Positions 1 through 64,000 of a stretch of DNA of 64,000 nt are shown here, in pieces. Made by a program: the position numbers and the translations under genes. Position 1 is the first letter of the stretch; every line of letters begins with the position of its first letter. Source of the stretch: Arthrobacter sp. V1I7 (lineage in GTDB: Bacteria > Actinomycetota > Actinomycetes > Actinomycetales > Micrococcaceae); NCBI RefSeq assembly GCF_030817015.1, contig NZ_JAUSYS010000001.1, forward strand, positions 3,224,001 through 3,288,000, written 5' to 3'. Under the pieces are notes generated by a model. That model was not told where the DNA came from and did not search any database. It saw nothing but the letters and a program-made list of their open reading frames with translations.

Positions 1-336
1 GCCACCCGGGAAAGCAGCATGCTCCGGCTTGGCGCCAGTCCCCGGTCCATGCTCCAGCTGCTCCGGGCGGCAAAGGCGACGGCGGCCCTGGCGGGACGGG
101 ACTTTGTGCTGCCGGACGACGTCGTGAACGTTGCGGAAGCGGTCCTGGCGCACCGGATCATCCTGGACCGCAAGGCGGCCAGCACCGGGGAGACGCCGCA
201 GAGCGTCATCCGGGCCGTGCTCGCAAAGATCCCGGTCACGCCCGAGGTCGGCGGGGCCCCGGTTTCCAGCAACGGCCGGAGCCCCGTTCCTGCCCGGGCG
301 GCGGCACAGTCCCCCCTCCCGCCGCATCTCAGCTAG
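1..336 (+). CDS. MoxR-family AAA+ ATPase, C-terminal fragment (5' end outside window)
   Basis: The reading frame is open from base 1, so this is the last ~111 residues of a longer protein. Visible sequence runs ATRESSMLRLGASPRSMLQL and then a helical segment (AKATAALAGRDFVLPDDV), which is the C-terminal lid of MoxR ATPases including the sensor-2-like arginine region. The P-loop and Walker B lie upstream of the window. MoxR proteins act as chaperone-like ATPases and are usually encoded next to DUF58 and transglutaminase or VWA genes, as here: the DUF58 gene starts 12 nt after this stop. The last ~40 residues are a low-complexity Pro/Ala tail. Identification is confident from the lid plus context; the substrate is unknown. 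Confidence 0.85.
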   Translation, partial: ATRESSMLRLGASPRSMLQLLRAAKATAALAGRDFVLPDDVVNVAEAVLAHRIILDRKAASTGETPQSVIRAVLAKIPVTPEVGGAPVSSNGRSPVPARAAAQSPLPPHLS

Positions 337-348
337 GGTGGTTCCGCC

Positions 349-1788
349 GTGGGGTTGATGGACCGCTTTCCCAGAAACATCTTCAGTACGCGCGGCTGGG
401 GCCTGCTGGGCGCGGGCGCCACCTTCCTGCTCGCGGCCCAGGTGATGGGACGCCGCGACCTGCTGGCGCTGGCCATCTTCCTGGTTGTCCTGCCGCTGCT
501 CGCGCTGGCCGGAACCCGGGTCCTCAAGCCAAGGTTCCAGGTCTACCGGGAGTTCCACCCCTCCACCGTCGAAACCGCTGCCACCACGACTGTCCTGCTG
601 GCCGTGGCCCGGACCGGGGCCGGCTCCGGTCAGGCCCTGATGGAAGAAAAACTGCCGGCAAGATTCGGCGAATCGCCCGCGTTCCGCTTCCCGGCGCGTT
701 CGGCGGCCGGAGGCACCAGCCGCTACGAGTACCATCTGCGGTCCGGGAAACGTGGCCAGTTCCGGATCGGACCGGTCACAGCCGAATTCAGCGACCCGTT
801 CGGGCTGTCGCTGCACCGACACGCGATCGACGACGGCGACATCCTCACCGTGACACCGGCCGCCGTCGAACTGCCGGTAACGGGCCTGGCAGGAGCCCGC
901 GGGCACGACGGCGTCACTGCCACCAGGATCCGCGGCAACCCGAGCGATGACGACGTGATGACCCGCGAATACCGCCACGGCGATCCGATGCGGCGCGTGC
1001 ACTGGGCCGCCACGGCACGGCATGGTGAACTCATGGTCCGGCAGGAGGAATCCGTGACCACCCCGGAGGCCACCATCATCCTGGACCAGCGGCTTGCGTC
1101 CTTTCCCCGCCCCGCCCACTCCCACACCGATGTCTCCGGCGTAGCGGACGCGGACGGCCACGAAATCAGCACCAGTGAGGCCTTCGAATGGGCCGTGACG
1201 GCCACCATGTCGATCTGCGCCCACCTCTCCGAGCGCAATTACGCGCTGCGCCTCCTGGACACCGACGGCGAGCCCGCGTTCCTCCATTCCCCCTCGGCCC
1301 CCGAGCCCGAAGCCGAGGAATACATCGGGTCCGCCGGACTGCAATCCGTCGCCGAGAGCCTGGCCGCCATCCATCTCAGCGGGCCCCTGCACGCGCGCCG
1401 CGACACGAAAGCCGCTTCCCGGCGCGGCACTCCGGCCGGGGCGGACTCCGCGCCGCGGCCCTTCGACGACCGGCTCATGGACAAACTGGCCGCGCACCGG
1501 CTGCGGGGACCCGTCCTCGCCATCCTCGGCACTGTTACGCCGCGTGAAGCCCGGGACCTCGCCCCGGCGGCCGGCTTCGGGATAAATGCCTTTGCCCTCG
1601 TCATCACGGAGCAGGCGCAGGAGACCGGCGAAGTCCTCGAAACGTTGCGGCTCGGAGGCTGGCGGGCTACTGCGGTTTCCGCCTCGACGGCATATCCGGC
1701 CGCCTGGTCAGCCTTTGACCAGGACGACGCGGTCACTCCTCCTCCCCGTAGCGCCGACGCGCCGCCCGGTGTGGGGGTCAGGCCATGA
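349..1788 (+). CDS. DUF58 domain membrane protein
   Basis: 479 aa from GTG 349; an AGGGTGG-like ribosome site about 7 nt upstream favours this over ATG 358. Residues ~13-55 form a two-helix membrane hairpin. The DUF58 signature with RRVHWAATARHGELMVRQ lies near residues 212-232. The C-terminal half is hydrophilic and probably cytoplasmic. It sits between moxR and the transglutaminase gene, whose ATG overlaps its TGA (ATGA at 1785), so the three are one transcription unit with translational coupling. DUF58 proteins are thought to work with MoxR in envelope-associated complexes; no biochemical activity can be read from the sequence. Confidence 0.88.
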   Translation: MGLMDRFPRNIFSTRGWGLLGAGATFLLAAQVMGRRDLLALAIFLVVLPLLALAGTRVLKPRFQVYREFHPSTVETAATTTVLLAVARTGAGSGQALMEEKLPARFGESPAFRFPARSAAGGTSRYEYHLRSGKRGQFRIGPVTAEFSDPFGLSLHRHAIDDGDILTVTPAAVELPVTGLAGARGHDGVTATRIRGNPSDDDVMTREYRHGDPMRRVHWAATARHGELMVRQEESVTTPEATIILDQRLASFPRPAHSHTDVSGVADADGHEISTSEAFEWAVTATMSICAHLSERNYALRLLDTDGEPAFLHSPSAPEPEAEEYIGSAGLQSVAESLAAIHLSGPLHARRDTKAASRRGTPAGADSAPRPFDDRLMDKLAAHRLRGPVLAILGTVTPREARDLAPAAGFGINAFALVITEQAQETGEVLETLRLGGWRATAVSASTAYPAAWSAFDQDDAVTPPPRSADAPPGVGVRP

Positions 1789-4319
1789 CACTCACCCCGC
1801 AACGCCACCCCAGGGCGGACGCCGGCTCGGCCAGGGCCGAACACGCAGCTGCCCTCCTTGCCCCCGCCGACGCCCCCCGGCGGCAACGCATGGGCGCCCA
1901 CCCGTGGGTGATGGCCCTGGCAGTCGCCACTGCCGTCGCGGGGGCGGCCCTTGGATTCAACGGCGTCCTGCGGGGCTGGGCCTGGTACTCCCCCGTGGTG
2001 ACGACCGTCTTCACAGTCTCCCTGACCATGGCAGGCCTCCGGGTACTGCGGTGGCGCACCGTATTCGTTGGTCTGGGCGGCCTGGCCTCGCTCGTTATGA
2101 TTCTGACGTTCACCTTTTTCCGTCCGCACAGCATCATCGGTTTCATCCCCTCCGGGGCCACCATGACCCAGCTGGGCCGGTTCCTGCGCCGCGCCAGCGA
2201 AACAGTCCTCGCCGAGAGCGCCCCGGTGGCCCCCAACGCCGGGATCGTGCTGCTGATCTGCGCCGTCCTCGGGCTGCTGGTGATGCTCCTCGATGCCCTG
2301 GCGTTTCCGTTGGCACTGCCCGCTACCAGCGGGCTCTGCATCCTGGCAATCCTCGTTGTCCCGGCCATGGTCAAGCCTCAAAGCGTGGGCGTGCTCGGCT
2401 TCGCGGGCGCCGCCGTCGGTTACCTGCTGATCCTGGCCAGCAGCCAGTGGTTCGCACCGGACCCCCGGACCCGGGCAGACACGGCCCGCAATCCCGGGCA
2501 GCTCCGGCGGGCCTCACTCACCGGCGCACTGGCGCTGACCGTCACGCTCCTGCTGCAGCTCGTGATCCCCGGCTTTGACCAAGGCACCTTCCCCCAGGGT
2601 TCGCGGCTCAACCCGTTCGGCGCGGCCACCGGACTCAACCCGATGATCAGTTTGGGCAACAGCCTGCGGAGTCCGACCGGCGACGGCCGCATCACCTACG
2701 CCACCAACGCACCCACCATCCCGTATCTCCGCTCCGTGACCGTGGACAGCTTCAACGGCGACTCCTGGTCCCCGGACGACCGGGAGGATACCCGCCGGGT
2801 GGGCACCGGGCGGATGGATACGGGGCTGGAGTCAGCCGCGACCGAACTCCGGGTGGTCACGGCCGTCAACACGGGCCTGTTCACGAGCCCGTACCTTCCC
2901 GTGCCGTACGCGCCGGAGGCGGTTAACGGCCTGACCGGGCGCTGGAGCTGGGACCCCGCCACGCTCAGCATCAAGGGACTCGACACCAATTCAAGGGACC
3001 AGCGGTACGTCGTGCTTTCCGCGGCCCCCCAGCTGACGCCGGACCTGCTGGAGCAGGCCCCGGCCCCGGCCCAGGGAGTCCCGGAGCTGTTCCTCCTGTC
3101 GCCGGCCAACGTTCCCGAGATCGTGCGCACGACGGCCGACACGGTGACGGCCGGCAGCGGGACCGCGTACGCCAAGGCGGTAGCAATCCAGAAGTACCTG
3201 CGCTCCCCGGAGTTCACCTACTCCCTGCAGTCCCCGGTGCAGGGCGGCTACGACGGCAACGGGCTCTCCGTGCTGGGCGACTTCCTCAGCCAGAAAAGCG
3301 GCTACTGCATCCACTTCGCCTCGGCCATGGCTGTCATGGCCCGGCTGGAGGGGATCCCCAGCCGCATTGCCGTCGGCTACGCCCCGGGCCGCCCCACCGG
3401 CGGAACGGTGTCCATTGCGGGCCAGGGCGCGCTTCCGGAATTCGAGGTGGACGCCCGGGACGCCCATGCGTGGCCGGAACTCTACTTCCAGGGCGTGGGC
3501 TGGGTAGCGTTCGAACCGACTCCCTCCCGCGGGGTTGTCCCGTCCTACTCGAGGGAGAACGCTCCACCCAGCGGCGCCAGCACCAACGAAAACAACGAAG
3601 GCCTGCTCCCCACCGAAGAGGCAAACCCCACCCCGCTGCCGCAGGTAGCCCCGGGCCCGCTCCCCGGCGCGCAAGACCCGGCGGATGCCGGTACCCAGTG
3701 GCTGCCCGCACTCTACAGCGCCGGTGCCCTGCTGTTGCTGGGCATGCTGGTGGTGTCCCCGCGACTGGCGCGACGGGGCGTCCGTCGCCGGCGCCTGAAG
3801 GCTGGCGGCGGAGCAAGTGGCGGGATTGCCCTGCCGGCTTTCGCTGAACTGCGTGATCTCGCCACGGACTACGGAGTTGCACCCGGGACCGCTGAGACGC
3901 CGAGGCACTTCTCCGAGCGGCTGCGGGCCTCCGTCGCCTTGGGCGGGCCGGATGGTCCCGGCGCTGCCGCCCACACGGCGGTGGCTTCCCTCACCGACGA
4001 TTTCGAGCGGCACCAGTACGGGCGCCCGGGCGGCGGGGCGGGCGACAACCGGCCGAGCGGCGCCGGGAACGCGGCTGCCGCCAGGATCGCCGCCGTCCGG
4101 GCCACGTTGCGGGCCAACGCGCGGCCGCTCGTCCGCGCCCGCGCGGCCTGGCTGCCGCCCTCGGTCATGGGCAGCTGGCGCCGGTCGGTATTGGCGCCTG
4201 TCAGTGCCCTGTCGCAGGTAGCAAAGCGCACCCGGCGCCGCGCTGCGGGTTCCTGGTTGAGGACCCGCAACGTGTTCCGCCGGGTGCGCCGGGCGCGCCG
4301 GGGCTGGCCTGCCCCCTAG
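1785..4319 (+). CDS. TgpA-type membrane transglutaminase-like protein (DUF3488 + transglutaminase core)
   Basis: 844 aa. The N-terminal third holds about six membrane helices (residues ~40-260, DUF3488). An extracytoplasmic transglutaminase core follows, with Cys508 in SGYCIHFASAMAVMARLEG and His561 in DAHAWPELYFQGVGW; the catalytic Asp should be in the FEPTPS region. After a Pro-rich linker there is another membrane helix (~645-665) and an Arg-rich cytoplasmic tail. Start ATG 1785 overlaps the DUF58 stop. Family members crosslink or hydrolyse at the cell surface; the substrate is unknown. Its stop overlaps the stop of the convergent aldehyde dehydrogenase gene within a single CTAG (4316-4319). 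Confidence 0.88.
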   Translation: MTLTPQRHPRADAGSARAEHAAALLAPADAPRRQRMGAHPWVMALAVATAVAGAALGFNGVLRGWAWYSPVVTTVFTVSLTMAGLRVLRWRTVFVGLGGLASLVMILTFTFFRPHSIIGFIPSGATMTQLGRFLRRASETVLAESAPVAPNAGIVLLICAVLGLLVMLLDALAFPLALPATSGLCILAILVVPAMVKPQSVGVLGFAGAAVGYLLILASSQWFAPDPRTRADTARNPGQLRRASLTGALALTVTLLLQLVIPGFDQGTFPQGSRLNPFGAATGLNPMISLGNSLRSPTGDGRITYATNAPTIPYLRSVTVDSFNGDSWSPDDREDTRRVGTGRMDTGLESAATELRVVTAVNTGLFTSPYLPVPYAPEAVNGLTGRWSWDPATLSIKGLDTNSRDQRYVVLSAAPQLTPDLLEQAPAPAQGVPELFLLSPANVPEIVRTTADTVTAGSGTAYAKAVAIQKYLRSPEFTYSLQSPVQGGYDGNGLSVLGDFLSQKSGYCIHFASAMAVMARLEGIPSRIAVGYAPGRPTGGTVSIAGQGALPEFEVDARDAHAWPELYFQGVGWVAFEPTPSRGVVPSYSRENAPPSGASTNENNEGLLPTEEANPTPLPQVAPGPLPGAQDPADAGTQWLPALYSAGALLLLGMLVVSPRLARRGVRRRRLKAGGGASGGIALPAFAELRDLATDYGVAPGTAETPRHFSERLRASVALGGPDGPGAAAHTAVASLTDDFERHQYGRPGGGAGDNRPSGAGNAAAARIAAVRATLRANARPLVRARAAWLPPSVMGSWRRSVLAPVSALSQVAKRTRRRAAGSWLRTRNVFRRVRRARRGWPAP

Positions 4320-5815
4320 CCTGCGTAGGGGTCGGCGATTCCGATGTACTGGGTGTAGAGGTATTCCTCGATGCCCTCCAGGCCGCCCTCGCGTCCGAGG
4401 CCGGACTGCTTGACCCCGCCGAACGGCGCCGCGGCGTTGGAAATCACGCCGGCATTCAGGCCCAGCATGCCGGTTTCCAGACGCTCGCCCATCCGGAGTC
4501 CGCGGTTCAGGTCGTTCGTGAAGACGTAGGCCACCAGCCCGTACTCGGTGTTGTTGGCCAGCCGCACCGCCTCGTCCTCGGAGGAGAACGTGATGATCGG
4601 CGCGACGGGTCCGAAGATCTCCTCGGACAGGATCCGGGTGCCCTCCGCGACGCCCTTCAGAATGGTCGGCTGGTAGAAGTATCCCGGTCCGTCCACCGGT
4701 CCGCCGCCGACGATCGCCACGGCACCGGAGGAGACAGCATCGCTGACCAGTTCGTGGACCTTGTCCCGGCTCTTCGCATCAATCAGCGGGCCGACCTTGG
4801 AGTCCGCTTCCGTTCCCCGGGCGGTGGTCATCTCGCCCATTTTCGCAGCGAACTTCCCGGCAAACTCATCGGCGACGGACTCGTGCACGATGAAGCGGTT
4901 CGCGGCGGTGCAGGCCTCACCCATGTTCCGCAGCTTGGCGAGCATCGCCCCGGCGACGGCGGCATCGACGTCGGCGTCCTCGAACACGACGAACGGGGCG
5001 TTTCCGCCGAGTTCCATCGAGGTCCGCAGGACCGTTTCGGAGGCGTCGGCCAGCAGCCGGCGCCCGACTTCGGTGGAACCGGTGAAGGAGAGCTTACGCA
5101 GCCGGGCATCCTTGATCAGTGGACCCGTGGTGGCGCCGGCGGTGGACGTGGGGATCACGTTCAGGACGCCGGCCGGCAGCCCGGCTTCCATCATCACGGC
5201 GGCAAACAGCTGCGAGGTCAGCGGGGTGAGGTTCGCGGATTTGAGCACCATGGTGCAGCCGGCGGCCACGGCCGGCGCGATCTTGCGGGTGGCCATCGCC
5301 AGCGGGAAGTTCCACGGGGTGATCAGCAGGCAGGGGCCTACCGGCTTCTTCGTCACCAGCAGCCGGGACTTCCCGTCCGGGGAGACGGAGTAGCGGCCAA
5401 AGGCGCGCACGGCCTCCTCGGAGAACCAGCGCAGGAACTCGGCACCGTAGGTGACTTCGCCCCGGGCCTCCGCCAGCGGCTTGCCCATCTCCAGGGTCAT
5501 CAGCAGTGCGAAGTCCTCGGCACGCTCGGTCACCAGTTCGAAGGCGCGGCGCAGGATCTCACCGCGCTGCCGCGGCGGCACCTTTGCCCAGGACTCCTGG
5601 GCGGCGGCGGCTGCGTCCAGCGCGGCGGCCCCATCCTCGGGCCCCGCGTCGGCGATGCTCAGCAGCACCCCGCCGGTCGAAGGGTCCTCCACATCAAAGG
5701 TCTTTCCCGAGGCGGCCGGGCGCCACTGCCCGTCAATCAGCAGGCCCGTCGGTACGGAGGCCAGCAGCGCACTCTCGCGCTCAGCGGTAATAATGGGCTG
5801 GGCAGTTACGGTCAC
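4316..5815 (-). CDS. gabD: NAD(P)-dependent succinate-semialdehyde dehydrogenase (ALDH superfamily)
   Basis: 499 aa from GTG 5815, chosen because GAGGGAG lies 6 nt upstream and the frame extends upstream only into non-conserved sequence (to 5926). Full ALDH fold: NFPLAMATRKIAPA segment, Lys in MVLKSANLTP, Gly motif FTGSTEVGRRL, general base Glu268 in MELGGNAPF and nucleophile Cys302 in NMGEACTAANRF. The pattern is closest to GabD-type enzymes that oxidise succinate semialdehyde to succinate in GABA breakdown. No gabT lies next to it, so the substrate is assigned by family resemblance; other short-chain aldehydes are possible. Probably monocistronic. Confidence 0.85.
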   Translation of the reverse strand: MTVTAQPIITAERESALLASVPTGLLIDGQWRPAASGKTFDVEDPSTGGVLLSIADAGPEDGAAALDAAAAAQESWAKVPPRQRGEILRRAFELVTERAEDFALLMTLEMGKPLAEARGEVTYGAEFLRWFSEEAVRAFGRYSVSPDGKSRLLVTKKPVGPCLLITPWNFPLAMATRKIAPAVAAGCTMVLKSANLTPLTSQLFAAVMMEAGLPAGVLNVIPTSTAGATTGPLIKDARLRKLSFTGSTEVGRRLLADASETVLRTSMELGGNAPFVVFEDADVDAAVAGAMLAKLRNMGEACTAANRFIVHESVADEFAGKFAAKMGEMTTARGTEADSKVGPLIDAKSRDKVHELVSDAVSSGAVAIVGGGPVDGPGYFYQPTILKGVAEGTRILSEEIFGPVAPIITFSSEDEAVRLANNTEYGLVAYVFTNDLNRGLRMGERLETGMLGLNAGVISNAAAPFGGVKQSGLGREGGLEGIEEYLYTQYIGIADPYAG

Positions 5816-6006
5816 GATTGACTCCCTCGTCGGCAATTCGGGTGAACTTGGGTCGGCTTCAGCGCTGGGGGCCAGCGCTGGATTTACCATCACGGTACTG
5901 CCGCATTCTCCGCGATGTCTACGCATACCCGCACTACCGCAACCGGGATCCGCTGTGCAGCTGCACAGCCACGAGTCGATCGCCCGATGCCGGCCTACCG
6001 GCCGGG

Positions 6007-6978
6007 TCAGCGCGCTGCGAGCACCGCGGAGTAGAGCTCCCGCTTGCTGACCCGGGTGTCTTCGGCCACCGCCGCGACGGCCTCCTTGAGCCGGATCCCC
6101 TGGGCAATCAGCGCATTGACGGCGGCCACGTGGTCCTCCGGCTTGCCTGGCTCCCGTTCCGGGGCGCCTCCGACGACGACGGCAATTTCACCGCGCACCT
6201 CGTTGCTCTCGGCCCATTCCAGCAGTTCGCGCAGGCTGCCGCGGATGACTTCCTCATACGTCTTGGTCAGTTCCCGGCAGACGGCGGCACGGCGGTCCGC
6301 GCCGAAACGTTCGCGCAGGGCGCGGAGCATCGGCTCCAGCCGGTGCGGTGCTTCAAAGAACACCATGGTGCGCCGCTCGGCATCGAGGTCCGCCAGCCGT
6401 GAGGAGCGTTCACCGGCTTTCCGCGGCAGGAACCCCTCAAAGCAGAAACGGTCCGTCGGCAGCCCGGACAATGCCAGCGCCGTAAGTACGGCCGAGGGCC
6501 CGGGGACGGCGGTGACCGTGAGGCCGGCCGCAACGGCCCCTTCGACCAGGCGGAAACCCGGGTCCGAGACCGACGGCATGCCGGCATCGGTGACCATCAC
6601 GAGGGTCTTCCCGGACCGGACCTGGTCCAGGAGCTCCCCGGTCTTGGCCGCCTCGTTGTGCTCGTGGTAGCTGATCACGCGGCCGCCCACGGTGACGCCC
6701 AGGCCCTGGACCAGCCGGTGCAGCCGCCGGGTGTCCTCCGCAGCGACGATGTCCGCCGTCGTCAGCAGTTCGATCAGCCGGGACGAGGCGTCACCGACGT
6801 TGCCGATCGGGGTCGCCGCCAGCACGATCCGGCCCGGGCCTGCCGGCGACGCAGCCGCCGGAACGCCGTCCGGAACTGTTTCCGGTTCGCGGGGCTGCCC
6901 GCTGGCCGCGCCTCCCTCGGCGGGCTGTTCTCCGGCGTCGCCGTCCTGATTCGGGGAGGTGTTCATGTCATGGTCCAC
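6007..6978 (-). CDS. rsmI: 16S rRNA (cytidine1402-2'-O)-methyltransferase
   Basis: 323 aa from GTG 6978; ATG 6966 is the alternative. The SAM-binding tetrapyrrole-methylase fold is recognisable from IVLAATPIGNVGDASSRL, AAEDTR, SYHEHNE, VTDAGMPSVSDPG and a PGPSAVLTALALSGL segment. RsmI methylates the ribose of C1402 in the decoding centre. The first ~45 residues are a Gly/Pro/Glu-rich extension with no homology role. It is divergent from the mannosyltransferase gene, the same pairing as Rv1003/Rv1002c in mycobacteria. A TAGGCT hexamer 6 nt before GTG suggests a leaderless transcript. Confidence 0.93.
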   Translation of the reverse strand: MDHDMNTSPNQDGDAGEQPAEGGAASGQPREPETVPDGVPAAASPAGPGRIVLAATPIGNVGDASSRLIELLTTADIVAAEDTRRLHRLVQGLGVTVGGRVISYHEHNEAAKTGELLDQVRSGKTLVMVTDAGMPSVSDPGFRLVEGAVAAGLTVTAVPGPSAVLTALALSGLPTDRFCFEGFLPRKAGERSSRLADLDAERRTMVFFEAPHRLEPMLRALRERFGADRRAAVCRELTKTYEEVIRGSLRELLEWAESNEVRGEIAVVVGGAPEREPGKPEDHVAAVNALIAQGIRLKEAVAAVAEDTRVSKRELYSAVLAAR

Positions 6979-6984
6979 ACGACC

Positions 6985-6990
6985 AGCCTA
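6985..6990 (-). promoter_or_regulatory. -10 hexamer of rsmI (leaderless geometry)
   Basis: TAGGCT on the minus strand, 6 nt before GTG 6978. Distance predicts transcription starting at or next to the start codon. Confidence 0.5.
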
Positions 6991-7028
6991 CTGCGGGCGC
7001 GAGGGCGGCCGGCGCCGGGCTGCAAAGG

Positions 7029-7034
7029 TAGCAT
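7029..7034 (+). promoter_or_regulatory. -10 hexamer of the mannosyltransferase gene
   Basis: TAGCAT, 7 nt before GTG 7042. It supports GTG 7042 as start rather than the in-frame ATG 7033 that overlaps the hexamer. Confidence 0.5.
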
Positions 7035-7041
7035 GGGCAAG

Positions 7042-8745
7042 GTGACGCAGACCCCCACGCGGCCCGCCGAGGCCGGTTCAGCCGGACCGGCGCCCTCGAC
7101 CGCCCCGACCGGACGCAATCTGGAGGGGCACCGCTGGATCAGCCGCCCCGCGGAGGCCTACACTCCCGAGGCCCTCAAGGATCGCCTGATCGGCGGTGTC
7201 CGGAGCTGGCGGGACTATCCGCCGTCACTGCGCCTGTGGTTCTGGCTGATCCCGGCCCTCACCGCCGCCCTCGGCGGGATCCTGCGCTTTGTCCGGCTGG
7301 ACACGCCCCGCAATCTGGTCTTCGACGAAACCTACTACGTCAAGGACGGCTATTCCTTCCTGATCAGCGGCTACGAACGGGCGTGGCCGGAGAAGGCCAA
7401 CGATTCCTTTATTGCCGGCAACCCCGGGGTTCTGCTCGACACGCCCGAGTACGTGGTCCACCCGCCGGTCGGCAAATGGATGATCGCTGCGGGAATGTGG
7501 CTCTTCGGCCCGGACAACCCCTTCGGCTGGCGGTTCGGAGCGGCCTTGGCCGGCACGCTGTCGATCTTCCTGCTGGCCCTGATCGCGCAGAAACTGTTTG
7601 GCTCACTGACCCTCGGGGCTGTCGCCGGCGTGCTGCTGGCAATCGACGGGCACCATCTGGTGATGTCCCGCACCTCGCTGCTGGATATCTTCCTGATGTT
7701 CTGGGTCCTGGCCGCGTTTGGCGCCCTGCTGCTGGACCGCCACGACGGCCGGCGCCGGCTCGCGGAACGGCTCGGCCGGCGGGCCGCCGCATCCCCCGGC
7801 GGCAGGCCATCAGCCCTCCAGCTCGCCTCCGGTCCGTGGCTGGGCATCCGCTGGTGGCGCATTGCGGCCGGAGTGTGCCTGGGACTCGCGGTCGGAACCA
7901 AATGGTCCGCCCTGTTCTTCGTTGCCGGGTTCGGACTGATGACCGTTTTCTGGGACCTGAGCGCCCGGCGGATCGCCGGAATCCACGGCTGGATCAGCGG
8001 CGGCATCCTCAAGGACGGCATTCCGGCGTTCCTGAGCATTGTCCCGGTCGCTGCCCTCACCTACGCCGCGAGCTGGACCGGCTGGTTCCGGTCCAAGGAC
8101 GCCTATTTCCGGCACTGGGCGGACACCAACGCGTCGGCGGAATGGGGCTGGCTGCCCAACGCGGTGAGGTCCCTCGCCCACTATCACCTGGAGGCGTACA
8201 AGTTCCATCAGGGGCTCAGCGCGGACCATCCCTACGAGGCGAGCGCGTGGACCTGGCTGGTGCTCGGCCGGCCCACCTCGTTCTTCTACGAATCCCCCTC
8301 ACCGGACAGCCCCGGCTGCGGGACGGGCAACTGCGCCACAGCCATCCTCTCGGTGGGTAATCCGCTGATCTGGTGGAGCGCGGCGATCTGCCTGGGCGTC
8401 CTGCTCTTCTGGTGGGCCGGCCGGCGGGACTGGCGCGCGGGGGCCGTCCTCGCGGGAATCGCAGCAGGCTACCTGCCCTGGTTTCTGTATCCGGACCGGA
8501 CCATGTTCTACTTCTACGCCGTGTCCTTCGAGCCGTTCCTGATCCTCGCCCTCGTGTATTGCCTCGGCCTCGTGCTGGGCAAGCGGACGGACCCCCTCTG
8601 GCGCCGTCGCTCCGGCTTGTACGTCGTGACGCTCTTCGTTGTCACCGCCGTCGTGGTGTCCGCGTTCTTCTACCCTGTCTGGGCTGCCGAGACCATTCCC
8701 TACCAGGACTGGCGGTTCCGGATGTGGATGCCGTCCTGGATCTAG
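7042..8745 (+). CDS. pmt: Dolichyl-phosphate-mannose--protein O-mannosyltransferase (GT39, PMT family)
   Basis: 567 aa from GTG 7042. Multi-spanning membrane protein with the conserved acidic pair Asp95-Glu96 (NLVFDETYYVKDGY) in the first extracytoplasmic loop, HPPVGKWMIA, and LVMSRTSLLDIFLMF, all typical of actinobacterial PMT enzymes. These transfer mannose from polyprenyl-phosphate mannose to Ser/Thr of proteins during Sec export. About ten or eleven membrane helices can be traced. Divergent to rsmI as in mycobacteria (Rv1002c). A short degenerate copy of its region 8424-8505 recurs at 11176-11262. The lectin-like exported protein and other surface proteins here are conceivable clients, by inference only. 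Confidence 0.92.
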   Translation: MTQTPTRPAEAGSAGPAPSTAPTGRNLEGHRWISRPAEAYTPEALKDRLIGGVRSWRDYPPSLRLWFWLIPALTAALGGILRFVRLDTPRNLVFDETYYVKDGYSFLISGYERAWPEKANDSFIAGNPGVLLDTPEYVVHPPVGKWMIAAGMWLFGPDNPFGWRFGAALAGTLSIFLLALIAQKLFGSLTLGAVAGVLLAIDGHHLVMSRTSLLDIFLMFWVLAAFGALLLDRHDGRRRLAERLGRRAAASPGGRPSALQLASGPWLGIRWWRIAAGVCLGLAVGTKWSALFFVAGFGLMTVFWDLSARRIAGIHGWISGGILKDGIPAFLSIVPVAALTYAASWTGWFRSKDAYFRHWADTNASAEWGWLPNAVRSLAHYHLEAYKFHQGLSADHPYEASAWTWLVLGRPTSFFYESPSPDSPGCGTGNCATAILSVGNPLIWWSAAICLGVLLFWWAGRRDWRAGAVLAGIAAGYLPWFLYPDRTMFYFYAVSFEPFLILALVYCLGLVLGKRTDPLWRRRSGLYVVTLFVVTAVVVSAFFYPVWAAETIPYQDWRFRMWMPSWI

Positions 8746-9564
8746 GGCAGGACTGCAGGGTAAGCCCGCCGCCGCCAGGCAGGACCGAAGCCCCCGGGTG
8801 CCATCACACCCGCCGCGGGGCAAAGCCGAAATCAAGCGGCCATCAGCGCCTTACGCCCCGACGCCCGGCGTGCTCGTGGCGGGGGTCTGCGGTGCAGGAA
8901 GGACCATCCACAACGAGCCAAGGTGCCGCGTTTTCATTCACAGCAGCGATGCCTTCTCGGCGTCCTGGACGAGCGAGGAATATTAGGCCCGTCGATGGCC
9001 CATCAGATGCTCAAGCCCATATAATTAATCTGGTAGTATATCCCATTCCTTGAGGCTAGTTTCATTGTACGCGGGGTTTAGCCCGCGTGACGCGATCCAT
9101 ATGGGTTGCATACCGATCTGTATCTCGTAACTTTCTGAGGTGTTCCTCAGTGATGTCGTCGCCACCCGCCTCTTAGCCGCAGTCCGCTTCCATCTCAACG
9201 GACCGCGAGCTCCAAGGATGCTAATTAACGGGCAGTTCTGTTCCGGGCTCTTCCATGCAAGGTGACGCCCCGGCATCTAGGAGATCCGGGCTCCGAAAGT
9301 CCGTCAGGGAGGACCTGATCGGATGAATCACCACGTCAACAATTCCGTCACGATAGCCGGCGTTGCGGGCCGTTGATGACTTGAGGACCTGGCCATCAGC
9401 CGCTCCCGCTACGGCCACGTCAGACCCCGTAAGCGTCATGACAAGGGGTAATTGCGGACGCCATCCCTGCACGCGGGAGGTTGCTAGCCGTCACCTCACC
9501 CGGAGCAGATTCTTTGATCCACACTCGTTGCGTGCATTATCTTGAACTATCTATGGAGGTTCCG
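8746..9564 (+). other. 819-bp gene-poor region of lower GC upstream of the lectin-like gene
   Basis: No convincing gene. Base composition drops from about 8990, with AT-rich stretches such as ATAATTAATCTGGTAGTATA near 9020. A perfect 7-bp inverted repeat (ACGCGGG/CCCGCGT, loop of 6) lies at 9069-9088. A minus-strand open frame at 9221-9472 (83 aa) resembles nothing I recognise. The end of the region carries the probable promoter of the next gene. It looks like inserted or decayed DNA. Confidence 0.5.
9514..9543 (+). promoter_or_regulatory. Candidate promoter of the propeller gene
   Basis: -35 TTGATC (9514-9519), 18-bp spacer, -10 TATCTT (9538-9543). The start codon is 21 nt further on behind a strong GGAGG, so this transcript would be leadered, unlike many neighbours. 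Confidence 0.4.
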
Positions 9565-10716
9565 ATGTCTGAGACACGAACCAACTCTTCAACCCCACCA
9601 GGTGCTTCTGACGGCGACTTGCGGCAAGCAATCAGCCGACGCCAAACCCTGAAGGCTGGCGCTGGCATCCTCGCTGTGGCTGCCCTGCCGATTTTCAAGC
9701 AACAGGTGCCCTTGGCGGACCGTGCGGCTTCCGTTCCCCTCACGGCCCCGGTGCGATCCGGACGCCTGGAGGCTTTCGGCCGCGGCAGCGACAAAGCCCT
9801 CCACCACAACTGGCAGCTGCCTCCGGGTAACGTCTGGAGCGGCTGGTCATCATTAGGCGGCGGCGTCGACCAACCGGCTATCGGACGCAACGGCGATGGG
9901 CGCCTCGAGGCCTTCGTTGTTGGAAACGACCACGCGCTCTGGCATAACTGGCAGCTAAGCCGGGACGGGGCGTGGAGCGGCTGGGCTTCCCTTGGCGGCT
10001 GGGTTAACCAACCCACCATCGGGGAGAACCAGGACGGGCGCCTGGAAGCCTTCGTCGTCGGCAGCGACCACGCGCTCCACCACAACGTGCAAAGCGGTCG
10101 CGTATGGAGCGGCTGGGCTTCCCTTGGCGGCTGGGTCGCCGAACCCACCATTGGGCACAACGCGGACGGCCGCCTTGAAGTCTTCGTTGTCGGCAGCGAC
10201 AAAGCGCTCCACCACAACTGGCAGGCGAGCCCGGGTGGGGCATGGAGTGGCTGGGCTTCCCTTGGCGGCTCGGTTAGCCAACCCACTGTCGGGCAAAACG
10301 GGGACGGACGCCTGGAAGTCTTCGTCGTTGGCAACGACCGCGCGCTCTGGCACATCTGGCGAGACGGTGCCGGCTGGAGCGGCTGGAATTCCTTGGGCGG
10401 CTGGGTCGACCAACCCAAAGTCCACCGCAACGCAGACGATCGGCTTGAAGTCTTTGTTGTCGGCAGCGACAAAGCGCTCTGGCACAACTGGCAGGTAGCC
10501 CCGAGCGGGGCATGGAGCGGCTGGGCGTCCCTGGGTGGCCAGTGCGACAAACCTGCGGTCGCCCGGAACCCGGATGGACGACTCGAAGCCCTCGTCATCG
10601 GAAGCGATCACGCCCTCTGGCACAGATGGCAGCTAACCCCCGCAGGTGCTGCCTGGAGCGACTGGACCTCGCTCGGCGGCTGGATCGATCAACTGGCCGT
10701 GGACGTCAACGCGTAG
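9565..10716 (+). CDS. Tat-exported seven-bladed beta-propeller lectin-like protein (PLL/PHL-like repeats)
   Basis: 383 aa from ATG 9565, with GGAGG 5 nt upstream. Residues ~28-50 form a twin-arginine signal (SRRQTLKAGAGILAVAAL, followed by PIF). The mature part is almost entirely seven tandem repeats of 44-48 residues, each DGRLEVFVVGSDKALWHNWQ-like, then WSGWASLGG, then a xPxxGxN loop; seven copies suggest a closed seven-bladed propeller. The pattern resembles the Photorhabdus PLL/PHL fucose-binding propeller lectins, so sugar binding at the cell surface or outside the cell is inferred. No enzyme motif or anchor is visible. GC is lower than the neighbours, and the gene sits in a patch flanked by duplicated gene fragments, which suggests acquisition. 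Confidence 0.75.
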   Translation: MSETRTNSSTPPGASDGDLRQAISRRQTLKAGAGILAVAALPIFKQQVPLADRAASVPLTAPVRSGRLEAFGRGSDKALHHNWQLPPGNVWSGWSSLGGGVDQPAIGRNGDGRLEAFVVGNDHALWHNWQLSRDGAWSGWASLGGWVNQPTIGENQDGRLEAFVVGSDHALHHNVQSGRVWSGWASLGGWVAEPTIGHNADGRLEVFVVGSDKALHHNWQASPGGAWSGWASLGGSVSQPTVGQNGDGRLEVFVVGNDRALWHIWRDGAGWSGWNSLGGWVDQPKVHRNADDRLEVFVVGSDKALWHNWQVAPSGAWSGWASLGGQCDKPAVARNPDGRLEALVIGSDHALWHRWQLTPAGAAWSDWTSLGGWIDQLAVDVNA

Positions 10717-10924
10717 CCCGGCGTACCTACGGCGCATCCGCAACGCCACGGTAGCTGATGCGGTTGTTGACTGAGGTGCTGGGGTTCTCGGAGGAAGCTG
10801 GACTGGACGGTGCCGTCCGGCCATCCGCTGGCGCAGCGTCCGCCAAGGCCCGGAGGCTCCGTATGCATAGCTGGCAGCAGCTGCCTCCGTGTCCGGGTCG
10901 GTGGACCGGTCGGCATCTTCGCCC
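10717..10924. other. Non-coding sequence after the propeller gene
   Basis: No conserved frame. Short open frames here are not gene-like. It leads into the degenerate DUF1461 copy and is probably part of the same rearranged patch. Confidence 0.4.
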
Positions 10925-11165
10925 GGAGCCGTGGGTCCTCGTGCCCCGCGACGTCGCCGGCGTCCACCCAGAACTGGCCCGGGAACAATCGGATCAGGTG
11001 TCCTGCAAGGAGAAGGTCCACGTTCCGTTGGCGAAGAAGACCCGGTGGAACTCGGTGAAGAACTGCTCCCAGCCGAGTACGGCTAGCACTCCCACACCGG
11101 TGATGATGACGAGGTTGACGATGGAGCCGGCGAAGAGTCCGCGGCGGACCCCCCGCCGCCCGGCA
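10925..11165 (-). pseudogene. Degenerate fragment of a second DUF1461/TIGR01906 gene
   Basis: On the minus strand the text GVRRGLFAGSIVNLVI..., VLAVLGWEQFFTEFHRVFF, NGTWTFSLQDT and IRLFPGQFWVDAG can be read, matching the intact gene at 11483-12844 (its region near 11840-12070), but split between frames around 10998-11003 and lacking both ends. By eye, nucleotide identity to the intact copy is high, roughly four bases in five, so it is a diverged duplicate and not a recent copy. No start, no stop context, not functional. Confidence 0.8.
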
Positions 11166-11175
11166 TTCCGGCGGT

Positions 11176-11262
11176 CGTGCCGCCGGGACTGGCGCGCCGG
11201 GGCCATCCTCGCGGGAATCGAGGCAGGCTACCTGCCCTGGTTTCTGTATCCGGACCGCACCT
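11176..11262 (+). pseudogene. Short degenerate copy of the O-mannosyltransferase gene (internal fragment)
   Basis: RRDWRAGAILAGIEAGYLPW then FLYPDRT can be read, matching the intact pmt gene at about 8424-8505 (GAVLAGIAAGYLPWFLYPDRT region) with only a few base changes. Similarity stops abruptly at both ends; beyond 11262 the sequence is unrelated. Its order relative to the DUF1461 remnant repeats the order pmt then DUF1461 of the flanking intact genes. Confidence 0.8.
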
Positions 11263-11482
11263 GGGCCAAATCCCGGCGCTGGCCAAAGGCCCCCGGTGCC
11301 CGGCGCGTCTTCGCCGCAAGCGAGGCGCCTCGCCCGGGACGTCCTGGCACCTGACGCCGTCCCTCAAACTCAAGACGCCGTCGTACGGGAATTCCAGATA
11401 GATATCGCCCGGCTCTACGGCAGAAGCCGCCATACCGTCTTTGACCCGGCGATGGGTTATCGCTCCGCGGCCGGTGCTTGAA
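11263..11482. other. Unassigned sequence between the pmt fragment and the DUF1461 gene
   Basis: Open in one minus-strand frame, with text such as EPGDIYLEFPYDGVLSLRDG near 11390, which looks protein-like but is not recognised. It may be a relic of another gene. Confidence 0.3.
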
Positions 11483-12844
11483 TCAGACAGTGCTGGAGTG
11501 GCCCCGGGAAGGCTTGCCGTCCGCTTCTGCCTGATCCGTGCCCGCGTCTGCCCCGGTACCGGAATCGGTGGCTGCAGGGCCGCCAGGTCCTTCCGCGGCA
11601 CCCTCGGCTGCTCTCGTCTTCCGGGCTTTGGCGCGCTTGAAGCGCGACCGTATTCCGGCAGGCTCTTCGGCCGCGTCCCCCGTTGCCGGGCCGTCCGCTG
11701 CCGCATCCTCCGCGGGAGTGCCGTCCGTTGACTGGAGGTTCCCAGCTGTGCCACCCGCTGCCGGGCCTCTCTTGGGCAGTCCGCGGCGCTTCCGCGTGGG
11801 CCAGGTGAGGATCAGCGTGGCCAGGGAGACGAGCAGCACCATGGCCCCGATGACGATGCCGGCATCCACCCAGAACTGGCCGGGGAACAAGCGGATCAGC
11901 GTGTCCTGCAGGGAGAAGGTCCAGGTGCCGCTGGCAAAGAACAGGCGGTGGAACTCGGTAAAGAACTGCTCCCAGCCGAGGACGGCGAGCACGGCCAGGC
12001 CGATGATGAGAACGAGAGTGACCATGGAGCCGGCGAAGAGGCCACGGCGGACTCCCCCGGTGCTGCGGCGCCGCAGGTAGGTGATGGCGATGAGGCTGAG
12101 CAGGATCAGCAGGACGCCGGCGCCGAAGGCGGACAGGATGACCAGCTTGACGTCGGCCATGTGGCTGACTTCGCCTTCCTTGAAAAGCTGGTCGCCGCTG
12201 CGGTCGACGAGCTCCCCAAGGTAACGCGGGCCGGACCAGTTGCTGAGGTAGTCCACGGCGTAGGAGCCGTAGGTCATCCGGTCGTCCGTGCTGAAGCCGT
12301 AGCCGTCGCCCGGGAAGCCGGGCCGGTTGTACTCGACCCACAGGAACAAGGGGCTGGTGACGGCCCGGACGGCGATCACCAGCAGGATGATCGGGAAGCA
12401 GATGGCCAGCAGGACCTGCATCACCCGCGGGAGGACGGGCTTGGTGTTCGCGGCGTGCTCGCGTTCGGCATTCCGGCGTTCAACCTCTTCCTGGGGTGGG
12501 CGGATCTGCAGGGCGGAAGTGTGCGGCGGCTCCTCCCGTGGTCCGGGCGAGGCGGCCGCGGCTTCCGCGGCCTTGCGGTCGGCCCGGCGGCCCGGCACTG
12601 CGCTCGCCCCGGCAGCCGCGCCGATTTCCGGCACCGGGCCCGCTGCCGGCTCCGGGCCGGTTGCCGGCTCCGCGTCGGATCCCGCTCCGGCGGATCCCGC
12701 TCCGGCGGGTCCTGCGTCGTTGTCCGGTTCCTCCCTGCCCGCGGAGGCCGGCTTCATCCAGTCGAAGGCGGGCTCGTCGCTGTCATCGGCGGGATCCAGG
12801 TGCGGATCCTGTCGATTCGGAGGGGTGGGACCTGTGTCAGTCAC
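11483..12844 (-). CDS. DUF1461 (TIGR01906) integral membrane protein
   Basis: 453 aa from GTG 12844 (MTDTGPTPP). A long Pro/Ala/Glu-rich cytoplasmic N-terminus (~140 residues) is followed by four membrane helices: RVMQVLLAICFPIILLVIAV, VILSAFGAGVLLILLSLIAI, GSMVTLVLIIGLAVLAVLGW and a last one after FPGQFWVDAG. Between the first two lies an extracytoplasmic domain with FSTDDRMTYGSYAVDYL. The charged C-terminal tail is ~110 residues. Family function is unknown. A degraded second copy of the helix 3-4 region is at 10925-11165. Confidence 0.85.
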   Translation of the reverse strand: MTDTGPTPPNRQDPHLDPADDSDEPAFDWMKPASAGREEPDNDAGPAGAGSAGAGSDAEPATGPEPAAGPVPEIGAAAGASAVPGRRADRKAAEAAAASPGPREEPPHTSALQIRPPQEEVERRNAEREHAANTKPVLPRVMQVLLAICFPIILLVIAVRAVTSPLFLWVEYNRPGFPGDGYGFSTDDRMTYGSYAVDYLSNWSGPRYLGELVDRSGDQLFKEGEVSHMADVKLVILSAFGAGVLLILLSLIAITYLRRRSTGGVRRGLFAGSMVTLVLIIGLAVLAVLGWEQFFTEFHRLFFASGTWTFSLQDTLIRLFPGQFWVDAGIVIGAMVLLVSLATLILTWPTRKRRGLPKRGPAAGGTAGNLQSTDGTPAEDAAADGPATGDAAEEPAGIRSRFKRAKARKTRAAEGAAEGPGGPAATDSGTGADAGTDQAEADGKPSRGHSSTV

Positions 12845-12928
12845 TGCAGCTTCGCTTCCGTAGGCTTTCGTGCCGCCCGGCCTGCGCCTGGCAACGCAAT
12901 ATCTCTGATTCCGAGACTACCGCCAGAC

Positions 12929-12960
12929 CCTCCCGGCGGGCGAGGTGCCACCCCGGGAGG
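12929..12960. terminator. Weak candidate hairpin between two minus-strand genes
   Basis: Inverted repeat CCTCCCGG/CCGGGAGG, 16-nt loop, without a T tract. Location fits termination after the L,D-transpeptidase. Confidence 0.25.
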
Positions 12961-13021
12961 CCGCCGGGATTACGGCGGCTATTTTCGCCGGACCGAAGGT
13001 TGCCGCTGGGCGGACCGGCCG

Positions 13022-14327
13022 TCAGCGTTTCGCGTACTGTGCCCAAGGGATGTTCCAGTCGCCGAAGCCCTCCAGCGGCTCCACCGGCGGGGCGCCGGTG
13101 TTGAGCGTCTGGACCACGTCACCGCTCGTCATATTGTTGAAGAACCACGCCGCGTCCGCCGGGAGCAGGCCGACGCAGCCGTGCGAGACGTTGGACCGGC
13201 CGACTGCACGCCAGGCAGACTCGAGGGCCTGGTGGACGTACACACCCGAGCTTGTCAGCCGGTTGGCGTATTCCACGGTCAGCGGCGGGTAGTAACCCTT
13301 GTCTCCCGGTTTCAGGCCGATGCTTCCGGCGTTGAACTTGGAGCGCCGTTCCTGCTCCATGATGACGGCATAGCCGGTAGGTGAGAGCCAGTCGGCATCC
13401 CCCAGTGTCACCGGCGCGGTCCGGACCAACTGCCCGTCGAAGTACACCTTCATCGTCTTGGTGACGTCATCCACCACGGCGAGAGCGCTGCGGCCCCACC
13501 TTGAAGGACACCAGGACGTCGGAGTTGCCGATCATCTTGTTACCGAAATCCACGCCGAAGAGCTTCAGGTCGACCGTGACCTGGGTGTTGGCGGCCCAGA
13601 ACGCCTCGGGACGGATCCGGACCCGCCGGTCCGAATACCAGCGCCACGCGACGGCCTGGCCCGAAGAAGCGGTGACGGTGACCGCCTTCTCCATCGCTTC
13701 CTTGTTCAGGACCGGCTCACTGAAGACAATCTCGATGGGCTGTCCCGCACCGACGGTCGTGCCGTTGAGGGGGTTCACGGCGGCATCGGCCTCGTTGGCC
13801 TTGGCCACCGTGCTGAAGCTCTGGGATTTCTTCGTCTCCCGGCCCGCTTCGTCGACAATCGTGAAGGAATACTGGTATCGGGTGTCGAATTCCAGCGGAT
13901 CCTCCGCGGTCCAGGTGGAGCCGTCGGGGCTGGTCGTGCCCGGGACCCGGCCGCCGCCGCTGGCGGGTTCCAGCACGACGTCCTTCACGAGTCCGTTGAC
14001 GGCTTTGACGGAGGGTGTCGCGGCAGGGTTGACGCCCTTGGCACCATCGGTCGGGGTCACGCCGAGCTCAACGGGCTTAACCACGGGGGCGGCGAGGCCG
14101 GGCACGTTCCGCAAGGGCGATGAGGATTCCGAGGGCATGCCGGCATGGGCCCACTGCGGTGCGGTGGCCACCCCGATGCCGCCGGCGCCGACGGCAGCGC
14201 AGATCGCGGCGACGACAAGGATCTTGCCGGTACTGCGCTTACGGCGCCCGGACTCCGGGCGGAGGTCCCCACTGTCTTCGGTTCTGACCACGTCCTGTGT
14301 CCCCCACTGCATTTTTTCCTGGACCAT
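13022..14327 (-). pseudogene. L,D-transpeptidase (Ig-like domain + YkuD), frameshifted
   Basis: Two frames together make one protein. Frame one (14327 or 14312 to 13467) gives a signal-anchor (~34-55) and Ig-like domains (GVTPTDGAKGVNP, NPLNGTTVGAGQPIEIVFSE) ending in SFKVGPQR. Frame two (to 13022) gives the YkuD domain: VVDDVTKTMKVYFDGQL, YVHQALES and the catalytic SHGCVGLLPADAAWFFN. The frame changes near 13478-13490 by one base, exactly between the domains. The family makes 3-3 peptidoglycan crosslinks using that Cys and His. If real, the catalytic domain is cut from its export signal; a GTG at 13477 could only start a cytoplasmic fragment. Sequencing error or recoding are alternatives. 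Confidence 0.75.
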
Positions 14328-14452
14328 TCGGGCTGGCCCTATTCCGTCCGGACCGCCTCGACCAGGCCCCGGTCACGGCTCACTGTGTCTTTCTGCCAGC
14401 ATAGGCGAATTTCCTGACAGTTCCGCCGCGGTTTCCGCTACGAACAGGTCAC

Positions 14453-14486
14453 AACCGGGCTCCGGACCTCGGTCCGGAGCCCGGTT
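14453..14486 (-). terminator. Hairpin terminator downstream of ahcY
   Basis: Perfect inverted repeat with 16-bp arms (AACCGGGCTCCGGACC and its complement) and a 2-nt centre, 22 nt after the ahcY stop. The following T tract is short (TTGTG). Confidence 0.6.
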
Positions 14487-14507
14487 GGAACGGGAAGCGC
14501 GCAGTTC

Positions 14508-15986
14508 CTAGTAGCGGTAGTGCGCCGGCTTGTACGGACCGGCCACATCAAGGTCCAAATACTCGGCCTGCTCCTTGGACAGCTCGGTCAGTTCGACGCC
14601 GAGGGCGTCCAGGTGCAGCCGGGCGACCTTCTCGTCGAGGATCTTCGGCAGCACGTAGACCTGCTTCTCGTACTCGCGCCCGCCCTCGGGCTGGTCCCGC
14701 TTGGTGAACAGTTCAATCTGCGCGATCGTCTGGTTGGCGAAGGAGTTGCTCATCACGAACGACGGGTGCCCGGTGGCGTTGCCGAGGTTCAACAACCGGC
14801 CCTCGGAGAGGACGATGATGGACCGCTCTTCCGCGGTGCCTTCGTCGAAGACCCACTCGTGCACCTGCGGCTTGATCTCGACCCTCCTGATGCCGGGGGT
14901 CCGGGCGAGTCCGGCCATGTCGATCTCGTTGTCGAAATGGCCGATGTTGCCCACGATGGCCTTGTCGCGCATGCCGGCCATGTGCTCGGCCATGATGACG
15001 TCCTTGTTGCCGGTGGTGGTGATGAAAATGTGGCCCTCGCTGAGCACGGATTCCAGCTTCGCGACCTGATACCCGTCCATGGCGGCCTGGAGCGCGCAGA
15101 TGGGGTCGATCTCGGTCACGATCACGCGGGATCCCTGGCCGCGGAAGGCCTCCGCAGCGCCCTTGCCGACGTCGCCGTAACCGCAGACGACGGCGACCTT
15201 GCCGCCCATGAGGACATCGGTGGCGCGGTTGATGCCGTCGGGCAGCGAGTGCCGGATGCCGTACTTGTTGTCGAACTTGCTCTTGGTGACGGAGTCGTTG
15301 ACATTGATCGCCGGGAACAGCAGCTTTCCCTGCTCGGCCAGCTGGTACAGGCGGTGCACGCCGGTGGTGGTTTCCTCGGTAACGCCGAGCAGGCGGGAGC
15401 CGATGCGGGTCCACTTCAGCGGGTCCTCGTGCAGCGAGCCGCGCAGCACGTCCAGGAAGATGCGGCCTTCTTCGGATTCGTCGGCACCGGCGTCCGGCAC
15501 GGCGCCGAGCGCTTCGAACTCGACGCCCTTGTGCACCAGCATGGTGGCGTCGCCGCCGTCGTCCAGGATCATGTTCGCGCCGAGGTCCGGGTCGCTGTCC
15601 GCACCCGGCCAGGTGAGGATCTGCTGGGCGGTCCACCAGTATTCCTCGAGGGTTTCGCCCTTCCAGGCGAAGACCGGGACGCCCTGCGGGTCCTCTACGG
15701 TTCCGTTGCCGACCACGACGGCGGCCGCTGCTTCATCCTGGGTGGAGAAGATGTTGCAGGAAGCCCAGCGGACCTCGGCGCCAAGGGCGGTGAGGGTCTC
15801 GATCAGCACCGCGGTCTGCACGGTCATGTGCAGGGAGCCGGCGATCCGGGCGCCCTTCAGCGGCTGGCTGGCGCCGAATTCCGCCCGCAGGGACATCAGG
15901 CCGGGCATTTCGTGCTCGGCGAGGCGGATCTGGTGGCGGCCCGCCTCGGCCAGGGAGATGTCCGCGATCTTGTAGTCGAAAGTCAT
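14508..15986 (-). CDS. ahcY: Adenosylhomocysteinase (S-adenosyl-L-homocysteine hydrolase)
   Basis: 492 aa; full length for the bacterial form. It splits S-adenosylhomocysteine into homocysteine and adenosine, relieving methyltransferase inhibition. Seen: [13 protein letters not shown] substrate-binding segment, [13 protein letters not shown], the NAD site [28 protein letters not shown], and the C-terminal Lys/Tyr of the KPAHYRY tail. AAAGGA lies 5 nt before ATG 15986. The gene has its own hairpin terminator. I looked for an SAH riboswitch in the upstream 170 bp and did not find its consensus. Confidence 0.96.
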
Positions 15987-16155
15987 GTGAATCCTTTGTG
16001 TTGCCGGCTGGTCGCCGGTGGCCGGGTGGCTGTGGCCTTGCGTGTCGGTGACTGGAAGTAGTTCGGCCGCCTGTTTCCGGGATTGGCGCGGAGGGACAGG
16101 TCCGGGCGGGGCCGCCGCCGCAAGGGCATTTCCGCTGCCTTATCCCGTCCTTGGC

Positions 16156-16386
16156 CTAACCGGCGGCGCGGGGCCCGGCGTCGTGCTGGTCGGAGGGCGC
16201 CGCGGTGGCCGCCGGGAGCAGCTCCGGCGGCAGCAGCAGCGGAATGCCGTCTTCGATGCGGTAGCGCGGCTTCGCGCCGGAATCGTCTGCCGCCGTCGCG
16301 ACGAGCTCCTCGCCTTCCTGGACCAGGGCGGATCCAGTGACGGGGCAGCGCAGGACGGACAAGAGCTCAGGACTGAGATTCGGCAT
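16156..16386 (-). CDS. Trm112-family small protein (UPF0434-like)
   Basis: 76 aa. MPNLSPELLSVLRCPVTGSA, then DGIPLLLPPE, matches the YcaR/Trm112 pattern, with the first Cys-Pro of a zinc-ribbon remnant. In other bacteria such proteins are small folding or activating partners of enzymes. Its position near ahcY and DUF3499 follows the actinobacterial order. The last ~20 residues are Ala/Pro-rich. Role here not determinable. Confidence 0.8.
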   Translation of the reverse strand: MPNLSPELLSVLRCPVTGSALVQEGEELVATAADDSGAKPRYRIEDGIPLLLPPELLPAATAAPSDQHDAGPRAAG

Positions 16387-16468
16387 GATGAACGCTCCCT
16401 GGTGGGCGCCGCAGCTGGCGCCGGTGGCTTACGGATTTTGCAGTTCCCAGCCTACCGCCAGTTGCAGC

Positions 16469-16858
16469 TCACGATGGTTCACGCAGAATGCGCAGGTGCC
16501 CCCTGCGGGTGCCTTCCGCCGCAGACGGCGCCTCCAAGGCGGGGTGCGCGTTCCGCTGGCCCGGGATCGTGTCCGACGCACGGGGCCGCGACGCCGCCTC
16601 ACGGACTGCGTTCGCCAGCGCCAGCAGGTCGTCGGGACCGGGCCCCGCCGGTGTCGCCGGCATTGCCAGCCGCAGGACTTCCCAGCCGCGCGGGACGGTC
16701 AGGGACCCGGCGTGCTGTTCGCACAGGTCATAGCAATGCGGCTCGGCGTAGGTGGCCAGCGGCCCCAGCACGGCGGTGGAGTCGGCATAGACGTACGTCA
16801 AAGTGGCCACCGCCGAAATGCGGCAGGCTGACCTTGAACAAAGACGAATTGCACCCAC
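16469..16858 (-). CDS. DUF3499 family protein
   Basis: 129 aa from GTG 16858, giving MGAIRLCSRSACR as in relatives; the upstream open extension (to 16969) is not conserved in character. Cys at C-x4-C near the N-terminus and a later HCYDLCEQH suggest a small zinc-binding module. The conserved core is AVATLTYVYADSTAVLGPLA and LTVPRGWEVLRL. Divergent from the PF06262 gene, as Rv3258c/Rv3259. Function unknown. Confidence 0.85.
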   Translation of the reverse strand: MGAIRLCSRSACRISAVATLTYVYADSTAVLGPLATYAEPHCYDLCEQHAGSLTVPRGWEVLRLAMPATPAGPGPDDLLALANAVREAASRPRASDTIPGQRNAHPALEAPSAAEGTRRGHLRILREPS

Positions 16859-16957
16859 GACATCACAGACTACTCCCCTTCCGCGCCGGATTCCCGCACC
16901 CGCGGACCTCCCGCGGCGGGTCGCGGGGGCCATATCGCGTAAATCATCCGCCGGGTT

Positions 16958-16963
16958 TAGAGT
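16958..16963 (+). promoter_or_regulatory. -10 hexamer of the PF06262 gene
   Basis: TAGAGT, 6 nt before ATG 16970; leaderless geometry. Confidence 0.45.
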
Positions 16964-16969
16964 CAACAT

Positions 16970-17596
16970 ATGCAGTCATCGCACCAAGATCCGGGTTTTA
17001 CGGTCCGCTTGGCTGACCCCGCCGCCGCAGCCGGCGACGCCGTTTCCGCGCCGGCCGGTTCCGGCCACAACGCCGCACCGCGAGGCTTCCGGCAGCGCCG
17101 CAGGAACAGGCACGGGCGCGGCCTCCGGGGCGAACTCATGCTGCCCACCCTGCCGGGATACCGGACCCGCTCCGACCGTTTTGACGATTTCGTCCTCGAC
17201 TCGGCCCAGCGGCTCCATGACATCTGGGGCAAACCGCTGGACGGCGTCCGCTTTGCCGTTGACGAGATCCCACCGGGGCTGGAACAGCTCCTTGCGGATG
17301 GAGGCCCCGCCCCAATGGGCGCCTACACCCCGGCAACGGACGAGGAAGGTCCGGTCATTACGCTGTTCCGGCTCGTCGTCGAACAGGCCTGCGGCAGCCG
17401 GGAGGAGCTCCAGGACCTCGTGCACGACGTCGTCGTGGAGCGCACCGCCGAGATGCTTGGCGTGCCGCCGGAATCCCTGGACCCGGGTGTACCGCCGCCG
17501 GTACTGACGCGGCAGGTCCGGCGCACCGGGACCGCAACCAGTCCCTCCGCCGACTGCAGTCAGTACCTGCCAACCGCAGTCAGTATCCCAGCGTGA
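16970..17596 (+). CDS. PF06262 metallopeptidase-like protein lacking the zinc motif (Rv3259-like)
   Basis: 208 aa. The core (~60-180: LPTLPGYRTRSDRFDDFVLD, AVDEIP, GPVITLFRLVVEQ) is the zincin-like PF06262 fold, but where relatives have HExxH it reads HDVVVERTAEMLGV, so the zinc site is gone, as I recall for Rv3259. It is therefore probably not a protease. The first ~50 residues are a Gly/Arg-rich extension. The 3' end overlaps the convergent DUF5719 gene by 17 nt; the overlap lies in a short direct repeat (GCAGTCAGTA at 17556 and 17576). Function unknown; syntenic with whiB2 in many actinobacteria. Confidence 0.8.
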   Translation: MQSSHQDPGFTVRLADPAAAAGDAVSAPAGSGHNAAPRGFRQRRRNRHGRGLRGELMLPTLPGYRTRSDRFDDFVLDSAQRLHDIWGKPLDGVRFAVDEIPPGLEQLLADGGPAPMGAYTPATDEEGPVITLFRLVVEQACGSREELQDLVHDVVVERTAEMLGVPPESLDPGVPPPVLTRQVRRTGTATSPSADCSQYLPTAVSIPA

Positions 17597-19379
17597 CCGG
17601 GACCTGTTCCTGGCCGGCGGCGCCGGGAGCCACCGCGACGGCTGAAATGTCCTGCGTGCCGTCCTGCTGCAGCAGCACGGCACCATAGGACGCCTCGCCG
17701 GCGGCGGACAGCAGATAGCCCACGACCGGCGAACCGTCCACATCGGCGGGCACATTGATGGAGGCCGTGGTTCCGCCGGCCATGTCCGCGGCGGCGGCCG
17801 ACCGGATCTTTCCGTCAGCCGTAATCGGCGTGTAGGAGATTGTGGCCCGCCCGTCCGGCGCCCCGAACACCAGATAGCGGTCCCCCGCGGCGGGTAGGGG
17901 CACAACATGCTGGCTTCCGAGTCTGGCCGAGGCCGGGGACCAGGCCAGATCCGAGGCATCTTCGGAAGCGAGTCCCTTGGTGACACGCGCGGCAGCGGCG
18001 AAGGAGACGTCCGAGCTGGCCTCGACCGTGTAATAGCCCGCCGGCACACCGGCCAGTGAGACTTCGGTGACCGTGCCTGCCGTGGCCTTTACGACCCCGC
18101 CACCGGGCAGAACCTTCTGCCCGTCAGGTCCGTAGAGCTTGATGGCCACGACGGCGTCGGCGGAACCGGGCACCGCGATCTGGAGGGATGGCCCGGCGTC
18201 GGCGGAACCCGGTTTCGCGGTGAGGGCCGCCAGCGCGGCGGGATCCTGGATATCGACGCCGGAGATCACCTGACGGACGGCGGGAGCGGTTCCCGGCACG
18301 ATGAAGTCGACTCCGCCCGGGGTGAGTCCGCGGAGCACGCTCTGCTGGATTACGGCAGCCACTGGGCCGCCGGCGCTGCGCACCCGGACGCCGAGCCGTT
18401 CCTGCCCGGGGGCCAGGCCGGCCAGGATGACCGAGCGGGTGCTGCCCGGGGCCACGAGGAGTCCCCGGCTTCCGGGGGCCTGGATCAGGCCCTTCGCCCC
18501 GTACAAGTCGAGGCTGACCGTGGCCGGGGTGGTTGAGGCGTTGCTGAGGTTCAGGACGGCAGTCCGGCCGAGCGCGGTGTTCGCGCCGATCAGCCACAGA
18601 TCGTTCGCCGGCTGCTGGCAGGCCGCCGCGGCTGAACCGCGAAGGTCGCCGTCTCTGGCCGTGTAACTCAGAATGGCGCCGGCGGAGGCCTGGCGGTTCG
18701 CCTGCGCATCCGCGCTCAGGACGCTGACCCCGTCGACGGCGTGCTGCGGTACCACCCCTGCCCGCAGCACGGGCGACCCGGCGGCGGGCCTCGCGGCGGG
18801 CGTCTCCGGTGCGGACGGGCCGGCGGCCTTGGCGAGCTCAACCAGGGTCTTGCCCTGCAGCGAAGCGAGCCGGCTGCCGGGGAGGGTTCCCGCGGTGGAG
18901 CTGAGCACCACCGCATTCACGACGCTGTTTGCGGTGTCAGATTCCGGACTGAACTGCGGATCGGTGCCCACCGGCGTACCTTCCAGCAGCCGGGCGGGTC
19001 CGGGACAGACGCCGACGCTGCTGCCGGCGGGCACGGCGGCCAGGGGCGCCTCGAGCAGCCTGCTGCTGCCGGGTCCCTGCGGCGACAGCGAGGCCGCCGA
19101 CACGAGCCCGCCACCCGCGGCGACGAGCACCAGGGCGGAGAGGACGCCGGCCACCGTGCCGCCGCGCGGAAGGCGTTTCAGCCTCGCCGGCGCCGGGTCG
19201 GCCCCCCTCCGGCTGGTCGGCTTTGGTGCTGGCTGCTGCGCGGATTGCAGCGGCTCCGGAACCTGCTCGCCAGAGAGCAACTGGTCCGGGCCCCGCTGTT
19301 CCGGGGCCCGCCCTCCTGGCGCCTGCTGCCTGGCGGCTTCGTGGCCGGCATTCGCGACGTCGCCGGATTCGTTATGCAT
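17580..19379 (-). CDS. DUF5719 family secreted or membrane-anchored protein
   Basis: 599 aa. A Gln/Pro/Arg-rich N-terminus, one hydrophobic segment (~76-97, VAGVLSALVLVAAGGGLVSA), then a long extracytoplasmic region rich in Ser/Ala/Gly with beta-type repeats (ATVSLDLYGAKGLIQAPGSR, VVAIKLYGPDGQKV). Only four Cys outside the anchor region were noticed. Its ATG overlaps the GT2 stop (ATGCATAA, 19372-19379), so the two are co-translated and probably act in one envelope process, perhaps glycopolymer assembly. No catalytic motif is seen. Confidence 0.75.
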   Translation of the reverse strand: MHNESGDVANAGHEAARQQAPGGRAPEQRGPDQLLSGEQVPEPLQSAQQPAPKPTSRRGADPAPARLKRLPRGGTVAGVLSALVLVAAGGGLVSAASLSPQGPGSSRLLEAPLAAVPAGSSVGVCPGPARLLEGTPVGTDPQFSPESDTANSVVNAVVLSSTAGTLPGSRLASLQGKTLVELAKAAGPSAPETPAARPAAGSPVLRAGVVPQHAVDGVSVLSADAQANRQASAGAILSYTARDGDLRGSAAAACQQPANDLWLIGANTALGRTAVLNLSNASTTPATVSLDLYGAKGLIQAPGSRGLLVAPGSTRSVILAGLAPGQERLGVRVRSAGGPVAAVIQQSVLRGLTPGGVDFIVPGTAPAVRQVISGVDIQDPAALAALTAKPGSADAGPSLQIAVPGSADAVVAIKLYGPDGQKVLPGGGVVKATAGTVTEVSLAGVPAGYYTVEASSDVSFAAAARVTKGLASEDASDLAWSPASARLGSQHVVPLPAAGDRYLVFGAPDGRATISYTPITADGKIRSAAAADMAGGTTASINVPADVDGSPVVGYLLSAAGEASYGAVLLQQDGTQDISAVAVAPGAAGQEQVPVTLGY

Positions 19380-22300
19380 GCTGATGTTCCTTACGCAGGG
19401 AGCCTTCGTCCCGTGAGAGCCCGGTGTTCGGCCGGCGCGCCGGCACGGGAATGGCGAGCAGGACAGTCAGGCCGATCACGACGGTCTGGGCTATGGCCGT
19501 CCAGAGGGCCCACGGCGCCTCGTAGCGGATGCTCAGCCGGCCGGCCTCTGTGGGCAGGGTGAAGGCCTGGGCCCAGCCCGAGGTCGTGGCGGTCAAGCGC
19601 TGACCGTCGAGCCAGGCGGTCCAGCCCGGGTCGGCGCGTTCGGCCAGTACGACGAGGCGGCCTTCCGGCCCGGCTGGCACCGGAGCGCCGGCGGACACCG
19701 CTTCCGAAGGCAACAGCCCGATGGCCGCACCGGCGCCGTCGACGATCCGTACGCGGTGCGCGACGTCGGCAGCTTCGATGACGGGCTGGTTCAGCGGGCT
19801 GATCCGCCACAGCCAGCCGGCGTCCGTGTTGCCGACGGCGACCAGCCCGGGGACGGCGTCCATCCGGCTGGAAGTGAGTTGGGCCGCGGTGTCCGAGGCC
19901 CGCAGCACCACGAAGCCGACTCCGAGCCGTTCCAGGTCTTCGCGGGGATCCACTCCCTGTCCGACCACTATCGTCGCCACCACGCTGCGCAGGGACCCGG
20001 CGACGGCGTCGTCGTCGCGGACCGTTTCCTGCCCCGGTTCCCCCTGGATGGACCGGGCGGCGGCGACCGCGGACAGCGCATCCAGGGTGGTACCGGCACC
20101 GCGCATCAGCGTGGCGTCGTAGCCGCCGTTTCCGGTGATGGAGATGATCAGGGTCCGGGCCTGTTCCGGGCCCTCACCGCGGTCGGTCGCCGTGGCCGGG
20201 AGGGTGCGGGGCGTGGCCGGCTGGACCAGCCGCGGGGTGCCGAGGCTTCCCGCGCCGGCCGGAGAGCCGGCGTCCGCCGCGGCAGCGGCAGTCCCGGTCG
20301 AATCGGCAGCTGCCCGCGCGTCGGCAGACGCCGCGGCCGGAGTCCCAGGCTGCAGGAGGTTCTGCGCGGCCCACGCCGTGAGTCCGGCCAGCGGTCCGGC
20401 GAGCAGCAGGACCGTGGCCGTCGCGGCAGTGGTGCGGATCAGGATCCTGCGTCCGGCCGTCGCTGCGGCGGCCCGGCCGGCGGCGTCCAGCAACCCTTCG
20501 GCTCCGAGCAGGGCGGCGCCGAGGATTCCGAACGCGGCAGCGGACACGGTAGGTCCGGTGAAGGGGGCGACCAGGACGCCGGCGCCGGCCCCGGTGGCGA
20601 TGTGCCCGGCGAGCCAGCCGCCGGCCAACATGAGCACAGACGCCGCCCAGAGCCACCGGGCAACGTATGCCCGGCGTCCCGGCAGGAAGAGCGCGGCGGT
20701 CGCGAGCAGCAGGACGGGCAGCCCGACCAGCAGGGCGAGCATCAGCGCCCACGGCACAAGCGGGCCGCCGGCGGTGCCGCCGAAGAACGGGAGGCCGGTC
20801 AGGCCGCCGTCCGCGGCGAAACCGAGCGGCTGGCCCAGCGCCTGCTGCCAGAGCGGCGCCGCGTCGAAGCCCAGGGGAAGGCCGGGATCGGCCAGCAGGG
20901 CCCGCGGCCGGTCGATGACCGAGAAGGCGAACGGCACAAAGAGCGCCGCGCTGGGCAGCAGCGCCCACCACACCGTGCGGCCCCGGCGGCCGAGGAGCAC
21001 GCCGCACAGGATCACCACCACGATGGAGGGCACCAGCAGGGCGGGGGCCGCCGCGGTGACCACGGCCAGCGCAAGCCCGGCTGCGGCTGCCGCGGTCCAG
21101 GAGGGGGTTCCGTTGATGCCGGGCCTAGCGGGGAGCTTCTCCGTAAAGCGCCTCTCCCCCGGGGCCGGAACAGCATAACGCCCGCGTCCGACGGCGGTGC
21201 CGGTGGCCCGCAGCAGCGCGAGGACCAGCAGGGGCATCAGCACGTGCGCCAGCAACGCGCCGAGGCGGCCCTGGTTGAGTGCCACCTGAAGGGCCGGTGC
21301 ACAGGCCCAGAAGGAGGCGGCGACCAGACGGAGCCGGCGTCGCTGCGTCAGAGCGCCGGCCGCGAACCAGGCACCGAGTGCGGACAACGGCATGGCCAGG
21401 ATGAGCAGCCAGACCACCGCCGCGTTGGCATCTCCGGCGCCAAGCACGCCCAGCAGCCAGAGCACGTAATCGAAGGGGTCGCCGCGGCCGGGCAGGCCGG
21501 CACCGAGGCTGATCCACCAGCCGGAGGCGTGGGTCCAGATCTCGGCCAGCCGGGGCGAGACCGGAATCAGAGCACCGCCCGAGGCCGCGTCGGCCCGGAA
21601 TAGGTTGAGCAGGCCGATCAGGGATGCGGCCGTGGTGACGAGCACGGCGAGCAGCGCACCGTTGCCCACCCAGCCACGTTCGGAGGTGGCGAGGGCAGCG
21701 AAGTCATGCGCTGAGTCCCCGCTGGGTTGGTCGGCCAACCCGTCGCCGGTGACTCTTTCCCCGGCGTCGTCTGCGCCCAGGGCTTCCATCAGGGAGCGCC
21801 GGTGGGCCCAGACCTCGCGTCGGGGTGTCTGGAGTCCCTTGATCACGGAACGGCGGATGCGGCGGGACTTGGCGGCGTTGCGGCGGCCGCGGATCACCGC
21901 CGCAGGGCGTCCTAGCGCGACGAACGTTGCGAGCAATTGGGAGAAGCCGTGGCCCGGGTCCTTGACGGCGATGCTCAGGACAAGTTTGAAAACGCTTCCC
22001 AGGAGAGCGCCTGCCGCGTGCAACGGGACCTGCCAGCCGGCCGAGTGCTTGAGCCGCAGATGGACCTGGGCCTTACGGGCCGCCCTCGCATTGCCCAGCG
22101 CCTGGGGGCGATGCGAAACATGGAACATTCTGGCGGTCGGAACCACCACCACCCGGTGTCCGGCCAGCCGGTTGCGCCAGCAGAAGTCGACGTCGTCGCC
22201 GCTGCCGGGGAGTGCGGGGTCAAAACCCCCGAGATCCTCCCAGACGTCCCGGCGGACAAGCATGCCGGCGGAATTAACGGCGAACGTGTCGCTGCGGCCG

Positions 22301-22800
22301 TCGTACTGACCTTGATCCAGTTCGTCGGCGTCGATCAGGGTCAGGCGTTCGGCCCAGCGGCTGGTGGACAGGCCGACGTCGATCAGGCGGCGTTCGGCAT
22401 GCCAGTCGAGCTGTTTGCAGCCCGCTACGGTGACCGACGGGGCCCGTTCCACGGCGTGCAGCAGTTCGGCGAGGGCCTCGGGGGCCGGTGCGGCGTCGTC
22501 ATGCAGCAGCCAGATCCAGTCCGCGCCGGGCCGTTTGGCGGCTCCACCGTCCCGTGCGGTCCCGGCTTCCGCGTGCCACGGCGCATGGGCGCTGAGCCCG
22601 GCCGCCACGGCGGCGCCCATGCCGCTCCGGGCTTGCTCGAAGTGCGTGACGTTGGCCTTGCCGAACGCCTGTTCCAAGAGGGCTGCGGAGTGGTCGCGGG
22701 AACCGGTGTCGACGCCGATAACAGCATCCGCCGGCCGGGTCTGGCCTGCCAGCGCCGCCAGGGTCCTGGGGAGGAAGTCGCCGCCGTCGTGGGAGACCAC
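19372..22800 (-). CDS. Large membrane glycosyltransferase, GT2 catalytic domain + ~12 TM helices
   Basis: About 1142 aa from GTG 22800. The GT-A domain (first ~280 residues) has VSHDGGDFLPRTLAALAGQ, a DTGSRDHSA segment, the metal motif LLHDDAAP and GSGDDVDFCWRNRLAGHRVV. The rest is polytopic membrane (~370-900) followed by an extracytoplasmic region with two last helices. GTG 22800 may cut off the first beta strand: in-frame codons upstream read VRVTAV before VVSHDGG, but no ATG, GTG or TTG is seen there, so a rare start or a later one must be used. It probably transfers sugars to a polyprenyl-linked cell wall glycan; acceptor unknown. It follows whiB and overlaps the DUF5719 gene. Confidence 0.8.
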   Translation of the reverse strand: MVSHDGGDFLPRTLAALAGQTRPADAVIGVDTGSRDHSAALLEQAFGKANVTHFEQARSGMGAAVAAGLSAHAPWHAEAGTARDGGAAKRPGADWIWLLHDDAAPAPEALAELLHAVERAPSVTVAGCKQLDWHAERRLIDVGLSTSRWAERLTLIDADELDQGQYDGRSDTFAVNSAGMLVRRDVWEDLGGFDPALPGSGDDVDFCWRNRLAGHRVVVVPTARMFHVSHRPQALGNARAARKAQVHLRLKHSAGWQVPLHAAGALLGSVFKLVLSIAVKDPGHGFSQLLATFVALGRPAAVIRGRRNAAKSRRIRRSVIKGLQTPRREVWAHRRSLMEALGADDAGERVTGDGLADQPSGDSAHDFAALATSERGWVGNGALLAVLVTTAASLIGLLNLFRADAASGGALIPVSPRLAEIWTHASGWWISLGAGLPGRGDPFDYVLWLLGVLGAGDANAAVVWLLILAMPLSALGAWFAAGALTQRRRLRLVAASFWACAPALQVALNQGRLGALLAHVLMPLLVLALLRATGTAVGRGRYAVPAPGERRFTEKLPARPGINGTPSWTAAAAAGLALAVVTAAAPALLVPSIVVVILCGVLLGRRGRTVWWALLPSAALFVPFAFSVIDRPRALLADPGLPLGFDAAPLWQQALGQPLGFAADGGLTGLPFFGGTAGGPLVPWALMLALLVGLPVLLLATAALFLPGRRAYVARWLWAASVLMLAGGWLAGHIATGAGAGVLVAPFTGPTVSAAAFGILGAALLGAEGLLDAAGRAAAATAGRRILIRTTAATATVLLLAGPLAGLTAWAAQNLLQPGTPAAASADARAAADSTGTAAAAADAGSPAGAGSLGTPRLVQPATPRTLPATATDRGEGPEQARTLIISITGNGGYDATLMRGAGTTLDALSAVAAARSIQGEPGQETVRDDDAVAGSLRSVVATIVVGQGVDPREDLERLGVGFVVLRASDTAAQLTSSRMDAVPGLVAVGNTDAGWLWRISPLNQPVIEAADVAHRVRIVDGAGAAIGLLPSEAVSAGAPVPAGPEGRLVVLAERADPGWTAWLDGQRLTATTSGWAQAFTLPTEAGRLSIRYEAPWALWTAIAQTVVIGLTVLLAIPVPARRPNTGLSRDEGSLRKEHQHA

Positions 22801-22829
22801 AACGGCGGTGACTCGTACTTCCTGAAGAA

Positions 22830-23375
22830 TTAGACTGCTCGCTTCCTAAGCCGGCGGCGCTCCCGCTCGGAGAGGCCGCCCCAGATCCCGAAACGCTCGT
22901 CATTGGACAGGGCGTATTCGAGGCACTGCGAACGTACATTGCATGCGCCACAAACCTTCTTGGCGTCGCGGGTGGAGCCGCCCTTCTCGGGGAAGAACGC
23001 CTCCGGGTCTGTCTGCGCACAGAGCGCATCCGTCTGCCAGCCGAGCTCACCTTCATCGTCGAAGTCCTGCCGGGAAGGCAATCCGACCCAGACCGGCTGC
23101 ACGGTGGTTCCGCCGTGTTGGGTCTGCAGTTCCATCGGAGGGTCGTGCAGATCGTTGTCCTGGTCCGGGCTGCCGGCCAGAAGTTCGTCGTGCGCCGCAA
23201 GGAAGGCCGTGGCCTGGTCCTGGAGCGAGTCTCTGGCGTGTTCGTTGTAGCGGTCTGCTGCGTCCGGGTCGGCCGGATCTACGTACCAGTCGCTCGGCAC
23301 GCCGCGCGACCGGTATTTCGCCGTAGCCTGGCCGGCAACGGCCTCATCTTCATGGATACGCTCTGCTAGCCCCAT
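22830..23375 (-). CDS. whiB2: WhiB-family iron-sulfur transcriptional regulator (WhiB2-like)
   Basis: 181 aa from ATG 23375, with AGGAGGGA 5 nt upstream. The C-terminal ~75 residues are a complete Wbl domain: ALCAQTDPEAFFPEKG, cysteines spaced C-x22-C-x2-C-x5-C for a [4Fe-4S] cluster, the GIWGGLSERER turn and a basic tail RRRLRKR for DNA. The N-terminal ~95 residues are an acidic Gln/Asp-rich extension. WhiB2 (WhmD) controls septation in relatives, and the neighbours match the mycobacterial whiB2 locus; the WhiB2 subtype is inferred from context. A good promoter with a 14-bp palindrome over its -10 lies upstream. Confidence 0.88.
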   Translation of the reverse strand: MGLAERIHEDEAVAGQATAKYRSRGVPSDWYVDPADPDAADRYNEHARDSLQDQATAFLAAHDELLAGSPDQDNDLHDPPMELQTQHGGTTVQPVWVGLPSRQDFDDEGELGWQTDALCAQTDPEAFFPEKGGSTRDAKKVCGACNVRSQCLEYALSNDERFGIWGGLSERERRRLRKRAV

Positions 23376-23462
23376 GGCGTTCCCTCCTGATTTTGCAGCC
23401 TTTGCCCGCCCCTAGGACACCCGGATGTGTTCCGGTTTCTGCGCATTGGCCTTCGATACCTA

Positions 23463-23492
23463 ATTACACGCGTGTAAGTATCCGGGAGTCAA
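23463..23492 (-). promoter_or_regulatory. Promoter of whiB2
   Basis: On the minus strand: -35 TTGACT (23492-23487), 18-bp spacer, -10 TGTAAT (23468-23463), each one base from consensus. It predicts an ~80-nt leader before ATG 23375. Confidence 0.6.
23464..23477. promoter_or_regulatory. 14-bp perfect palindrome, candidate operator of whiB2
   Basis: TTACACGCGTGTAA overlaps five of the six -10 bases and enters the spacer, a position suited to a repressor or to a regulator bound under polymerase. The binding protein is unknown. Confidence 0.55.
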
Positions 23493-23738
23493 GCCACGGC
23501 GGAGATAATAATCAACTTGAGACACGAACCGGGGGCACGCCACGCCCGGGAGTTTTTTCTTCCTACTGCGCGTGCCGTAACCGTTGATGTCCGCGCGCGG
23601 ATTGCCTGCCGCGGTTTGTACCGGAATTCCGGGCCGTTCCGGCCGGATACGCGGGAGCCGAAACTGAACCTCCGGCCGAGCTATGACAGAGATCACATGT
23701 GCCGGCGCCGTGGCACGGCTGCCGTGACAAGATGAAGC

Positions 23739-24443
23739 ATGAGCATCCCGGCATTCGATCTGATGACAGCCCTGCGTTCCGGCCAGTCCACCTCGCCGCG
23801 GCTCACCTGGTACGGACCGCAGGGCGAGCGCGTTGAGCTCTCCGGCCGGGTCCTGGACAACTGGGTGGCGAAAACCAGCAACCTCCTGCAGGACGAGCTC
23901 GACGCCGAGCCCGGGACGCGGCTCCGGCTGGACCTGCCGGCGCACTGGAAGTCCGTGATCCTCGCCCTCGCGGCCTGGCAGCTGGGGATGGAACTGGTGC
24001 TTGATGCGGGCGAAGCGGATCTGGTGGCCACAGCCGATCCCGGCCCTGCCGCCGCACAAGGGGCATTCGACGCGGTCCTGGCGGTGGCGCTGCCCGCCCT
24101 CGCCATGCGCTGGCCGGGCGAGCTGCCGAGCGGCGCCGTCGACTACGCCGCGGAAGTCCGGTCCCACGGAGACGTCTTTCTGCCGCACGTGGAGCCGGAA
24201 GCATCCCGCCCGGCGCTGCTGACCACCGCCGGGACGGCCCACACACACGCCGGTCTGCTGGACGGGTTCGCGGTACTGCAGGACGAAGCGCAGCGGCTGT
24301 TGGTGCCCGCCGGTGACGGCCTCGAGGCGGCCCTGGCCCGCTCGCTGGGCGCCTGGAAGAATGACGGTTCGGTGGTGCTGGTGCACCCCGACGTCGAGGT
24401 AACGGACAAGCTGCTCAGCGCAGAACGGGTCGACGTTCCCTAG
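23739..24443 (+). CDS. TIGR03089 family protein (AMP-binding-enzyme-like fragment)
   Basis: 234 aa from ATG 23739. Resembles the N-terminal part of acyl-adenylate enzymes (PRLTWYGPQGERVELSGRVL, DNWVAKTSNLL), with a later TTAGTAHTHAGLL that recalls a degraded adenylation P-loop. It lacks the C-terminal catalytic half, so no ligase activity is expected. In mycobacteria the family sits beside the LCP gene (Rv3267/Rv3268); here it is in the same block. CAAGAT 5 nt upstream may be a -10. The 363-bp gap before it holds the whiB2 promoter and no other gene. Confidence 0.8.
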   Translation: MSIPAFDLMTALRSGQSTSPRLTWYGPQGERVELSGRVLDNWVAKTSNLLQDELDAEPGTRLRLDLPAHWKSVILALAAWQLGMELVLDAGEADLVATADPGPAAAQGAFDAVLAVALPALAMRWPGELPSGAVDYAAEVRSHGDVFLPHVEPEASRPALLTTAGTAHTHAGLLDGFAVLQDEAQRLLVPAGDGLEAALARSLGAWKNDGSVVLVHPDVEVTDKLLSAERVDVP

Positions 24444-24450
24444 GAGTCGG

Positions 24451-24472
24451 CCCCGGAGAATCGACGCCGGGG
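24451..24472. terminator. Weak hairpin between TIGR03089 and gtrA-like genes
   Basis: CCCCGG/CCGGGG arms, 10-nt loop, in a 41-bp convergent gap. No T tract. Confidence 0.25.
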
Positions 24473-24484
24473 AGCCGGCGCCGC

Positions 24485-25054
24485 CTAGGATCCGTGTCCG
24501 GGCAGCTCCGGGTCCTTGACCGGCGGCTCCGATACGCGGACGCCGTTCGCGGTGTGCGGGTGCGGGTGGCGCTCGATGATTTCGTGGTCGTGGGAAAACT
24601 CCGGCTCTTCGTCGAGTTCCTTGTTGAACACCAGGAAGCGGTAAGCGAAGAACCGCACCACGGTTGCCACCAGGATGCCCGCGATGCCGGCGGCGAAGAG
24701 CATGTTCTTGTCCGTGACGCCGAACGCATACTTGGCGAGCGCGGTGAATCCGGTGGAGATACCGATGCCGATGCCGTTGATGAGGATGAACATCAGGAAC
24801 TCGCGCACCACGTTGTCCTGGCGGCGGTGGCGGAACGTCCAGAAGCGGTTGGCAATCCAGGAGAAGATGGTGGCGACGCTGGCGCCGACAAAGCGGGCCT
24901 TGGCCTCGCTGTCGGTCATCGGCCCGTGCATCAGGTAGTACGTAAGTCCGTTGTCTATGACGAACGCAACACCGCCCACGGCACCGAACTTGGCCACTTC
25001 GCGCCAGAACAGCGAGGCCAGCCCGCGCATGCGCTCAGTAAGTGTAGTATTCAT
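24485..25054 (-). CDS. GtrA-family membrane protein
   Basis: 189 aa from ATG 25054 with GGAGGG close upstream. Four membrane helices: KFGAVGGVAFVIDNGLTYYL, ARFVGASVATIFSWIANRFW, FLMFILINGIGIGISTGF and GIAGILVATVVRFFAYRFLVF, the GtrA plan with the WIANRFWTF signature. GtrA proteins are thought to flip polyprenyl-phosphate-linked sugars. The tail is acidic and His-rich. In mycobacteria a GtrA gene also lies next to purK (Rv3277). Confidence 0.88.
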   Translation of the reverse strand: MNTTLTERMRGLASLFWREVAKFGAVGGVAFVIDNGLTYYLMHGPMTDSEAKARFVGASVATIFSWIANRFWTFRHRRQDNVVREFLMFILINGIGIGISTGFTALAKYAFGVTDKNMLFAAGIAGILVATVVRFFAYRFLVFNKELDEEPEFSHDHEIIERHPHPHTANGVRVSEPPVKDPELPGHGS

Positions 25055-25271
25055 GACCCTCCGTGGCCTGCTCAGAACTGTCGGCCTTTGGGCCAACGGC
25101 CCATTTTAGCGCCGATTGCCGGGCTCCCGGCCCCCGCTGCGCTTCCTGGGGCCCTGGGAGTGGCGCCCGGAACTCCTCGGTGCCCGCCCAAGCAGGGGTG
25201 GAAATGCGGCAGCATTCCCCGCCCCGCCTGCCCCCGCCGCCGCAGAGTCGGGGTTAGGGTGAGGTTTTCGG

Positions 25272-25277
25272 TAGGCT
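25272..25277 (+). promoter_or_regulatory. -10 hexamer of purK
   Basis: TAGGCT, 7 nt before GTG 25285; same hexamer as rsmI, nudix, GNAT and thiolase genes here. Confidence 0.5.
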
Positions 25278-25284
25278 GGGAGAT

Positions 25285-26481
25285 GTGACTTTTCCTGTAA
25301 TCGGTGTTGTTGGCGGCGGCCAACTGGCCCGCATGATGGCCCCGGCAGCCACTGCCCTGGGCTTCGAGCTCCACGTCCTTGCCGAAGGTGAGGACGTCTC
25401 GGCGGTCTCCGCCGTGGCCAACGCGCCGGTCGGTGACTACACCGACCTCGACCATCTCCTCGAGTTCTCCCGGGGCGTGGACGTGCTGACGTTCGACCAT
25501 GAGCATGTCCCCACCGAGCATCTGCGCGCCCTGATCCGGGCCGGCGTGAACGTCCATCCCGGCCCGGATGCCCTGGTCAACGCCCAGGACAAACTGGTGA
25601 TGCGCGCCGCCATCGACCGGCTGGAATTGCCCAACCCGCACTGGGCCGCCGTCGCCGACGTGGCGGAGCTCATAGCGTTCGGCGAGGACACCGGCTGGCC
25701 CGTGGTCCTGAAGACTCCGCGGGGCGGCTATGACGGCAAAGGCGTGCGGATCATCGATTCCGCCGAGGACGCCGCCGGCGCTTCCTCATGGTTCGACGCG
25801 ATGTCTCCGCTGCTGGCCGAGGCCAAGGTGGAGTTCAGCCGCGAACTCTCGGCCCTTGTTGCCCGGACCCCGGATGGCGAGTCACGTGCCTGGCCAGTGG
25901 TGCACACGATCCAGGTCGACGGGGTGTGCGACGAAGTCATTGCCCCGGCCCTGGACATCCCGCTCGACGTGGCCGCGGCGGCGGAGGATGCCGCCCTCCG
26001 GATCGCCAACGAACTGGGCGTCACGGGTGTCATGGCCGTGGAACTGTTCGAAACTCCGGGCGTCGGCGCAGGATTCCTGATCAATGAACTCGCCATGCGC
26101 CCGCACAACACGGGCCACTGGACGCAGGATGGCTCGGTCACCAGCCAGTTCGAACAGCACCTCCGCGCCATTCTCAACTTGCCGCTGGGCGCCACGGACG
26201 TTCTCGGCCCCGTCGTCGTCATGAAAAATTTCCTCGGCGGCGACAACCAGGACCTCTTTTCCGCCTACCCGGCAGCCCTCGCCAGCGAGCCCGCCGCCAA
26301 GGTCCACTGTTACGGTAAGGCCGTGCGGCCGGGCCGGAAGATCGGCCATGTCAACCTTGTCGGCACGTCCACGGCGGAGGTTGATTCGGTCCGGGCACGG
26401 GCCACCAACGTCGCCAACATCATCCGGACCGGACGGACCCAGGCCGGCACCCCAACAGGACTTTCCGAGGAGACCGCATGA
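25285..26481 (+). CDS. purK: N5-carboxyaminoimidazole ribonucleotide synthase
   Basis: 398 aa. ATP-grasp enzyme that carboxylates AIR with bicarbonate and ATP in purine synthesis. Seen: [20 protein letters not shown] at the N-terminus, [14 protein letters not shown]-binding [17 protein letters not shown], and the metal/active-site [16 protein letters not shown] 25285 gives the exact usual N-terminus. Its last codons overlap purE (ATGA at 26478), so the pair is translationally coupled and feeds product directly to PurE. Confidence 0.96.
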
Positions 26482-27083
26482 GCGCCAGCATCGAGACGCA
26501 GACTGCCAGCCCCGCAACGCCAGATGCAGGCAACGGCGGCCCCCTCGTGGGCCTCGTCATGGGCTCCGACTCGGACTGGCCCGTCATGGAGGCAGCCGCC
26601 GAAGCCCTTGCTGAATTCGGTATCCCCTTTGAGGCCGACGTCGTCTCCGCCCACCGCATGCCCGTCGAAATGATCCGCTACGGGCAGACCGCGCATGAGC
26701 GCGGACTGCGCGTCATCATTGCCGGAGCGGGCGGCGCAGCGCACCTGCCCGGCATGCTCGCCTCCGTCACGCCGCTCCCCGTAATCGGCGTGCCCGTACC
26801 GCTCAAGACGCTCGACGGCATGGATTCCCTGCTCTCCATCGTGCAGATGCCCGCCGGCGTTCCCGTCGCCACGGTGTCCATCGCCGGCGCGCGGAACGCC
26901 GGACTGCTGGCCGTGCGGATGTTGGCGTCGGGCACGGACAGCCTTGCCGTCCAGCTCAGGGCAGACCTCGTTGAGTTCGCCCAGGAACTCAACGACGTCG
27001 CCACGCGCAAAGGCGCTAACCTGCGGCAAAAAGTGAGCGAAGTGTTCGCCGACGGAAACGTCGTTCCGCGGGGCAGCCGTTAA
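26478..27083 (+). CDS. purE: N5-carboxyaminoimidazole ribonucleotide mutase
   Basis: 201 aa, class I Pur[21 protein letters not shown], the catalytic His in SAHRMP, and the [14 protein letters not shown] loop. It moves the carboxyl group from N5 to C4 of the imidazole ring. It is somewhat longer than the ~165-aa norm because of an N-terminal Ala/Thr-rich extension. Overlaps purK by 4 nt and is 10 nt from the LCP gene. Confidence 0.96.
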
Positions 27084-27093
27084 GGATTACCTG

Positions 27094-28731
27094 ATGACCA
27101 ACAGCTACGCCCCCGCTCCGCGGAACAGTCAGCGGCCGGAACGGCAGAACCAGCAGCCGTCCCTGACGGACCCCGTCCGGTATCCCTCCGGCGCCGCGGC
27201 ACCGGTCCTGACCAAGCGCGCGTTCCTGCTGGTCCTGATGACGCTGCTGGTTCCCGGCAGCGCCCAGATCGCGGCGGGCAACCGGCGGCTGGGACGGGCC
27301 GCCCTGCGCATCACGCTGGTGGTGTGGGCCCTGGCCCTCTCGGCGGTTGTCCTGCTCCTGACAACGCGTTCGACGCTGATCAACCTGATCACGAACCCCA
27401 TCGCTTCGCTCCTGCTGGTCGTTGGCCTCGCGGCCCTCGCTCTCGGCTGGGCCGCCCTGTTCTACAACACTTTGCGCCTGATCCGCCCCGTCCTGCTCAA
27501 GCCGCAGCTGCGTCCAGCCGTCGTCGTGGCCCTGGTGCTGGCGATGGTCCTCGGCAGCGGTTCCCTCGGCTACGCGGCCTACCTGCTCAACGTGGGACGC
27601 GACGCGATCGGGAGCATCTTTTCCAACGGGCCCACTATCGAACCGTCCGAGGGCCGCTACAACTTCCTCATGATGGGTGGCGACGCCGGAGCGGACCGCA
27701 CGGGGCGCCGTCCGGACAGTCTCTCCGTCATCAGCGTTGACGCCAAGTCCGGCAAGACCGCCATCATTTCGGTGCCGCGCAACCTCCAGAATGCGCAGTT
27801 CAGCGAAGATTCCCCCATGCGCAGCATCTACCCCGACGGCTACGACTGCGGCGACGAGTGCCTCATCAACGCCATCAACACGGAAGTCACCAACAAGCAC
27901 CAGGACCTCTACCCCGGGGTGCAGGACCCGGGGGCCCAGGCGACGCTGGAGGCGGTTTCCGGCACGCTCGGCATCAAGGTCCAGGCCTACGTGCTGGTGG
28001 ACATGGAGGGCTTCTCCAAGCTCATCGACGCGATGGGCGGCATCAAGATCAAGGCCGGCGGCTGGGTCCCCATGAGCGGTGACATGGTGGATGAGGCCAA
28101 CGGCATCCACGGCATGCCGCTGGGGTGGATCCCGGCCGGAGACCAGACCCTGGACGGCTACCACGCCCTCTGGTACGGCCGTTCCCGGGAATTCGTGGAC
28201 GACTACGCCCGGATCCAGCGGCAGCAGTGCGTCCAGCAGGCCATGCTCAAGCAGCTCGATCCGGCCACCCTGCTGTCCAAGTTCGAAGACATTGCCAAGG
28301 CCGGCACCAAGGTGGTGGACTCCAACATTTCCGCGAGCCAGCTCGGAAGCTTCGTGGACCTGGCCATGAAGGCCAAGGGCCAGGACGTGAGCCGGCTGAC
28401 CATCGGCCCGCCGGACTTCGATGTGTCCTTCTCCACGGTGCCGGACTTTGACGTCATCCATGAGCGGGTTGACCAGCTCCTTGCCGCGAAGGCCTCGGCT
28501 TCGGCCGAGGACAGCGTGCTGCCCCAGGCGGCGGCGCCCGGACCGCTCTCGGCCGCCGGTGCGGCCGCCGGCACGCAGCCCGCGCCGTCGCCGTCGGACT
28601 TCACCCCGGTGACCACGACGCCGGACGGCGAGCCGATCACCGAAGAGATGCTCAACGATTTCAAGCGCCAGGGCGACGAGCAGTCGATCCGCGACCTCGT
28701 CGCCACCAACGGCCTGTGCGCGCCCCTTTAG
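27094..28731 (+). CDS. LytR-CpsA-Psr (LCP) family cell wall glycopolymer ligase
   Basis: 545 aa from ATG 27094. Three or four membrane helices in the first ~165 residues, then the extracytoplasmic LCP domain: NFLMMGGDAGADRTGRRPDS with the conserved Asp/Arg, LSVISVDAKSGKTAIISVPR, AYVLVDMEGFSKLIDAMGGI and a WYGRSR segment. LCP enzymes transfer polyprenyl-linked glycopolymers to peptidoglycan. The Pro/Ala C-terminal ~65 residues are variable. It directly follows purKE and precedes manA; the extra N-terminal helices are more than the single one of classic LytR. Confidence 0.92.
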   Translation: MTNSYAPAPRNSQRPERQNQQPSLTDPVRYPSGAAAPVLTKRAFLLVLMTLLVPGSAQIAAGNRRLGRAALRITLVVWALALSAVVLLLTTRSTLINLITNPIASLLLVVGLAALALGWAALFYNTLRLIRPVLLKPQLRPAVVVALVLAMVLGSGSLGYAAYLLNVGRDAIGSIFSNGPTIEPSEGRYNFLMMGGDAGADRTGRRPDSLSVISVDAKSGKTAIISVPRNLQNAQFSEDSPMRSIYPDGYDCGDECLINAINTEVTNKHQDLYPGVQDPGAQATLEAVSGTLGIKVQAYVLVDMEGFSKLIDAMGGIKIKAGGWVPMSGDMVDEANGIHGMPLGWIPAGDQTLDGYHALWYGRSREFVDDYARIQRQQCVQQAMLKQLDPATLLSKFEDIAKAGTKVVDSNISASQLGSFVDLAMKAKGQDVSRLTIGPPDFDVSFSTVPDFDVIHERVDQLLAAKASASAEDSVLPQAAAPGPLSAAGAAAGTQPAPSPSDFTPVTTTPDGEPITEEMLNDFKRQGDEQSIRDLVATNGLCAPL

Positions 28732-28849
28732 CACTTTCGCCGGCCGCCGGACAGCCGGCCGCCGGACAGCAGGACACCGGCGGGACCTGATCCGGTGCTG
28801 CACCGAAACCTTAACGACCGAACGTTTTTGACCAGATAGGGACCAGGCA

Positions 28850-30142
28850 GTGTACGAACTCGAGAACGTCCTCCGGCCCTACGCCTGGGGTTCCACGACG
28901 GCGATTGCCAAACTGCTCGGCAGGCCCGCCTCCGGCGGCCCCGAGGCCGAGCTGTGGATCGGCGCGCACCCGGACTCCCCGTCCGTGGCGCTCTCGTACG
29001 CGGCGTCCGGCTCCGGCGGGGCGCACGCCGCGGGCTCCGACGACGACGGTCGCCGGACCCTGGACGCCCTGATCGCTGAGGACCCAGCACACCATTTGGG
29101 CGGCGAGAGCCTCGCCGAATTCGGGCCCCGGCTCCCGTTCCTGCTCAAGGTCCTCGCCGCCGAGCATCCGCTCTCCCTGCAGGTCCACCCGACGCTGCAA
29201 CAGGCGCGGGAAGGTTTTGCGCGCGAGGAGGCAGCCGGCGTCGACCCTGCCGCCGTCGAACGCAACTACAAGGACGACAACCACAAACCTGAAATGATCT
29301 TCGCACTGACGGACTTCGAGGCGCTGTGCGGCTTCCGTCCGGCCGCGGAGTCGCGGGCCGTATTCCTGCATCTGGCCGCCTGCTTTGACCTGGCCGGGCT
29401 GGAGCTTCCGCCGCTGCTGCCCCGGTTGCTGGACGATCTGGCGCGGCCCGACGAACCGGCGGCCCTCCGTGCCGCCTTCGAGCGGCTGATCGCCGGCGGC
29501 GAGGACGTCTCGCACGCGACCGCGATGATCACCGCGGCGCTCATCTCCGGAGCGCCGATGGCATCGCACGTGGCGGAGCTGACCACCGTCGTCAACCTCA
29601 ACGGCGACTACCCCGGAGACCCGGGGGTGCTGATCTCGTTGCTCTTGAACCGGATCTCGCTAGCCCCGGGAGAGGCTGTGTACCTGCCGGCCGGCAACGT
29701 GCACGCCTACCTGCGCGGCCTGGGCATCGAGGTCATGGCCTCCTCCGACAACGTGCTCCGCGGCGGCCTGACGCCCAAGTTCGTGGATGTGCCGGAGCTG
29801 CTCAAGACCGTGGCCTTCGAGGCCGTGGGCGTGCCGATGCTCGACGCCGAGACCACGATGCTGGGCCAGGAGCTCTTCCGTCCCCCGTTCCGGGAGTTCC
29901 AGCTGCAGCGGGTGGAACTTCAGCCCGGCGGGGGGCCGGTCCCGCTGGCGCAGTCCGGCGCCGCCGTGATCATCGTCGTCGCGGGCGCCGTCCTGCTCGA
30001 CTCCCCCAAGGGCGAGCTTCGCCTGGACCACGGCGCGAGCGCGTTCCTGCCCGCCGCCGAGGCCCCGGTCAACGTCCACGCCGTCTCCGGCGCCACCCAG
30101 ACTGCCCTGGCCTTTGCCGTGACCACCGGGCTGAAGGCCTGA
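28850..30142 (+). CDS. manA: Mannose-6-phosphate isomerase, class I
   Basis: 430 aa from GTG 28850. Converts fructose-6-P and mannose-6-P, supplying mannose for glycans and the PMT donor. Zinc ligands visible: Gln and His in LSLQVHPT, Glu in NHKPEMIFAL, and His in AGNVHAYLRGLGIEVMASSD. N-terminal MYELENVLRPYAWGSTTAIA is typical. The gap of 118 bp after the LCP gene may hold its promoter. The Fem-like gene begins 4 nt after its stop. Confidence 0.95.
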   Translation: MYELENVLRPYAWGSTTAIAKLLGRPASGGPEAELWIGAHPDSPSVALSYAASGSGGAHAAGSDDDGRRTLDALIAEDPAHHLGGESLAEFGPRLPFLLKVLAAEHPLSLQVHPTLQQAREGFAREEAAGVDPAAVERNYKDDNHKPEMIFALTDFEALCGFRPAAESRAVFLHLAACFDLAGLELPPLLPRLLDDLARPDEPAALRAAFERLIAGGEDVSHATAMITAALISGAPMASHVAELTTVVNLNGDYPGDPGVLISLLLNRISLAPGEAVYLPAGNVHAYLRGLGIEVMASSDNVLRGGLTPKFVDVPELLKTVAFEAVGVPMLDAETTMLGQELFRPPFREFQLQRVELQPGGGPVPLAQSGAAVIIVVAGAVLLDSPKGELRLDHGASAFLPAAEAPVNVHAVSGATQTALAFAVTTGLKA

Positions 30143-30146
30143 CGAC

Positions 30147-31136
30147 GTGGACTATTTCCTGCAGGGCCCCCCGTGGGCAGACTTCCAGCGCGCGCTTGGC
30201 CGGACTGTCCATGAAGAGTCCGGACCCGGCTGGAGCTTCCTCGCGGTCGAGGAGTCGAACCCGGCCGGGAAGCTGCTGTACGCGCCCTACGGTCCGGTGG
30301 CCGCATCGCTGGAAGCGTTCGACGCCGCGCTGGCGGCGCTGACGGAACTGGCACGTCGCCGCCGCGCGGTGTTCGTCCGGATCGAGCCGGTAAGCGCCGG
30401 CCTGGCAGTCCCCGACGCCGCCGCCCTGCTGCGCGGCCGCGGCCTGCAGCCCGCGCCGGCGAACCAGCAGCCCGAGCTCAGCTGGATCGTGGACCTGGAC
30501 CGCGACTTCAAGGAAGTCCTGGCGGACATGAAACCGGTGAACCGCAACCTGTACCGGAACATCCATAAGAAGGGCGTGACATTCCGCTCCAGCCGGGATC
30601 CGGCCGAGATCTCGGTGTTGCTGGAGTTCCTGCACATGACGGCCGCCCGCAACGGTTTCAAGCCCCAGAGCGATGAATACCTGAGCCAGGTGGCCCGTTC
30701 CCTGATGCCGGCCGGGGCCGCGACGCTGTTCATCGCCGAACTGGAGGGCACGCCCATCGCCGCCGCCCTCGCATACGATTCGGCGGACACCCGCACCTAC
30801 GCGCACGCCGCCCTGGACGATACCCACCGCAAGCTCAGTGCCGGGATTCCGCTGCTGGTGACCCTGATCGCCGATGCCCAGGAAAAGGGCCTGAAGCACG
30901 TGGACCTCTGGGGTGTGGCCCCCGAAGACCAGCCGGACCACAAGTGGGCCGGTTTCACGGCGTTCAAGAAATCGTTCGGCGGACGCGGGGTCGAGTACCC
31001 GGGCACCTGGGATCTGCCGGTGCGGAAGCTGCGCTATGCCGGGTACCAGCTCGCCCGCCGGGCTGCGCAGGCCGCGAAGACGATCCCCGCGAAGCTCCGA
31101 CCGTTGAGGGACAAGGTCACAGCTATCCGGCGCTGA
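30147..31136 (+). CDS. FemABX-family peptidyltransferase (interpeptide bridge enzyme)
   Basis: 329 aa from GTG 30147. Two GNAT-like halves: MDYFLQGPPWADFQRALGRT at the N-terminus, then MKPVNRNLYRNIHKKGV (basic, for the lipid II pyrophosphate or tRNA) and the C-terminal GLKHVDLWGVAPEDQ, HKWAGFTAFKKSFGG typical of FemX/Fem-like proteins. Such enzymes add amino acids from tRNA to lipid II; Micrococcaceae have Ala, Ser or Thr-containing bridges, so this enzyme probably builds one. Which residue it adds cannot be read. Coupled to manA. Confidence 0.88.
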   Translation: MDYFLQGPPWADFQRALGRTVHEESGPGWSFLAVEESNPAGKLLYAPYGPVAASLEAFDAALAALTELARRRRAVFVRIEPVSAGLAVPDAAALLRGRGLQPAPANQQPELSWIVDLDRDFKEVLADMKPVNRNLYRNIHKKGVTFRSSRDPAEISVLLEFLHMTAARNGFKPQSDEYLSQVARSLMPAGAATLFIAELEGTPIAAALAYDSADTRTYAHAALDDTHRKLSAGIPLLVTLIADAQEKGLKHVDLWGVAPEDQPDHKWAGFTAFKKSFGGRGVEYPGTWDLPVRKLRYAGYQLARRAAQAAKTIPAKLRPLRDKVTAIRR

Positions 31137-31939
31137 CTTGCCGCTGGCCAGCCGCCCGCCGACCACTGGACATGCCCCCCGCTAAGGCCGGCGGGTGGAC
31201 AGAATGCCACTCTGCGCATTCCCGGGCGCGACCACTGGACATGTCCCCCGCTGCGGCTGGCGCGTAGGCCTGCCCCGCCCGCCGACCAGTGGACATGCCC
31301 TCCGCTAAGGCCTGCCCCGCCCGGCGACCGCTGGACATGCTCCCCGCTAAGGCCCGCGAGCGGACAGAATGCCACTCTGCTCATTCCCCGGCGCGGCCAC
31401 TGGACATGTCCCCCGCTGCGACTGGTGCCCCGGCCTGCCCCGCCCGCCGACCACTGGACATGCCCCCCGCTAAGGCCGGCAAGCGGACAGAATGCCACTC
31501 TGCTCATTCCCCGGCGCGGCCACTGGACATGTCCCCCGCTGCGACTGGCGCGCAGCCCGCCCCACCCGCCGACCACTGGACATGCCCACCGCTAAGCCCC
31601 GCGAGCGGACAGAATGCCACTCTGCTCATTCCCCGGCGCGGCCACTGGACATGTCCCCCGCTGCGACTGGCGCGCAGCCCGCCCCACCCGCCGACCACTG
31701 GACATGCCCACCGCTAAGGCCGGCGAGCGGACAGAATGCCACTCTGCTCATTCCCGGGCGCGGCCACTGGACATGTCCCCCCGCGGGCGGCCGGCGCGCA
31801 GCCCGCCCCACCCGCGACCACTGGACATGTCCCCCGCTGCGGCGGCGCCGGCGCCGGACGCAGCAGATCCCGGGGCGCGGAGCGCGTCCCGGGATCCGGT
31901 GGTGGTGCTGATGTGCTGCGGACGCTGGTCCGCGGCGGC
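31137..31939. repeat. Tandem direct-repeat array, ~122-bp period, 12 copies of a 12-bp core
   Basis: Core CCACTGGACATG begins at 31163, 31232, 31286, 31328, 31397, 31451, 31520, 31573, 31642, 31695, 31764 and 31818; the copies at 31286 and 31328 carry one change. Two types alternate: A continues GCCCCCCGCTAAGG, B continues TCCCCCGCTGCG and contains the palindrome GGACATGTCC. A to B is always 69 bp; B to A is 53-54 bp. Between A and B, CAGAATGCCACTCTG recurs five times. One A-A step is 42 bp, an internal deletion. The period is not a multiple of three, so the long frames through it change peptide at each unit and are not genes. It lies between two convergent genes. Confidence 0.9.
31866..31896. 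terminator. Strong bidirectional hairpin at the end of the repeat array
   Basis: 14-bp arms (GATCCCGGGGCGCG, one G-U pair) and a 3-nt loop between convergent Fem-like and glpX genes. No T tract. Confidence 0.6.
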
Positions 31940-32977
31940 CTAGCCCTTGCGGGCGTAGCCTTCCCACTTGCTGGCCTGGTGCTCGCCGTCCACGAACCTG
32001 ATGGTGCCGGACTTGGACCGCATCACGATGGACTGGGTGAGGACCTTGTCCCTGGAGTAGCGCACACCCTTCAGCAGGTCGCCGTCGGTGATGCCGGTGG
32101 CCGCGAAGTAGCAGTTGTCGCTGGAGACGAGGTCGTTGGTGGACAGCACGCGCTCCAGATCGTGGCCGGCGTCGATGGCCTTCTGCTTTTCGTCATCGCT
32201 CGTGGGCCACAGGCGGCCCTGGATCACGCCGCCGAGGGACTTGATGGCGCAGGCCGCAACGATACCTTCCGGTGTGCCGCCGATGCCCATCAGCGCGTCA
32301 ACACCCGTGCCGGAACGCGCCGCGGCGATGGCGCCGGCGACGTCGCCGTCCATGATGAACTTGGTGCGTGCCCCGGCTTCACGGATTTCCTCCACGAGCG
32401 GGCGGTGCCGGTCGCGGTCCAGGATCATCACGTTGAGCTGGTTGACCTTGACGCCCTTGGCCTTGGCAATCAGGTGCAGGTTCTGCTTGACCGGCAGGCG
32501 CAGGTCCACCATGTCGGCGGCTTCCGGCCCGGTTACGAGCTTCTCCATGTAGAACACGGCGGAGGGGTCGAACATTGAGCCACGTTCGGCCACGGCCAGC
32601 ACGGCCAGGGCGTTGTTGATGCCCAGCGCGGTCAGCCGGGTTCCGTCAATCGGGTCGACGGCGACATCACACTCGGGGCCGGTGCCGTCACCGACGCGTT
32701 CGCCGTTGAACAGCATCGGCGCCTCGTCCTTTTCGCCTTCACCGATGACCACAACGCCGTTGAAGTGGACCGTCTGCAGGAAAGAGCGCATGGCGTCGAC
32801 GGCAGCACCGTCCGCCTTGTTCTTGTCCCCGAAGCCAACCCAGTGGCCGCCGGCGATAGCCGCGGCTTCGGTGACGCGGACCAGTTCCAGTGCAAGGTTG
32901 CGGTCAGGCTCGTCGATCCCGACGGCGAGAGACGGGGAAAGCGTGGAATACTTCTGGGTCATTGGCGCTGGTGTCAC
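31940..32977 (-). CDS. glpX: Fructose-1,6-bisphosphatase class II
   Basis: 345 aa from GTG 32977, preceded by GAAGAGG at 5 nt. Metal-binding DPIDGT at 108-113, GEGEKDEAPML at 80-90, and ALMGIGGTPEGIVAACA are the GlpX signature. Dephosphorylates fructose-1,6-bisphosphate in gluconeogenesis; this class is the main FBPase of actinobacteria. Divergent to the DUF4245 gene, as Rv1099c/Rv1100. ATG 32962 (MTQKYSTLSP) is the alternative start. Confidence 0.95.
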   Translation of the reverse strand: MTPAPMTQKYSTLSPSLAVGIDEPDRNLALELVRVTEAAAIAGGHWVGFGDKNKADGAAVDAMRSFLQTVHFNGVVVIGEGEKDEAPMLFNGERVGDGTGPECDVAVDPIDGTRLTALGINNALAVLAVAERGSMFDPSAVFYMEKLVTGPEAADMVDLRLPVKQNLHLIAKAKGVKVNQLNVMILDRDRHRPLVEEIREAGARTKFIMDGDVAGAIAAARSGTGVDALMGIGGTPEGIVAACAIKSLGGVIQGRLWPTSDDEKQKAIDAGHDLERVLSTNDLVSSDNCYFAATGITDGDLLKGVRYSRDKVLTQSIVMRSKSGTIRFVDGEHQASKWEGYARKG

Positions 32978-33183
32978 GTGAACCTCTTCTTCGAGTGGCG
33001 ATCATTGAACCCGGACGGCCAAGGTCGATCCGCCGCGGTGATTCGTCTGATACTGATCATAGTCGCGCCGGTAAAGCTGCGTCGCAGCATGACCAACCCG
33101 CGAAACACCTCACCGGACTCCCGGCCGGCCGTCCCGAATGTGAGAACGGCACCGTCATGGGCGACTATAGAGGGGTGAGTGAA

Positions 33184-33849
33184 ATGCAGGATAGGTCCGC
33201 AACAGCCCCAGCAGCCCCTGCCGGCGGAGCCGCTCAGGGCGCCGCCGGCGCAGTCAAGCCCGTGATCGCGCCGGGGGCGGCGAAGCGGGCGAACGCCTCG
33301 GTGATCGGGATGATCATCGCGCTGGCTCTGAGCATCGGGACCTTCCTTCCGATCGTGCTGCTGAACCCATCGCCGAAGAGCGACGGCTACCGGCCGGACG
33401 TCAACGTCAGCGCCATTGCGCAGAATGCCGCGGGTGTGGCGGGATTCACACCGCTGGCACCTTCCCCGGGCGACACATTCCGTCCGAATTACGCCCGTTG
33501 GGAGTCCGGCACTGGCAGCGGGGTCGCCACCTGGGAAGTCGGCTACATCACGCCGAAGGAGTCCTTCATCGGCCTGGTGCAGACCCGGCAGTCCAATCCC
33601 ACGTGGCTGCTGCAGCAGGTCAGGAACGCTCCCGTGACCGGGACCAGGAACGCCGGCGGGCGGGACTGGGAGCTCCGGGACAGTGGCAAGGGCGACAAGA
33701 GCATGGTGCTGGTCCACCGCGGCACCACCGTCATCCTGAGCGGCCCGGCCCAGCTTGACGAGTTCAGCGTCCTGGCCGCTGCCGTCGCGAAGGCATTGGA
33801 CAGTAACCCCGAAGCAACAGTTTCACCTTCCGCCACGCCGTCCCCGTAA
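33184..33849 (+). CDS. DUF4245 family membrane protein
   Basis: 221 aa from ATG 33184, 9 nt after AGAGGGG; GTG 33175 is also in frame. An Ala/Gly-rich head, one membrane helix (~40-62, SVIGMIIALALSIGTFLPIVLL), and an extracytoplasmic domain (ARWESGTGSGVATWEVGYIT, NAGGRDWELRDSG). Function unknown; the pairing with glpX is conserved. Its TAA is part of the -10 hexamer of the following carbonic anhydrase gene. Confidence 0.82.
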   Translation: MQDRSATAPAAPAGGAAQGAAGAVKPVIAPGAAKRANASVIGMIIALALSIGTFLPIVLLNPSPKSDGYRPDVNVSAIAQNAAGVAGFTPLAPSPGDTFRPNYARWESGTGSGVATWEVGYITPKESFIGLVQTRQSNPTWLLQQVRNAPVTGTRNAGGRDWELRDSGKGDKSMVLVHRGTTVILSGPAQLDEFSVLAAAVAKALDSNPEATVSPSATPSP

Positions 33850-33852
33850 AGT
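33847..33852 (+). promoter_or_regulatory. -10 hexamer of the carbonic anhydrase gene
   Basis: TAAAGT, 6 nt before GTG 33859, beginning with the stop codon of the preceding gene. Confidence 0.45.
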
Positions 33853-33858
33853 AGGGCC

Positions 33859-34473
33859 GTGGCCACTTACCTGACTCCTGCACTTGCCTGGCGCCGTCTC
33901 CGTGAAGGCAACGAACGCTTCGTTTCCGGCGCTTCCTCCCACCCGAACCAGGATGCTTCGCGCCGGTCCTCCCTCGTGGAGGACCAGCACCCGTTCGCCG
34001 TGATCTTCGGTTGCTCCGATTCCCGGCTGGCTGCCGAAATCATCTTCGACCTGGGTCTGGGCGACGCCTTCGTGGTCCGCACCGCGGGCCAGGTGATCGA
34101 CGACGCCGTGCTCGGCTCGCTGGAATACAGCGTCAGCGTGCTGGGCGTGCCGCTGATCGTGGTCCTGGGCCACGACCGCTGCGGGGCCGTCACCGCGACC
34201 AAAAAGTCCGTCGAAACAGGCCAGATGCCGGTCGGGTTCATGCGGAGCCTGGTGGAGCGGATCACCCCGGCGGTGCTGACCTCGCTGCGGAACAACCAGG
34301 ACGACGTCAACGACATGGTGGTCGAGAACGTCAAGCAGGCGTCGCAGCACCTCGTAGACAGCTCCCGGGTGATCTCTGCCGCAGTCGAAGGTGGGCGGGC
34401 CGCGGTGATCGGGCTGGCCTACAGCCTGGCCGATGGCAGGGCCGACCTCGTTTCCTCCATCGGCGAACTCTAG
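33859..34473 (+). CDS. Beta-class carbonic anhydrase
   Basis: 204 aa from GTG 33859. Zinc ligands Cys52, His105 and Cys108 with the Asp54-Arg56 dyad in GCSDSR and LGHDRCGAV. Interconverts CO2 and bicarbonate; bicarbonate is used by PurK and carboxylases. RTAGQVIDDAVLGSLEYSV is a family hallmark. Nine nt after DUF4245, with a probable own leaderless start. Confidence 0.95.
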   Translation: MATYLTPALAWRRLREGNERFVSGASSHPNQDASRRSSLVEDQHPFAVIFGCSDSRLAAEIIFDLGLGDAFVVRTAGQVIDDAVLGSLEYSVSVLGVPLIVVLGHDRCGAVTATKKSVETGQMPVGFMRSLVERITPAVLTSLRNNQDDVNDMVVENVKQASQHLVDSSRVISAAVEGGRAAVIGLAYSLADGRADLVSSIGEL

Positions 34474-34532
34474 GGTCTGCGGCGGCCGGGCCTGCAACCG
34501 GTTCACGGTTTTCGGTGCAGCGCCCCGCCCAA

Positions 34533-34538
34533 TAAGCT
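34533..34538 (+). promoter_or_regulatory. -10 hexamer of fumC
   Basis: TAAGCT, 6 nt before ATG 34545. Confidence 0.45.
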
Positions 34539-34544
34539 AGCTCC

Positions 34545-35981
34545 ATGACTTCCACTGAAGAGTTGAACACCGAAGAGTTCCGCATTGAACACGACACGAT
34601 GGGCGAAGTCCGCGTCCCCGTGAATGCTCTGTACCGCGCCCAGACGCAGCGTGCGGTCGAGAACTTCCCCATCTCCGGCAAGACGCTGGAACGCACCCAC
34701 ATCGAGGCGCTCGCACGGGTCAAGAAGGCTGCCGCCCAAGCCAACGCAGAACTGGGAGTGCTCGACGGCGAGCTGGCCCAGGCGATCGCCGACGCTGCCG
34801 ATGAGGTTGCTGCCGGGAAGTACGACGGCGACTTCCCCATCGACGTCTTCCAGACCGGCTCCGGCACGTCCTCCAACATGAACACCAACGAGGTCCTCGC
34901 CGAGCTTGCCTCCCGTGCCCTCAAGGCCGCCGGCAGCGACAAGGTCGTCCACCCGAACGACCACGTCAACGCCTCGCAGTCCTCCAACGATGTCTTCCCG
35001 ACGTCGGTCCACGTGGCTGCGACCTCCGCGCTGATCAATGACCTGATCCCGGCGCTGGACTACCTGGCGAAATCGCTGGAACGCAAGGGCGTCGAATTCA
35101 AGGACGTCGTGAAGTCCGGCCGCACACACCTCATGGATGCCACCCCGGTCACCTTGGGCCAGGAGTTCGGCGGCTACGCTGCGCAGGTCCGTTATGGCAT
35201 CGAGCGCATCAACGCCTCCCTCCCCCGCGTGGCCGAAGTTCCCCTCGGCGGCACGGCCGTCGGCACCGGCATCAACACCCCGGCCGGTTTCCCGGAGCGC
35301 GTGATCGAACTCCTCGCCGCCGACACTGGACTGCCGCTGACCGAGGCCCGCGACCACTTCGAAGCGCAGGCCAACCGCGACGGCCTGATCGAGGCCTCGA
35401 GCCAGCTGCGCAATATCGCGATTTCCTTCATGAAGATCAACAACGACCTGCGCTGGATGGGCTCCGGACCCAACACCGGCCTCGGTGAAATCGCGATCCC
35501 GGATCTGCAGCCGGGCTCCTCGATCATGCCCGGAAAGGTCAACCCGGTCATCTGCGAAGCCTCCATCATGGTCTGCGCGCAGGTCATCGGCAACGACACC
35601 GCCATCGCTTGGTCCGGCACCAACGGCGCCTTCGAACTGAACGTTGGCATCCCGGTCATGGCCGCCAACCTGCTCGAATCCGTGCGCCTGCTCGCCAACA
35701 CCAGCCGCGTCATGGCGGACAAGATGATCGACGGCATCACCGCGAATGTGGAGCGCGCACGCTTCCTGGCCGAGGCCTCCCCGTCCATCGTCACCCCGCT
35801 GAATAAGTTCATCGGCTACGAAAACGCCGCCAAAATCGCCAAGAAGGCTGTGGCCGAGGGCCTGACCATCCGCGAAACGGTGGTGGCCATGGGCTTCCTC
35901 GAACGAGGCGAACTGACCGAGGAACAGCTGGACACCGCCCTGGACGTCATGTCCATGACGCGTCCGCCGCACAAGGCCTAG
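34545..35981 (+). CDS. fumC: Fumarate hydratase class II
   Basis: 478 aa. Hydrates fumarate to malate in the TCA cycle. Seen: [14 protein letters not shown], the [18 protein letters not shown] segment, [17 protein letters not shown], and the catalytic-loop signature [11 protein letters not shown] at 324-334. The C-terminus lacks long extension. Same direction and block as glpX-DUF4245 homologues in mycobacteria. The last 11 bases of the gene are the first unit of a 16-bp tandem repeat that runs past the stop. Confidence 0.96.
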
Positions 35982-36029
35982 CCACCACAAGGCCTAGTGA
36001 CCACAAGACCGAGCCACCACAAGGCCGAG
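35971..36029. repeat. Short tandem repeat, 16-bp period, across the fumC stop
   Basis: ACAAGGCCTAG at 35971 and 35987, ACAAGACCGAG at 36003 and ACAAGGCCGAG at 36019: four copies at exact 16-bp steps. The first copy contains the fumC stop codon. Confidence 0.85.
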
Positions 36030-36090
36030 TCACAGCGATGCCGCAGCCGCCCCGGGCGATGCCCGCGGTCACTGATCGTCCGCCGTCGGC

Positions 36091-36115
36091 CGGCACCCTT
36101 CAGCCAAGGGTGCCG
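36091..36115. terminator. Bidirectional hairpin between fumC and the VWA gene
   Basis: CGGCACCCTT, 5-nt loop, AAGGGTGCCG: ten perfect pairs in a convergent gap, without a T tract. Confidence 0.6.
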
Positions 36116-36163
36116 GGCGACGTCGTTCGCGGCGCTTTGGGCCCGACACCGCGCTGCCCGTGG

Positions 36164-36832
36164 CTACGTCCGGGGCGGCTTTCCCCCGGCAGCCCGCCGC
36201 TCCTGAACCGTGTAGGCCGCTGCCGCGGCAGCGTCCGCCATGCTGGCGCCGCCGATCCGGGCCTCCCGCAGCCGGCGGGTCTTGGCCGACTGGACCGAGA
36301 AGGCCGCGTCCACGTTCCCCGCGGCATACGTCAAGGCGTCCTCGGCCCGGATGCCCAGGCCGCTGGCTGTCAGCACGGCGTCCTGGTTAGCGCCCAGATA
36401 GGTGAACTGCCACCCCCACTGGCTCTGCTGCTGCTCGACCAGTGCCTTGACCATGGCCCCGGTAGCCTCCCGGGAGGAGTTCTCGTGGCCATCGGTCAGG
36501 ACGGCAACAAGGACCGTGCCCGGGCGCTGATCCTCCGGCAGGGACGCCAGCTCGGCGCCCGCCTCCCCGATCAGCCGCACCAGGGCATCATGGAGGGCCG
36601 TGCTGCCGCGGGGCTGCAGGTCAAGGGCAGGCACATCCCCGATGTCCACGGCGGCGTAGACCCGCTCATAGCTGTCGTCGAACTGGGCGAGGGAGAGCCG
36701 GCAGCGGCCGGCGACCGCCTGCTGTTCGCGGACGAAGGCAGCGAAACCGCCCACCGTGTCGTCCGCAATAGCACTCATGGATCCCGATCGGTCCAGGAGG
36801 ACGTAAACGTGGGTCAGGGCAGAGTCTGTCAT
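36164..36832 (-). CDS. VWA (von Willebrand factor A) domain protein
   Basis: 222 aa from ATG 36832 with GGGGAAG upstream. Complete MIDAS: DRSGSMS at 14-20, Thr in RGSTALHDAL, Asp in VLTDGHEN. No signal peptide, so cytoplasmic. Similar stand-alone VWA proteins bind partner proteins through a divalent metal; the partner is not evident here. C-terminal ~40 residues are Ala-rich with a basic end. Confidence 0.85.
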   Translation of the reverse strand: MTDSALTHVYVLLDRSGSMSAIADDTVGGFAAFVREQQAVAGRCRLSLAQFDDSYERVYAAVDIGDVPALDLQPRGSTALHDALVRLIGEAGAELASLPEDQRPGTVLVAVLTDGHENSSREATGAMVKALVEQQQSQWGWQFTYLGANQDAVLTASGLGIRAEDALTYAAGNVDAAFSVQSAKTRRLREARIGGASMADAAAAAAYTVQERRAAGGKPPRT

Positions 36833-36945
36833 GCTTCCCCATTTCCGGCCCGGACACCCGGGCCAACTGGTTCCAGCGGATGGCTGGACAGAAGCAGGCT
36901 ACGGCCGGGCACCGACAATTAACCCCAACCTCCGATTCCCAGCGG

Positions 36946-37416
36946 TCAGCGCTGGAAGTGCGCGGCCCCGTCAGCCTGCGCGGCCCGCTCAATGCCCTCC
37001 CCGTGCCCGGGCATGAGCTCCGGAAAGTCCTCCGGCCGGAACCAGCCGACGGCGAGGGACTCGTCGTCGTTCACTCTCGCCTTCCCCGAAACATACCGGC
37101 AGCGGAAAACCAGAGTCAGGTAACGGCAGACGTCCCCGTTCGGATACGTCACGTGGCCGGTGGCATCCACGGCCACGAGACGTTCGGCGGCCGCGACGAC
37201 CCCGGTCTCCTCCATGATCTCCCGCAACAGTCCCGGTGCCGGCTCCTCACCGGGTTCCAGGATTCCGGCGATCAGGCCCCAACGCCCGTTGTCCGCGCGC
37301 TGGCCGAGCAGCACCCGTCCGGCGTCGTCGAACACGACGCCCCGGACTGCCGGAATCCAAAGCGTGTCGTGGCCGATTGTTTCGCGCAGCTTGAGGATGA
37401 AGTCGGGGGTAGCCAT
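36946..37416 (-). CDS. NUDIX hydrolase
   Basis: 156 aa from ATG 37416. Full Nudix box GILEPGEEPAPGLLREIMEE plus TGVV (G-x5-E-x7-REUxEExGU), giving a metal-dependent diphosphohydrolase. Substrate not readable; RWGLIAG before the box resembles NADH/ADP-ribose-type members. TAGGCT lies 6 nt upstream, suggesting a leaderless mRNA. Confidence 0.9.
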   Translation of the reverse strand: MATPDFILKLRETIGHDTLWIPAVRGVVFDDAGRVLLGQRADNGRWGLIAGILEPGEEPAPGLLREIMEETGVVAAAERLVAVDATGHVTYPNGDVCRYLTLVFRCRYVSGKARVNDDESLAVGWFRPEDFPELMPGHGEGIERAAQADGAAHFQR

Positions 37417-37422
37417 GTTGCC

Positions 37423-37428
37423 AGCCTA
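37423..37428 (-). promoter_or_regulatory. -10 hexamer of the NUDIX gene
   Basis: TAGGCT on the minus strand, 6 nt before ATG 37416. Confidence 0.5.
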
Positions 37429-37469
37429 ACCGGCGGATTCCCCGATCGGCGGCGAACCCAGGGACCGCG

Positions 37470-38027
37470 TCACGCGGGCACCATCATGGCCACGGCCGTT
37501 CCCGCGAGCATGAACGGCCCGAACGGGATGCTCGATTTCAGGGTGCCGCGCCGCGAGACCAGCAGGCCGAGGCTCCACAGCCCGCCGAAGAGGAACGCGG
37601 CGAAAGTCCCGGCCAGGACATGCGGCCAGCCGAGGAACCCCAGGTACATGCCGAGGACGCCTGCGAGCTTGACGTCGCCGAAGCCCATTCCCGGCGGGTA
37701 GAGGGCCCTGAGCAGGAAGTAGAAGAGCCACAGCGCCGCGCCCCCGGCGACGACGCGCAGGCCGGGCACGCCGAAGAGACCGGCATCGCCGTCGGGCACG
37801 GAGGCCACGGCAGCGGCCCCCGCGAGGGCATGGGTCGCCACCGCGCCGAGCAACAGCGCCCCTGCCACTGCATAGGAAGGGAAAACGATCCGGTCCGGCA
37901 GGCGGTGGTGCCGGACGTCGACCACGGTGAGCCGTACGGCCACCACCGCAAAGTAGGCGCAGGCCAGCAGCACCAGCCAGAAGGCCAGCGGCGTCACCTC
38001 GCCCAGTTCGCGCAGTCGTTGGATCAC
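37470..38027 (-). CDS. A24-family prepilin peptidase (short, CpaA/TadV type)
   Basis: 185 aa from GTG 38027. Both catalytic aspartates: VVDVRHHRLPDR (~37) and GMGFGDVKLAGVLG. Six or so membrane helices; the N-methylase domain of long PilD is absent. Family members cleave class III signal peptides of pilins in the membrane. No pilin or secretion ATPase gene lies in the window, so its substrate is elsewhere. TAGCAT sits 6 nt upstream. Confidence 0.88.
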   Translation of the reverse strand: MIQRLRELGEVTPLAFWLVLLACAYFAVVAVRLTVVDVRHHRLPDRIVFPSYAVAGALLLGAVATHALAGAAAVASVPDGDAGLFGVPGLRVVAGGAALWLFYFLLRALYPPGMGFGDVKLAGVLGMYLGFLGWPHVLAGTFAAFLFGGLWSLGLLVSRRGTLKSSIPFGPFMLAGTAVAMMVPA

Positions 38028-38033
38028 TCTCGG

Positions 38034-38039
38034 ATGCTA
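38034..38039 (-). promoter_or_regulatory. -10 hexamer of the prepilin peptidase gene
   Basis: TAGCAT on the minus strand, 6 nt before GTG 38027. Confidence 0.5.
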
Positions 38040-38074
38040 CTGGATATTCCCCAAAACGTGGCCGGGCCCGCGCG

Positions 38075-38080
38075 TACACT
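38075..38080 (+). promoter_or_regulatory. -10 hexamer of the 38087 gene
   Basis: TACACT, 6 nt before ATG 38087; it selects ATG 38087 over GTG 38081. Confidence 0.45.
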
Positions 38081-38086
38081 GTGGAT

Positions 38087-38911
38087 ATGGCCGCATGGGA
38101 CAGCAGGAACCGCCCCGGGCCACGCACGCCCGGCGGTCCGGCGGAGCAGGCGGCCACCTTCCGCAACCTGTGCCGTTCCTCGCCCTGGAAGTGGCAGTCG
38201 CTGCGCTTCGAGTACCTCGACCGGCCCGTCACCAACGCGGGCATGGACCCGGCCGGCGACGCTGCTGCCGGCGCTCCGGATCTGGTGCGTGCCTGGCTCC
38301 GCCGGCCCGGCGCCCTGCGGCTCGAGACCGCCGAGCGGCTCGTCCTCCACAGCACCACGGGCATCAATGATTCCCGCGACGGCTTTTATGTGAGTTCCAC
38401 GCGGAAGTCGTGGCTGCTGCCGCCGCAGCTGGTCACACCGGTCTACGACGACGGCGGCCTGGTCCGGCGCCGCCCCGAGGCCGCCTACGGGGAGCCCTGC
38501 TTCGGCAACGGCAGATTCGGCGCCGCGCTGGATCCCGTGGAACTGGCCGGCAATGCCCCCGTTCCGCTGGAATTCCCCAACTCCAACGCGGTGGAGGTCG
38601 GCGCCATCGCGGAGGTCGACCATGAGGGCCGCCCCGCGCTGGAAGCCACCGTCTCGCCCAATGCGGGCTACCGCCCGGCGTACGCGGACGCGCCGCTGTG
38701 CCGGCCCGGCCGCACCCTCGTCCGCATCGACGCCGGTACCGGCGTCTGTGTCGCCAGCTGCTGGCTTGAGGGCGACACGGACAGCTATGGCCACTGGTTA
38801 CGGATCCTGGCCGTGGACGAGTACATGCTCGATGACCTGTTCCTGGCCGAATCCATGAATCTCACCGACGTCCGCCGGCACATCAGCTGGGATGTGTCAC
38901 CGGGCGTGTGA
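38087..38911 (+). CDS. Uncharacterised protein
   Basis: 274 aa from ATG 38087. I do not recognise it. No signal peptide or membrane helix. It begins with a Pro/Gly-rich head, then FRNLCRSSPWKWQSLRFEYL, a basic segment (VRAWLRRPGALRLETAERLV) and a Tyr/Trp-rich middle (YVSSTRKSWLLPPQLVTPVY), ending near WLEGDTDSYGHWLRILAVDE. Composition and codon use look native. It has its own leaderless-type -10 and divergent orientation to the prepilin peptidase gene. A soluble actinobacterial hypothetical. Confidence 0.7.
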   Translation: MAAWDSRNRPGPRTPGGPAEQAATFRNLCRSSPWKWQSLRFEYLDRPVTNAGMDPAGDAAAGAPDLVRAWLRRPGALRLETAERLVLHSTTGINDSRDGFYVSSTRKSWLLPPQLVTPVYDDGGLVRRRPEAAYGEPCFGNGRFGAALDPVELAGNAPVPLEFPNSNAVEVGAIAEVDHEGRPALEATVSPNAGYRPAYADAPLCRPGRTLVRIDAGTGVCVASCWLEGDTDSYGHWLRILAVDEYMLDDLFLAESMNLTDVRRHISWDVSPGV

Positions 38912-38935
38912 CTGGCCGTCGTCAGTCCCGGCCGC

Positions 38936-38941
38936 TAGGCT
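38936..38941 (+). promoter_or_regulatory. -10 hexamer of the GNAT gene
   Basis: TAGGCT, 6 nt before ATG 38948. Confidence 0.5.
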
Positions 38942-38947
38942 TCCGGG

Positions 38948-39598
38948 ATGACTGAGCTCGCCTCCTACTGGCCACCCTTCGCCCTCACCCTGGCCACACC
39001 CCGTCTCACCCTGCGTGCTATCCGCGACGAGGAGATCCCCGCTGCGGTGGAGGCGGCCCTGAGCGGCATCCACGAGCCCGGCCGCAGCCCCTTCAGTAAG
39101 CCGTGGGCAGAAATGCCCGCCGACGAGCTCGGGCCCAACATGGCACAGTGGTACTGGCGGTGCCGGGGAAACATGTCGCCGCAGGAATGGACCCTGCTGC
39201 TGGGGATCTGGCACAAGGGAGATTTCATCGGCTGCCAGGACATCGCGGCCAAGGACTTCACGGCCCTGAAGACCGTCGGCACCGGCTCCTGGCTCCGCCG
39301 GAGCATGCAGGGCCAGGGCTTCGGCAAGGAGATGCGCGCCGCCGTCGCCCTCTACGCCTTCGACTGGCTCGGCGCCGACGCCGCCGAATCCGAAGCCGCG
39401 GCCTGGAACCAGCAATCGCTCGGCGTCTCCCGCTCCCTCGGCTACGAACTCAACGGCGTCACGCGCGCGTCCTGGGGCGGGAAGGCACAGGACGTCCAGA
39501 AGGTACGCCTCACCCCCGAACGCCTCAAGCGCCCGGACTGGACGCTGGCAGTGGCGGGCCACGAACCGACGGCCAGGTACCTGGGGATCAGCGGCTAG
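38948..39598 (+). CDS. GNAT-family N-acetyltransferase (RimJ/RimL type)
   Basis: 216 aa. TPRLTLRAIRDEEIP at the N-terminus, GTGSWLRRSMQGQGFGKEMR is the acetyl-CoA pyrophosphate loop (Q/R-x-x-G-x-G/A), and AAAWNQQSLGVSRSLGYELN is the conserved Asn-Ser/Gly segment. It should acetylate a protein N-terminus or small amine. Thirty-six nt after the 38087 gene, with its own -10. Confidence 0.85.
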   Translation: MTELASYWPPFALTLATPRLTLRAIRDEEIPAAVEAALSGIHEPGRSPFSKPWAEMPADELGPNMAQWYWRCRGNMSPQEWTLLLGIWHKGDFIGCQDIAAKDFTALKTVGTGSWLRRSMQGQGFGKEMRAAVALYAFDWLGADAAESEAAAWNQQSLGVSRSLGYELNGVTRASWGGKAQDVQKVRLTPERLKRPDWTLAVAGHEPTARYLGISG

Positions 39599-39690
39599 GC
39601 GGACCGGTGCGGGGCCGGTCTGCCTCGCCCGGGTTTTTCCCGGCCACGGTGAGTCGGTTTTTCCCAAGCCTGGGCCGCTTGAATGGCCGA

Positions 39691-40221
39691 ATGTCAATCA
39701 GCGCGATCGAGGTCAGTCCCCGCCAGTCCGCCGGACGGCGCAGGGCCCTGCTGATCCCCCTCATTCTGCTGTGCGCCCTCGGGCTGGGACTGGCATATTT
39801 GTTCCTGACGGCGAAACCGGAGTCGAGCGTTCCCCTGGGGGCTTCAGCCGTCGTCCCTGGCGGGATGGCCAGTATCAGCGAAATCGTGCCGCTGGAAGTG
39901 GACGGCTGAGAGCCTGGCGAGGGCGGCGCTGCCTGGCCAGGTAACCCGCGCGAGGGCAGCCACCGCGTGCGGCTCGTGGTCCGGCTCACCGCGCTGGAAC
40001 CCGGCGGTGTGCAGCTGGATGCCGACGATTTCATCGTCACCGGCCTGGGTTCACTCAAGACGCAGCCATTGCGGAGCTCGGCGCAGGATATCGCACTGCG
40101 TCAGGGAGAATCGCTCGGTACAACGCTCGTCTTCGAGGTCCCGGACAAAGCCGTCGCCCTCGTTCTGGAGGGTCCCGGGGATGCCCGGCTGTCAATGGGG
40201 CTTGCACACCACACCGGCTAG
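39691..40221 (+). pseudogene. Small membrane-anchored protein interrupted by an in-frame TGA
   Basis: One frame runs 39691-40221 and is broken only by TGA at 39907-39909. Upstream part: MSISAIEVSPRQSAGRRRAL, one helix (~19-40), ending PLEVDG. Downstream part continues in the same frame: HRVRLVVRLTALEPGGVQLD, then a beta-rich domain to LSMGLAHHTG. A change of TGG (Trp) to TGA would explain the break. Intact, it would be a ~176-aa anchored extracytoplasmic protein. It sits just before the multicopper oxidase, so a role in copper delivery or in that enzyme's complex is possible but unproven. Confidence 0.7.
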
Positions 40222-40292
40222 CCCGGCCATAGGTTTTTTCCAAGCTCCTTGGCACACGCTGTCCGGAAGATTCCACTGGAAGGCTGACGATT

Positions 40293-41899
40293 ATGTCTGT
40301 TACGCGGCGGCAAGCCCTCATTTTCGGCGGGCTCGGGATCGTCGGGGCAGGCATCGTGACCGTCCCGATTTCGGGGGTCAGCGCCAAGTCCGCCAGTAAG
40401 CTCAGCGACAGGGACATGCCCCGCCCGTACCGGACCCCCCTCACCTTTCCTCCGCCGCCGGCCTTCAAGACGACGGTTGACGCTGAAGGGGTCACAACCC
40501 GGCACTACACACTGACGCAACGGCTGGGTACCGCGCAGATCCTCCCCCGGCTCAGCACGCCGATCCTGGGCTACAACGGAATCTTCCCCGGGCCTACCTT
40601 CCGGATTGATAAGGGCACCCCCGCGGTGGTCCATATGAGGAACCAGCTGCCAGCCAAACACCCCGCTCTCGGTTACGCCCTGCCGACGTCCACGCATCTT
40701 CACGGTTCCGCGTCGCTTCCCCAGTTCGACGGCTACGCGAACGACCTCACCCTGCCCGGCTTCTACAAGGACTACCAGTATCCGAACCACCAGCCGGCGC
40801 GGACTCTCTGGTATCACGACCACGCCGCTCATTTCACGGCACAGAACGTCTACTCCGGACTCGCCGGCCAGTACCTGATCAGCGACCCGGTGGAAAAGGG
40901 GCTGCTCCCCCAGGGCAACCTCGATATTCCGTTGACCATCAGTGATGCGATGTTTGCGGCTAGCGGCGCGCTGGGCTATGACGACCGGGAACACTCCGGT
41001 CTCTGGGGCGACGTCATCCTGGTGAACGGAAAGCCTTGGCCGGTGATGAAGGTCCAGCGGCGCGTCTACCGTTTCCGGATCCTGAATGCCTCGGTCTCCC
41101 GTTCCTACCGGTTTACGCTGAGCACCGGCGATCCCGTCACCGTGGTGGCCACCGACGCCGGACTGATACCCGAGGCCCAGACCATCGGCTCCTGGCGCCA
41201 CAGCAGTGCGGAGCGGTACGAGGTGCTGATCGACTTCCGGAAATACGCCCCGGGGCGGCGGGTCGAGCTTTGCAACCTTTCCAAATGACAACAACCGCGA
41301 CTTCGACAACACGGGCAAAGATCATGGCGTTCGACGTCGTGGGGGACGCCGTCGACACGTCAGACCCCACGTGGGACCGGATTCCCACCACCCTGGCCAC
41401 CAGCCACCCGATGGACCTCAAGGCAGCTGCCGCCACGAAGACACGGCGCTTCCGGATCAAGCACGACGACGACACAAACATCTGGACCATCGATGACATG
41501 ACCTGGGAAGAAGTCATCGCCAGCGGCTTTAAGAAGGTGATGGCCGATCCTGCCCTGGACGCCGTGGAAATCTGGGAGCTTCAGAACACCTCGGGAGGCT
41601 GGCATCACCCCATGCACATGCATCTGGTGGACTTCCAGATCCTCAGCCGCAACGGCAAGCCCCCCTTCGCCTACGAGAAGGGGCCCAAGGACGTCGTGTA
41701 CGTGGGCGAGCGGGAAACAGTCCGGCTGCTGGTCCACTTCGGACCGCACCGGGGGCGCTACATGCTTCATTGCCACAACCTGACCCACGAGGACCATTCC
41801 ATGATGCTCCAGTTCCGGGTGGGTCTCCGGGCAGACCAGGCCGACCCGAACGATCCGATCACGGCGGCCCCGGCGGTCTTTGACCCGGTCCAGGGCTGA
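40293..41899 (+). pseudogene. Multicopper oxidase (CotA/bilirubin-oxidase-like), frameshifted
   Basis: Tat-like signal (SVTRRQALIFGGLGIVGAG). All copper motifs are encoded: STHLHGS, WYHDHAAHF, HHPMHMHLVDF and HCHNLTHEDHSMML. The frame from 40293 stops at 41286-41288; a middle stretch in the second frame reads SNDNNRDFDNTGK; the third frame then continues from IMAFDVVGD to 41899. Two single-base insertions, at the AAA of 41283-41285 and near 41317-41321, explain this. Relatives oxidise phenols, metals or bilirubin using O2. No functional full protein is expected unless these are sequence errors. It is 5 nt from lepB. Confidence 0.85.
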
Positions 41900-41904
41900 G
41901 CGCC

Positions 41905-42387
41905 ATGCACCGCCGGACCGTGGCAGCGGCGGCCGTCTGCCTGGGCGGCTTGCTGTGCCTCAGGTTAGGGGTCCTCGAACCGATCTGGGTCAGCTCCGGC
42001 AGCATGGAACCCACTATTGCGGCCGGCAGCCTGGTCTGGCTCGACAGGACAGCCCCGCGCTTGACCGACCTCCATTCCGGGCAGCCTGTCGTCTTCCCGG
42101 AACCGGAGGTCGGCGAGCGCAGCGACGGCAGCATCCTGCTCAAACGTGTCGTGGCGGCGGGAGGCCAGACGGTCATGATGAAGGACGGTGTGTTGTACGT
42201 CGACGGCGTTGCGGTCACAGAACCGTACGTGGACCAGAAGTCCATCGACGGCGTCTACTTCGGCTCGGTGACGGTACCGGCCGGGGAGCTGTTCGTGCTG
42301 GGAGACAACCGGGAAACCTCGATCGACTCCCGCAATTTTGGCCCGATCCCCGCCTCCGAAGTCCTCGGCACGGTCCTGGGGCATTGA
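41905..42387 (+). CDS. lepB: Signal peptidase I, small S26 type
   Basis: 160 aa from ATG 41905. Catalytic Ser33 (SSGSMEPT) and Lys80 (SILLKRVVAAGG), with the GDNRETSIDSRNFGPIP box. One N-terminal membrane helix. It is much shorter than a housekeeping LepB and lies directly after the oxidase cassette, so it may be dedicated to a local exported protein; the general signal peptidase should be elsewhere. Confidence 0.9.
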   Translation: MHRRTVAAAAVCLGGLLCLRLGVLEPIWVSSGSMEPTIAAGSLVWLDRTAPRLTDLHSGQPVVFPEPEVGERSDGSILLKRVVAAGGQTVMMKDGVLYVDGVAVTEPYVDQKSIDGVYFGSVTVPAGELFVLGDNRETSIDSRNFGPIPASEVLGTVLGH

Positions 42388-42768
42388 CCGACCGTGACCG
42401 GACCTGCGAAGGCGACCGGGGCACACGCCGGGTCGCGGTCCTTCGCAAATCGCAAGGTCAAACGCACATGCCGGGTGGGCAGTCTTTCGCAAAAGGCGAC
42501 TGACTCGTCCGCCGGACCGCGGTCCTTCGCAAAGGAGCGCATCGCGGTGCATCGGACCCCGCAGGTCGCCTAGCGACCGAAGCGGGTCCCAAGCGTCGAA
42601 GCGGCGTCCCGAGGGCCCCGAGGGCCCCGAGGCGAGCTTGCGAGCCTTGGGAAGGGACCGCCGCGCTAAGCGACGGCGAAGGGCCGTGGCCCGGCAAACC
42701 CGACCACGGCCCCCTCGCCAAGGCGACCGCGAAACTACAGCGACCGCGAAACAGCAGCCTAGGCGTCC
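42388..42768. repeat. 381-bp convergent intergenic region with short repeats
   Basis: TTCGCAAA-type repeats: GCGGTCCTTCGCAAA at 42435-42449 and 42519-42533, CAGTCTTTCGCAAAA at 42480-42494, and an inverted partial copy near 42402. A 9-bp tandem (CCCGAGGGC, nearly three units) lies at 42608-42633. No gene. It ends in a hairpin terminator. Confidence 0.7.
42681..42712. terminator. Bidirectional hairpin between lepB and phoH2
   Basis: GGGCCGTGG, 14-nt loop, CCACGGCCC: nine perfect pairs. Confidence 0.6.
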
Positions 42769-44208
42769 TTAGATCTCCGCCCCCTCCAGCAGCTCCGTGA
42801 CGAGCGCCGCAATCGGCGAGCGCTCCGAGCGGGTCAGCGTGATGTGGCCGAAGAGCGGATGTCCTTTGAGGGTTTCGACGACGGCCGCCACGCCGTCGTG
42901 CCGTCCGACGCGCAGGTTGTCGCGCTGGGCGACGTCGTGGGTCAGCACGATCTTGGAGTTCTGGCCGATCCGGCTCATCACGGTCAGCAGGACGTTCTTC
43001 TCCAGCGACTGGGCCTCGTCCACAATCACAAACGCGTCGTGCAGCGAACGCCCGCGGATGTGGGTCAGCGGCATCACCTCGAGCATGCCGCGGTCCATCA
43101 CCTCCTCCACGACTTCCTGGCTGACCAGCGCACCCAGGGTGTCGAAGACCGCCTGAGCCCACGGGTTCATCTTCTCCGCCTCGGACCCGGGCAGGTAGCC
43201 CAACTCCTGGCCGCCGACCGCGTACAGCGGCCGGAAGACGATGACCTTGCGGTGTTCCCGGCGCTCCAGGACGGCTTCCAGGCCGGCGCACAGGGCGAGC
43301 GCGGACTTGCCGGTGCCGGCACGGCCGCCGAGGGAGACAATCCCGACGGACGGGTCCATCAGCAGGTCAATCGCGAGCCGCTGTTCGGCGGAACGGCCGT
43401 GCAGGCCGAAGATGTCGCGGTCCCCCCTCACCAGACGCACCTGTTTGTCGGCTCCCACCCGCCCGAGTGCGGACCCCCGGCCGGAGAGCAACACCAGTCC
43501 GGTGTTCACCGGCATCTCTGCGGCTGCCGGGATGAAAACCGGTTCGTGACCGTAGAGGGACGCCACGTCCTCCTCGCTCGCATCGAGCTCGGCCACCCCG
43601 GTCCAGCCGGAGTCCTTGACGAGCTCGTTCCGGTACTCATCGGCCTGCAGCCCCATGGCCGAGGCCTTGACGCGCATCGGCAGGTCCTTGGACACCACCG
43701 TCACATCCCGGCCCTCGTTGGAGAGGCTCTTGGCGACGGCAAGGATCCGGCTGTCGTTGTCGACGCCGCGGAAACCGGCGGGGAGCACCTCGGCGGAGAT
43801 GTGGTTCAGCTCCACCATCAGCGTGCCGCCCTCGTGGCCGATCGGGATGGGACGGTCCAGGCCTCCGTGCTCGACCCTCAGCTCGTCGAGGAGCCGGAGC
43901 GCCTTGCGGGCGAAGTAGCCGAGCTCGGGATCGTGCCGCTTGCCTTCCAGTTCGGTGATCACGACGATCGGCAGAATGACCTCGTGCTCTGCGAAGCGCA
44001 GCAGGGCACGCGGGTCCGACAACAGTACCGAGGTGTCGATCACGAAGCTCCGGGCCGGTTCCATGTTTGCTGTCCCTTCCCCGGAAACAGCAAGACCGGT
44101 CGCGGCGGAATCCGCTGCACCGGTCTTTGAGGTGGCTCGCTTGGCGCGAGAGGTAGCTTTCTGTCCCATGTCGGTCACGGCGTCGGGCAGTTGTTCAGAA
44201 ATAGCCAC
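42769..44208 (-). CDS. phoH2: PhoH2: PIN-domain ribonuclease fused to PhoH ATPase
   Basis: 479 aa from GTG 44208, with GGAG 5 nt upstream; the frame continues upstream to 44289 without support. A basic Ser/Ala head, then the PIN domain from ~40 ([18 protein letters not shown] with its acidic residues, TELEGKRHD), then the PhoH ATPase: Walker [10 protein letters not shown] around Lys301 and Walker [10 protein letters not shown]. PhoH2 proteins unwind and cut RNA in relatives (Rv1095). Near glpX and fumC, as in mycobacteria. Confidence 0.93.
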
Positions 44209-44442
44209 ATCGACTCCAGCCCCGGGGCGCATGCCCGGATTTGTTGGTGGTGAGGCGGCTCGGCCCGAAGGCCGCACGCGGCCTCCCATGCACCCGGTGC
44301 GAAGATCCGCTCCATGTACTGGCCTCCCCGATCAGCCGGCGGTTTGCCTGCTAATGGGAATAACGTAAATCGCGGCCGTCTTGTTTCCGCGCCTATTCTT
44401 CGGCGATTCCTGTTGCCATCGTGTGAACACGTTGTGAACGCA

Positions 44443-45216
44443 TCAGGAACCGAAGCGGCGCTGCCTGCCGGCGTAGTCGCGCAGGGCGCGGAGGAAGTCC
44501 ACTTTCCGGAAAGCCGGCCACAGCGCTTCGCAGAAATAGAACTCGCTGTACGCGCTCTGCCACATCAGGAACCCGGAAAGCCGCTGCTCTCCCGACGTCC
44601 GGATCACGAGGTCCGGGTCGGGCTGGCCGCGGGTGTAAAGGAACCGCGAGATGTCGTCGACGCTGAGTTCATCGGCGAGCGTGCCGATGTCGGCGCCGCG
44701 GCCGACGGCGTCGTGCAGCAGTTCGCGGACGGCGTCGACAATCTCCCGGCGCCCGCCGTAGCCGACGGCGACATTGACGTGGAGCTTCTCGCGCGCGGGC
44801 GTGCGGGCGGTGAGTTTGTTGAGCCGTTCGGCAAGGTAGTCCGGCAGGAGCTCCGGGGCGCCCATGGCATGCACGGAGATCTCGGCGTCCTCGTCCAGCC
44901 GGTCCAGGGTGTTGGCGATGATGCCCATCAGCAGGTCGAGTTCTTCGCCGGAACGGTTCATGTTGTCCGTGGAGAGCATGTAGAGCGTGACGACTTTGAC
45001 TCCGAGTTCCTGGCACCAGCCGAGGAACTCGTGGATCTTGTCGGCACCGGCCTGGTGGCCCTGGCTGGTCGGAGCGTTGAACTGGCGGGCCCACCGCCGG
45101 TTGCCGTCCACCATGACACCGATGTGTTTGGGGATCCGCTCCGGGTCAAGGGACCGTTGGAGCCTGCGCTCGTAGAAGCCATAAAGGAACCCGGGCAGTT
45201 CCATCCGGCGATTCAC
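44443..45216 (-). CDS. Short-chain cis-prenyltransferase (Z-isoprenyl diphosphate synthase, UppS family)
   Basis: 257 aa from GTG 45216 (AAGGAAG 4 nt upstream); ATG 45204 is the alternative. Catalytic Asp in GVMVDGNRRWARQF; basic pyrophosphate-binding RTSGEQRLSGFLMWQSAYSE. Builds cis-polyprenyl diphosphates. It sits next to the hemolysin III gene exactly like Rv1086, the Z-farnesyl diphosphate synthase of mycobacteria, so a short-chain product is likely; it could be the carrier-lipid synthase if no other exists. Confidence 0.9.
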   Translation of the reverse strand: MNRRMELPGFLYGFYERRLQRSLDPERIPKHIGVMVDGNRRWARQFNAPTSQGHQAGADKIHEFLGWCQELGVKVVTLYMLSTDNMNRSGEELDLLMGIIANTLDRLDEDAEISVHAMGAPELLPDYLAERLNKLTARTPAREKLHVNVAVGYGGRREIVDAVRELLHDAVGRGADIGTLADELSVDDISRFLYTRGQPDPDLVIRTSGEQRLSGFLMWQSAYSEFYFCEALWPAFRKVDFLRALRDYAGRQRRFGS

Positions 45217-45314
45217 CTGGCTTCCTTGAAGTACGACTGCAGTGCACATCCTAGGCTACCTGCCGGACGGCGGCGGCGAGTGCAGGGCGGCCCGATCGCT
45301 GCGTCCCAGCGTTT

Positions 45315-45330
45315 GTTACTAATCAGTAAC
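45315..45330. promoter_or_regulatory. Inverted repeat upstream of the hemolysin III gene, candidate operator
   Basis: GTTACT, AATC, AGTAAC; TTACTA recurs at 45331. It is about 17 bp upstream of the -10, so it overlaps the -35 region. Confidence 0.4.
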
Positions 45331-45346
45331 TTACTAGGCCGTAGGT

Positions 45347-45352
45347 TATTAT
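45347..45352 (+). promoter_or_regulatory. -10 hexamer of the hemolysin III gene
   Basis: TATTAT, 6 nt before ATG 45359. Confidence 0.5.
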
Positions 45353-45358
45353 GGCGGC

Positions 45359-46078
45359 ATGGAAAGCAACAGTCCGGAGCCCTTGCCGGAGCGCCCGGCG
45401 GACCGCAGAACCGCAATGAACGACGCCGCGGTCAGGCTGGCCGAGCTGCTGATGATCAAGCCGAAGTGGCGTGGCTGGATCCACACCGGAACGGCCCCGC
45501 TGGCGCTCGCGGCCGGCCTGGTGCTGGTCATCCTGGCCCCCACCCCGGACCTCAAGATTGCTTCCGCCATCTACGCCCTCACCGGGGTACTGCTCTTCGG
45601 CATCAGCGCCATCTACCACCGGGGGAACTGGTCGCCGGGCGTCAAGATGGTGCTGAAGCGGCTGGACCACACAAACATCATGCTGGTCATCGCCGGCAGC
45701 TACACACCGCTCGCCTGGTCCCTCCTGGACCGGCCAAAGGCCGAACTGCTGCTCTGGGTGATCTGGTCCGGCGCCATCCTGGGCGTGCTGTTCCGCCTGC
45801 TGTGGACCAATGCCCCACGCTGGCTCTACGTACCCATCTACATCGCCCTGGGCTGCGGCTCCCTGTTCTACCTGCCGGAATTCTTCGCCGCCAATGCGGC
45901 CTCCGCCATCCTGATCTGTGTGGGCGGACTCTTCTACATCACCGGTGCCGTTTTCTACGCCCTGAAGAAGCCGAACTTCAGCTACAAACACTTCGGCTTC
46001 CACGAGCTGTTCCACGCCCTTACGGTGTTTGCCTTTGCCGCGCACTACATCGCGATTGCCATCGCCGTCCTCAGCTGA
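45359..46078 (+). CDS. trhA: Hemolysin III / PAQR-family membrane protein
   Basis: 239 aa. Seven membrane helices with the family's metal-site motifs: SAIYHRG after helix 2, LDHTNIMLVIAGSYTPL in helix 3, and GFHELFHALTVFAFAAHY in helix 7. Bacterial members influence membrane energetics and fluidity; the haemolytic label is historical. Divergent to the prenyltransferase, as Rv1085c/Rv1086. Probably leaderless and under the inverted repeat at 45315-45330. Confidence 0.9.
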   Translation: MESNSPEPLPERPADRRTAMNDAAVRLAELLMIKPKWRGWIHTGTAPLALAAGLVLVILAPTPDLKIASAIYALTGVLLFGISAIYHRGNWSPGVKMVLKRLDHTNIMLVIAGSYTPLAWSLLDRPKAELLLWVIWSGAILGVLFRLLWTNAPRWLYVPIYIALGCGSLFYLPEFFAANAASAILICVGGLFYITGAVFYALKKPNFSYKHFGFHELFHALTVFAFAAHYIAIAIAVLS

Positions 46079-46162
46079 TCCCCGGAGCCGACAGCCTCCG
46101 CTGCACCCGAAGCAACATCCCAGCGCCGCGGTCAGAGTTCCAGGCCCGCAGCGCCGCGGCGG

Positions 46163-48436
46163 TCAGCTCCGGCCAGACATCCCTGATGAAGGGCGCCCCG
46201 CCATCGCCGCCAGGCGTTCCCGCACCGCACCGGCGGACCCGACGGGACGTTCGCAGACCATCCCCCGGCAGAGGAACACCTGCGGCGAGCCGTCCGGGGC
46301 GGGTTCCCGGTCCCGCAGCAGCGGCACGGAGGGCTCGGCGTCGGCGGTATCCTGGACGGCGATCACGAGTCCGGGGCTCGGTGCGAGCAGCAGTTCCCGG
46401 TGCAGCGCCGCCCGCTCCGGTGTGTCCGGGCCGGCCACGGCGGCCTCCACCGGACCGGCGAGCGCGGCCTGCGCCGTCGCGAGCAGCCAGCCGGCCACGC
46501 GGGGCGCCCGGGCCGCCAGCGGCGGCAGGAGTTCAAGGATATTGCCGGCCAAGGCCCGGTGCCGGCTGGAGCCGGACAGCGCCGAGTAGGACAGCAGCAC
46601 CCCGGCGAACGCGGCGGCGCCACTGGGGGCGGCGTTGTCGAACGGATCCAGCGCCGCCCGCCCGCCCTGGGCGTTCAGCACCTGGCCCGACTCCCCGGCA
46701 GTGTCGTGCAGGGCCCCGTCCGCAACGAACCGGGAGCAGGCAGCGGCAATCAGGTCCTCGGCCAGGCGGTACCAGTGCGCCTGCCCCGTGACGGAGTGAA
46801 GGGCGAGCAGTCCTTCAGCGCAGAAGGCGTAGTCCTCCAGCAGGCCGCCGATGCCGCGCGCCGCCCCGTCGTGGGAGACCCGCACCAGGCTGCCCGGCAT
46901 GTCCCCCTCGCCCGCGCTCCAGTGCACCCGTTCGAGGTACGCCGCGATCCGCTCGGCGGCCGCCGCCAGATCGGGACGGTCGAGCACTGCGCCGGTTTCG
47001 GCAAGGGCCGCCACGGCCAGGCCATTCCAGCCGGCCACCACCTTGTCGTCCCGGGCGGGCTGCGGCCGGCGCGAGCGGTCCGCCAGGAGCACCGGCCGCA
47101 CCCGCTGCCACAGCTCCGCGTCCGCCGGACCCATTTTCCGCCCGGGATGCAGCGGGGAGCCCTCGGCGGTCACCGTGCCCCGGTCGCGTACGTTCATCAG
47201 GCGGGCGACGGCGGCGCCGTCCTCCGCCCCGAGCAGCCCGGCAAGTTCCGTGCCGGTCCACAGATAGGTGGCCCCCTCGGCGTGCCGGCCGGCCACCACG
47301 GTGTCGGCGTCGAGGGAGGAGGCCAGGGCTTCCGGGAGCCTTTCGGGGCCGGTACCTTCCGTCCCGGACCCGCCCCGGGCGGCCAGGCCCAGCGCTGCCA
47401 GGAGCCAGTCGGCGGTGCGGCCGGCGACGTCGGCGGCTTCGGCCACCGGATACTCCGCTGTGCCGCCGAGCCGGATCCAGTGGACGTAGAGGCGCAGCAG
47501 CTGGGCGTTGTCGTAGAGCATTTTCTCGAAGTGCGGAACGGACCAGTCCCGGGTCACCGAGTACCGCGCAAAACCGCCGTCGAGCTGGTCGAACAAGGCC
47601 GAACGGGACATCGCCGCCAGGGTGCGGCCCGCAATGCCCCGAGCCGCCTCCGCGGTGCCGGAAAGGGACGCGCCTTTTAAGGACGCGCCGCCGGATGCTG
47701 AGCCGGAACCTGCGGCGGCGTGCCGGATCAGGAATTCGAGCACCGGCGAGGGCGGGAACTTCGGCGCGGTGCCGAAGCCGCCGTCGTCCGGGTCTTCGGA
47801 GGCGGCGAGGGCTTCCACCGCCTCGGACAGCAGCTCTGCGCCGATCGGCTCGGGCGGGCGGTCCAGCCGCACCGCAGCGCCGAATTGCGTGGCGGCGAGG
47901 CCGCGGGCCAGGGTGTCGGCGTTCTGTTCCACGGCGCTGCGGCGTTCCGCCCAGGCCTCGACCACAGCCTCCAGGACCTGGCGGAACGAGGGCCGGCCCG
48001 GCAGGGGGCGGGGCGGGAAATAGGTGCCGGCGTGGAAGGCGCGCCCGTCCGGCAGGAGGAAGACGGACATCGGCCAGCCGCCTTCGCCCGTGGTGGCCTG
48101 GGTCGCAGCCATGTAGACGGCGTCGACGTCGGGCCGTTCCTCCCGGTCCACCTTGACCGGGACGAAGTGGGCGTTCAGGAAGTCCGCGGTGGCCTGGTCC
48201 TCGAAGGATTCGTGCGCCATGACATGGCACCAGTGGCAGGCTGCGTACCCGATGGAGAGGAACACCGGGACGTCCCGGGCCGCGGCGAAGGCAAAGGCTT
48301 CGTCCCCGAACGGGCGCCAGTGGACGGGGTTGCCGGCGTGCTGCCGGAGATAGGCAGAGGGTTCTGCCCCCAAGGCATTGGCAGCCTCGGGGAAAGTCCG
48401 TTGAGTTCCGCGGTCAGCGGTTTCCCGGTCCCGCAT
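46163..48436 (-). CDS. YyaL/DUF255 thioredoxin-domain protein
   Basis: 757 aa from ATG 48436 (in-frame sequence to 48535 overlaps the next gene and is not conserved). N-terminal thioredoxin-like domain with [20 protein letters not shown] and [15 protein letters not shown], then a long alpha/alpha-barrel part ([33 protein letters not shown]). The CxxC-like CHWC could be redox-active; some relatives act as cellobiose-epimerase-like sugar enzymes, so the reaction is open. Syntenic with Rv1084. Its start overlaps the preceding gene's stop by 23 nt. Confidence 0.85.
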
Positions 48437-48776
48437 CGCCGTTGACTTCCGGGCGGGTTCCGGCCCCGCGGCCCGGGCCGAGGTCCGGGTTCGGGCCGAG
48501 GTTCCGGTCTGCTGCTTCCGGGGAGGCCGGAGCACCGCCGTTCAGGGCCGCCTCTTCGGCTGCCGCGCGTTCTTCCTCCACCTGAGCCCGGTAGCGTACC
48601 CGGCGGATGCGCCGCACCATGTCCACGATCAGCAGCGCCGTCAGCACCACGATGAACGCGGTCAGCAGGAAGCCCAGCAGGCCGGGCGTCACCTGGTCCG
48701 CGGAAAGTCCCGGGCGCAACGACGGCGAAGGGGCAGGTGCCGGTGACGTTGCCAGGGCGATGAGCATTGAATGCAC
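48414..48776 (-). CDS. Small single-pass membrane protein (Rv1083-like)
   Basis: 120 aa from ATG 48776 (MHSMLIALA) or ATG 48767. One helix (~31-52, [20 protein letters not shown]) followed by a basic stop ([11 protein letters not shown]) and a Gly/Pro/Asn-rich cytoplasmic tail. Between mca and yyaL in many actinobacteria. Function unknown. Confidence 0.75.
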
Positions 48777-48919
48777 GGATAAGACCTTCTGTGGGTACTG
48801 AGCGGCCCCGACGTCGGGCCGGTTCTTGAGGAGTTACTGCTGAAGGGCTGCTTCTGGGCAACTTCCAAACGTTCTATCAACCTTACAGTTCTACACGACA
48901 TAGAACTTGCCTGCTGGGT

Positions 48920-49825
48920 CTATCTTAGCCCCGCAAAGAAGTCCTTTTCAGGGAGTTCGGTCGGGATCCTGGACTGGATCAGCGAGTAGTCCTCCCACGG
49001 CCAGACACGGCGTTGCAGCTCCGTCGACACGGCGAAGAAGAAGCCCTCCGGGTCCACCTGGGTGCGGTGGGCGCGCAAGGCCTCGTCCCGGGCCTCGAAG
49101 AAGTCCCCGCACTCGATCTGGGTGGTCGTGGCGTGGGTCGGCGCGGGCGGTGTGTGGCCTTCCGCGTCGGCCTCAAGCCATGCCGCGATCCGCTCCGCGT
49201 AAGGCGACTGCAGTCCGGATTCTGCCAGCGCATAGTGCAGGGCGCGGAACCGTTCGGGGCTGAACGCGCGGTCGTAGTAAAGCTTGCTTGGTGCCCAGGC
49301 CTCGCCGGAACCCGGGTAGCGGGCCGGATCGCCGGCAGCTTCGAAGGCCTCGACAGCCACGCGGTGCGCCATGATGTGATCCGGATGCGGATAGCCGCCG
49401 TTCTCGTCGTAGCTGAGAATGACCTGCGGCTTAAAATCGCGGACCAGGCGCACCAGCGGCGCGGCGGCCCGCTCCAGGGGCTGGGTGGCGAAGGATCCGG
49501 TTGGCAGCGGCGGCAGCGGATCGCCTTCCGGCAGTCCTGAGTCCACGAAACCGAGCCAGCGCTGCCGGACGCCGAGGATCCCGGCTGCCCGCTCCATCTC
49601 AAGCCGGCGGGCTCCGGCCATGTCGCGCTTGGGGTGCGGCTCGCCTTCCATGGCGGGATTCTGGATGTCGCCGCGGGAGCCGTCCGTGCAGGTCGCCACG
49701 ACGACCTCGACGCCAGCCGCCGCGTACATCGCCATCGTGGCGGCGCCCTTGCTCGATTCGTCGTCGGGATGAGCATGGACAGCCAGCAGTCGAAGCGGCG
49801 CTGACGGGCTGGGGGACGCTGTCAT
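48920..49825 (-). CDS. mca: Mycothiol S-conjugate amidase
   Basis: 301 aa from ATG 49825 with AGAGGAG ~11 nt upstream. LmbE-like zinc hydrolase: HAHPDDE at 17-23, SYDENGGYPHPDHIMAH with the third zinc ligand, and TCTDGSRGDIQNPAM. It cleaves mycothiol conjugates to mercapturic acids for export, a detoxification route of actinobacteria. Mca is preferred over the deacetylase MshB because of its length and its greA/DUF4307 neighbours (Rv1082). Confidence 0.93.
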   Translation of the reverse strand: MTASPSPSAPLRLLAVHAHPDDESSKGAATMAMYAAAGVEVVVATCTDGSRGDIQNPAMEGEPHPKRDMAGARRLEMERAAGILGVRQRWLGFVDSGLPEGDPLPPLPTGSFATQPLERAAAPLVRLVRDFKPQVILSYDENGGYPHPDHIMAHRVAVEAFEAAGDPARYPGSGEAWAPSKLYYDRAFSPERFRALHYALAESGLQSPYAERIAAWLEADAEGHTPPAPTHATTTQIECGDFFEARDEALRAHRTQVDPEGFFFAVSTELQRRVWPWEDYSLIQSRIPTELPEKDFFAGLR

Positions 49826-49940
49826 CGTGGGACGGCTCCTCTTTCTTCTACAGGTGTTCGGTACTGGTCATCGTGCATTGGACTCTCGTCCGGTATCGGC
49901 CCGATTCCCTGGCGCGGAAATTCCGTGTCCCGATCCACAC

Positions 49941-49946
49941 TAAACT
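49941..49946 (+). promoter_or_regulatory. -10 hexamer of the DUF4307 gene
   Basis: TAAACT, 6 nt before GTG 49953. Confidence 0.45.
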
Positions 49947-49952
49947 GGACTG

Positions 49953-50411
49953 GTGACTTCCGAGGATCAGCCCGCCGCACCCGCGCCGGCATCTACCAGC
50001 CTAGCCAATCGATACGGCGGTCAAAAGCGCACCCTGACGGGCAAAGCCAAACGCAGCCTCCTGGTTGCCGCCCTCGCGGCGGGCATCGGTTTCATGGCCT
50101 GGATCTCGACGTCGAACGCGACCGGCAGCATCACCTTCAAAGACATCGGCTTCAGCACGCCCGATGCCACCCTCGCCAACGTCGACTTCCAGGTCACCAA
50201 GGACCCCGCCACGGACGCCAGGTGCGCCATTAAAGCGCTCGATGCCAAGTTCGCCGTGGTCGGCTGGAAGGTGGTCGATGTCGGGCCCAACGCCGCGGAC
50301 GAAGGCACCGACGGGGGCCGCACCACGGCGCACCGCGTGGTCGTCCGCACCGAGTCCCAGGCTGTTTCCGGCGTGGTCGACAGTTGCTGGATTCCGGACG
50401 CCGCCAAATAG
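49953..50411 (+). CDS. DUF4307 family membrane protein
   Basis: 152 aa from GTG 49953. Cytoplasmic head with RYGGQKRTLTG, one helix (~37-54, LLVAALAAGIGFMAWI), then an extracytoplasmic beta domain with FKDIGFSTPDATLANVDFQV and two Cys (RCAIKAL and DSCWIPD) that may form a disulfide. Homologue of Rv1081c; function unknown. Confidence 0.85.
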   Translation: MTSEDQPAAPAPASTSLANRYGGQKRTLTGKAKRSLLVAALAAGIGFMAWISTSNATGSITFKDIGFSTPDATLANVDFQVTKDPATDARCAIKALDAKFAVVGWKVVDVGPNAADEGTDGGRTTAHRVVVRTESQAVSGVVDSCWIPDAAK

Positions 50412-50412
50412 T

Positions 50413-50434
50413 CCCGGGCAGGCGGCCGCCCGGG
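50413..50434 (+). terminator. Candidate hairpin after DUF4307
   Basis: CCCGGGC, 8-nt loop, GCCCGGG directly after the stop; no T tract. Confidence 0.35.
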
Positions 50435-50472
50435 CCGCCCGTCACACGGTGTGATCCACACCGCGGTGTTCT

Positions 50473-50500
50473 TTGGTTTATCCACAGCATTGACTACAAT
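50473..50500 (+). promoter_or_regulatory. Candidate promoter of greA
   Basis: -35 TTGGTT (50473-50478), 16-bp spacer, -10 TACAAT (50495-50500), giving a ~90-nt leader. Confidence 0.4.
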
Positions 50501-50598
50501 GGATCAATACCTTTCCCCCGCTGAGCTGGTTGCTGAGTTCCATAAGTGGCCACCGTGGCGGGGTCTTTGCTTGTTTGACCACAAAAAGGAGAAGTCCC

Positions 50599-51093
50599 GT
50601 GTCTACCCCCAACAGCGCAACTGCAGCTTGGCTCACCCAGGAAGCTTTTGACCGCCTGAAGGCAGAGCTGGACCACCTCTCCGGCCCCGGCCGGGCGGAA
50701 ATCGTTCAGAAGATCGAAGCTGCCCGGCAGGAAGGCGATCTCAAGGAGAACGGCGGCTACCATGCGGCCAAGGAGGAGCAGGGCAAGATCGAAGCCCGCA
50801 TCCGGCAGCTCACCGCACTGCTCCGGGACGCCCACGTCGGCGAATCACCGGCCGACGACGGCATCGTGGAACCCGGAATGATCGTCGTTGCCAGGATCGC
50901 GGGCGATGAGGAGACCTTCCTGCTCGGCTCCCGCGAGATCGCCGGCGACTCCGACCTCAACGTCTTCAGCGAGAAGTCCCCGCTGGGTGCCGCCATCGTC
51001 GGCCACAAGGAGGGCGAGCAGCTCAGCTACACCGCCCCGAACGGCAAGGACATCCCGGTCGAGATCATCTCCGCCAAGCCGTACGTCGGCTGA
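50599..51093 (+). CDS. greA: Transcription elongation factor GreA
   Basis: 164 aa from GTG 50599, 7 nt after AAAGGAG. N-terminal coiled coil (AWLTQEAFDRLKAELDHLSG, GRAEIVQKIEAARQEGDLKE) with the acidic tip ENGGYHAAKEEQG, and the C-terminal FKBP-like domain (EKSPLGAAIVGHKEGEQLSY). It rescues backtracked RNA polymerase by stimulating transcript cleavage. Followed by a strong terminator. Confidence 0.95.
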   Translation: MSTPNSATAAWLTQEAFDRLKAELDHLSGPGRAEIVQKIEAARQEGDLKENGGYHAAKEEQGKIEARIRQLTALLRDAHVGESPADDGIVEPGMIVVARIAGDEETFLLGSREIAGDSDLNVFSEKSPLGAAIVGHKEGEQLSYTAPNGKDIPVEIISAKPYVG

Positions 51094-51125
51094 CACCCAG
51101 CCCACCGTTCCCGGACGCAACGACG

Positions 51126-51163
51126 ACGCCGGTCTCCCCTTTCGCGGGGAGGCCGGCGTTTTG
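51126..51163 (+). terminator. Intrinsic terminator of greA
   Basis: ACGCCGG plus CTCCCC pairing with GGGGAG plus CCGGCGT, one mismatch, followed by TTTTG. Best formed terminator in the window. Confidence 0.8.
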
Positions 51164-51189
51164 TTCGCGGCGGGCAGTTGGCCGGGCGC

Positions 51190-51816
51190 TTACCGTCCGG
51201 GGCGCAGGGTCCTGGCGCCGCGGGTGCTCAGCAGCAGCGCTGCCACGACGCCGCCGATCGCCCCGCCCAGGTGCGCCTGCCACGAGACAAAGCTCGCCAC
51301 GGTGGGGAGGATGCCGAACAGGATGCCGCCGTAGGCCATGAACAGGACCACGGACAGGACGATCTGCCACCAGTTGCGGTTGACGAAGCCCCGGACCAGC
51401 AGGAACGCGAAGAGGCCGAAGACCAGCCCGGACGCGCCCACGGTCACGTTGAAACCGCCGATCAGCCAGACCACCACGCCGGAGCCCAGCCAGCTGGACG
51501 CCAGCGCGGTGACGAAGACCCGCAGGCCGGCCAGGAACACCAGGAACCCGAAGATGATCAGCGGGAGGGTGTTGGACATCAGGTGCGCCAGGTTGGCGTG
51601 CAGCAGCGGGAACGTCAGGATGTCCAGGAGTCCGTCGAGGCTGCGCGGCCGCAGACCGAAGGTGCGGTTCAGGGAGTGCAGCAGCACCGTGTTGATGATC
51701 TCGATCAGGTACAGCAGGAGAACGAAGGAACCCACCACCACCAGCCCCCGCCGGGCCCGTGACGCGGGGGTCTCAACGGCGTTGGGCCGTTCGTCCGGAA
51801 AAGAGTCGAGGGTCAT
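51190..51816 (-). CDS. Rhomboid-family intramembrane serine protease
   Basis: 208 aa. Six or seven helices; Ser129 in TVGASGLVFG and His182 in SWQAHLGGAIGG are the catalytic dyad, with HANLAHLMSN (loop 1 and helix 2 Asn/His) upstream. Cleaves membrane proteins within the bilayer; client unknown. Faces greA, and the ilvA gene lies 5 nt upstream on the same strand, so it may be cotranscribed with ilvA. Confidence 0.9.
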   Translation of the reverse strand: MTLDSFPDERPNAVETPASRARRGLVVVGSFVLLLYLIEIINTVLLHSLNRTFGLRPRSLDGLLDILTFPLLHANLAHLMSNTLPLIIFGFLVFLAGLRVFVTALASSWLGSGVVVWLIGGFNVTVGASGLVFGLFAFLLVRGFVNRNWWQIVLSVVLFMAYGGILFGILPTVASFVSWQAHLGGAIGGVVAALLLSTRGARTLRPGR

Positions 51817-51821
51817 GGTGC

Positions 51822-53060
51822 CTAGTGAACCACAATCGGCTGGAAGCCCTCGGCCCTGAGGGCGGCGAGGACCTGTTCGCAGTGTTCGTGGCCCTTGGTT
51901 TCCAGGTTCACCGTGATGGAGACGTCGCCCATGCTGATCGAGCCGCCCACCCGGGTGTGGTCCAGGCCGGTCACGTTCGCGTCATTCTCGGCGATGATGC
52001 GGGCGATCGTGGCGAGCGAGCCGGGACGGTCGTCCAGCATCATGCGGACCGTCATGTACCGGCCCGCGGCCGAGAGACCGCGCTGGATGACCTTGAGCAT
52101 CAGCATGGGATCGATGTTGCCGCCGGAGAGGACCACCGCAACGGTCCCGGGGTTCTCGATCTTGCCCTCCATCAGGGCCGCGACGCCGACAGCACCGGCA
52201 GGTTCCACGACCATCTTGGCGCGTTCCAGCAGGAAGATCAGGCCGCGGGCCAGGGCGTCCTCGCTGACGGTGACGACGTCGTCCACGAGTTCGCGGATGA
52301 TGCTGAACGGCAGCTGCCCGGGCCGTCCCACGGCGATGCCGTCGGCCATGGTCGAGACCCGCTTGAGCGGCACCAGGGCGTCCGCGGCGAGGGAGGGCGG
52401 ATAGGCGGCGGCGTTTTCTGCCTGCACCCCGATGATGCGGATCTCCCGGCCGAGTTCCTTCGCCCGGGCCTTGACGGCCACGGCGACACCGGCGAGCAGC
52501 CCGCCACCGCCGACCCCCATCAGGATAGTGTCAACGTTCGGGACCTGTTCCAGGATCTCGAGCCCGACGGTGCCCTGGCCGGCGACGACGTCCACGTCGT
52601 CGAACGGGTGGACAAAGACGGCGCCGGACTCGTCCGCGTAGCGCTTCGCCTCGGCGAGCGCCTCGTCAACGTTGTGGCCGTGCAGCACCACCTCGGCGCC
52701 ATGGCTGCGGGTGGCGGCCAGCTTGGGCAGGGCGACCCCGAGCGGCATATAGATGCGGGCCCTGATGCCGAGGCTCTTCGCCGCCACCGCCACGCCCTGG
52801 GCATGGTTGCCGGCCGAAGCGGCCACGACGCCGCGCTTCTTCTCGTCCGGCGACAGTTTAGCCATCCGCACGTAGGCTCCGCGCACCTTGAATGAGCCGG
52901 CGCGCTGCAGGTTTTCACACTTGAGGAACACGTCGCCGCCGACCAGGCTGCCGAGGGCCCGCGACGACTCCACCGGGGTCCGCGTAATGATCCCGTCGAG
53001 CAACTTCTGCGCCTCCAGGACATTGTCCAGCGTGACGGGCAGGCTCTCAAGGGTAAGCAA
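51822..53060 (-). CDS. ilvA: Threonine ammonia-lyase with C-terminal ACT domain
   Basis: 412 aa. PLP Lys58 in GSFKVRGAY, phosphate loop GVGGGGLLAG, SAGNHAQGVA substrate loop. The single ACT domain at the C-terminus (~335-412: TVRMMLDDRPGSLATIARII) makes it the short form between catabolic TdcB and biosynthetic IlvA. It deaminates threonine to 2-oxobutanoate for isoleucine. Followed by the rhomboid gene. Confidence 0.93.
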   Translation of the reverse strand: MLTLESLPVTLDNVLEAQKLLDGIITRTPVESSRALGSLVGGDVFLKCENLQRAGSFKVRGAYVRMAKLSPDEKKRGVVAASAGNHAQGVAVAAKSLGIRARIYMPLGVALPKLAATRSHGAEVVLHGHNVDEALAEAKRYADESGAVFVHPFDDVDVVAGQGTVGLEILEQVPNVDTILMGVGGGGLLAGVAVAVKARAKELGREIRIIGVQAENAAAYPPSLAADALVPLKRVSTMADGIAVGRPGQLPFSIIRELVDDVVTVSEDALARGLIFLLERAKMVVEPAGAVGVAALMEGKIENPGTVAVVLSGGNIDPMLMLKVIQRGLSAAGRYMTVRMMLDDRPGSLATIARIIAENDANVTGLDHTRVGGSISMGDVSITVNLETKGHEHCEQVLAALRAEGFQPIVVH

Positions 53061-53080
53061 AACGAGTCTCCTTCTTCGGG

Positions 53081-54403
53081 TCAGGCTCCGGTGCCCCGGC
53101 CGGCATCGCTGCCCGGGTCACCATGGTGGTGTGCGGCGCCCTCCCGGCCGCCGGGAGTTTCACCCGGCAGGTGGACGTCTCTAAAGGTGTTGTCGACGCC
53201 GGGCACGGCAGGGGCAAGGACGCCCTGCTGGCCCGCGGCCGCAAGCACCCCATCATGTTCCCACGTTCTGCCGGCAATGTAGCGAATCGACGAGTTTGCT
53301 ACGGCGAGGACCGGTACTGAGAACAGGGCTCCCGGGATCCCGGCAAGGTACGAACCGGCCGCGACGGCGAGGATCACGGCAACCGGATGCAGGGCAACGG
53401 CTTTGCCCATCACGAGCGGCTGCAGGATGTGGCTCTCCAGCTGCTGGACCAGCAGCACGATCCCGAGCATGATCAGGGCATTGACCCAGCCGTTGGCGAC
53501 GAGGGCCAGGAGCACGGCGACGGCGCCGGTCACCAGGGCACCGACGATCGGGATGAAGGAGCCGAGGAACACCAGCACGCCCAGCGGCAGGGCCAGCGGC
53601 ACGCCGATGATGGCGGCGCCCACCCCGATGCCGACTGCGTCCACGAAGGCGACGAACATCTGGATGCGGGCGTAGCTGACCATCGAGGCCCAGCCCTTGC
53701 GGCCGGCACCGTACGTGGCGGCGCGGGCCTTCCGGGGCAGCAGCCGGACCAGGAAGGCCCAGATGCGGTCGCCTTCCAGCAGGAAGAAGATCAGGATAAA
53801 CAGCGCCAGGATCAGTCCCGCGGCGAAGTGCCCGGCGGTGCTCCCGAAGGACAGGGCGCCGCTGAGGATGCTGCTGCTGTTGTCCTGCAGCGCAGCGGTG
53901 CCTTCTTTGATGTACTGGTCGATCTGGGCGGCAGACAGGTGCAGGGGTCCCTCCGCCAGCCAGCCCTGGATCTTTTGAATCCCGGCCAGCGCCTCGCTCC
54001 ACAATTCGGAAAAGCCGGATACGAGCTGCCGGCCCACCAGGGCCAGTGCGCCCCCGATCGCCCCGATGAAGCCGAGGACGGTGATGGCGACGGCGGCCCC
54101 GTTGGGCAGCTGCCGGGTCCTGAGCCAGCCCGTCACCGGATTCAACAGCCCGGCCAGCAGCGCGGCAACCATGATGGGGATCAACAGGAAACTGATGCGG
54201 CTGAGCAGCCAGATCAGCGTGCCGCTGAGCAGCAGGATCAGCCCCAGCCGCCAGGACCACGCTGCCGCGATCCGCACTCCATAGGGAATGTCCCGGTCCA
54301 GCTGGCGGTCCGTCAGAACCGGCAGGGGTACGGCCGGCGTGGCCGGGTCGGATCCTGGGTGCGGTGCGGCGGCGTCAGCTGGGGTCATAGCTTCATGATT
54401 CAC
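53081..54403 (-). CDS. AI-2E family (PerM-like) membrane transporter
   Basis: 440 aa from ATG 54403; ATG 54388 is an alternative. Eight or so helices, with the family's GVPLALPLGVLVFLGSFIPIVGA near the middle of the C-terminal half and a central amphipathic region. Family members export varied small molecules or act in Na+ exchange; the AI-2 name is not informative. C-terminal ~50 residues are hydrophilic. The start overlaps the aldose epimerase stop by 11 nt. Confidence 0.85.
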   Translation of the reverse strand: MNHEAMTPADAAAPHPGSDPATPAVPLPVLTDRQLDRDIPYGVRIAAAWSWRLGLILLLSGTLIWLLSRISFLLIPIMVAALLAGLLNPVTGWLRTRQLPNGAAVAITVLGFIGAIGGALALVGRQLVSGFSELWSEALAGIQKIQGWLAEGPLHLSAAQIDQYIKEGTAALQDNSSSILSGALSFGSTAGHFAAGLILALFILIFFLLEGDRIWAFLVRLLPRKARAATYGAGRKGWASMVSYARIQMFVAFVDAVGIGVGAAIIGVPLALPLGVLVFLGSFIPIVGALVTGAVAVLLALVANGWVNALIMLGIVLLVQQLESHILQPLVMGKAVALHPVAVILAVAAGSYLAGIPGALFSVPVLAVANSSIRYIAGRTWEHDGVLAAAGQQGVLAPAVPGVDNTFRDVHLPGETPGGREGAAHHHGDPGSDAGRGTGA

Positions 54404-55403
54404 CAGTCGCGCCCGGATGGGAAACCCCGCTTTCCAGCGCCGCGCTGATGCCCCAGCTCATCCCGAATTCCTCCCCCGGCGCCAGCCAGCGCAGGCCGTC
54501 TCCGCTGTTGAAGGCGTTGGCCGGCCCGGTCATGGGTTCAATCGCCACGGCCTTGGTCCGCTCCGGGAACTCGGTGCTGACGAAGACGTGGACGTAGCGG
54601 CAGTTTTCGTCCTGCCAGAGACTCACGCTGGGCCCGTCCGGAGCGCGCAGCGTGTGCCGGGCGAGGCCGCCGTCGAACTCCAGGTCGGTGTAGGCGGAGT
54701 CGATATCCAGCCCGGCGATCTGCCGGCCGCCGCGCAGGTCGAAGTCGCCGTTGACCGGTTCGCTGCTGCGCGGAATGAGCCGGGCATCGGTTACGAGCCT
54801 CCTGCCGGCGCCGATCGTCAGGGTGAGCTCCTCGCTGGGCACCTCGCCCAGCCGCAAGTAGGGGTGGGCGCCAAGGACGCAGGGAGCGGGTGTCGGGGAG
54901 TCGTTGACCAGGGTCTGCCGGACCACCAGCCCCAGATCCTCTGCCAGTTCGTAGCGGACCCGGTGGCGCAGCAGGAAGGGATAGCCGTGCTGCGGGAAAA
55001 TCACTGCTTCCAGCGTGACTGAGAACTGCGACTCATCCACCAGCCCGTAGGAGGCGTTGCGCAGCAGTCCGTGGCTGGCGTTGTTGCGGGACACCTCGGT
55101 GATGTCGAGCTGCTGCTTCTTGCCGTTCAGGTGCCAGACGCCGTCCTCCACCCGGTTGGCCCAGGGGGCCAGGGTGATCCCGGTGGCCCCTGGCGGGATC
55201 TGCGCATCGCCGTAGCTTTCGGTCAGCTGGGTGCCGCCGCGGCTGTAGAGCCGGAGGCCGGCGGCCAGTTCCGTCACGACGGCGAGCGCGTCACCGCGCC
55301 GGAGCTCGTACTGCCGGCCCGAGGCATAGCGCCGCGTGGAGCTCCCGGTACCGTGGGTGCCCGCCGCGGAAGCGTTCGCGGCATGGGGGCTCGTCTCAAC
55401 CAT
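54393..55403 (-). CDS. Aldose 1-epimerase family protein (GalM-like)
   Basis: 336 aa from ATG 55403. Beta-sandwich fold; NRVEDGVWHLNGKKQQL, NASHGLLRNASY with a catalytic His, GAHPYLRLGE with the second His, and Glu in VAIEPMTGPANAFNSGDG. Interconverts sugar anomers. In-frame sequence upstream to 55493 is not conserved. Overlaps the transporter gene and probably shares its mRNA. Confidence 0.88.
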   Translation of the reverse strand: MVETSPHAANASAAGTHGTGSSTRRYASGRQYELRRGDALAVVTELAAGLRLYSRGGTQLTESYGDAQIPPGATGITLAPWANRVEDGVWHLNGKKQQLDITEVSRNNASHGLLRNASYGLVDESQFSVTLEAVIFPQHGYPFLLRHRVRYELAEDLGLVVRQTLVNDSPTPAPCVLGAHPYLRLGEVPSEELTLTIGAGRRLVTDARLIPRSSEPVNGDFDLRGGRQIAGLDIDSAYTDLEFDGGLARHTLRAPDGPSVSLWQDENCRYVHVFVSTEFPERTKAVAIEPMTGPANAFNSGDGLRWLAPGEEFGMSWGISAALESGVSHPGATGES

Positions 55404-55534
55404 GGCACCACGGTACAGACCCTTGCGCCAGGGCGTATACCGCGCACGGACTACAATCCGGGTCCGCCACGTCGCGCCGGACATCTTCAGCATCCGCCCG
55501 CGGCCTGGGCCATGCGCGGTGCCTGACCGAAGCG

Positions 55535-55540
55535 TAGGCT
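55535..55540 (+). promoter_or_regulatory. -10 hexamer of the thiolase gene
   Basis: TAGGCT, 6 nt before ATG 55547. Confidence 0.5.
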
Positions 55541-55546
55541 GGGCGC

Positions 55547-56782
55547 ATGTCAGAAGCAGTCATCGTTTCCACGGCCAGAAGCCCCATCGGACGCTCCTTC
55601 AAGGGTTCGCTGAAAGACGAGCGGCCCGACGACCTCGCCGCCGCAATGGTGACCGCCGCGCTGGCCGCCCTACCCGCCTTCGATGCCGCGGACCCGGACC
55701 GGGGCCTCGACGACCTCTATCTGGGCTGCGCCGAACCGAGCGGCGAGGCAGGCTCCAACATGGCCCGCGTGGTTTCCATCCTGGCCGGCCTGGACAACGT
55801 CCCCGCCGCCACAGTCAACCGCTTCTGCGCCTCCAGCCTGCAGACCCTCCGGATGGCGTTCCATGCCATCAAGGCCGGCGAAGGCCACGCGTTTATCTCT
55901 GCCGGGGTGGAGGCGGTGTCCCGGTACCGGGATTGGGCCGGCGCCGGCCAAACGGACGCCGGCACCCACAACCCGCTCTTCGACGCTGCCCGGCAGCGCA
56001 CGGCGGCACGTGCGGCCTCCAATACACCGTGGACGGACCCCCGGCTGGGAGGCCGGATGCCGGACATATACATCGCCATGGGCCAGACCGCTGAGAACGT
56101 CGCCACCAGCTACGGCATCAGCCGGGCGGACCAGGACGCCTGGGCCGTGCTCAGCCAGAACCGCGCCGAAGCAGCCATCGCCGCCGGCTTCTACAGTCGG
56201 GAGATCACGCCCTACACCCGGAAAGACGGCACCGTCGTGGACCGGGACGATTCGCCCCGGGCGGGCGTGACCACTGAAGCCGTCAGTGCCCTGCAGCCCG
56301 TCTTCCGCAGCGGCGGCACCGTCACCGCCGGCAACGCCTGCCCGCTGAATGACGGCGCCGCCGCCGTCGTGGTCATGAGCGACGCGCGGGCCCGCGAACT
56401 CGGGCTGCAGCCACTGGCACGGATCGTCTCCACCGGCGTCAGCGCCCTGTCACCCGAGCTGATGGGGATGGGCCCGGTGGAGGCGAGCCGCCGTGCGCTG
56501 AAGCTCGCCGGGCTGGGCATCGGGGACATCGACCTCGTGGAACTTAACGAGGCGTTCGCCGTCCAGGTCGTGGCCAGTGCCAAGGAGCTCGGGATCGACC
56601 ACGACAAGCTCAACGTCAACGGCGGGGCGATCGCGCTGGGGCACCCGTTCGGCATGACCGGCGCCCGGATGACCACCACCCTGCTGAACGGGCTCCGGGA
56701 ACGGGACGGGCAGCTCGGGCTGGCCACACTGTGCGTCGGCGGCGGGCAGGGCATGGCCGTGGTCCTGGAACGGCTGGCCTGA
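55547..56782 (+). CDS. Acetyl-CoA C-acyltransferase (thiolase)
   Basis: 411 aa. Nucleophile Cys94 (VNRFCASSLQT), His366 (GGAIALGHPFGMTGAR) and Cys396 (LCVGGGQGMAV) are all present. It condenses or cleaves beta-ketoacyl-CoA. PEGSGEAGSN-type spacing and the DTPM-like GHP box fit FadA or acetoacetyl-CoA thiolases; no beta-oxidation partner lies nearby, so degradative or biosynthetic direction is open. Probably leaderless. Confidence 0.93.
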   Translation: MSEAVIVSTARSPIGRSFKGSLKDERPDDLAAAMVTAALAALPAFDAADPDRGLDDLYLGCAEPSGEAGSNMARVVSILAGLDNVPAATVNRFCASSLQTLRMAFHAIKAGEGHAFISAGVEAVSRYRDWAGAGQTDAGTHNPLFDAARQRTAARAASNTPWTDPRLGGRMPDIYIAMGQTAENVATSYGISRADQDAWAVLSQNRAEAAIAAGFYSREITPYTRKDGTVVDRDDSPRAGVTTEAVSALQPVFRSGGTVTAGNACPLNDGAAAVVVMSDARARELGLQPLARIVSTGVSALSPELMGMGPVEASRRALKLAGLGIGDIDLVELNEAFAVQVVASAKELGIDHDKLNVNGGAIALGHPFGMTGARMTTTLLNGLRERDGQLGLATLCVGGGQGMAVVLERLA

Positions 56783-56814
56783 GCCGCAAGAACGCAGACA
56801 GCACCGAGATAAAA

Positions 56815-56843
56815 GGAAGGCCCCGCCAATGGCGGGGCCTTCC
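56815..56843 (-). terminator. Intrinsic terminator between thiolase and Bax-inhibitor gene
   Basis: GGAAGGCCCCGCC, loop AAT, 13 perfect pairs; T tract (TTTTAT) on the minus strand, so chiefly for the minus gene but usable both ways. Confidence 0.8.
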
Positions 56844-56856
56844 TCGCTGGGGACTG

Positions 56857-57762
56857 CTAGCTCTCGTCGCCGCGCAGGATCGACAGCAGGCGGATGATCT
56901 CCACGTACAGCCACACGAGGGTCACGGTGAGGCCGAAGGCGGCGGTCCAGGAGAAGCGCTGCGGGGCACCGCTGCGGACGCCGGCTTCAATGCTGGTGAA
57001 GTCCATGATCAGGGAGAACGCGGCCAGGCCGATCGCCAGCAGGCCGATGAAGACGCCCAGCGGGATGCCGAAGATCTCCATGCTCGTGCGCAGGCCGAAC
57101 GGGGAGTCCACCGCGCCGGTCCACATCATCACCATGTTGACCAGCGAGAAGACGGCGTAGCCGATGATGGCGATCATGAAGAAGCGCATGGCCTTCGGCG
57201 TGGCCCGGACCTTACCGCTCTTGAAGAGCACGAGGGTGACAGCGAAGACGGAGAGCGTGCCGATGACGGCCTGCAGGCCCACGCCGGGGTACAGCCCGTC
57301 GAGGATCCGCGTCAGGCCGCCGAGGAAGAGGCCTTCCAGTCCCGCGTAGGCCAGGATCAGCGCCGGTGACGGCTGCTTCTTGAAGGTGTTGACGAGCGCG
57401 AGGACGAAGCCGCCCAGCGCCCCGACGATCATCAGCATGGACGCCAGGCCCAGAGCGACGACCAGGGTCACGGCCGCGCCGGCGATCACCATGCCGAGGC
57501 AGGCCGCCGTCTTCATGATGACGTCGTCAAAGGTCATGCGTCCCGTGTCGGCAGGGCCGGCGGCGGGCCGGTTGTACATGTCCTGGAGCTGGTCCTGGGT
57601 CATACCCTGCTGGGCTGCATTCCAGCCGCCCTGCGCGTACTGGCCCTGGCCATACGGGTTCTGACCGAAGTTGCCCTGGCCGTACGCCTGCGGGGCAGGC
57701 GGTGCCTGGGTGGCTCCACGGAAGTTCTTTCCGTTGAAGATCGGGTTTCCGCCAAGTGCCAT
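56857..57762 (-). CDS. Bax inhibitor-1 / YccA family membrane protein
   Basis: 301 aa from ATG 57762 (MALGGNPIFNGKNF) with GGAGG upstream. The first ~90 residues are a Gly/Gln/Tyr-rich tail (QAYGQGNFGQNPYGQGQYAQ), then seven helices with GLFLGGLTRILDGLYPG and a C-terminal SLIMDFTSIEAGVRSGAP that carries the conserved acidic residues of the pH-gated calcium leak. Function in bacteria is not settled. Confidence 0.9.
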   Translation of the reverse strand: MALGGNPIFNGKNFRGATQAPPAPQAYGQGNFGQNPYGQGQYAQGGWNAAQQGMTQDQLQDMYNRPAAGPADTGRMTFDDVIMKTAACLGMVIAGAAVTLVVALGLASMLMIVGALGGFVLALVNTFKKQPSPALILAYAGLEGLFLGGLTRILDGLYPGVGLQAVIGTLSVFAVTLVLFKSGKVRATPKAMRFFMIAIIGYAVFSLVNMVMMWTGAVDSPFGLRTSMEIFGIPLGVFIGLLAIGLAAFSLIMDFTSIEAGVRSGAPQRFSWTAAFGLTVTLVWLYVEIIRLLSILRGDES

Positions 57763-58233
57763 TGCGGGTGTCCTCCAATAAAAGGGGGTGAGTGATGAGC
57801 CATGCGGGGCTGCTGATGCTTGCTGTTGATGCCTGTTACAACCCACGCTACCAATTTCCACGGCCGACCGGGAGGGATAGTTCCCGAGGGGCCCTGGCGC
57901 AACCCAACTGTGATCTGCGGAGCCCCGTTTCCGGCCGGACGGAGGCGCCGGAGTCCGAATGTTTAGGAATACTCTGGATCAACAAAAGTTTTCTTTAGCG
58001 CACGTGAATTACTGCATGGGCACTGCTTCACGGTTGTTACCCGATCGCGACGTTCTCCCTGCTCGCGGCGGCATTTTTTGCCCCTAACGCGCTGTAGCAT
58101 AGGCCAAGCAGGTGACGGACATCACAAGCTACTCCGCAGTTTCCTGCATCGCATCAAGCACCACCCGTCACCTGAACGTTCGCAGCGGTTGCAAAGGCGC
58201 AACCCAGACCACCCCCATGTGGAGGTTTTCAAT
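57763..58233. other. 471-bp divergent intergenic region upstream of livH
   Basis: No gene. It must hold promoters for both directions; TAGCAT near 58096 is a weak -10 candidate for the liv operon without a clear -35. Moderately lower GC around 57960-58010. Confidence 0.35.
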
Positions 58234-59574
58234 TTGAGAAGCACACCGAGAGGCCTGTCGCATAGACGGCGCGGCAGACTGCTGAAAGCTGTGGGGGCCG
58301 TATTTGCCGCCGTGGCCGCACTACTGCTCATCGTCGCACCGGCATCACAGGCCACGACTCCCTCGCCGACACCATCCCCGACGGCTACCACGTTCCAAAA
58401 CAGCATCAGCGGCTTCCTCCGCGGCGACGACCGCGCGCCGATAGCCGACGTGACCATCACTGCCAAGAGCGGTGACTTCACGGGAACCACGAAGTCGGGA
58501 GCCAACGGCTCATGGACCATCGGTGTCCCCACACAGGGGACGTACGAGATTGAGCTGGATGAATCCACCCTTCCGGAGGGCATCAAGCTGGCCGAGGGAC
58601 AGGAAAACCCCCGCAGGGTCACTTTCAGCCAGACCTCCAACCTCTCCGTGATTTTCACCTTCGGTGAGGGCATTGTCATCCAGCAGCAGGACTTCGGCCA
58701 GAACCTGCTGAACCGTCTCGTGGCCGGCCTCAGCTTCGGTCTCCTGCTCGCCCTCGCGTCCGTGGGCCTGTCATTGATCTTCGGCACCACCGGCCTGACC
58801 AACTTTGCGCACGGCGAAATGGTGACGCTCGGCGCCGTCCTCGTCTTTGCCTTCAACGCGATGGGCCTGCCGTTCTGGCTCGCGATCATCCTGGCCCTGC
58901 TGGGCGGCGGACTGTTCGGCTATGCCCAGGATGCAGGTCTTTGGAAGCCGCTGCGGCGCCGCGGTACCGGCCTGGTTCCCATGATGATCGTGAGCATCGG
59001 CCTCGCGCTGGCCGTCCGCTACGTGATCCAGTTCTACTTCGGCGGCGCCACGCAGCAGCTGCCGTTCGCGCAGAGTTCTGAAATCCAGATCGGGCCCGTC
59101 TCCATTTCCCCTAACAACCTCTGGTCCCTCGTCATCAGCGCTGTCGTCATCGCCATCCTCGGTGTCATCCTGCTGAAGACCCGGCTCGGTAAGGCCACCC
59201 GGGCGGTCGCCGACAACCCGGCACTGGCCGCCGCCTCCGGCATCGACGTCGACTCCGTCATCAGGATCGTCTGGATTACCGGCGGCATGCTCGCCTCGCT
59301 GGGCGGCATCCTCTGGGCGTACTACCGTCCCGGCGTCACCTTCGACATGGGTTCGCAGATCCTGCTGCTCATCTTCGCCGGCGTCACCCTCGGTGGCCTC
59401 GGCACGGTCTGGGGTGCCCTGATCGGTTCCATCATTGTCGGCATCTTCGTGGAGCTGACCACCGTGTTCGGCCTCGCTGCCGACCTCAAATACGTGGGAG
59501 CACTGTTCATCATGATTGTTGTCCTCTTGTTCCGGCCTCAGGGCATCTTGGGCCGTCGCGAGCGCGTAGGTTAG
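58234..59574 (+). CDS. livH: Branched-chain amino acid ABC permease LivH with N-terminal secreted Ig/carboxypeptidase-regulatory-like domain
   Basis: 446 aa from TTG 58234, 8 nt after GGAGG; the frame extends to 58078 without another ribosome site. Residues ~1-40 are a signal peptide (LLKAVGAVFAAVAALLLIVA, cut near SQA). Residues ~45-150 form a beta-rich extracytoplasmic domain (SISGFLRGDDRAPIADVTIT, GANGSWTIGVPTQGTYEIEL), resembling transthyretin/CarboxypepD_reg folds. The LivH permease follows (SLIFGTTGLTNFAHGEMVTL and AGVTLGGLGTVWGALIG). LivH proteins elsewhere start at the first helix, so this is a fusion. First gene of livHMGF. Confidence 0.85.
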   Translation: MRSTPRGLSHRRRGRLLKAVGAVFAAVAALLLIVAPASQATTPSPTPSPTATTFQNSISGFLRGDDRAPIADVTITAKSGDFTGTTKSGANGSWTIGVPTQGTYEIELDESTLPEGIKLAEGQENPRRVTFSQTSNLSVIFTFGEGIVIQQQDFGQNLLNRLVAGLSFGLLLALASVGLSLIFGTTGLTNFAHGEMVTLGAVLVFAFNAMGLPFWLAIILALLGGGLFGYAQDAGLWKPLRRRGTGLVPMMIVSIGLALAVRYVIQFYFGGATQQLPFAQSSEIQIGPVSISPNNLWSLVISAVVIAILGVILLKTRLGKATRAVADNPALAAASGIDVDSVIRIVWITGGMLASLGGILWAYYRPGVTFDMGSQILLLIFAGVTLGGLGTVWGALIGSIIVGIFVELTTVFGLAADLKYVGALFIMIVVLLFRPQGILGRRERVG

Positions 59575-59583
59575 GAGACAGCC

Positions 59584-60552
59584 ATGGACTTCGGATTCAT
59601 ACTTTCCAGCGCTGCCGCTGAGCTGTTCAGCCCGACGACGGCGGCCTACGCCCTTGCCGCCCTCGGCCTTGCGGTCCACTTCGGCTACTCGGGCCTGCTG
59701 AACTTCGGCCAGGCCGGCTTCATGGCGGTGGGAGCCTACGGCTTCGCCATCTCCACCCTCTCCTTCGGCGTGCCCTTCTTCGTCGGCCTCCTGATCGCCA
59801 TAATCTGCGCGACCATCTTCGCCTTGCTGTTGGGCATCCCCACTCTGCGCCTGCGCGCGGACTACCTGGCCATCGTCACGATCGCGGCTGCCGAAATAGT
59901 CCGCTATATCGTGACCACGAACCAGCTGACCGCGGTAACCGGCTCCGCCAACGGTCTTGCCGCCTTCGAAGGCGGGTTCTATGCCATGAACCCGTTCCCC
60001 GAGGGCTCCTATCTCGGCATGAACAACCGGGACTTCTTCATCCGGGTCGTCGGCTGGGGACTCGTTATCGTCAGCTGCACCCTGGTGTGGCTGCTGATGC
60101 GCAGCCCCTGGGGCCGCGTCCTCAAGGGCATCCGCGAAGACGAAAACGCCGTCCGCTCCCTCGGCAAGAACGTCTACGCTTACAAGATGCAGGCCCTTGT
60201 CATCGGCGGCGTGCTCGGCGCCCTGGCGGGCATGATCTTCACCCTCCCCCGCGGCGCGGTCCAGCCGGCGAACTACGGCACCGAACTGACGTTCTTCCTG
60301 TACACCTGCCTGCTGCTCGGCGGCCTCGGCACGGTGCTGGGACCGGTCATCGGCGCCATGATTTTCTGGGTCGTGCTGTCCCTGACGCAGGGCATCCTGT
60401 ACGGCCTGATCGAATCAGGTGCCGTCACCTGGCTGAACACGGTCCAGGCCGGTCAGCTGCGTTACATCCTGGTGGGTGTCGCCCTGATGCTGCTGATGAT
60501 CTTCAGGCCCCAGGGCGTCTTCGGCAACAAGAAGGAGCTGGCTTTCGCATGA
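59584..60552 (+). CDS. livM: Branched-chain amino acid ABC permease LivM
   Basis: 322 aa. Eight or nine helices; HFGYSGLLNFGQAGFMAVGA is the family signature, RADYLAIVTIAAAEIVRYIV and the EAA-like RGIREDENAVRSLG equivalent (KGIREDENAVRSLGKNVYAY) contact the ATPase. Pairs with LivH as the transmembrane heterodimer. Nine nt after livH, and its TGA overlaps the livG ATG. Confidence 0.92.
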   Translation: MDFGFILSSAAAELFSPTTAAYALAALGLAVHFGYSGLLNFGQAGFMAVGAYGFAISTLSFGVPFFVGLLIAIICATIFALLLGIPTLRLRADYLAIVTIAAAEIVRYIVTTNQLTAVTGSANGLAAFEGGFYAMNPFPEGSYLGMNNRDFFIRVVGWGLVIVSCTLVWLLMRSPWGRVLKGIREDENAVRSLGKNVYAYKMQALVIGGVLGALAGMIFTLPRGAVQPANYGTELTFFLYTCLLLGGLGTVLGPVIGAMIFWVVLSLTQGILYGLIESGAVTWLNTVQAGQLRYILVGVALMLLMIFRPQGVFGNKKELAFA

Positions 60553-61643
60553 GCACCCAAAGCGGAGAATCCGCAAACACCGGAAGCACCGGACAGTCAG
60601 AAGAAATCAACTACATGACGGACGCGCGTCCGATTGCCGCCGACGCGGCGGCACCGGGTTGCAAGAAGCGCGATCCGATCGTGGTGGCGGAAAACGTCAC
60701 CCGCAGCTTCGGCGGCATCAACGCCGTCGACGTCGACTACCTTGAGATCCCGAGGCACAAGATCACGGCTCTGATCGGCCCGAACGGTGCCGGCAAGACG
60801 ACCCTGTTCAACCTGCTCACGGGCTTCGATACGCCCAACTCGGGCAAGTGGCAGTTCGAAGGCCAGAGCATTGCCGGAGTCTCGCCGTACAAGGTGGCCC
60901 GGATGGGCATGGTCCGTACTTTCCAGTTGACCAAGGTCATGGGCAAGCTCACCGTGATGGAAAACATGCGCCTGGGTGGCTCCAACCAGCCCGGAGAGCG
61001 GCTGTCAAAGGCACTCTTCAAGGGCATCTGGGGCGGCCGGGAGAAGGAAATCACTGCCCAGGCAAATATCCTGCTGGAGAAATTCAAGCTGGATGCGAAG
61101 AAGGACGACTACGCGGCGTCGCTTTCCGGCGGCCAGCGCAAGCTGCTCGAAATGGCCCGGTCCCTGATGGTCCGGCCCAAACTGGTCATGCTTGACGAGC
61201 CGATGGCCGGGGTTAATCCGGCGCTGACGCAGTCGCTGCTGGACCACATCAAGAACCTCAAGGCCGAGGGAATGACCGTGCTCTTCGTTGAGCACGACAT
61301 GAACATGGTCCGTCATATCGCCGACTGGGTCGTCGTGATGGCCGAGGGCAAGATCGTGGCCGAGGGCCCGCCCGCCGAGGTCATGAAGAACCCTGCAGTG
61401 ATTGACGCCTACCTGGGCGCCCACCACGACGTGGACCTGGGTGACTCGGAAGGCATCAAGGAGCTCGCAGCCGAACTCGTCGCTGATGAGGAATCGATTG
61501 TCGGCACCGAAAACGCCGGCATCATCTCCCTCGACGTGGTTGCCCACGATGCGGAGGAGCCGACCAGGCCGGCCAGCAACGGTTCGGCCCACGGCAGGCG
61601 TAGCGCCGATGAGCCGAACCGGACAGACAAGGAAACAGAATGA
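60549..61643 (+). CDS. livG: Branched-chain amino acid ABC ATPase LivG
   Basis: 364 aa from ATG 60549 (ATGA overlap with livM). Walker A GPNGAGKTT, signature LSGGQRKLLEMARSLM, Walker B LVMLDEPMAGVNPA, and switch His in LFVEHDMNMVRHI. Longer than usual (~255 aa): ~45 extra N-terminal residues and a ~70-residue acidic tail after AYLGAHHD (DSEGIKELAAELVADEESIV). Hydrolyses ATP for import with LivF. Confidence 0.94.
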   Translation: MSTQSGESANTGSTGQSEEINYMTDARPIAADAAAPGCKKRDPIVVAENVTRSFGGINAVDVDYLEIPRHKITALIGPNGAGKTTLFNLLTGFDTPNSGKWQFEGQSIAGVSPYKVARMGMVRTFQLTKVMGKLTVMENMRLGGSNQPGERLSKALFKGIWGGREKEITAQANILLEKFKLDAKKDDYAASLSGGQRKLLEMARSLMVRPKLVMLDEPMAGVNPALTQSLLDHIKNLKAEGMTVLFVEHDMNMVRHIADWVVVMAEGKIVAEGPPAEVMKNPAVIDAYLGAHHDVDLGDSEGIKELAAELVADEESIVGTENAGIISLDVVAHDAEEPTRPASNGSAHGRRSADEPNRTDKETE

Positions 61644-62410
61644 GCGCCACCAGCGCGGCACCCGCCGCACAGCCCGTGCACGATGAGGATTCTGTCGTCA
61701 AGGTCACCAACCTGGTGGCCGGCTACCTCCCCGGCGTCAACATCCTCAACGGCTGCAGCATCGAAGCCCGCAAGGGCGAGCTGATCGGCATCATCGGGCC
61801 GAACGGAGCCGGCAAGTCGACGCTGCTCAAGGCGATGTTCGGCCTCGTCAAAGTCCACTCCGGGTCGGTTGTGGTCCGCGGCCAGGACATCACCGGGCTC
61901 AAGGCAAACAAGCTCGTCAGCAAGGGCGTCGGCTTCGTGCCGCAGAACAACAACGTCTTCGCCTCCCTGACCATCGAGGAAAACCTGCAGATGGGCATGT
62001 TCCAGCGGCCCAAGGACTTCGCCGAACGGTTCGACTTTGTCTCGGGCCTGTTCCCTGAGCTCGCTAAACGGCGCGCCCAGCGGGCCGGCTCGCTCTCCGG
62101 CGGTGAGCGCCAGATGGTCGCCATGGGGCGTGCCCTGATGATGGACCCGGCCGTGCTGCTGCTCGATGAGCCCTCCGCAGGCCTCTCCCCCGTCAAACAG
62201 GATGAGACCTTCCTCCGGGTCCACGAGATCAACCGGGCCGGCGTCTCCGTGATCATGGTGGAACAGAATGCGCGCCGCTGCCTGCAGATCTGCGACCGCG
62301 GCTACGTCCTTGACCAGGGCAAGGACGCCTACACCGGCACCGGTCGGGAACTCATGAAGGACCCCAAGGTCATCCAGCTGTACCTGGGCACGCTGGCCGA
62401 CGAGGTCTAG
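61640..62410 (+). CDS. livF: Branched-chain amino acid ABC ATPase LivF
   Basis: 256 aa, ATGA overlap with livG. Walker A GPNGAGKST, signature LSGGERQMVAMGRALM, Walker B VLLLDEPSAGLSP, and the typical EQNARRCLQICDRGYVLDQG. Partner of LivG. Followed by a strong hairpin shared with the convergent binding-protein gene. Confidence 0.94.
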   Translation: MSATSAAPAAQPVHDEDSVVKVTNLVAGYLPGVNILNGCSIEARKGELIGIIGPNGAGKSTLLKAMFGLVKVHSGSVVVRGQDITGLKANKLVSKGVGFVPQNNNVFASLTIEENLQMGMFQRPKDFAERFDFVSGLFPELAKRRAQRAGSLSGGERQMVAMGRALMMDPAVLLLDEPSAGLSPVKQDETFLRVHEINRAGVSVIMVEQNARRCLQICDRGYVLDQGKDAYTGTGRELMKDPKVIQLYLGTLADEV

Positions 62411-62587
62411 TCCGCACTGCCTTCGCAGACGGGTCGTCACCAGCCGGTGGCGGCCCTTCTGCATGCCCGGGGCCGTTCCCGGGCTCCGCTCCAAGGGCCT
62501 CCGCAGCCACTTGCTCGGCGCCCTGGGCTGTTGCCTCAGCTGCCATAACCACCACGGCGTCACGCAGCCCGGAGTTTCGGGACGCAA

Positions 62588-62618
62588 GAGACCCCCGTCC
62601 GGACTGGACGGGGGTCTC
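62588..62618. terminator. Bidirectional hairpin between livF and livK
   Basis: GAGACCCCCGTCC, loop GGACT, 13 perfect pairs. No T tract. Confidence 0.65.
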
Positions 62619-62639
62619 GTGGTGTCGGGAGGAAGCGGC

Positions 62640-63989
62640 TTACAGCTGGCCGAATTCTTCCTTGGCCGGCGTGTAGGTGTTGTCATCCTGGTACTCATAG
62701 ATCCCGATGTAGGCTTCGGTCGGGTCACCGGCGTCGGAGAACGTTATGGGGCCGGACTGGCCGTCATAGTCGACATCCTGGCCGTTGCGGAGGAGAGTGA
62801 CGCAGGACGGGAAGGTGTTGCACTTCTCGCCACCCTCGGAAACGCCCTTGAGCTGTGCCGCGATGTCGGTGCCCTTGGTGCTCTTGGCGGCCTCGGCGGC
62901 CAGGGCGATCAGGTTCACGGCATCGTAGGATTCGCCTGCGTAGCTGTAGTCCTTCAGGGCGGGGTCGATCGTCAGGAGCTTCTTCTTGAAGTCATCCTTG
63001 GCGAAGGTGCCCGGGATGGTGCCCTGGGCGCCCTTCAGCGTGCCGGGCTGGAAGTCCTTGCTGTAGTCGGACGTGTTGCCGTCCACGAGGAACATCTGGG
63101 TGGGCTTGACGCCCTTGCCCGTCATCAGCGGAACAATGCTCTTGGCCTGGTCAAAGGTGATCAGTGCGATTGCGTCCGGCTTGGCAGCGATGATCTTGTC
63201 CACCTGGCTGCTGAACTGGGAATCGCCTTCGTTGAAGAGTTCCTCGGCGACAACCTGGCCGCCTGCTGCCTCGAACGCTGCCTTCACGTTCTTCGCCAGA
63301 CCGGTGCCGTAAGCGTCGTTCAAGACGATCATGCCAACGGTCTGGGCTCCACAGGTAGCCATGTAGTTGCCGAGGACCTTGCCCTGGAGCACGTCCGAGG
63401 GGGCGGTGCGCCAGTAGAGGCCCTTGTCGTCCCAGGCGGTGAAGTCCGGCGAGGTGTTGGCCGGGGAGAACTGGATAACGCCGGCACCGGTGATCTGGTT
63501 GATGACCGTCTTGGACACACCGGAGGAAGCCGCACCAACGATTGCGCTGACGCCTGAGCCAAGCAACGCGTTGGTGGACTGCGTGGCAATGTCCGTCTTG
63601 GTGTCGCCGGAGTCTCGGTGAATGACCTCGACCGGTTTGCCCAGCACGCCGCCGGCATCGTTGATTTCCTTGATGCCGAGGTTGACACCCGCGATTTCGG
63701 GCGGGCCGAGGAAGGCCAGCGACCCGGTGGTCGGCAGGAGCGAGCCGATCTTGAGCGGCGTCGGGGTGGTCGTTGTGGAAGCAGGCACGGAACCGCCGGC
63801 AGCGGCGGCAGTGGTGGCGCTGCCGGTTGCACTGGGGGCCGGGCAAGCGATGCCTGCGGCCGCGGCGGTGGGGGATCCAGTCGACGTCGGGGTGGACGGG
63901 CCACCACAAGCCGTAGCCAGAAGAGCGACGCCGATGCTAAGCGATGTGAGCTTAGCGATGCGGGGCGCCACCTGGGGGAGTGAAGTCAT
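62640..63989 (-). CDS. livK: Branched-chain amino acid ABC substrate-binding lipoprotein LivK-type
   Basis: 449 aa from ATG 63989, near the window edge. Signal with lipobox LLATACGG (Cys28), a Thr/Ala/Pro-rich linker (~30-78), then a type I periplasmic-binding fold: LKIGSLLPTTGSLAFLGPPE, GVNLGIKEINDAGGVLGKPV, IVGAASSGVSKTVI, VGMIVLNDAYGTGLAKNVKA. Convergent with livHMGF rather than in its operon. Substrate could be a branched-chain amino acid, an amide or urea; binding-pocket residues do not settle it. Upstream promoter lies outside the window. Confidence 0.92.
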   Translation of the reverse strand: MTSLPQVAPRIAKLTSLSIGVALLATACGGPSTPTSTGSPTAAAAGIACPAPSATGSATTAAAAGGSVPASTTTTPTPLKIGSLLPTTGSLAFLGPPEIAGVNLGIKEINDAGGVLGKPVEVIHRDSGDTKTDIATQSTNALLGSGVSAIVGAASSGVSKTVINQITGAGVIQFSPANTSPDFTAWDDKGLYWRTAPSDVLQGKVLGNYMATCGAQTVGMIVLNDAYGTGLAKNVKAAFEAAGGQVVAEELFNEGDSQFSSQVDKIIAAKPDAIALITFDQAKSIVPLMTGKGVKPTQMFLVDGNTSDYSKDFQPGTLKGAQGTIPGTFAKDDFKKKLLTIDPALKDYSYAGESYDAVNLIALAAEAAKSTKGTDIAAQLKGVSEGGEKCNTFPSCVTLLRNGQDVDYDGQSGPITFSDAGDPTEAYIGIYEYQDDNTYTPAKEEFGQL

Positions 63990-64000
63990 GTAAAAAATCT

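Follow-up and report, generated by a model that had tools for sequence, protein, structure and literature searches.

The 64,000-bp stretch of the Arthrobacter sp. V1I7 chromosome analysed here (the window) contains, in the gap between two convergent genes, a tandem array whose units are diverged and locally amplified and belong to a family of extragenic modules restricted to one lineage. That the array belongs to such a family, dispersed over the genome, is close to certain. The reading that we tentatively favour is that the modules are extragenic sites comparable to BIMEs and bound by a putative protein at gene 3' ends.

The array between the femX-like and glpX genes

The array lies at 31163-31829, where CCACTGGACATG was matched 12 times, ten times exactly and twice with one mismatch (31286 and 31328), in agreement with the twelve cores of the original prediction. 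In the whole 64-kb window we counted 13 matches, one of them outside the array and with two mismatches, and none of 100 dinucleotide shuffles reached that number. The alternation of two repeats, A and B, that had been described there holds for five pairs, with A-to-B steps of 69 bp and B-to-A steps of 53-54 bp, but is interrupted once by a step of 42 bp from 31286 to 31328 that marks a partial unit. By eye the palindrome GGACATGTCC is located within the B cores and CAGAATGCCACTCTG occurs five times, once in each A-B pair, both as predicted. Analysis of 31310-31838 with TRF gave a period of 122 bp, 4.3 copies and 93% matches, and the local tandem expansion that had been proposed is supported.

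Although the tandem array is real, its true unit is a three-part module of 79 bp of which A and B are the outer boxes. The unit consists of an L box (GGACATGyCC), 19 bp, a 21-bp dyad (GGACATA-N7-TATGTCC), a further 19 bp and an R box (GGrCATGTCC); the A and B repeats correspond to the L and R boxes and CAGAATGCCACTCTG to a decayed central dyad. The unit is symmetric, with three dyads whose centres are 34.5 bp apart on either side, and the consensus L and R boxes, GGACATGCCC and GGGCATGTCC, are reverse complements of each other, giving the terminal inverted repeats expected of a MITE, which are clearest in G086, a genome of another genus of the same family.

The array is made of five such units, all on the minus strand, and two lone boxes. 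Unit 1 (31168-31246; profile E 6.4e-12, the minus strand scoring better) has its L box at 31168-31177, a decayed 21-bp core at 31197-31217 and its R box at 31237-31246. The L box, core and R box are at 31333-31342, 31362-31382 and 31402-31411 in unit 2 (31333-31411; E 2.0e-10), at 31456-31465, 31485-31505 and 31525-31534 in unit 3 (31456-31534; E 1.1e-10), at 31578-31587, 31607-31627 and 31647-31656 in unit 4 (31578-31656; E 1.5e-11) and at 31700-31709, 31729-31749 and 31769-31778 in unit 5 (31700-31778; E 1.7e-11). The partial unit is a lone box GGACATGCCC at 31291-31300 and the array ends with a lone box GGACATGTCC at 31823-31832, both placed by eye and from the 12-mer matches. The profile was built from sequence only, using 68 units of which none came from the window's genome, and it found all five units with E values of 6e-12 to 2e-10 on the better strand. 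As the window pairs match this profile, they are family members with the core decayed to GGACAGAATGCCACTCTGC.

The location between convergent genes was confirmed. The left neighbour is a femX-like gene on the plus strand (30147-31136; FemAB Pfam, E 4.8e-24) and the right neighbour is glpX, encoding fructose-1,6-bisphosphatase, on the minus strand (31940-32977; E 1.1e-139). The array starts 26 bp past the end of the femX-like gene and ends about 107 bp from glpX. Just 3' of glpX and outside the repeat, a strong hairpin at 31866-31896 (DNA fold of 31855-31910: -20.4 kcal/mol, z -4.2) is likely the glpX terminator. Reading frames are open across the array, but the one frame that was tested (31037-31576, minus strand) has no Pfam family and no homologue at E 0.001 with 7990 candidates scored; a coding repeat was rejected from this frame, and the prediction that the array is non-coding is supported. 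The periods, 122 bp in the window and about 125 bp in the relative G010, are not multiples of three. Since G010 is a single-contig genome and carries an array in the same gap, an assembly artefact was rejected as well.

Among the 30 genomes in which we examined the femX/glpX gap, the window's genome and G010 (three units) have arrays with the same decayed core, and G014 and G031 have better preserved arrays directly after femX. A further 13, with both genes in view, showed no array; in another 13 the stretch did not reach the femX side, where an array may be present. Two other repeats were noticed in the window: an ORF at 9481-10716 has, by eye, roughly six repeats, each some 45 residues long (WSGWxSLGGWVDQPTIG...) and a twin-arginine-like start, and a 16-bp repeat, CACAAGGCCGAGCCAC, is present in four copies (35970-36033) at the end of a gene that by eye is fumarase-like.

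Spacing of boxes and cores

The most conspicuous property of the unit is its rigid geometry. In 162 cores from the named loci the left box is at -29 in 122 and the right box at +40 in 121 (130 with a looser half), and hardly elsewhere nearby; 159 distinct units went into the alignment. When cores were picked by their left side, the R box was at +40 in 222 of 251 named-locus cases and at 39 or 41 in 5, with no other position between 22 and 61 occupied; the window's genome, for which the right core half was no requirement, had it at +40 in 59 of 62, these counts coming from both strands so that a two-box core counts twice, and from arrays whose units are related. In G086, G163 and G005 together the R box was at 40 in two and at 39 in two of seven left-picked cases, the pattern being unsuited to the GCGC ends of G086, whose boxes occupy the same positions when the units are read directly. 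The core middle measures 7 nt in all 157 named cores (a length that the fetching pattern demanded), and in 17 of 17 cores of the window's genome and 22 of 22 others (partly fetched with a profile or pattern favouring 7).

The sequence between these fixed points is not kept, spacer identity between different loci being 0.43. Nor are the two spacers of a main-clade unit complementary, with Watson-Crick pairing of 0.42 in 161 named units and 0.39 in 23 of the window's genome, so the constant lengths are not accounted for by a hairpin. Constant length with neither conserved sequence nor base pairing is the pattern expected from a protein complex on duplex DNA, and the earlier proposal that kept spacing and diverged flanks point to a protein-binding lattice is supported.

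Between units the picture is less regular. Box-to-box steps group at 23, 29, 32, 43, 52 and 62 bp. Distances between adjacent boxes, leaving out the 69-bp distance of the unit itself, have a peak period of 10.25 bp (0.41) that was equalled by none of 500 jittered sets, although this exclusion was chosen after the data had been seen and the frequent 29-bp step is out of phase; with the 69-bp distances included the 8-14 bp range has its strongest period at 12.25, and the signal at 10.5 bp is weak (0.18). Boxes outside the core unit are 0.762 identical versus 0.535 for their flanks (151 of 188 locus pairs usable), a difference to be read with the loci having been fetched by the core pattern, with the tendency of MAFFT to pair boxes with boxes and with 129 outer-box cases that had no aligned partner.

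Distribution and gene context of the family

Copies of the 12-mer with one mismatch form clusters elsewhere in the genome, where the better preserved triad form is visible. A profile search of the window's genome gave 139 rows on both strands, corresponding to at least 70 units at 29 loci, all on contig C1 (best 150 of 3546 candidates scored). The array is thus no one-off, and the search of relatives that had been proposed did find copies in Arthrobacter-group genomes. The 21-mer core, allowing up to 3 mismatches, is present in 10 of 59 genomes, namely that of the window and nine relatives of the same genus, and the reversed core used as a control gave zero matches in any of the 59. Forward core counts are 26 in the window's genome, 20, 10, 24, 18, 12, 8 and 11 in seven relatives, 1 in G005 and 2 in G029; the matches in G029 are probably due to chance. 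A box-plus-core scan of named genomes gave at least 120 stretches, and the 80 among the matches listed are all from Arthrobacter or Pseudarthrobacter. At E 1e-6 the profile found units in 8 of 295 genomes of the family (G086 and seven of the window's genus, counting its own genome) and in 3 of 396 genomes of the order (all of the window's genus, itself included), both surveys using stricter filters and sampled genomes. A 47-bp match to the array used as query in G057, from another family of the order (E 1e-4), was discarded as it has no GGACAT box (L037).

In a rough tree built from glpX of 30 genomes, most of its forks being weak, presence of the family takes 4 changes versus 7.9 with shuffled labels; inheritance is mostly vertical with few gains or losses. 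The family is absent from most of the genus and is therefore not essential. Another extragenic palindrome family, CGCGAACGkACACTTGnGGCC, whose copies are frequently paired in inverted orientation (L223, L233), has between 14 and 45 forward matches per genome in 11 genus members (G002, G004, G005, G016, G018, G020, G024, G028, G030, G032 and G036) and 0 in the window's genome; in several genomes it lies by eye directly 3' of glpX. Among 37 genus members searched by pattern, both palindrome families occur together only in G005 and G032. G018 and G024 are without the GGACAT family yet stand among carriers on the glpX tree. A search of the open-access literature found no description of the repeat, the motif matches being by title mostly p53 sites and primers. 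In line with the original prediction, which knew of no described family, this extragenic symmetric repeat family of Arthrobacter is apparently previously undescribed.

To describe the gene context we took 100 array sites of the named loci. Leaving out 4 that the gene calls placed within an ORF and 2 with a neighbour missing, we merged the remaining 94 into 60 distinct gene pairs. Of these, 29 are convergent, 23 tandem and 8 divergent, compared with 29, 90 and 46 among 165 further gaps (100 bp or longer) from these loci, a convergent excess (29/60 vs 29/165, OR 4.4, p 1e-5) accompanied by a deficit of divergent gaps (8/60 vs 46/165, p 0.03); gene calls were made de novo and some tandem partners are spurious frames across arrays. 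In the window's genome the 29 arrays are 11 convergent, 12 tandem and 6 divergent versus 20, 53 and 29 of 102 other gaps, an excess in the same direction but weaker. Siting between convergent genes is a tendency of the family, not a rule. Arrays recur at the same gene pairs across several species, with up to 5 loci per pair.

Among the ORFs near 120 named loci, of which the 40 largest clusters were inspected by eye, no cluster generally adjoins the arrays. The widest is ABC-transporter-like (33 of 120 loci), and regulator genes seen beside arrays are Crp-like (8), LuxR-type (7) and XRE-type (6); no candidate binding protein was found among the genes beside arrays at these 120 loci. A terminus function, one of those suggested for the array, is not supported: it lies at 3.255 Mb, mid-replichore, with dnaA at C1:4619750. 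No dif-like site was found with an ad hoc pattern in 18 stretches scanned. The array with most units in the window's genome (G000), seven at C1:2167192-2168064 (L286), lies roughly 20 kb from the point opposite dnaA. Two further loci are within 100 kb, and 1.53-2.09 and 2.17-3.08 Mb hold none of those listed, though the loci are few.

Known systems, alternative readings and possible role

Extragenic palindromes are best known from proteobacteria, and the RAYT transposase explains the spread of many of their families. BIMEs are bound by IHF and Pol I, REPINs are paired REPs acting as miniature mobile DNA, and BOX elements and MIRUs are modular or tandem intergenic repeats of variable copy number, which the Arthrobacter arrays resemble by description, not by sequence. 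Our working analogy is the BIME, as both are clusters of extragenic palindromes at regular spacing that favour convergent gaps. REPs are extragenic and often lie between convergent genes, as outlined in PMC1525189, and the Arthrobacter family also shares with REP/BIME systems its palindromic, clustered and multi-copy nature and its restriction to a lineage. Unlike a REP, which is one hairpin of 20-40 bp, its unit has three dyads at fixed spacing. Searching 14 carriers, we found Y1_Tnp (PF01797) in one (G032) and no Y1/RAYT gene in 13, including the window's genome (0) and G086 (82% complete), and membership of the REP/RAYT system was rejected because this cognate IS200/IS605-like gene is missing. 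The statements of a 2010 paper on their distribution place RAYT homologues in no major bacterial lineage other than gammaproteobacteria (PMC2817692). Further unlike REPs, the units show no excess of GTAG within 15 bp outside the boxes (1 of 159 units, compared with 5 further out); GGAG is more frequent beside boxes (41/159 vs 23/159 further out) but far from general. The CGTC-tagged REPs, as summarised in PMC3733652, are likewise a short palindromic family apparently without a dedicated transposase, but differ in size and structure, and CGTC is not in excess beside our units (10/159 vs 18/159 further out).

The strongest competitor of the protein-bound site is a selfish hairpin of the REPIN or MITE kind, with inverted 36-bp halves that flank a 7-nt middle of variable sequence; some enzyme would once have spread it, and it would now be mostly decayed, locally amplified and without host function. 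The seven G086 copies read by eye are all single 79-bp units with 10-bp inverted ends near GCGCATGTCC/GGACATGCGC, and have arms of a few shared types with varied 7-nt middles, as in REPINs, where a short variable middle separates two inverted half-elements. Their spacer complementarity averages 0.57 (7 units), one copy folds as a single hairpin at -38.5 kcal/mol (z -12.4), and these single units look like a younger, mobile state. The patchy presence across the genus and the REP-like extragenic siting outlined in PMC1525189 also fit such an element. On the other hand, the same gene pairs are occupied in several species; main-clade copies keep boxes and spacing but lose arm complementarity and the Y1 transposase is missing in 13 of 14 carriers, two points in which the family departs from REPINs. 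In 14 isolated units there was no clear signal of target-site duplication (best z 2.5 over 96 settings, with low power). The box-plus-core pattern had 0 matches in viral contigs and one 460-bp array used as a blast query had none in plasmids, and a phage or plasmid element was rejected on these grounds; the core alone matched four viral contigs, taken as chance from their number. Three chosen copies fold as long hairpins (z -6.5, -11.5 and -12.4), but a whole-unit hairpin as a general rule was rejected for the main clade, whose spacers are not complementary. As the hairpin evidence is mixed and the G086 units look younger and mobile, the selfish element retains about one third of our credence.

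That the family acts instead as an RNA hairpin at mRNA 3' ends, terminating transcription or protecting the message, is unlikely. The preference for 3' ends would agree with it, and so would the extension of the core stem (unit positions 20-28 with 50-58), which covaries (z 4.9), and a weak bias in tandem gaps, where 32 units have the orientation of transcription and 16 the opposite (p 0.03). However, the loop length is invariant, covariation is absent between L and R boxes (z 1.1), as it also is in the core middles (z 0.3), and main-clade spacers do not pair. The single window unit folded with DNA parameters was not more stable than shuffled sequence (z -1.0), and there is a separate strong hairpin at glpX. 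No Rfam family matched the array of the window or those of seven other loci at gathering thresholds, and a known structured RNA was rejected; a c-di-AMP riboswitch match was seen elsewhere in the same genome (L085 16522-16680). Strong covariation was also noted for unit positions 19-22 and 59-62. It concerns two positions that are three apart in a spacer and lie at the same site in both, and it fits a unit with a direction.

A recombination site, with the 21-mer (reminiscent of lox, Xer and TnpI sites) as a tyrosine-recombinase core with a free 7-bp overlap, the boxes accessory and copies recombining within an array, is very improbable: the inverted arms around a fixed 7-bp variable middle, the same half-site in the flanking boxes and the likeness of middles in neighbouring units (0.89 vs 0.82 for spacers in 42 pairs; 0.81 vs 0.70 in 20 more diverged pairs) would suit it, but tandem duplication explains that likeness, middles within one array sometimes differ (L150) and reading the 40 largest flanking ORF clusters by eye brought no recombinase to notice.

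We return to sites bound by a protein on duplex DNA, for which the rigid +40 spacing, the N7 middle and the diverged spacers were counted, as were the convergent preference, the kept boxes, the 13 of 14 carriers without Y1_Tnp and the 10.25-bp period. Counted against it were the failure to find a candidate protein, the patchy presence in the genus, the 12.25 period when 69-bp distances are kept, the weaker convergent excess in the window's genome and the sampling caveats on box conservation, together with the covarying stem extension and the strong folds of three copies, which would be superfluous in a pure duplex-binding model. A putative sequence-specific DNA-binding protein would recognise GGACAT half-sites and assemble on duplex DNA across the symmetric triad, and tandem units may allow a longer nucleoprotein filament. 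At the 3' ends of genes such a filament could serve as a roadblock in both directions or as a topological insulator. BIME-2 of E. coli is bound by gyrase according to the account in PMC6379681, and the mode of action might be similar here but with another protein.

From the point of view of the family, what we describe is an actinobacterial extragenic palindrome family whose carriers, in 13 of 14 cases, lack a RAYT-type gene and whose geometry is much stricter. A more doubtful step is to see in it a new chromosomal site system, in which a putative actinobacterial GGACAT-binding protein would form complexes of fixed geometry at the ends of some 30 pairs of genes, where it would insulate convergent transcription or organise the nucleoid; relatives lacking the sites carry the other palindrome family or neither, so that sites would turn over within the genus. 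The strict spacing predicts a nucleoprotein complex that should be recoverable with a 79-bp bait. The family could reveal by what means high-GC bacteria keep convergent genes apart, and whether sites of this kind serve a host function or are parasites.
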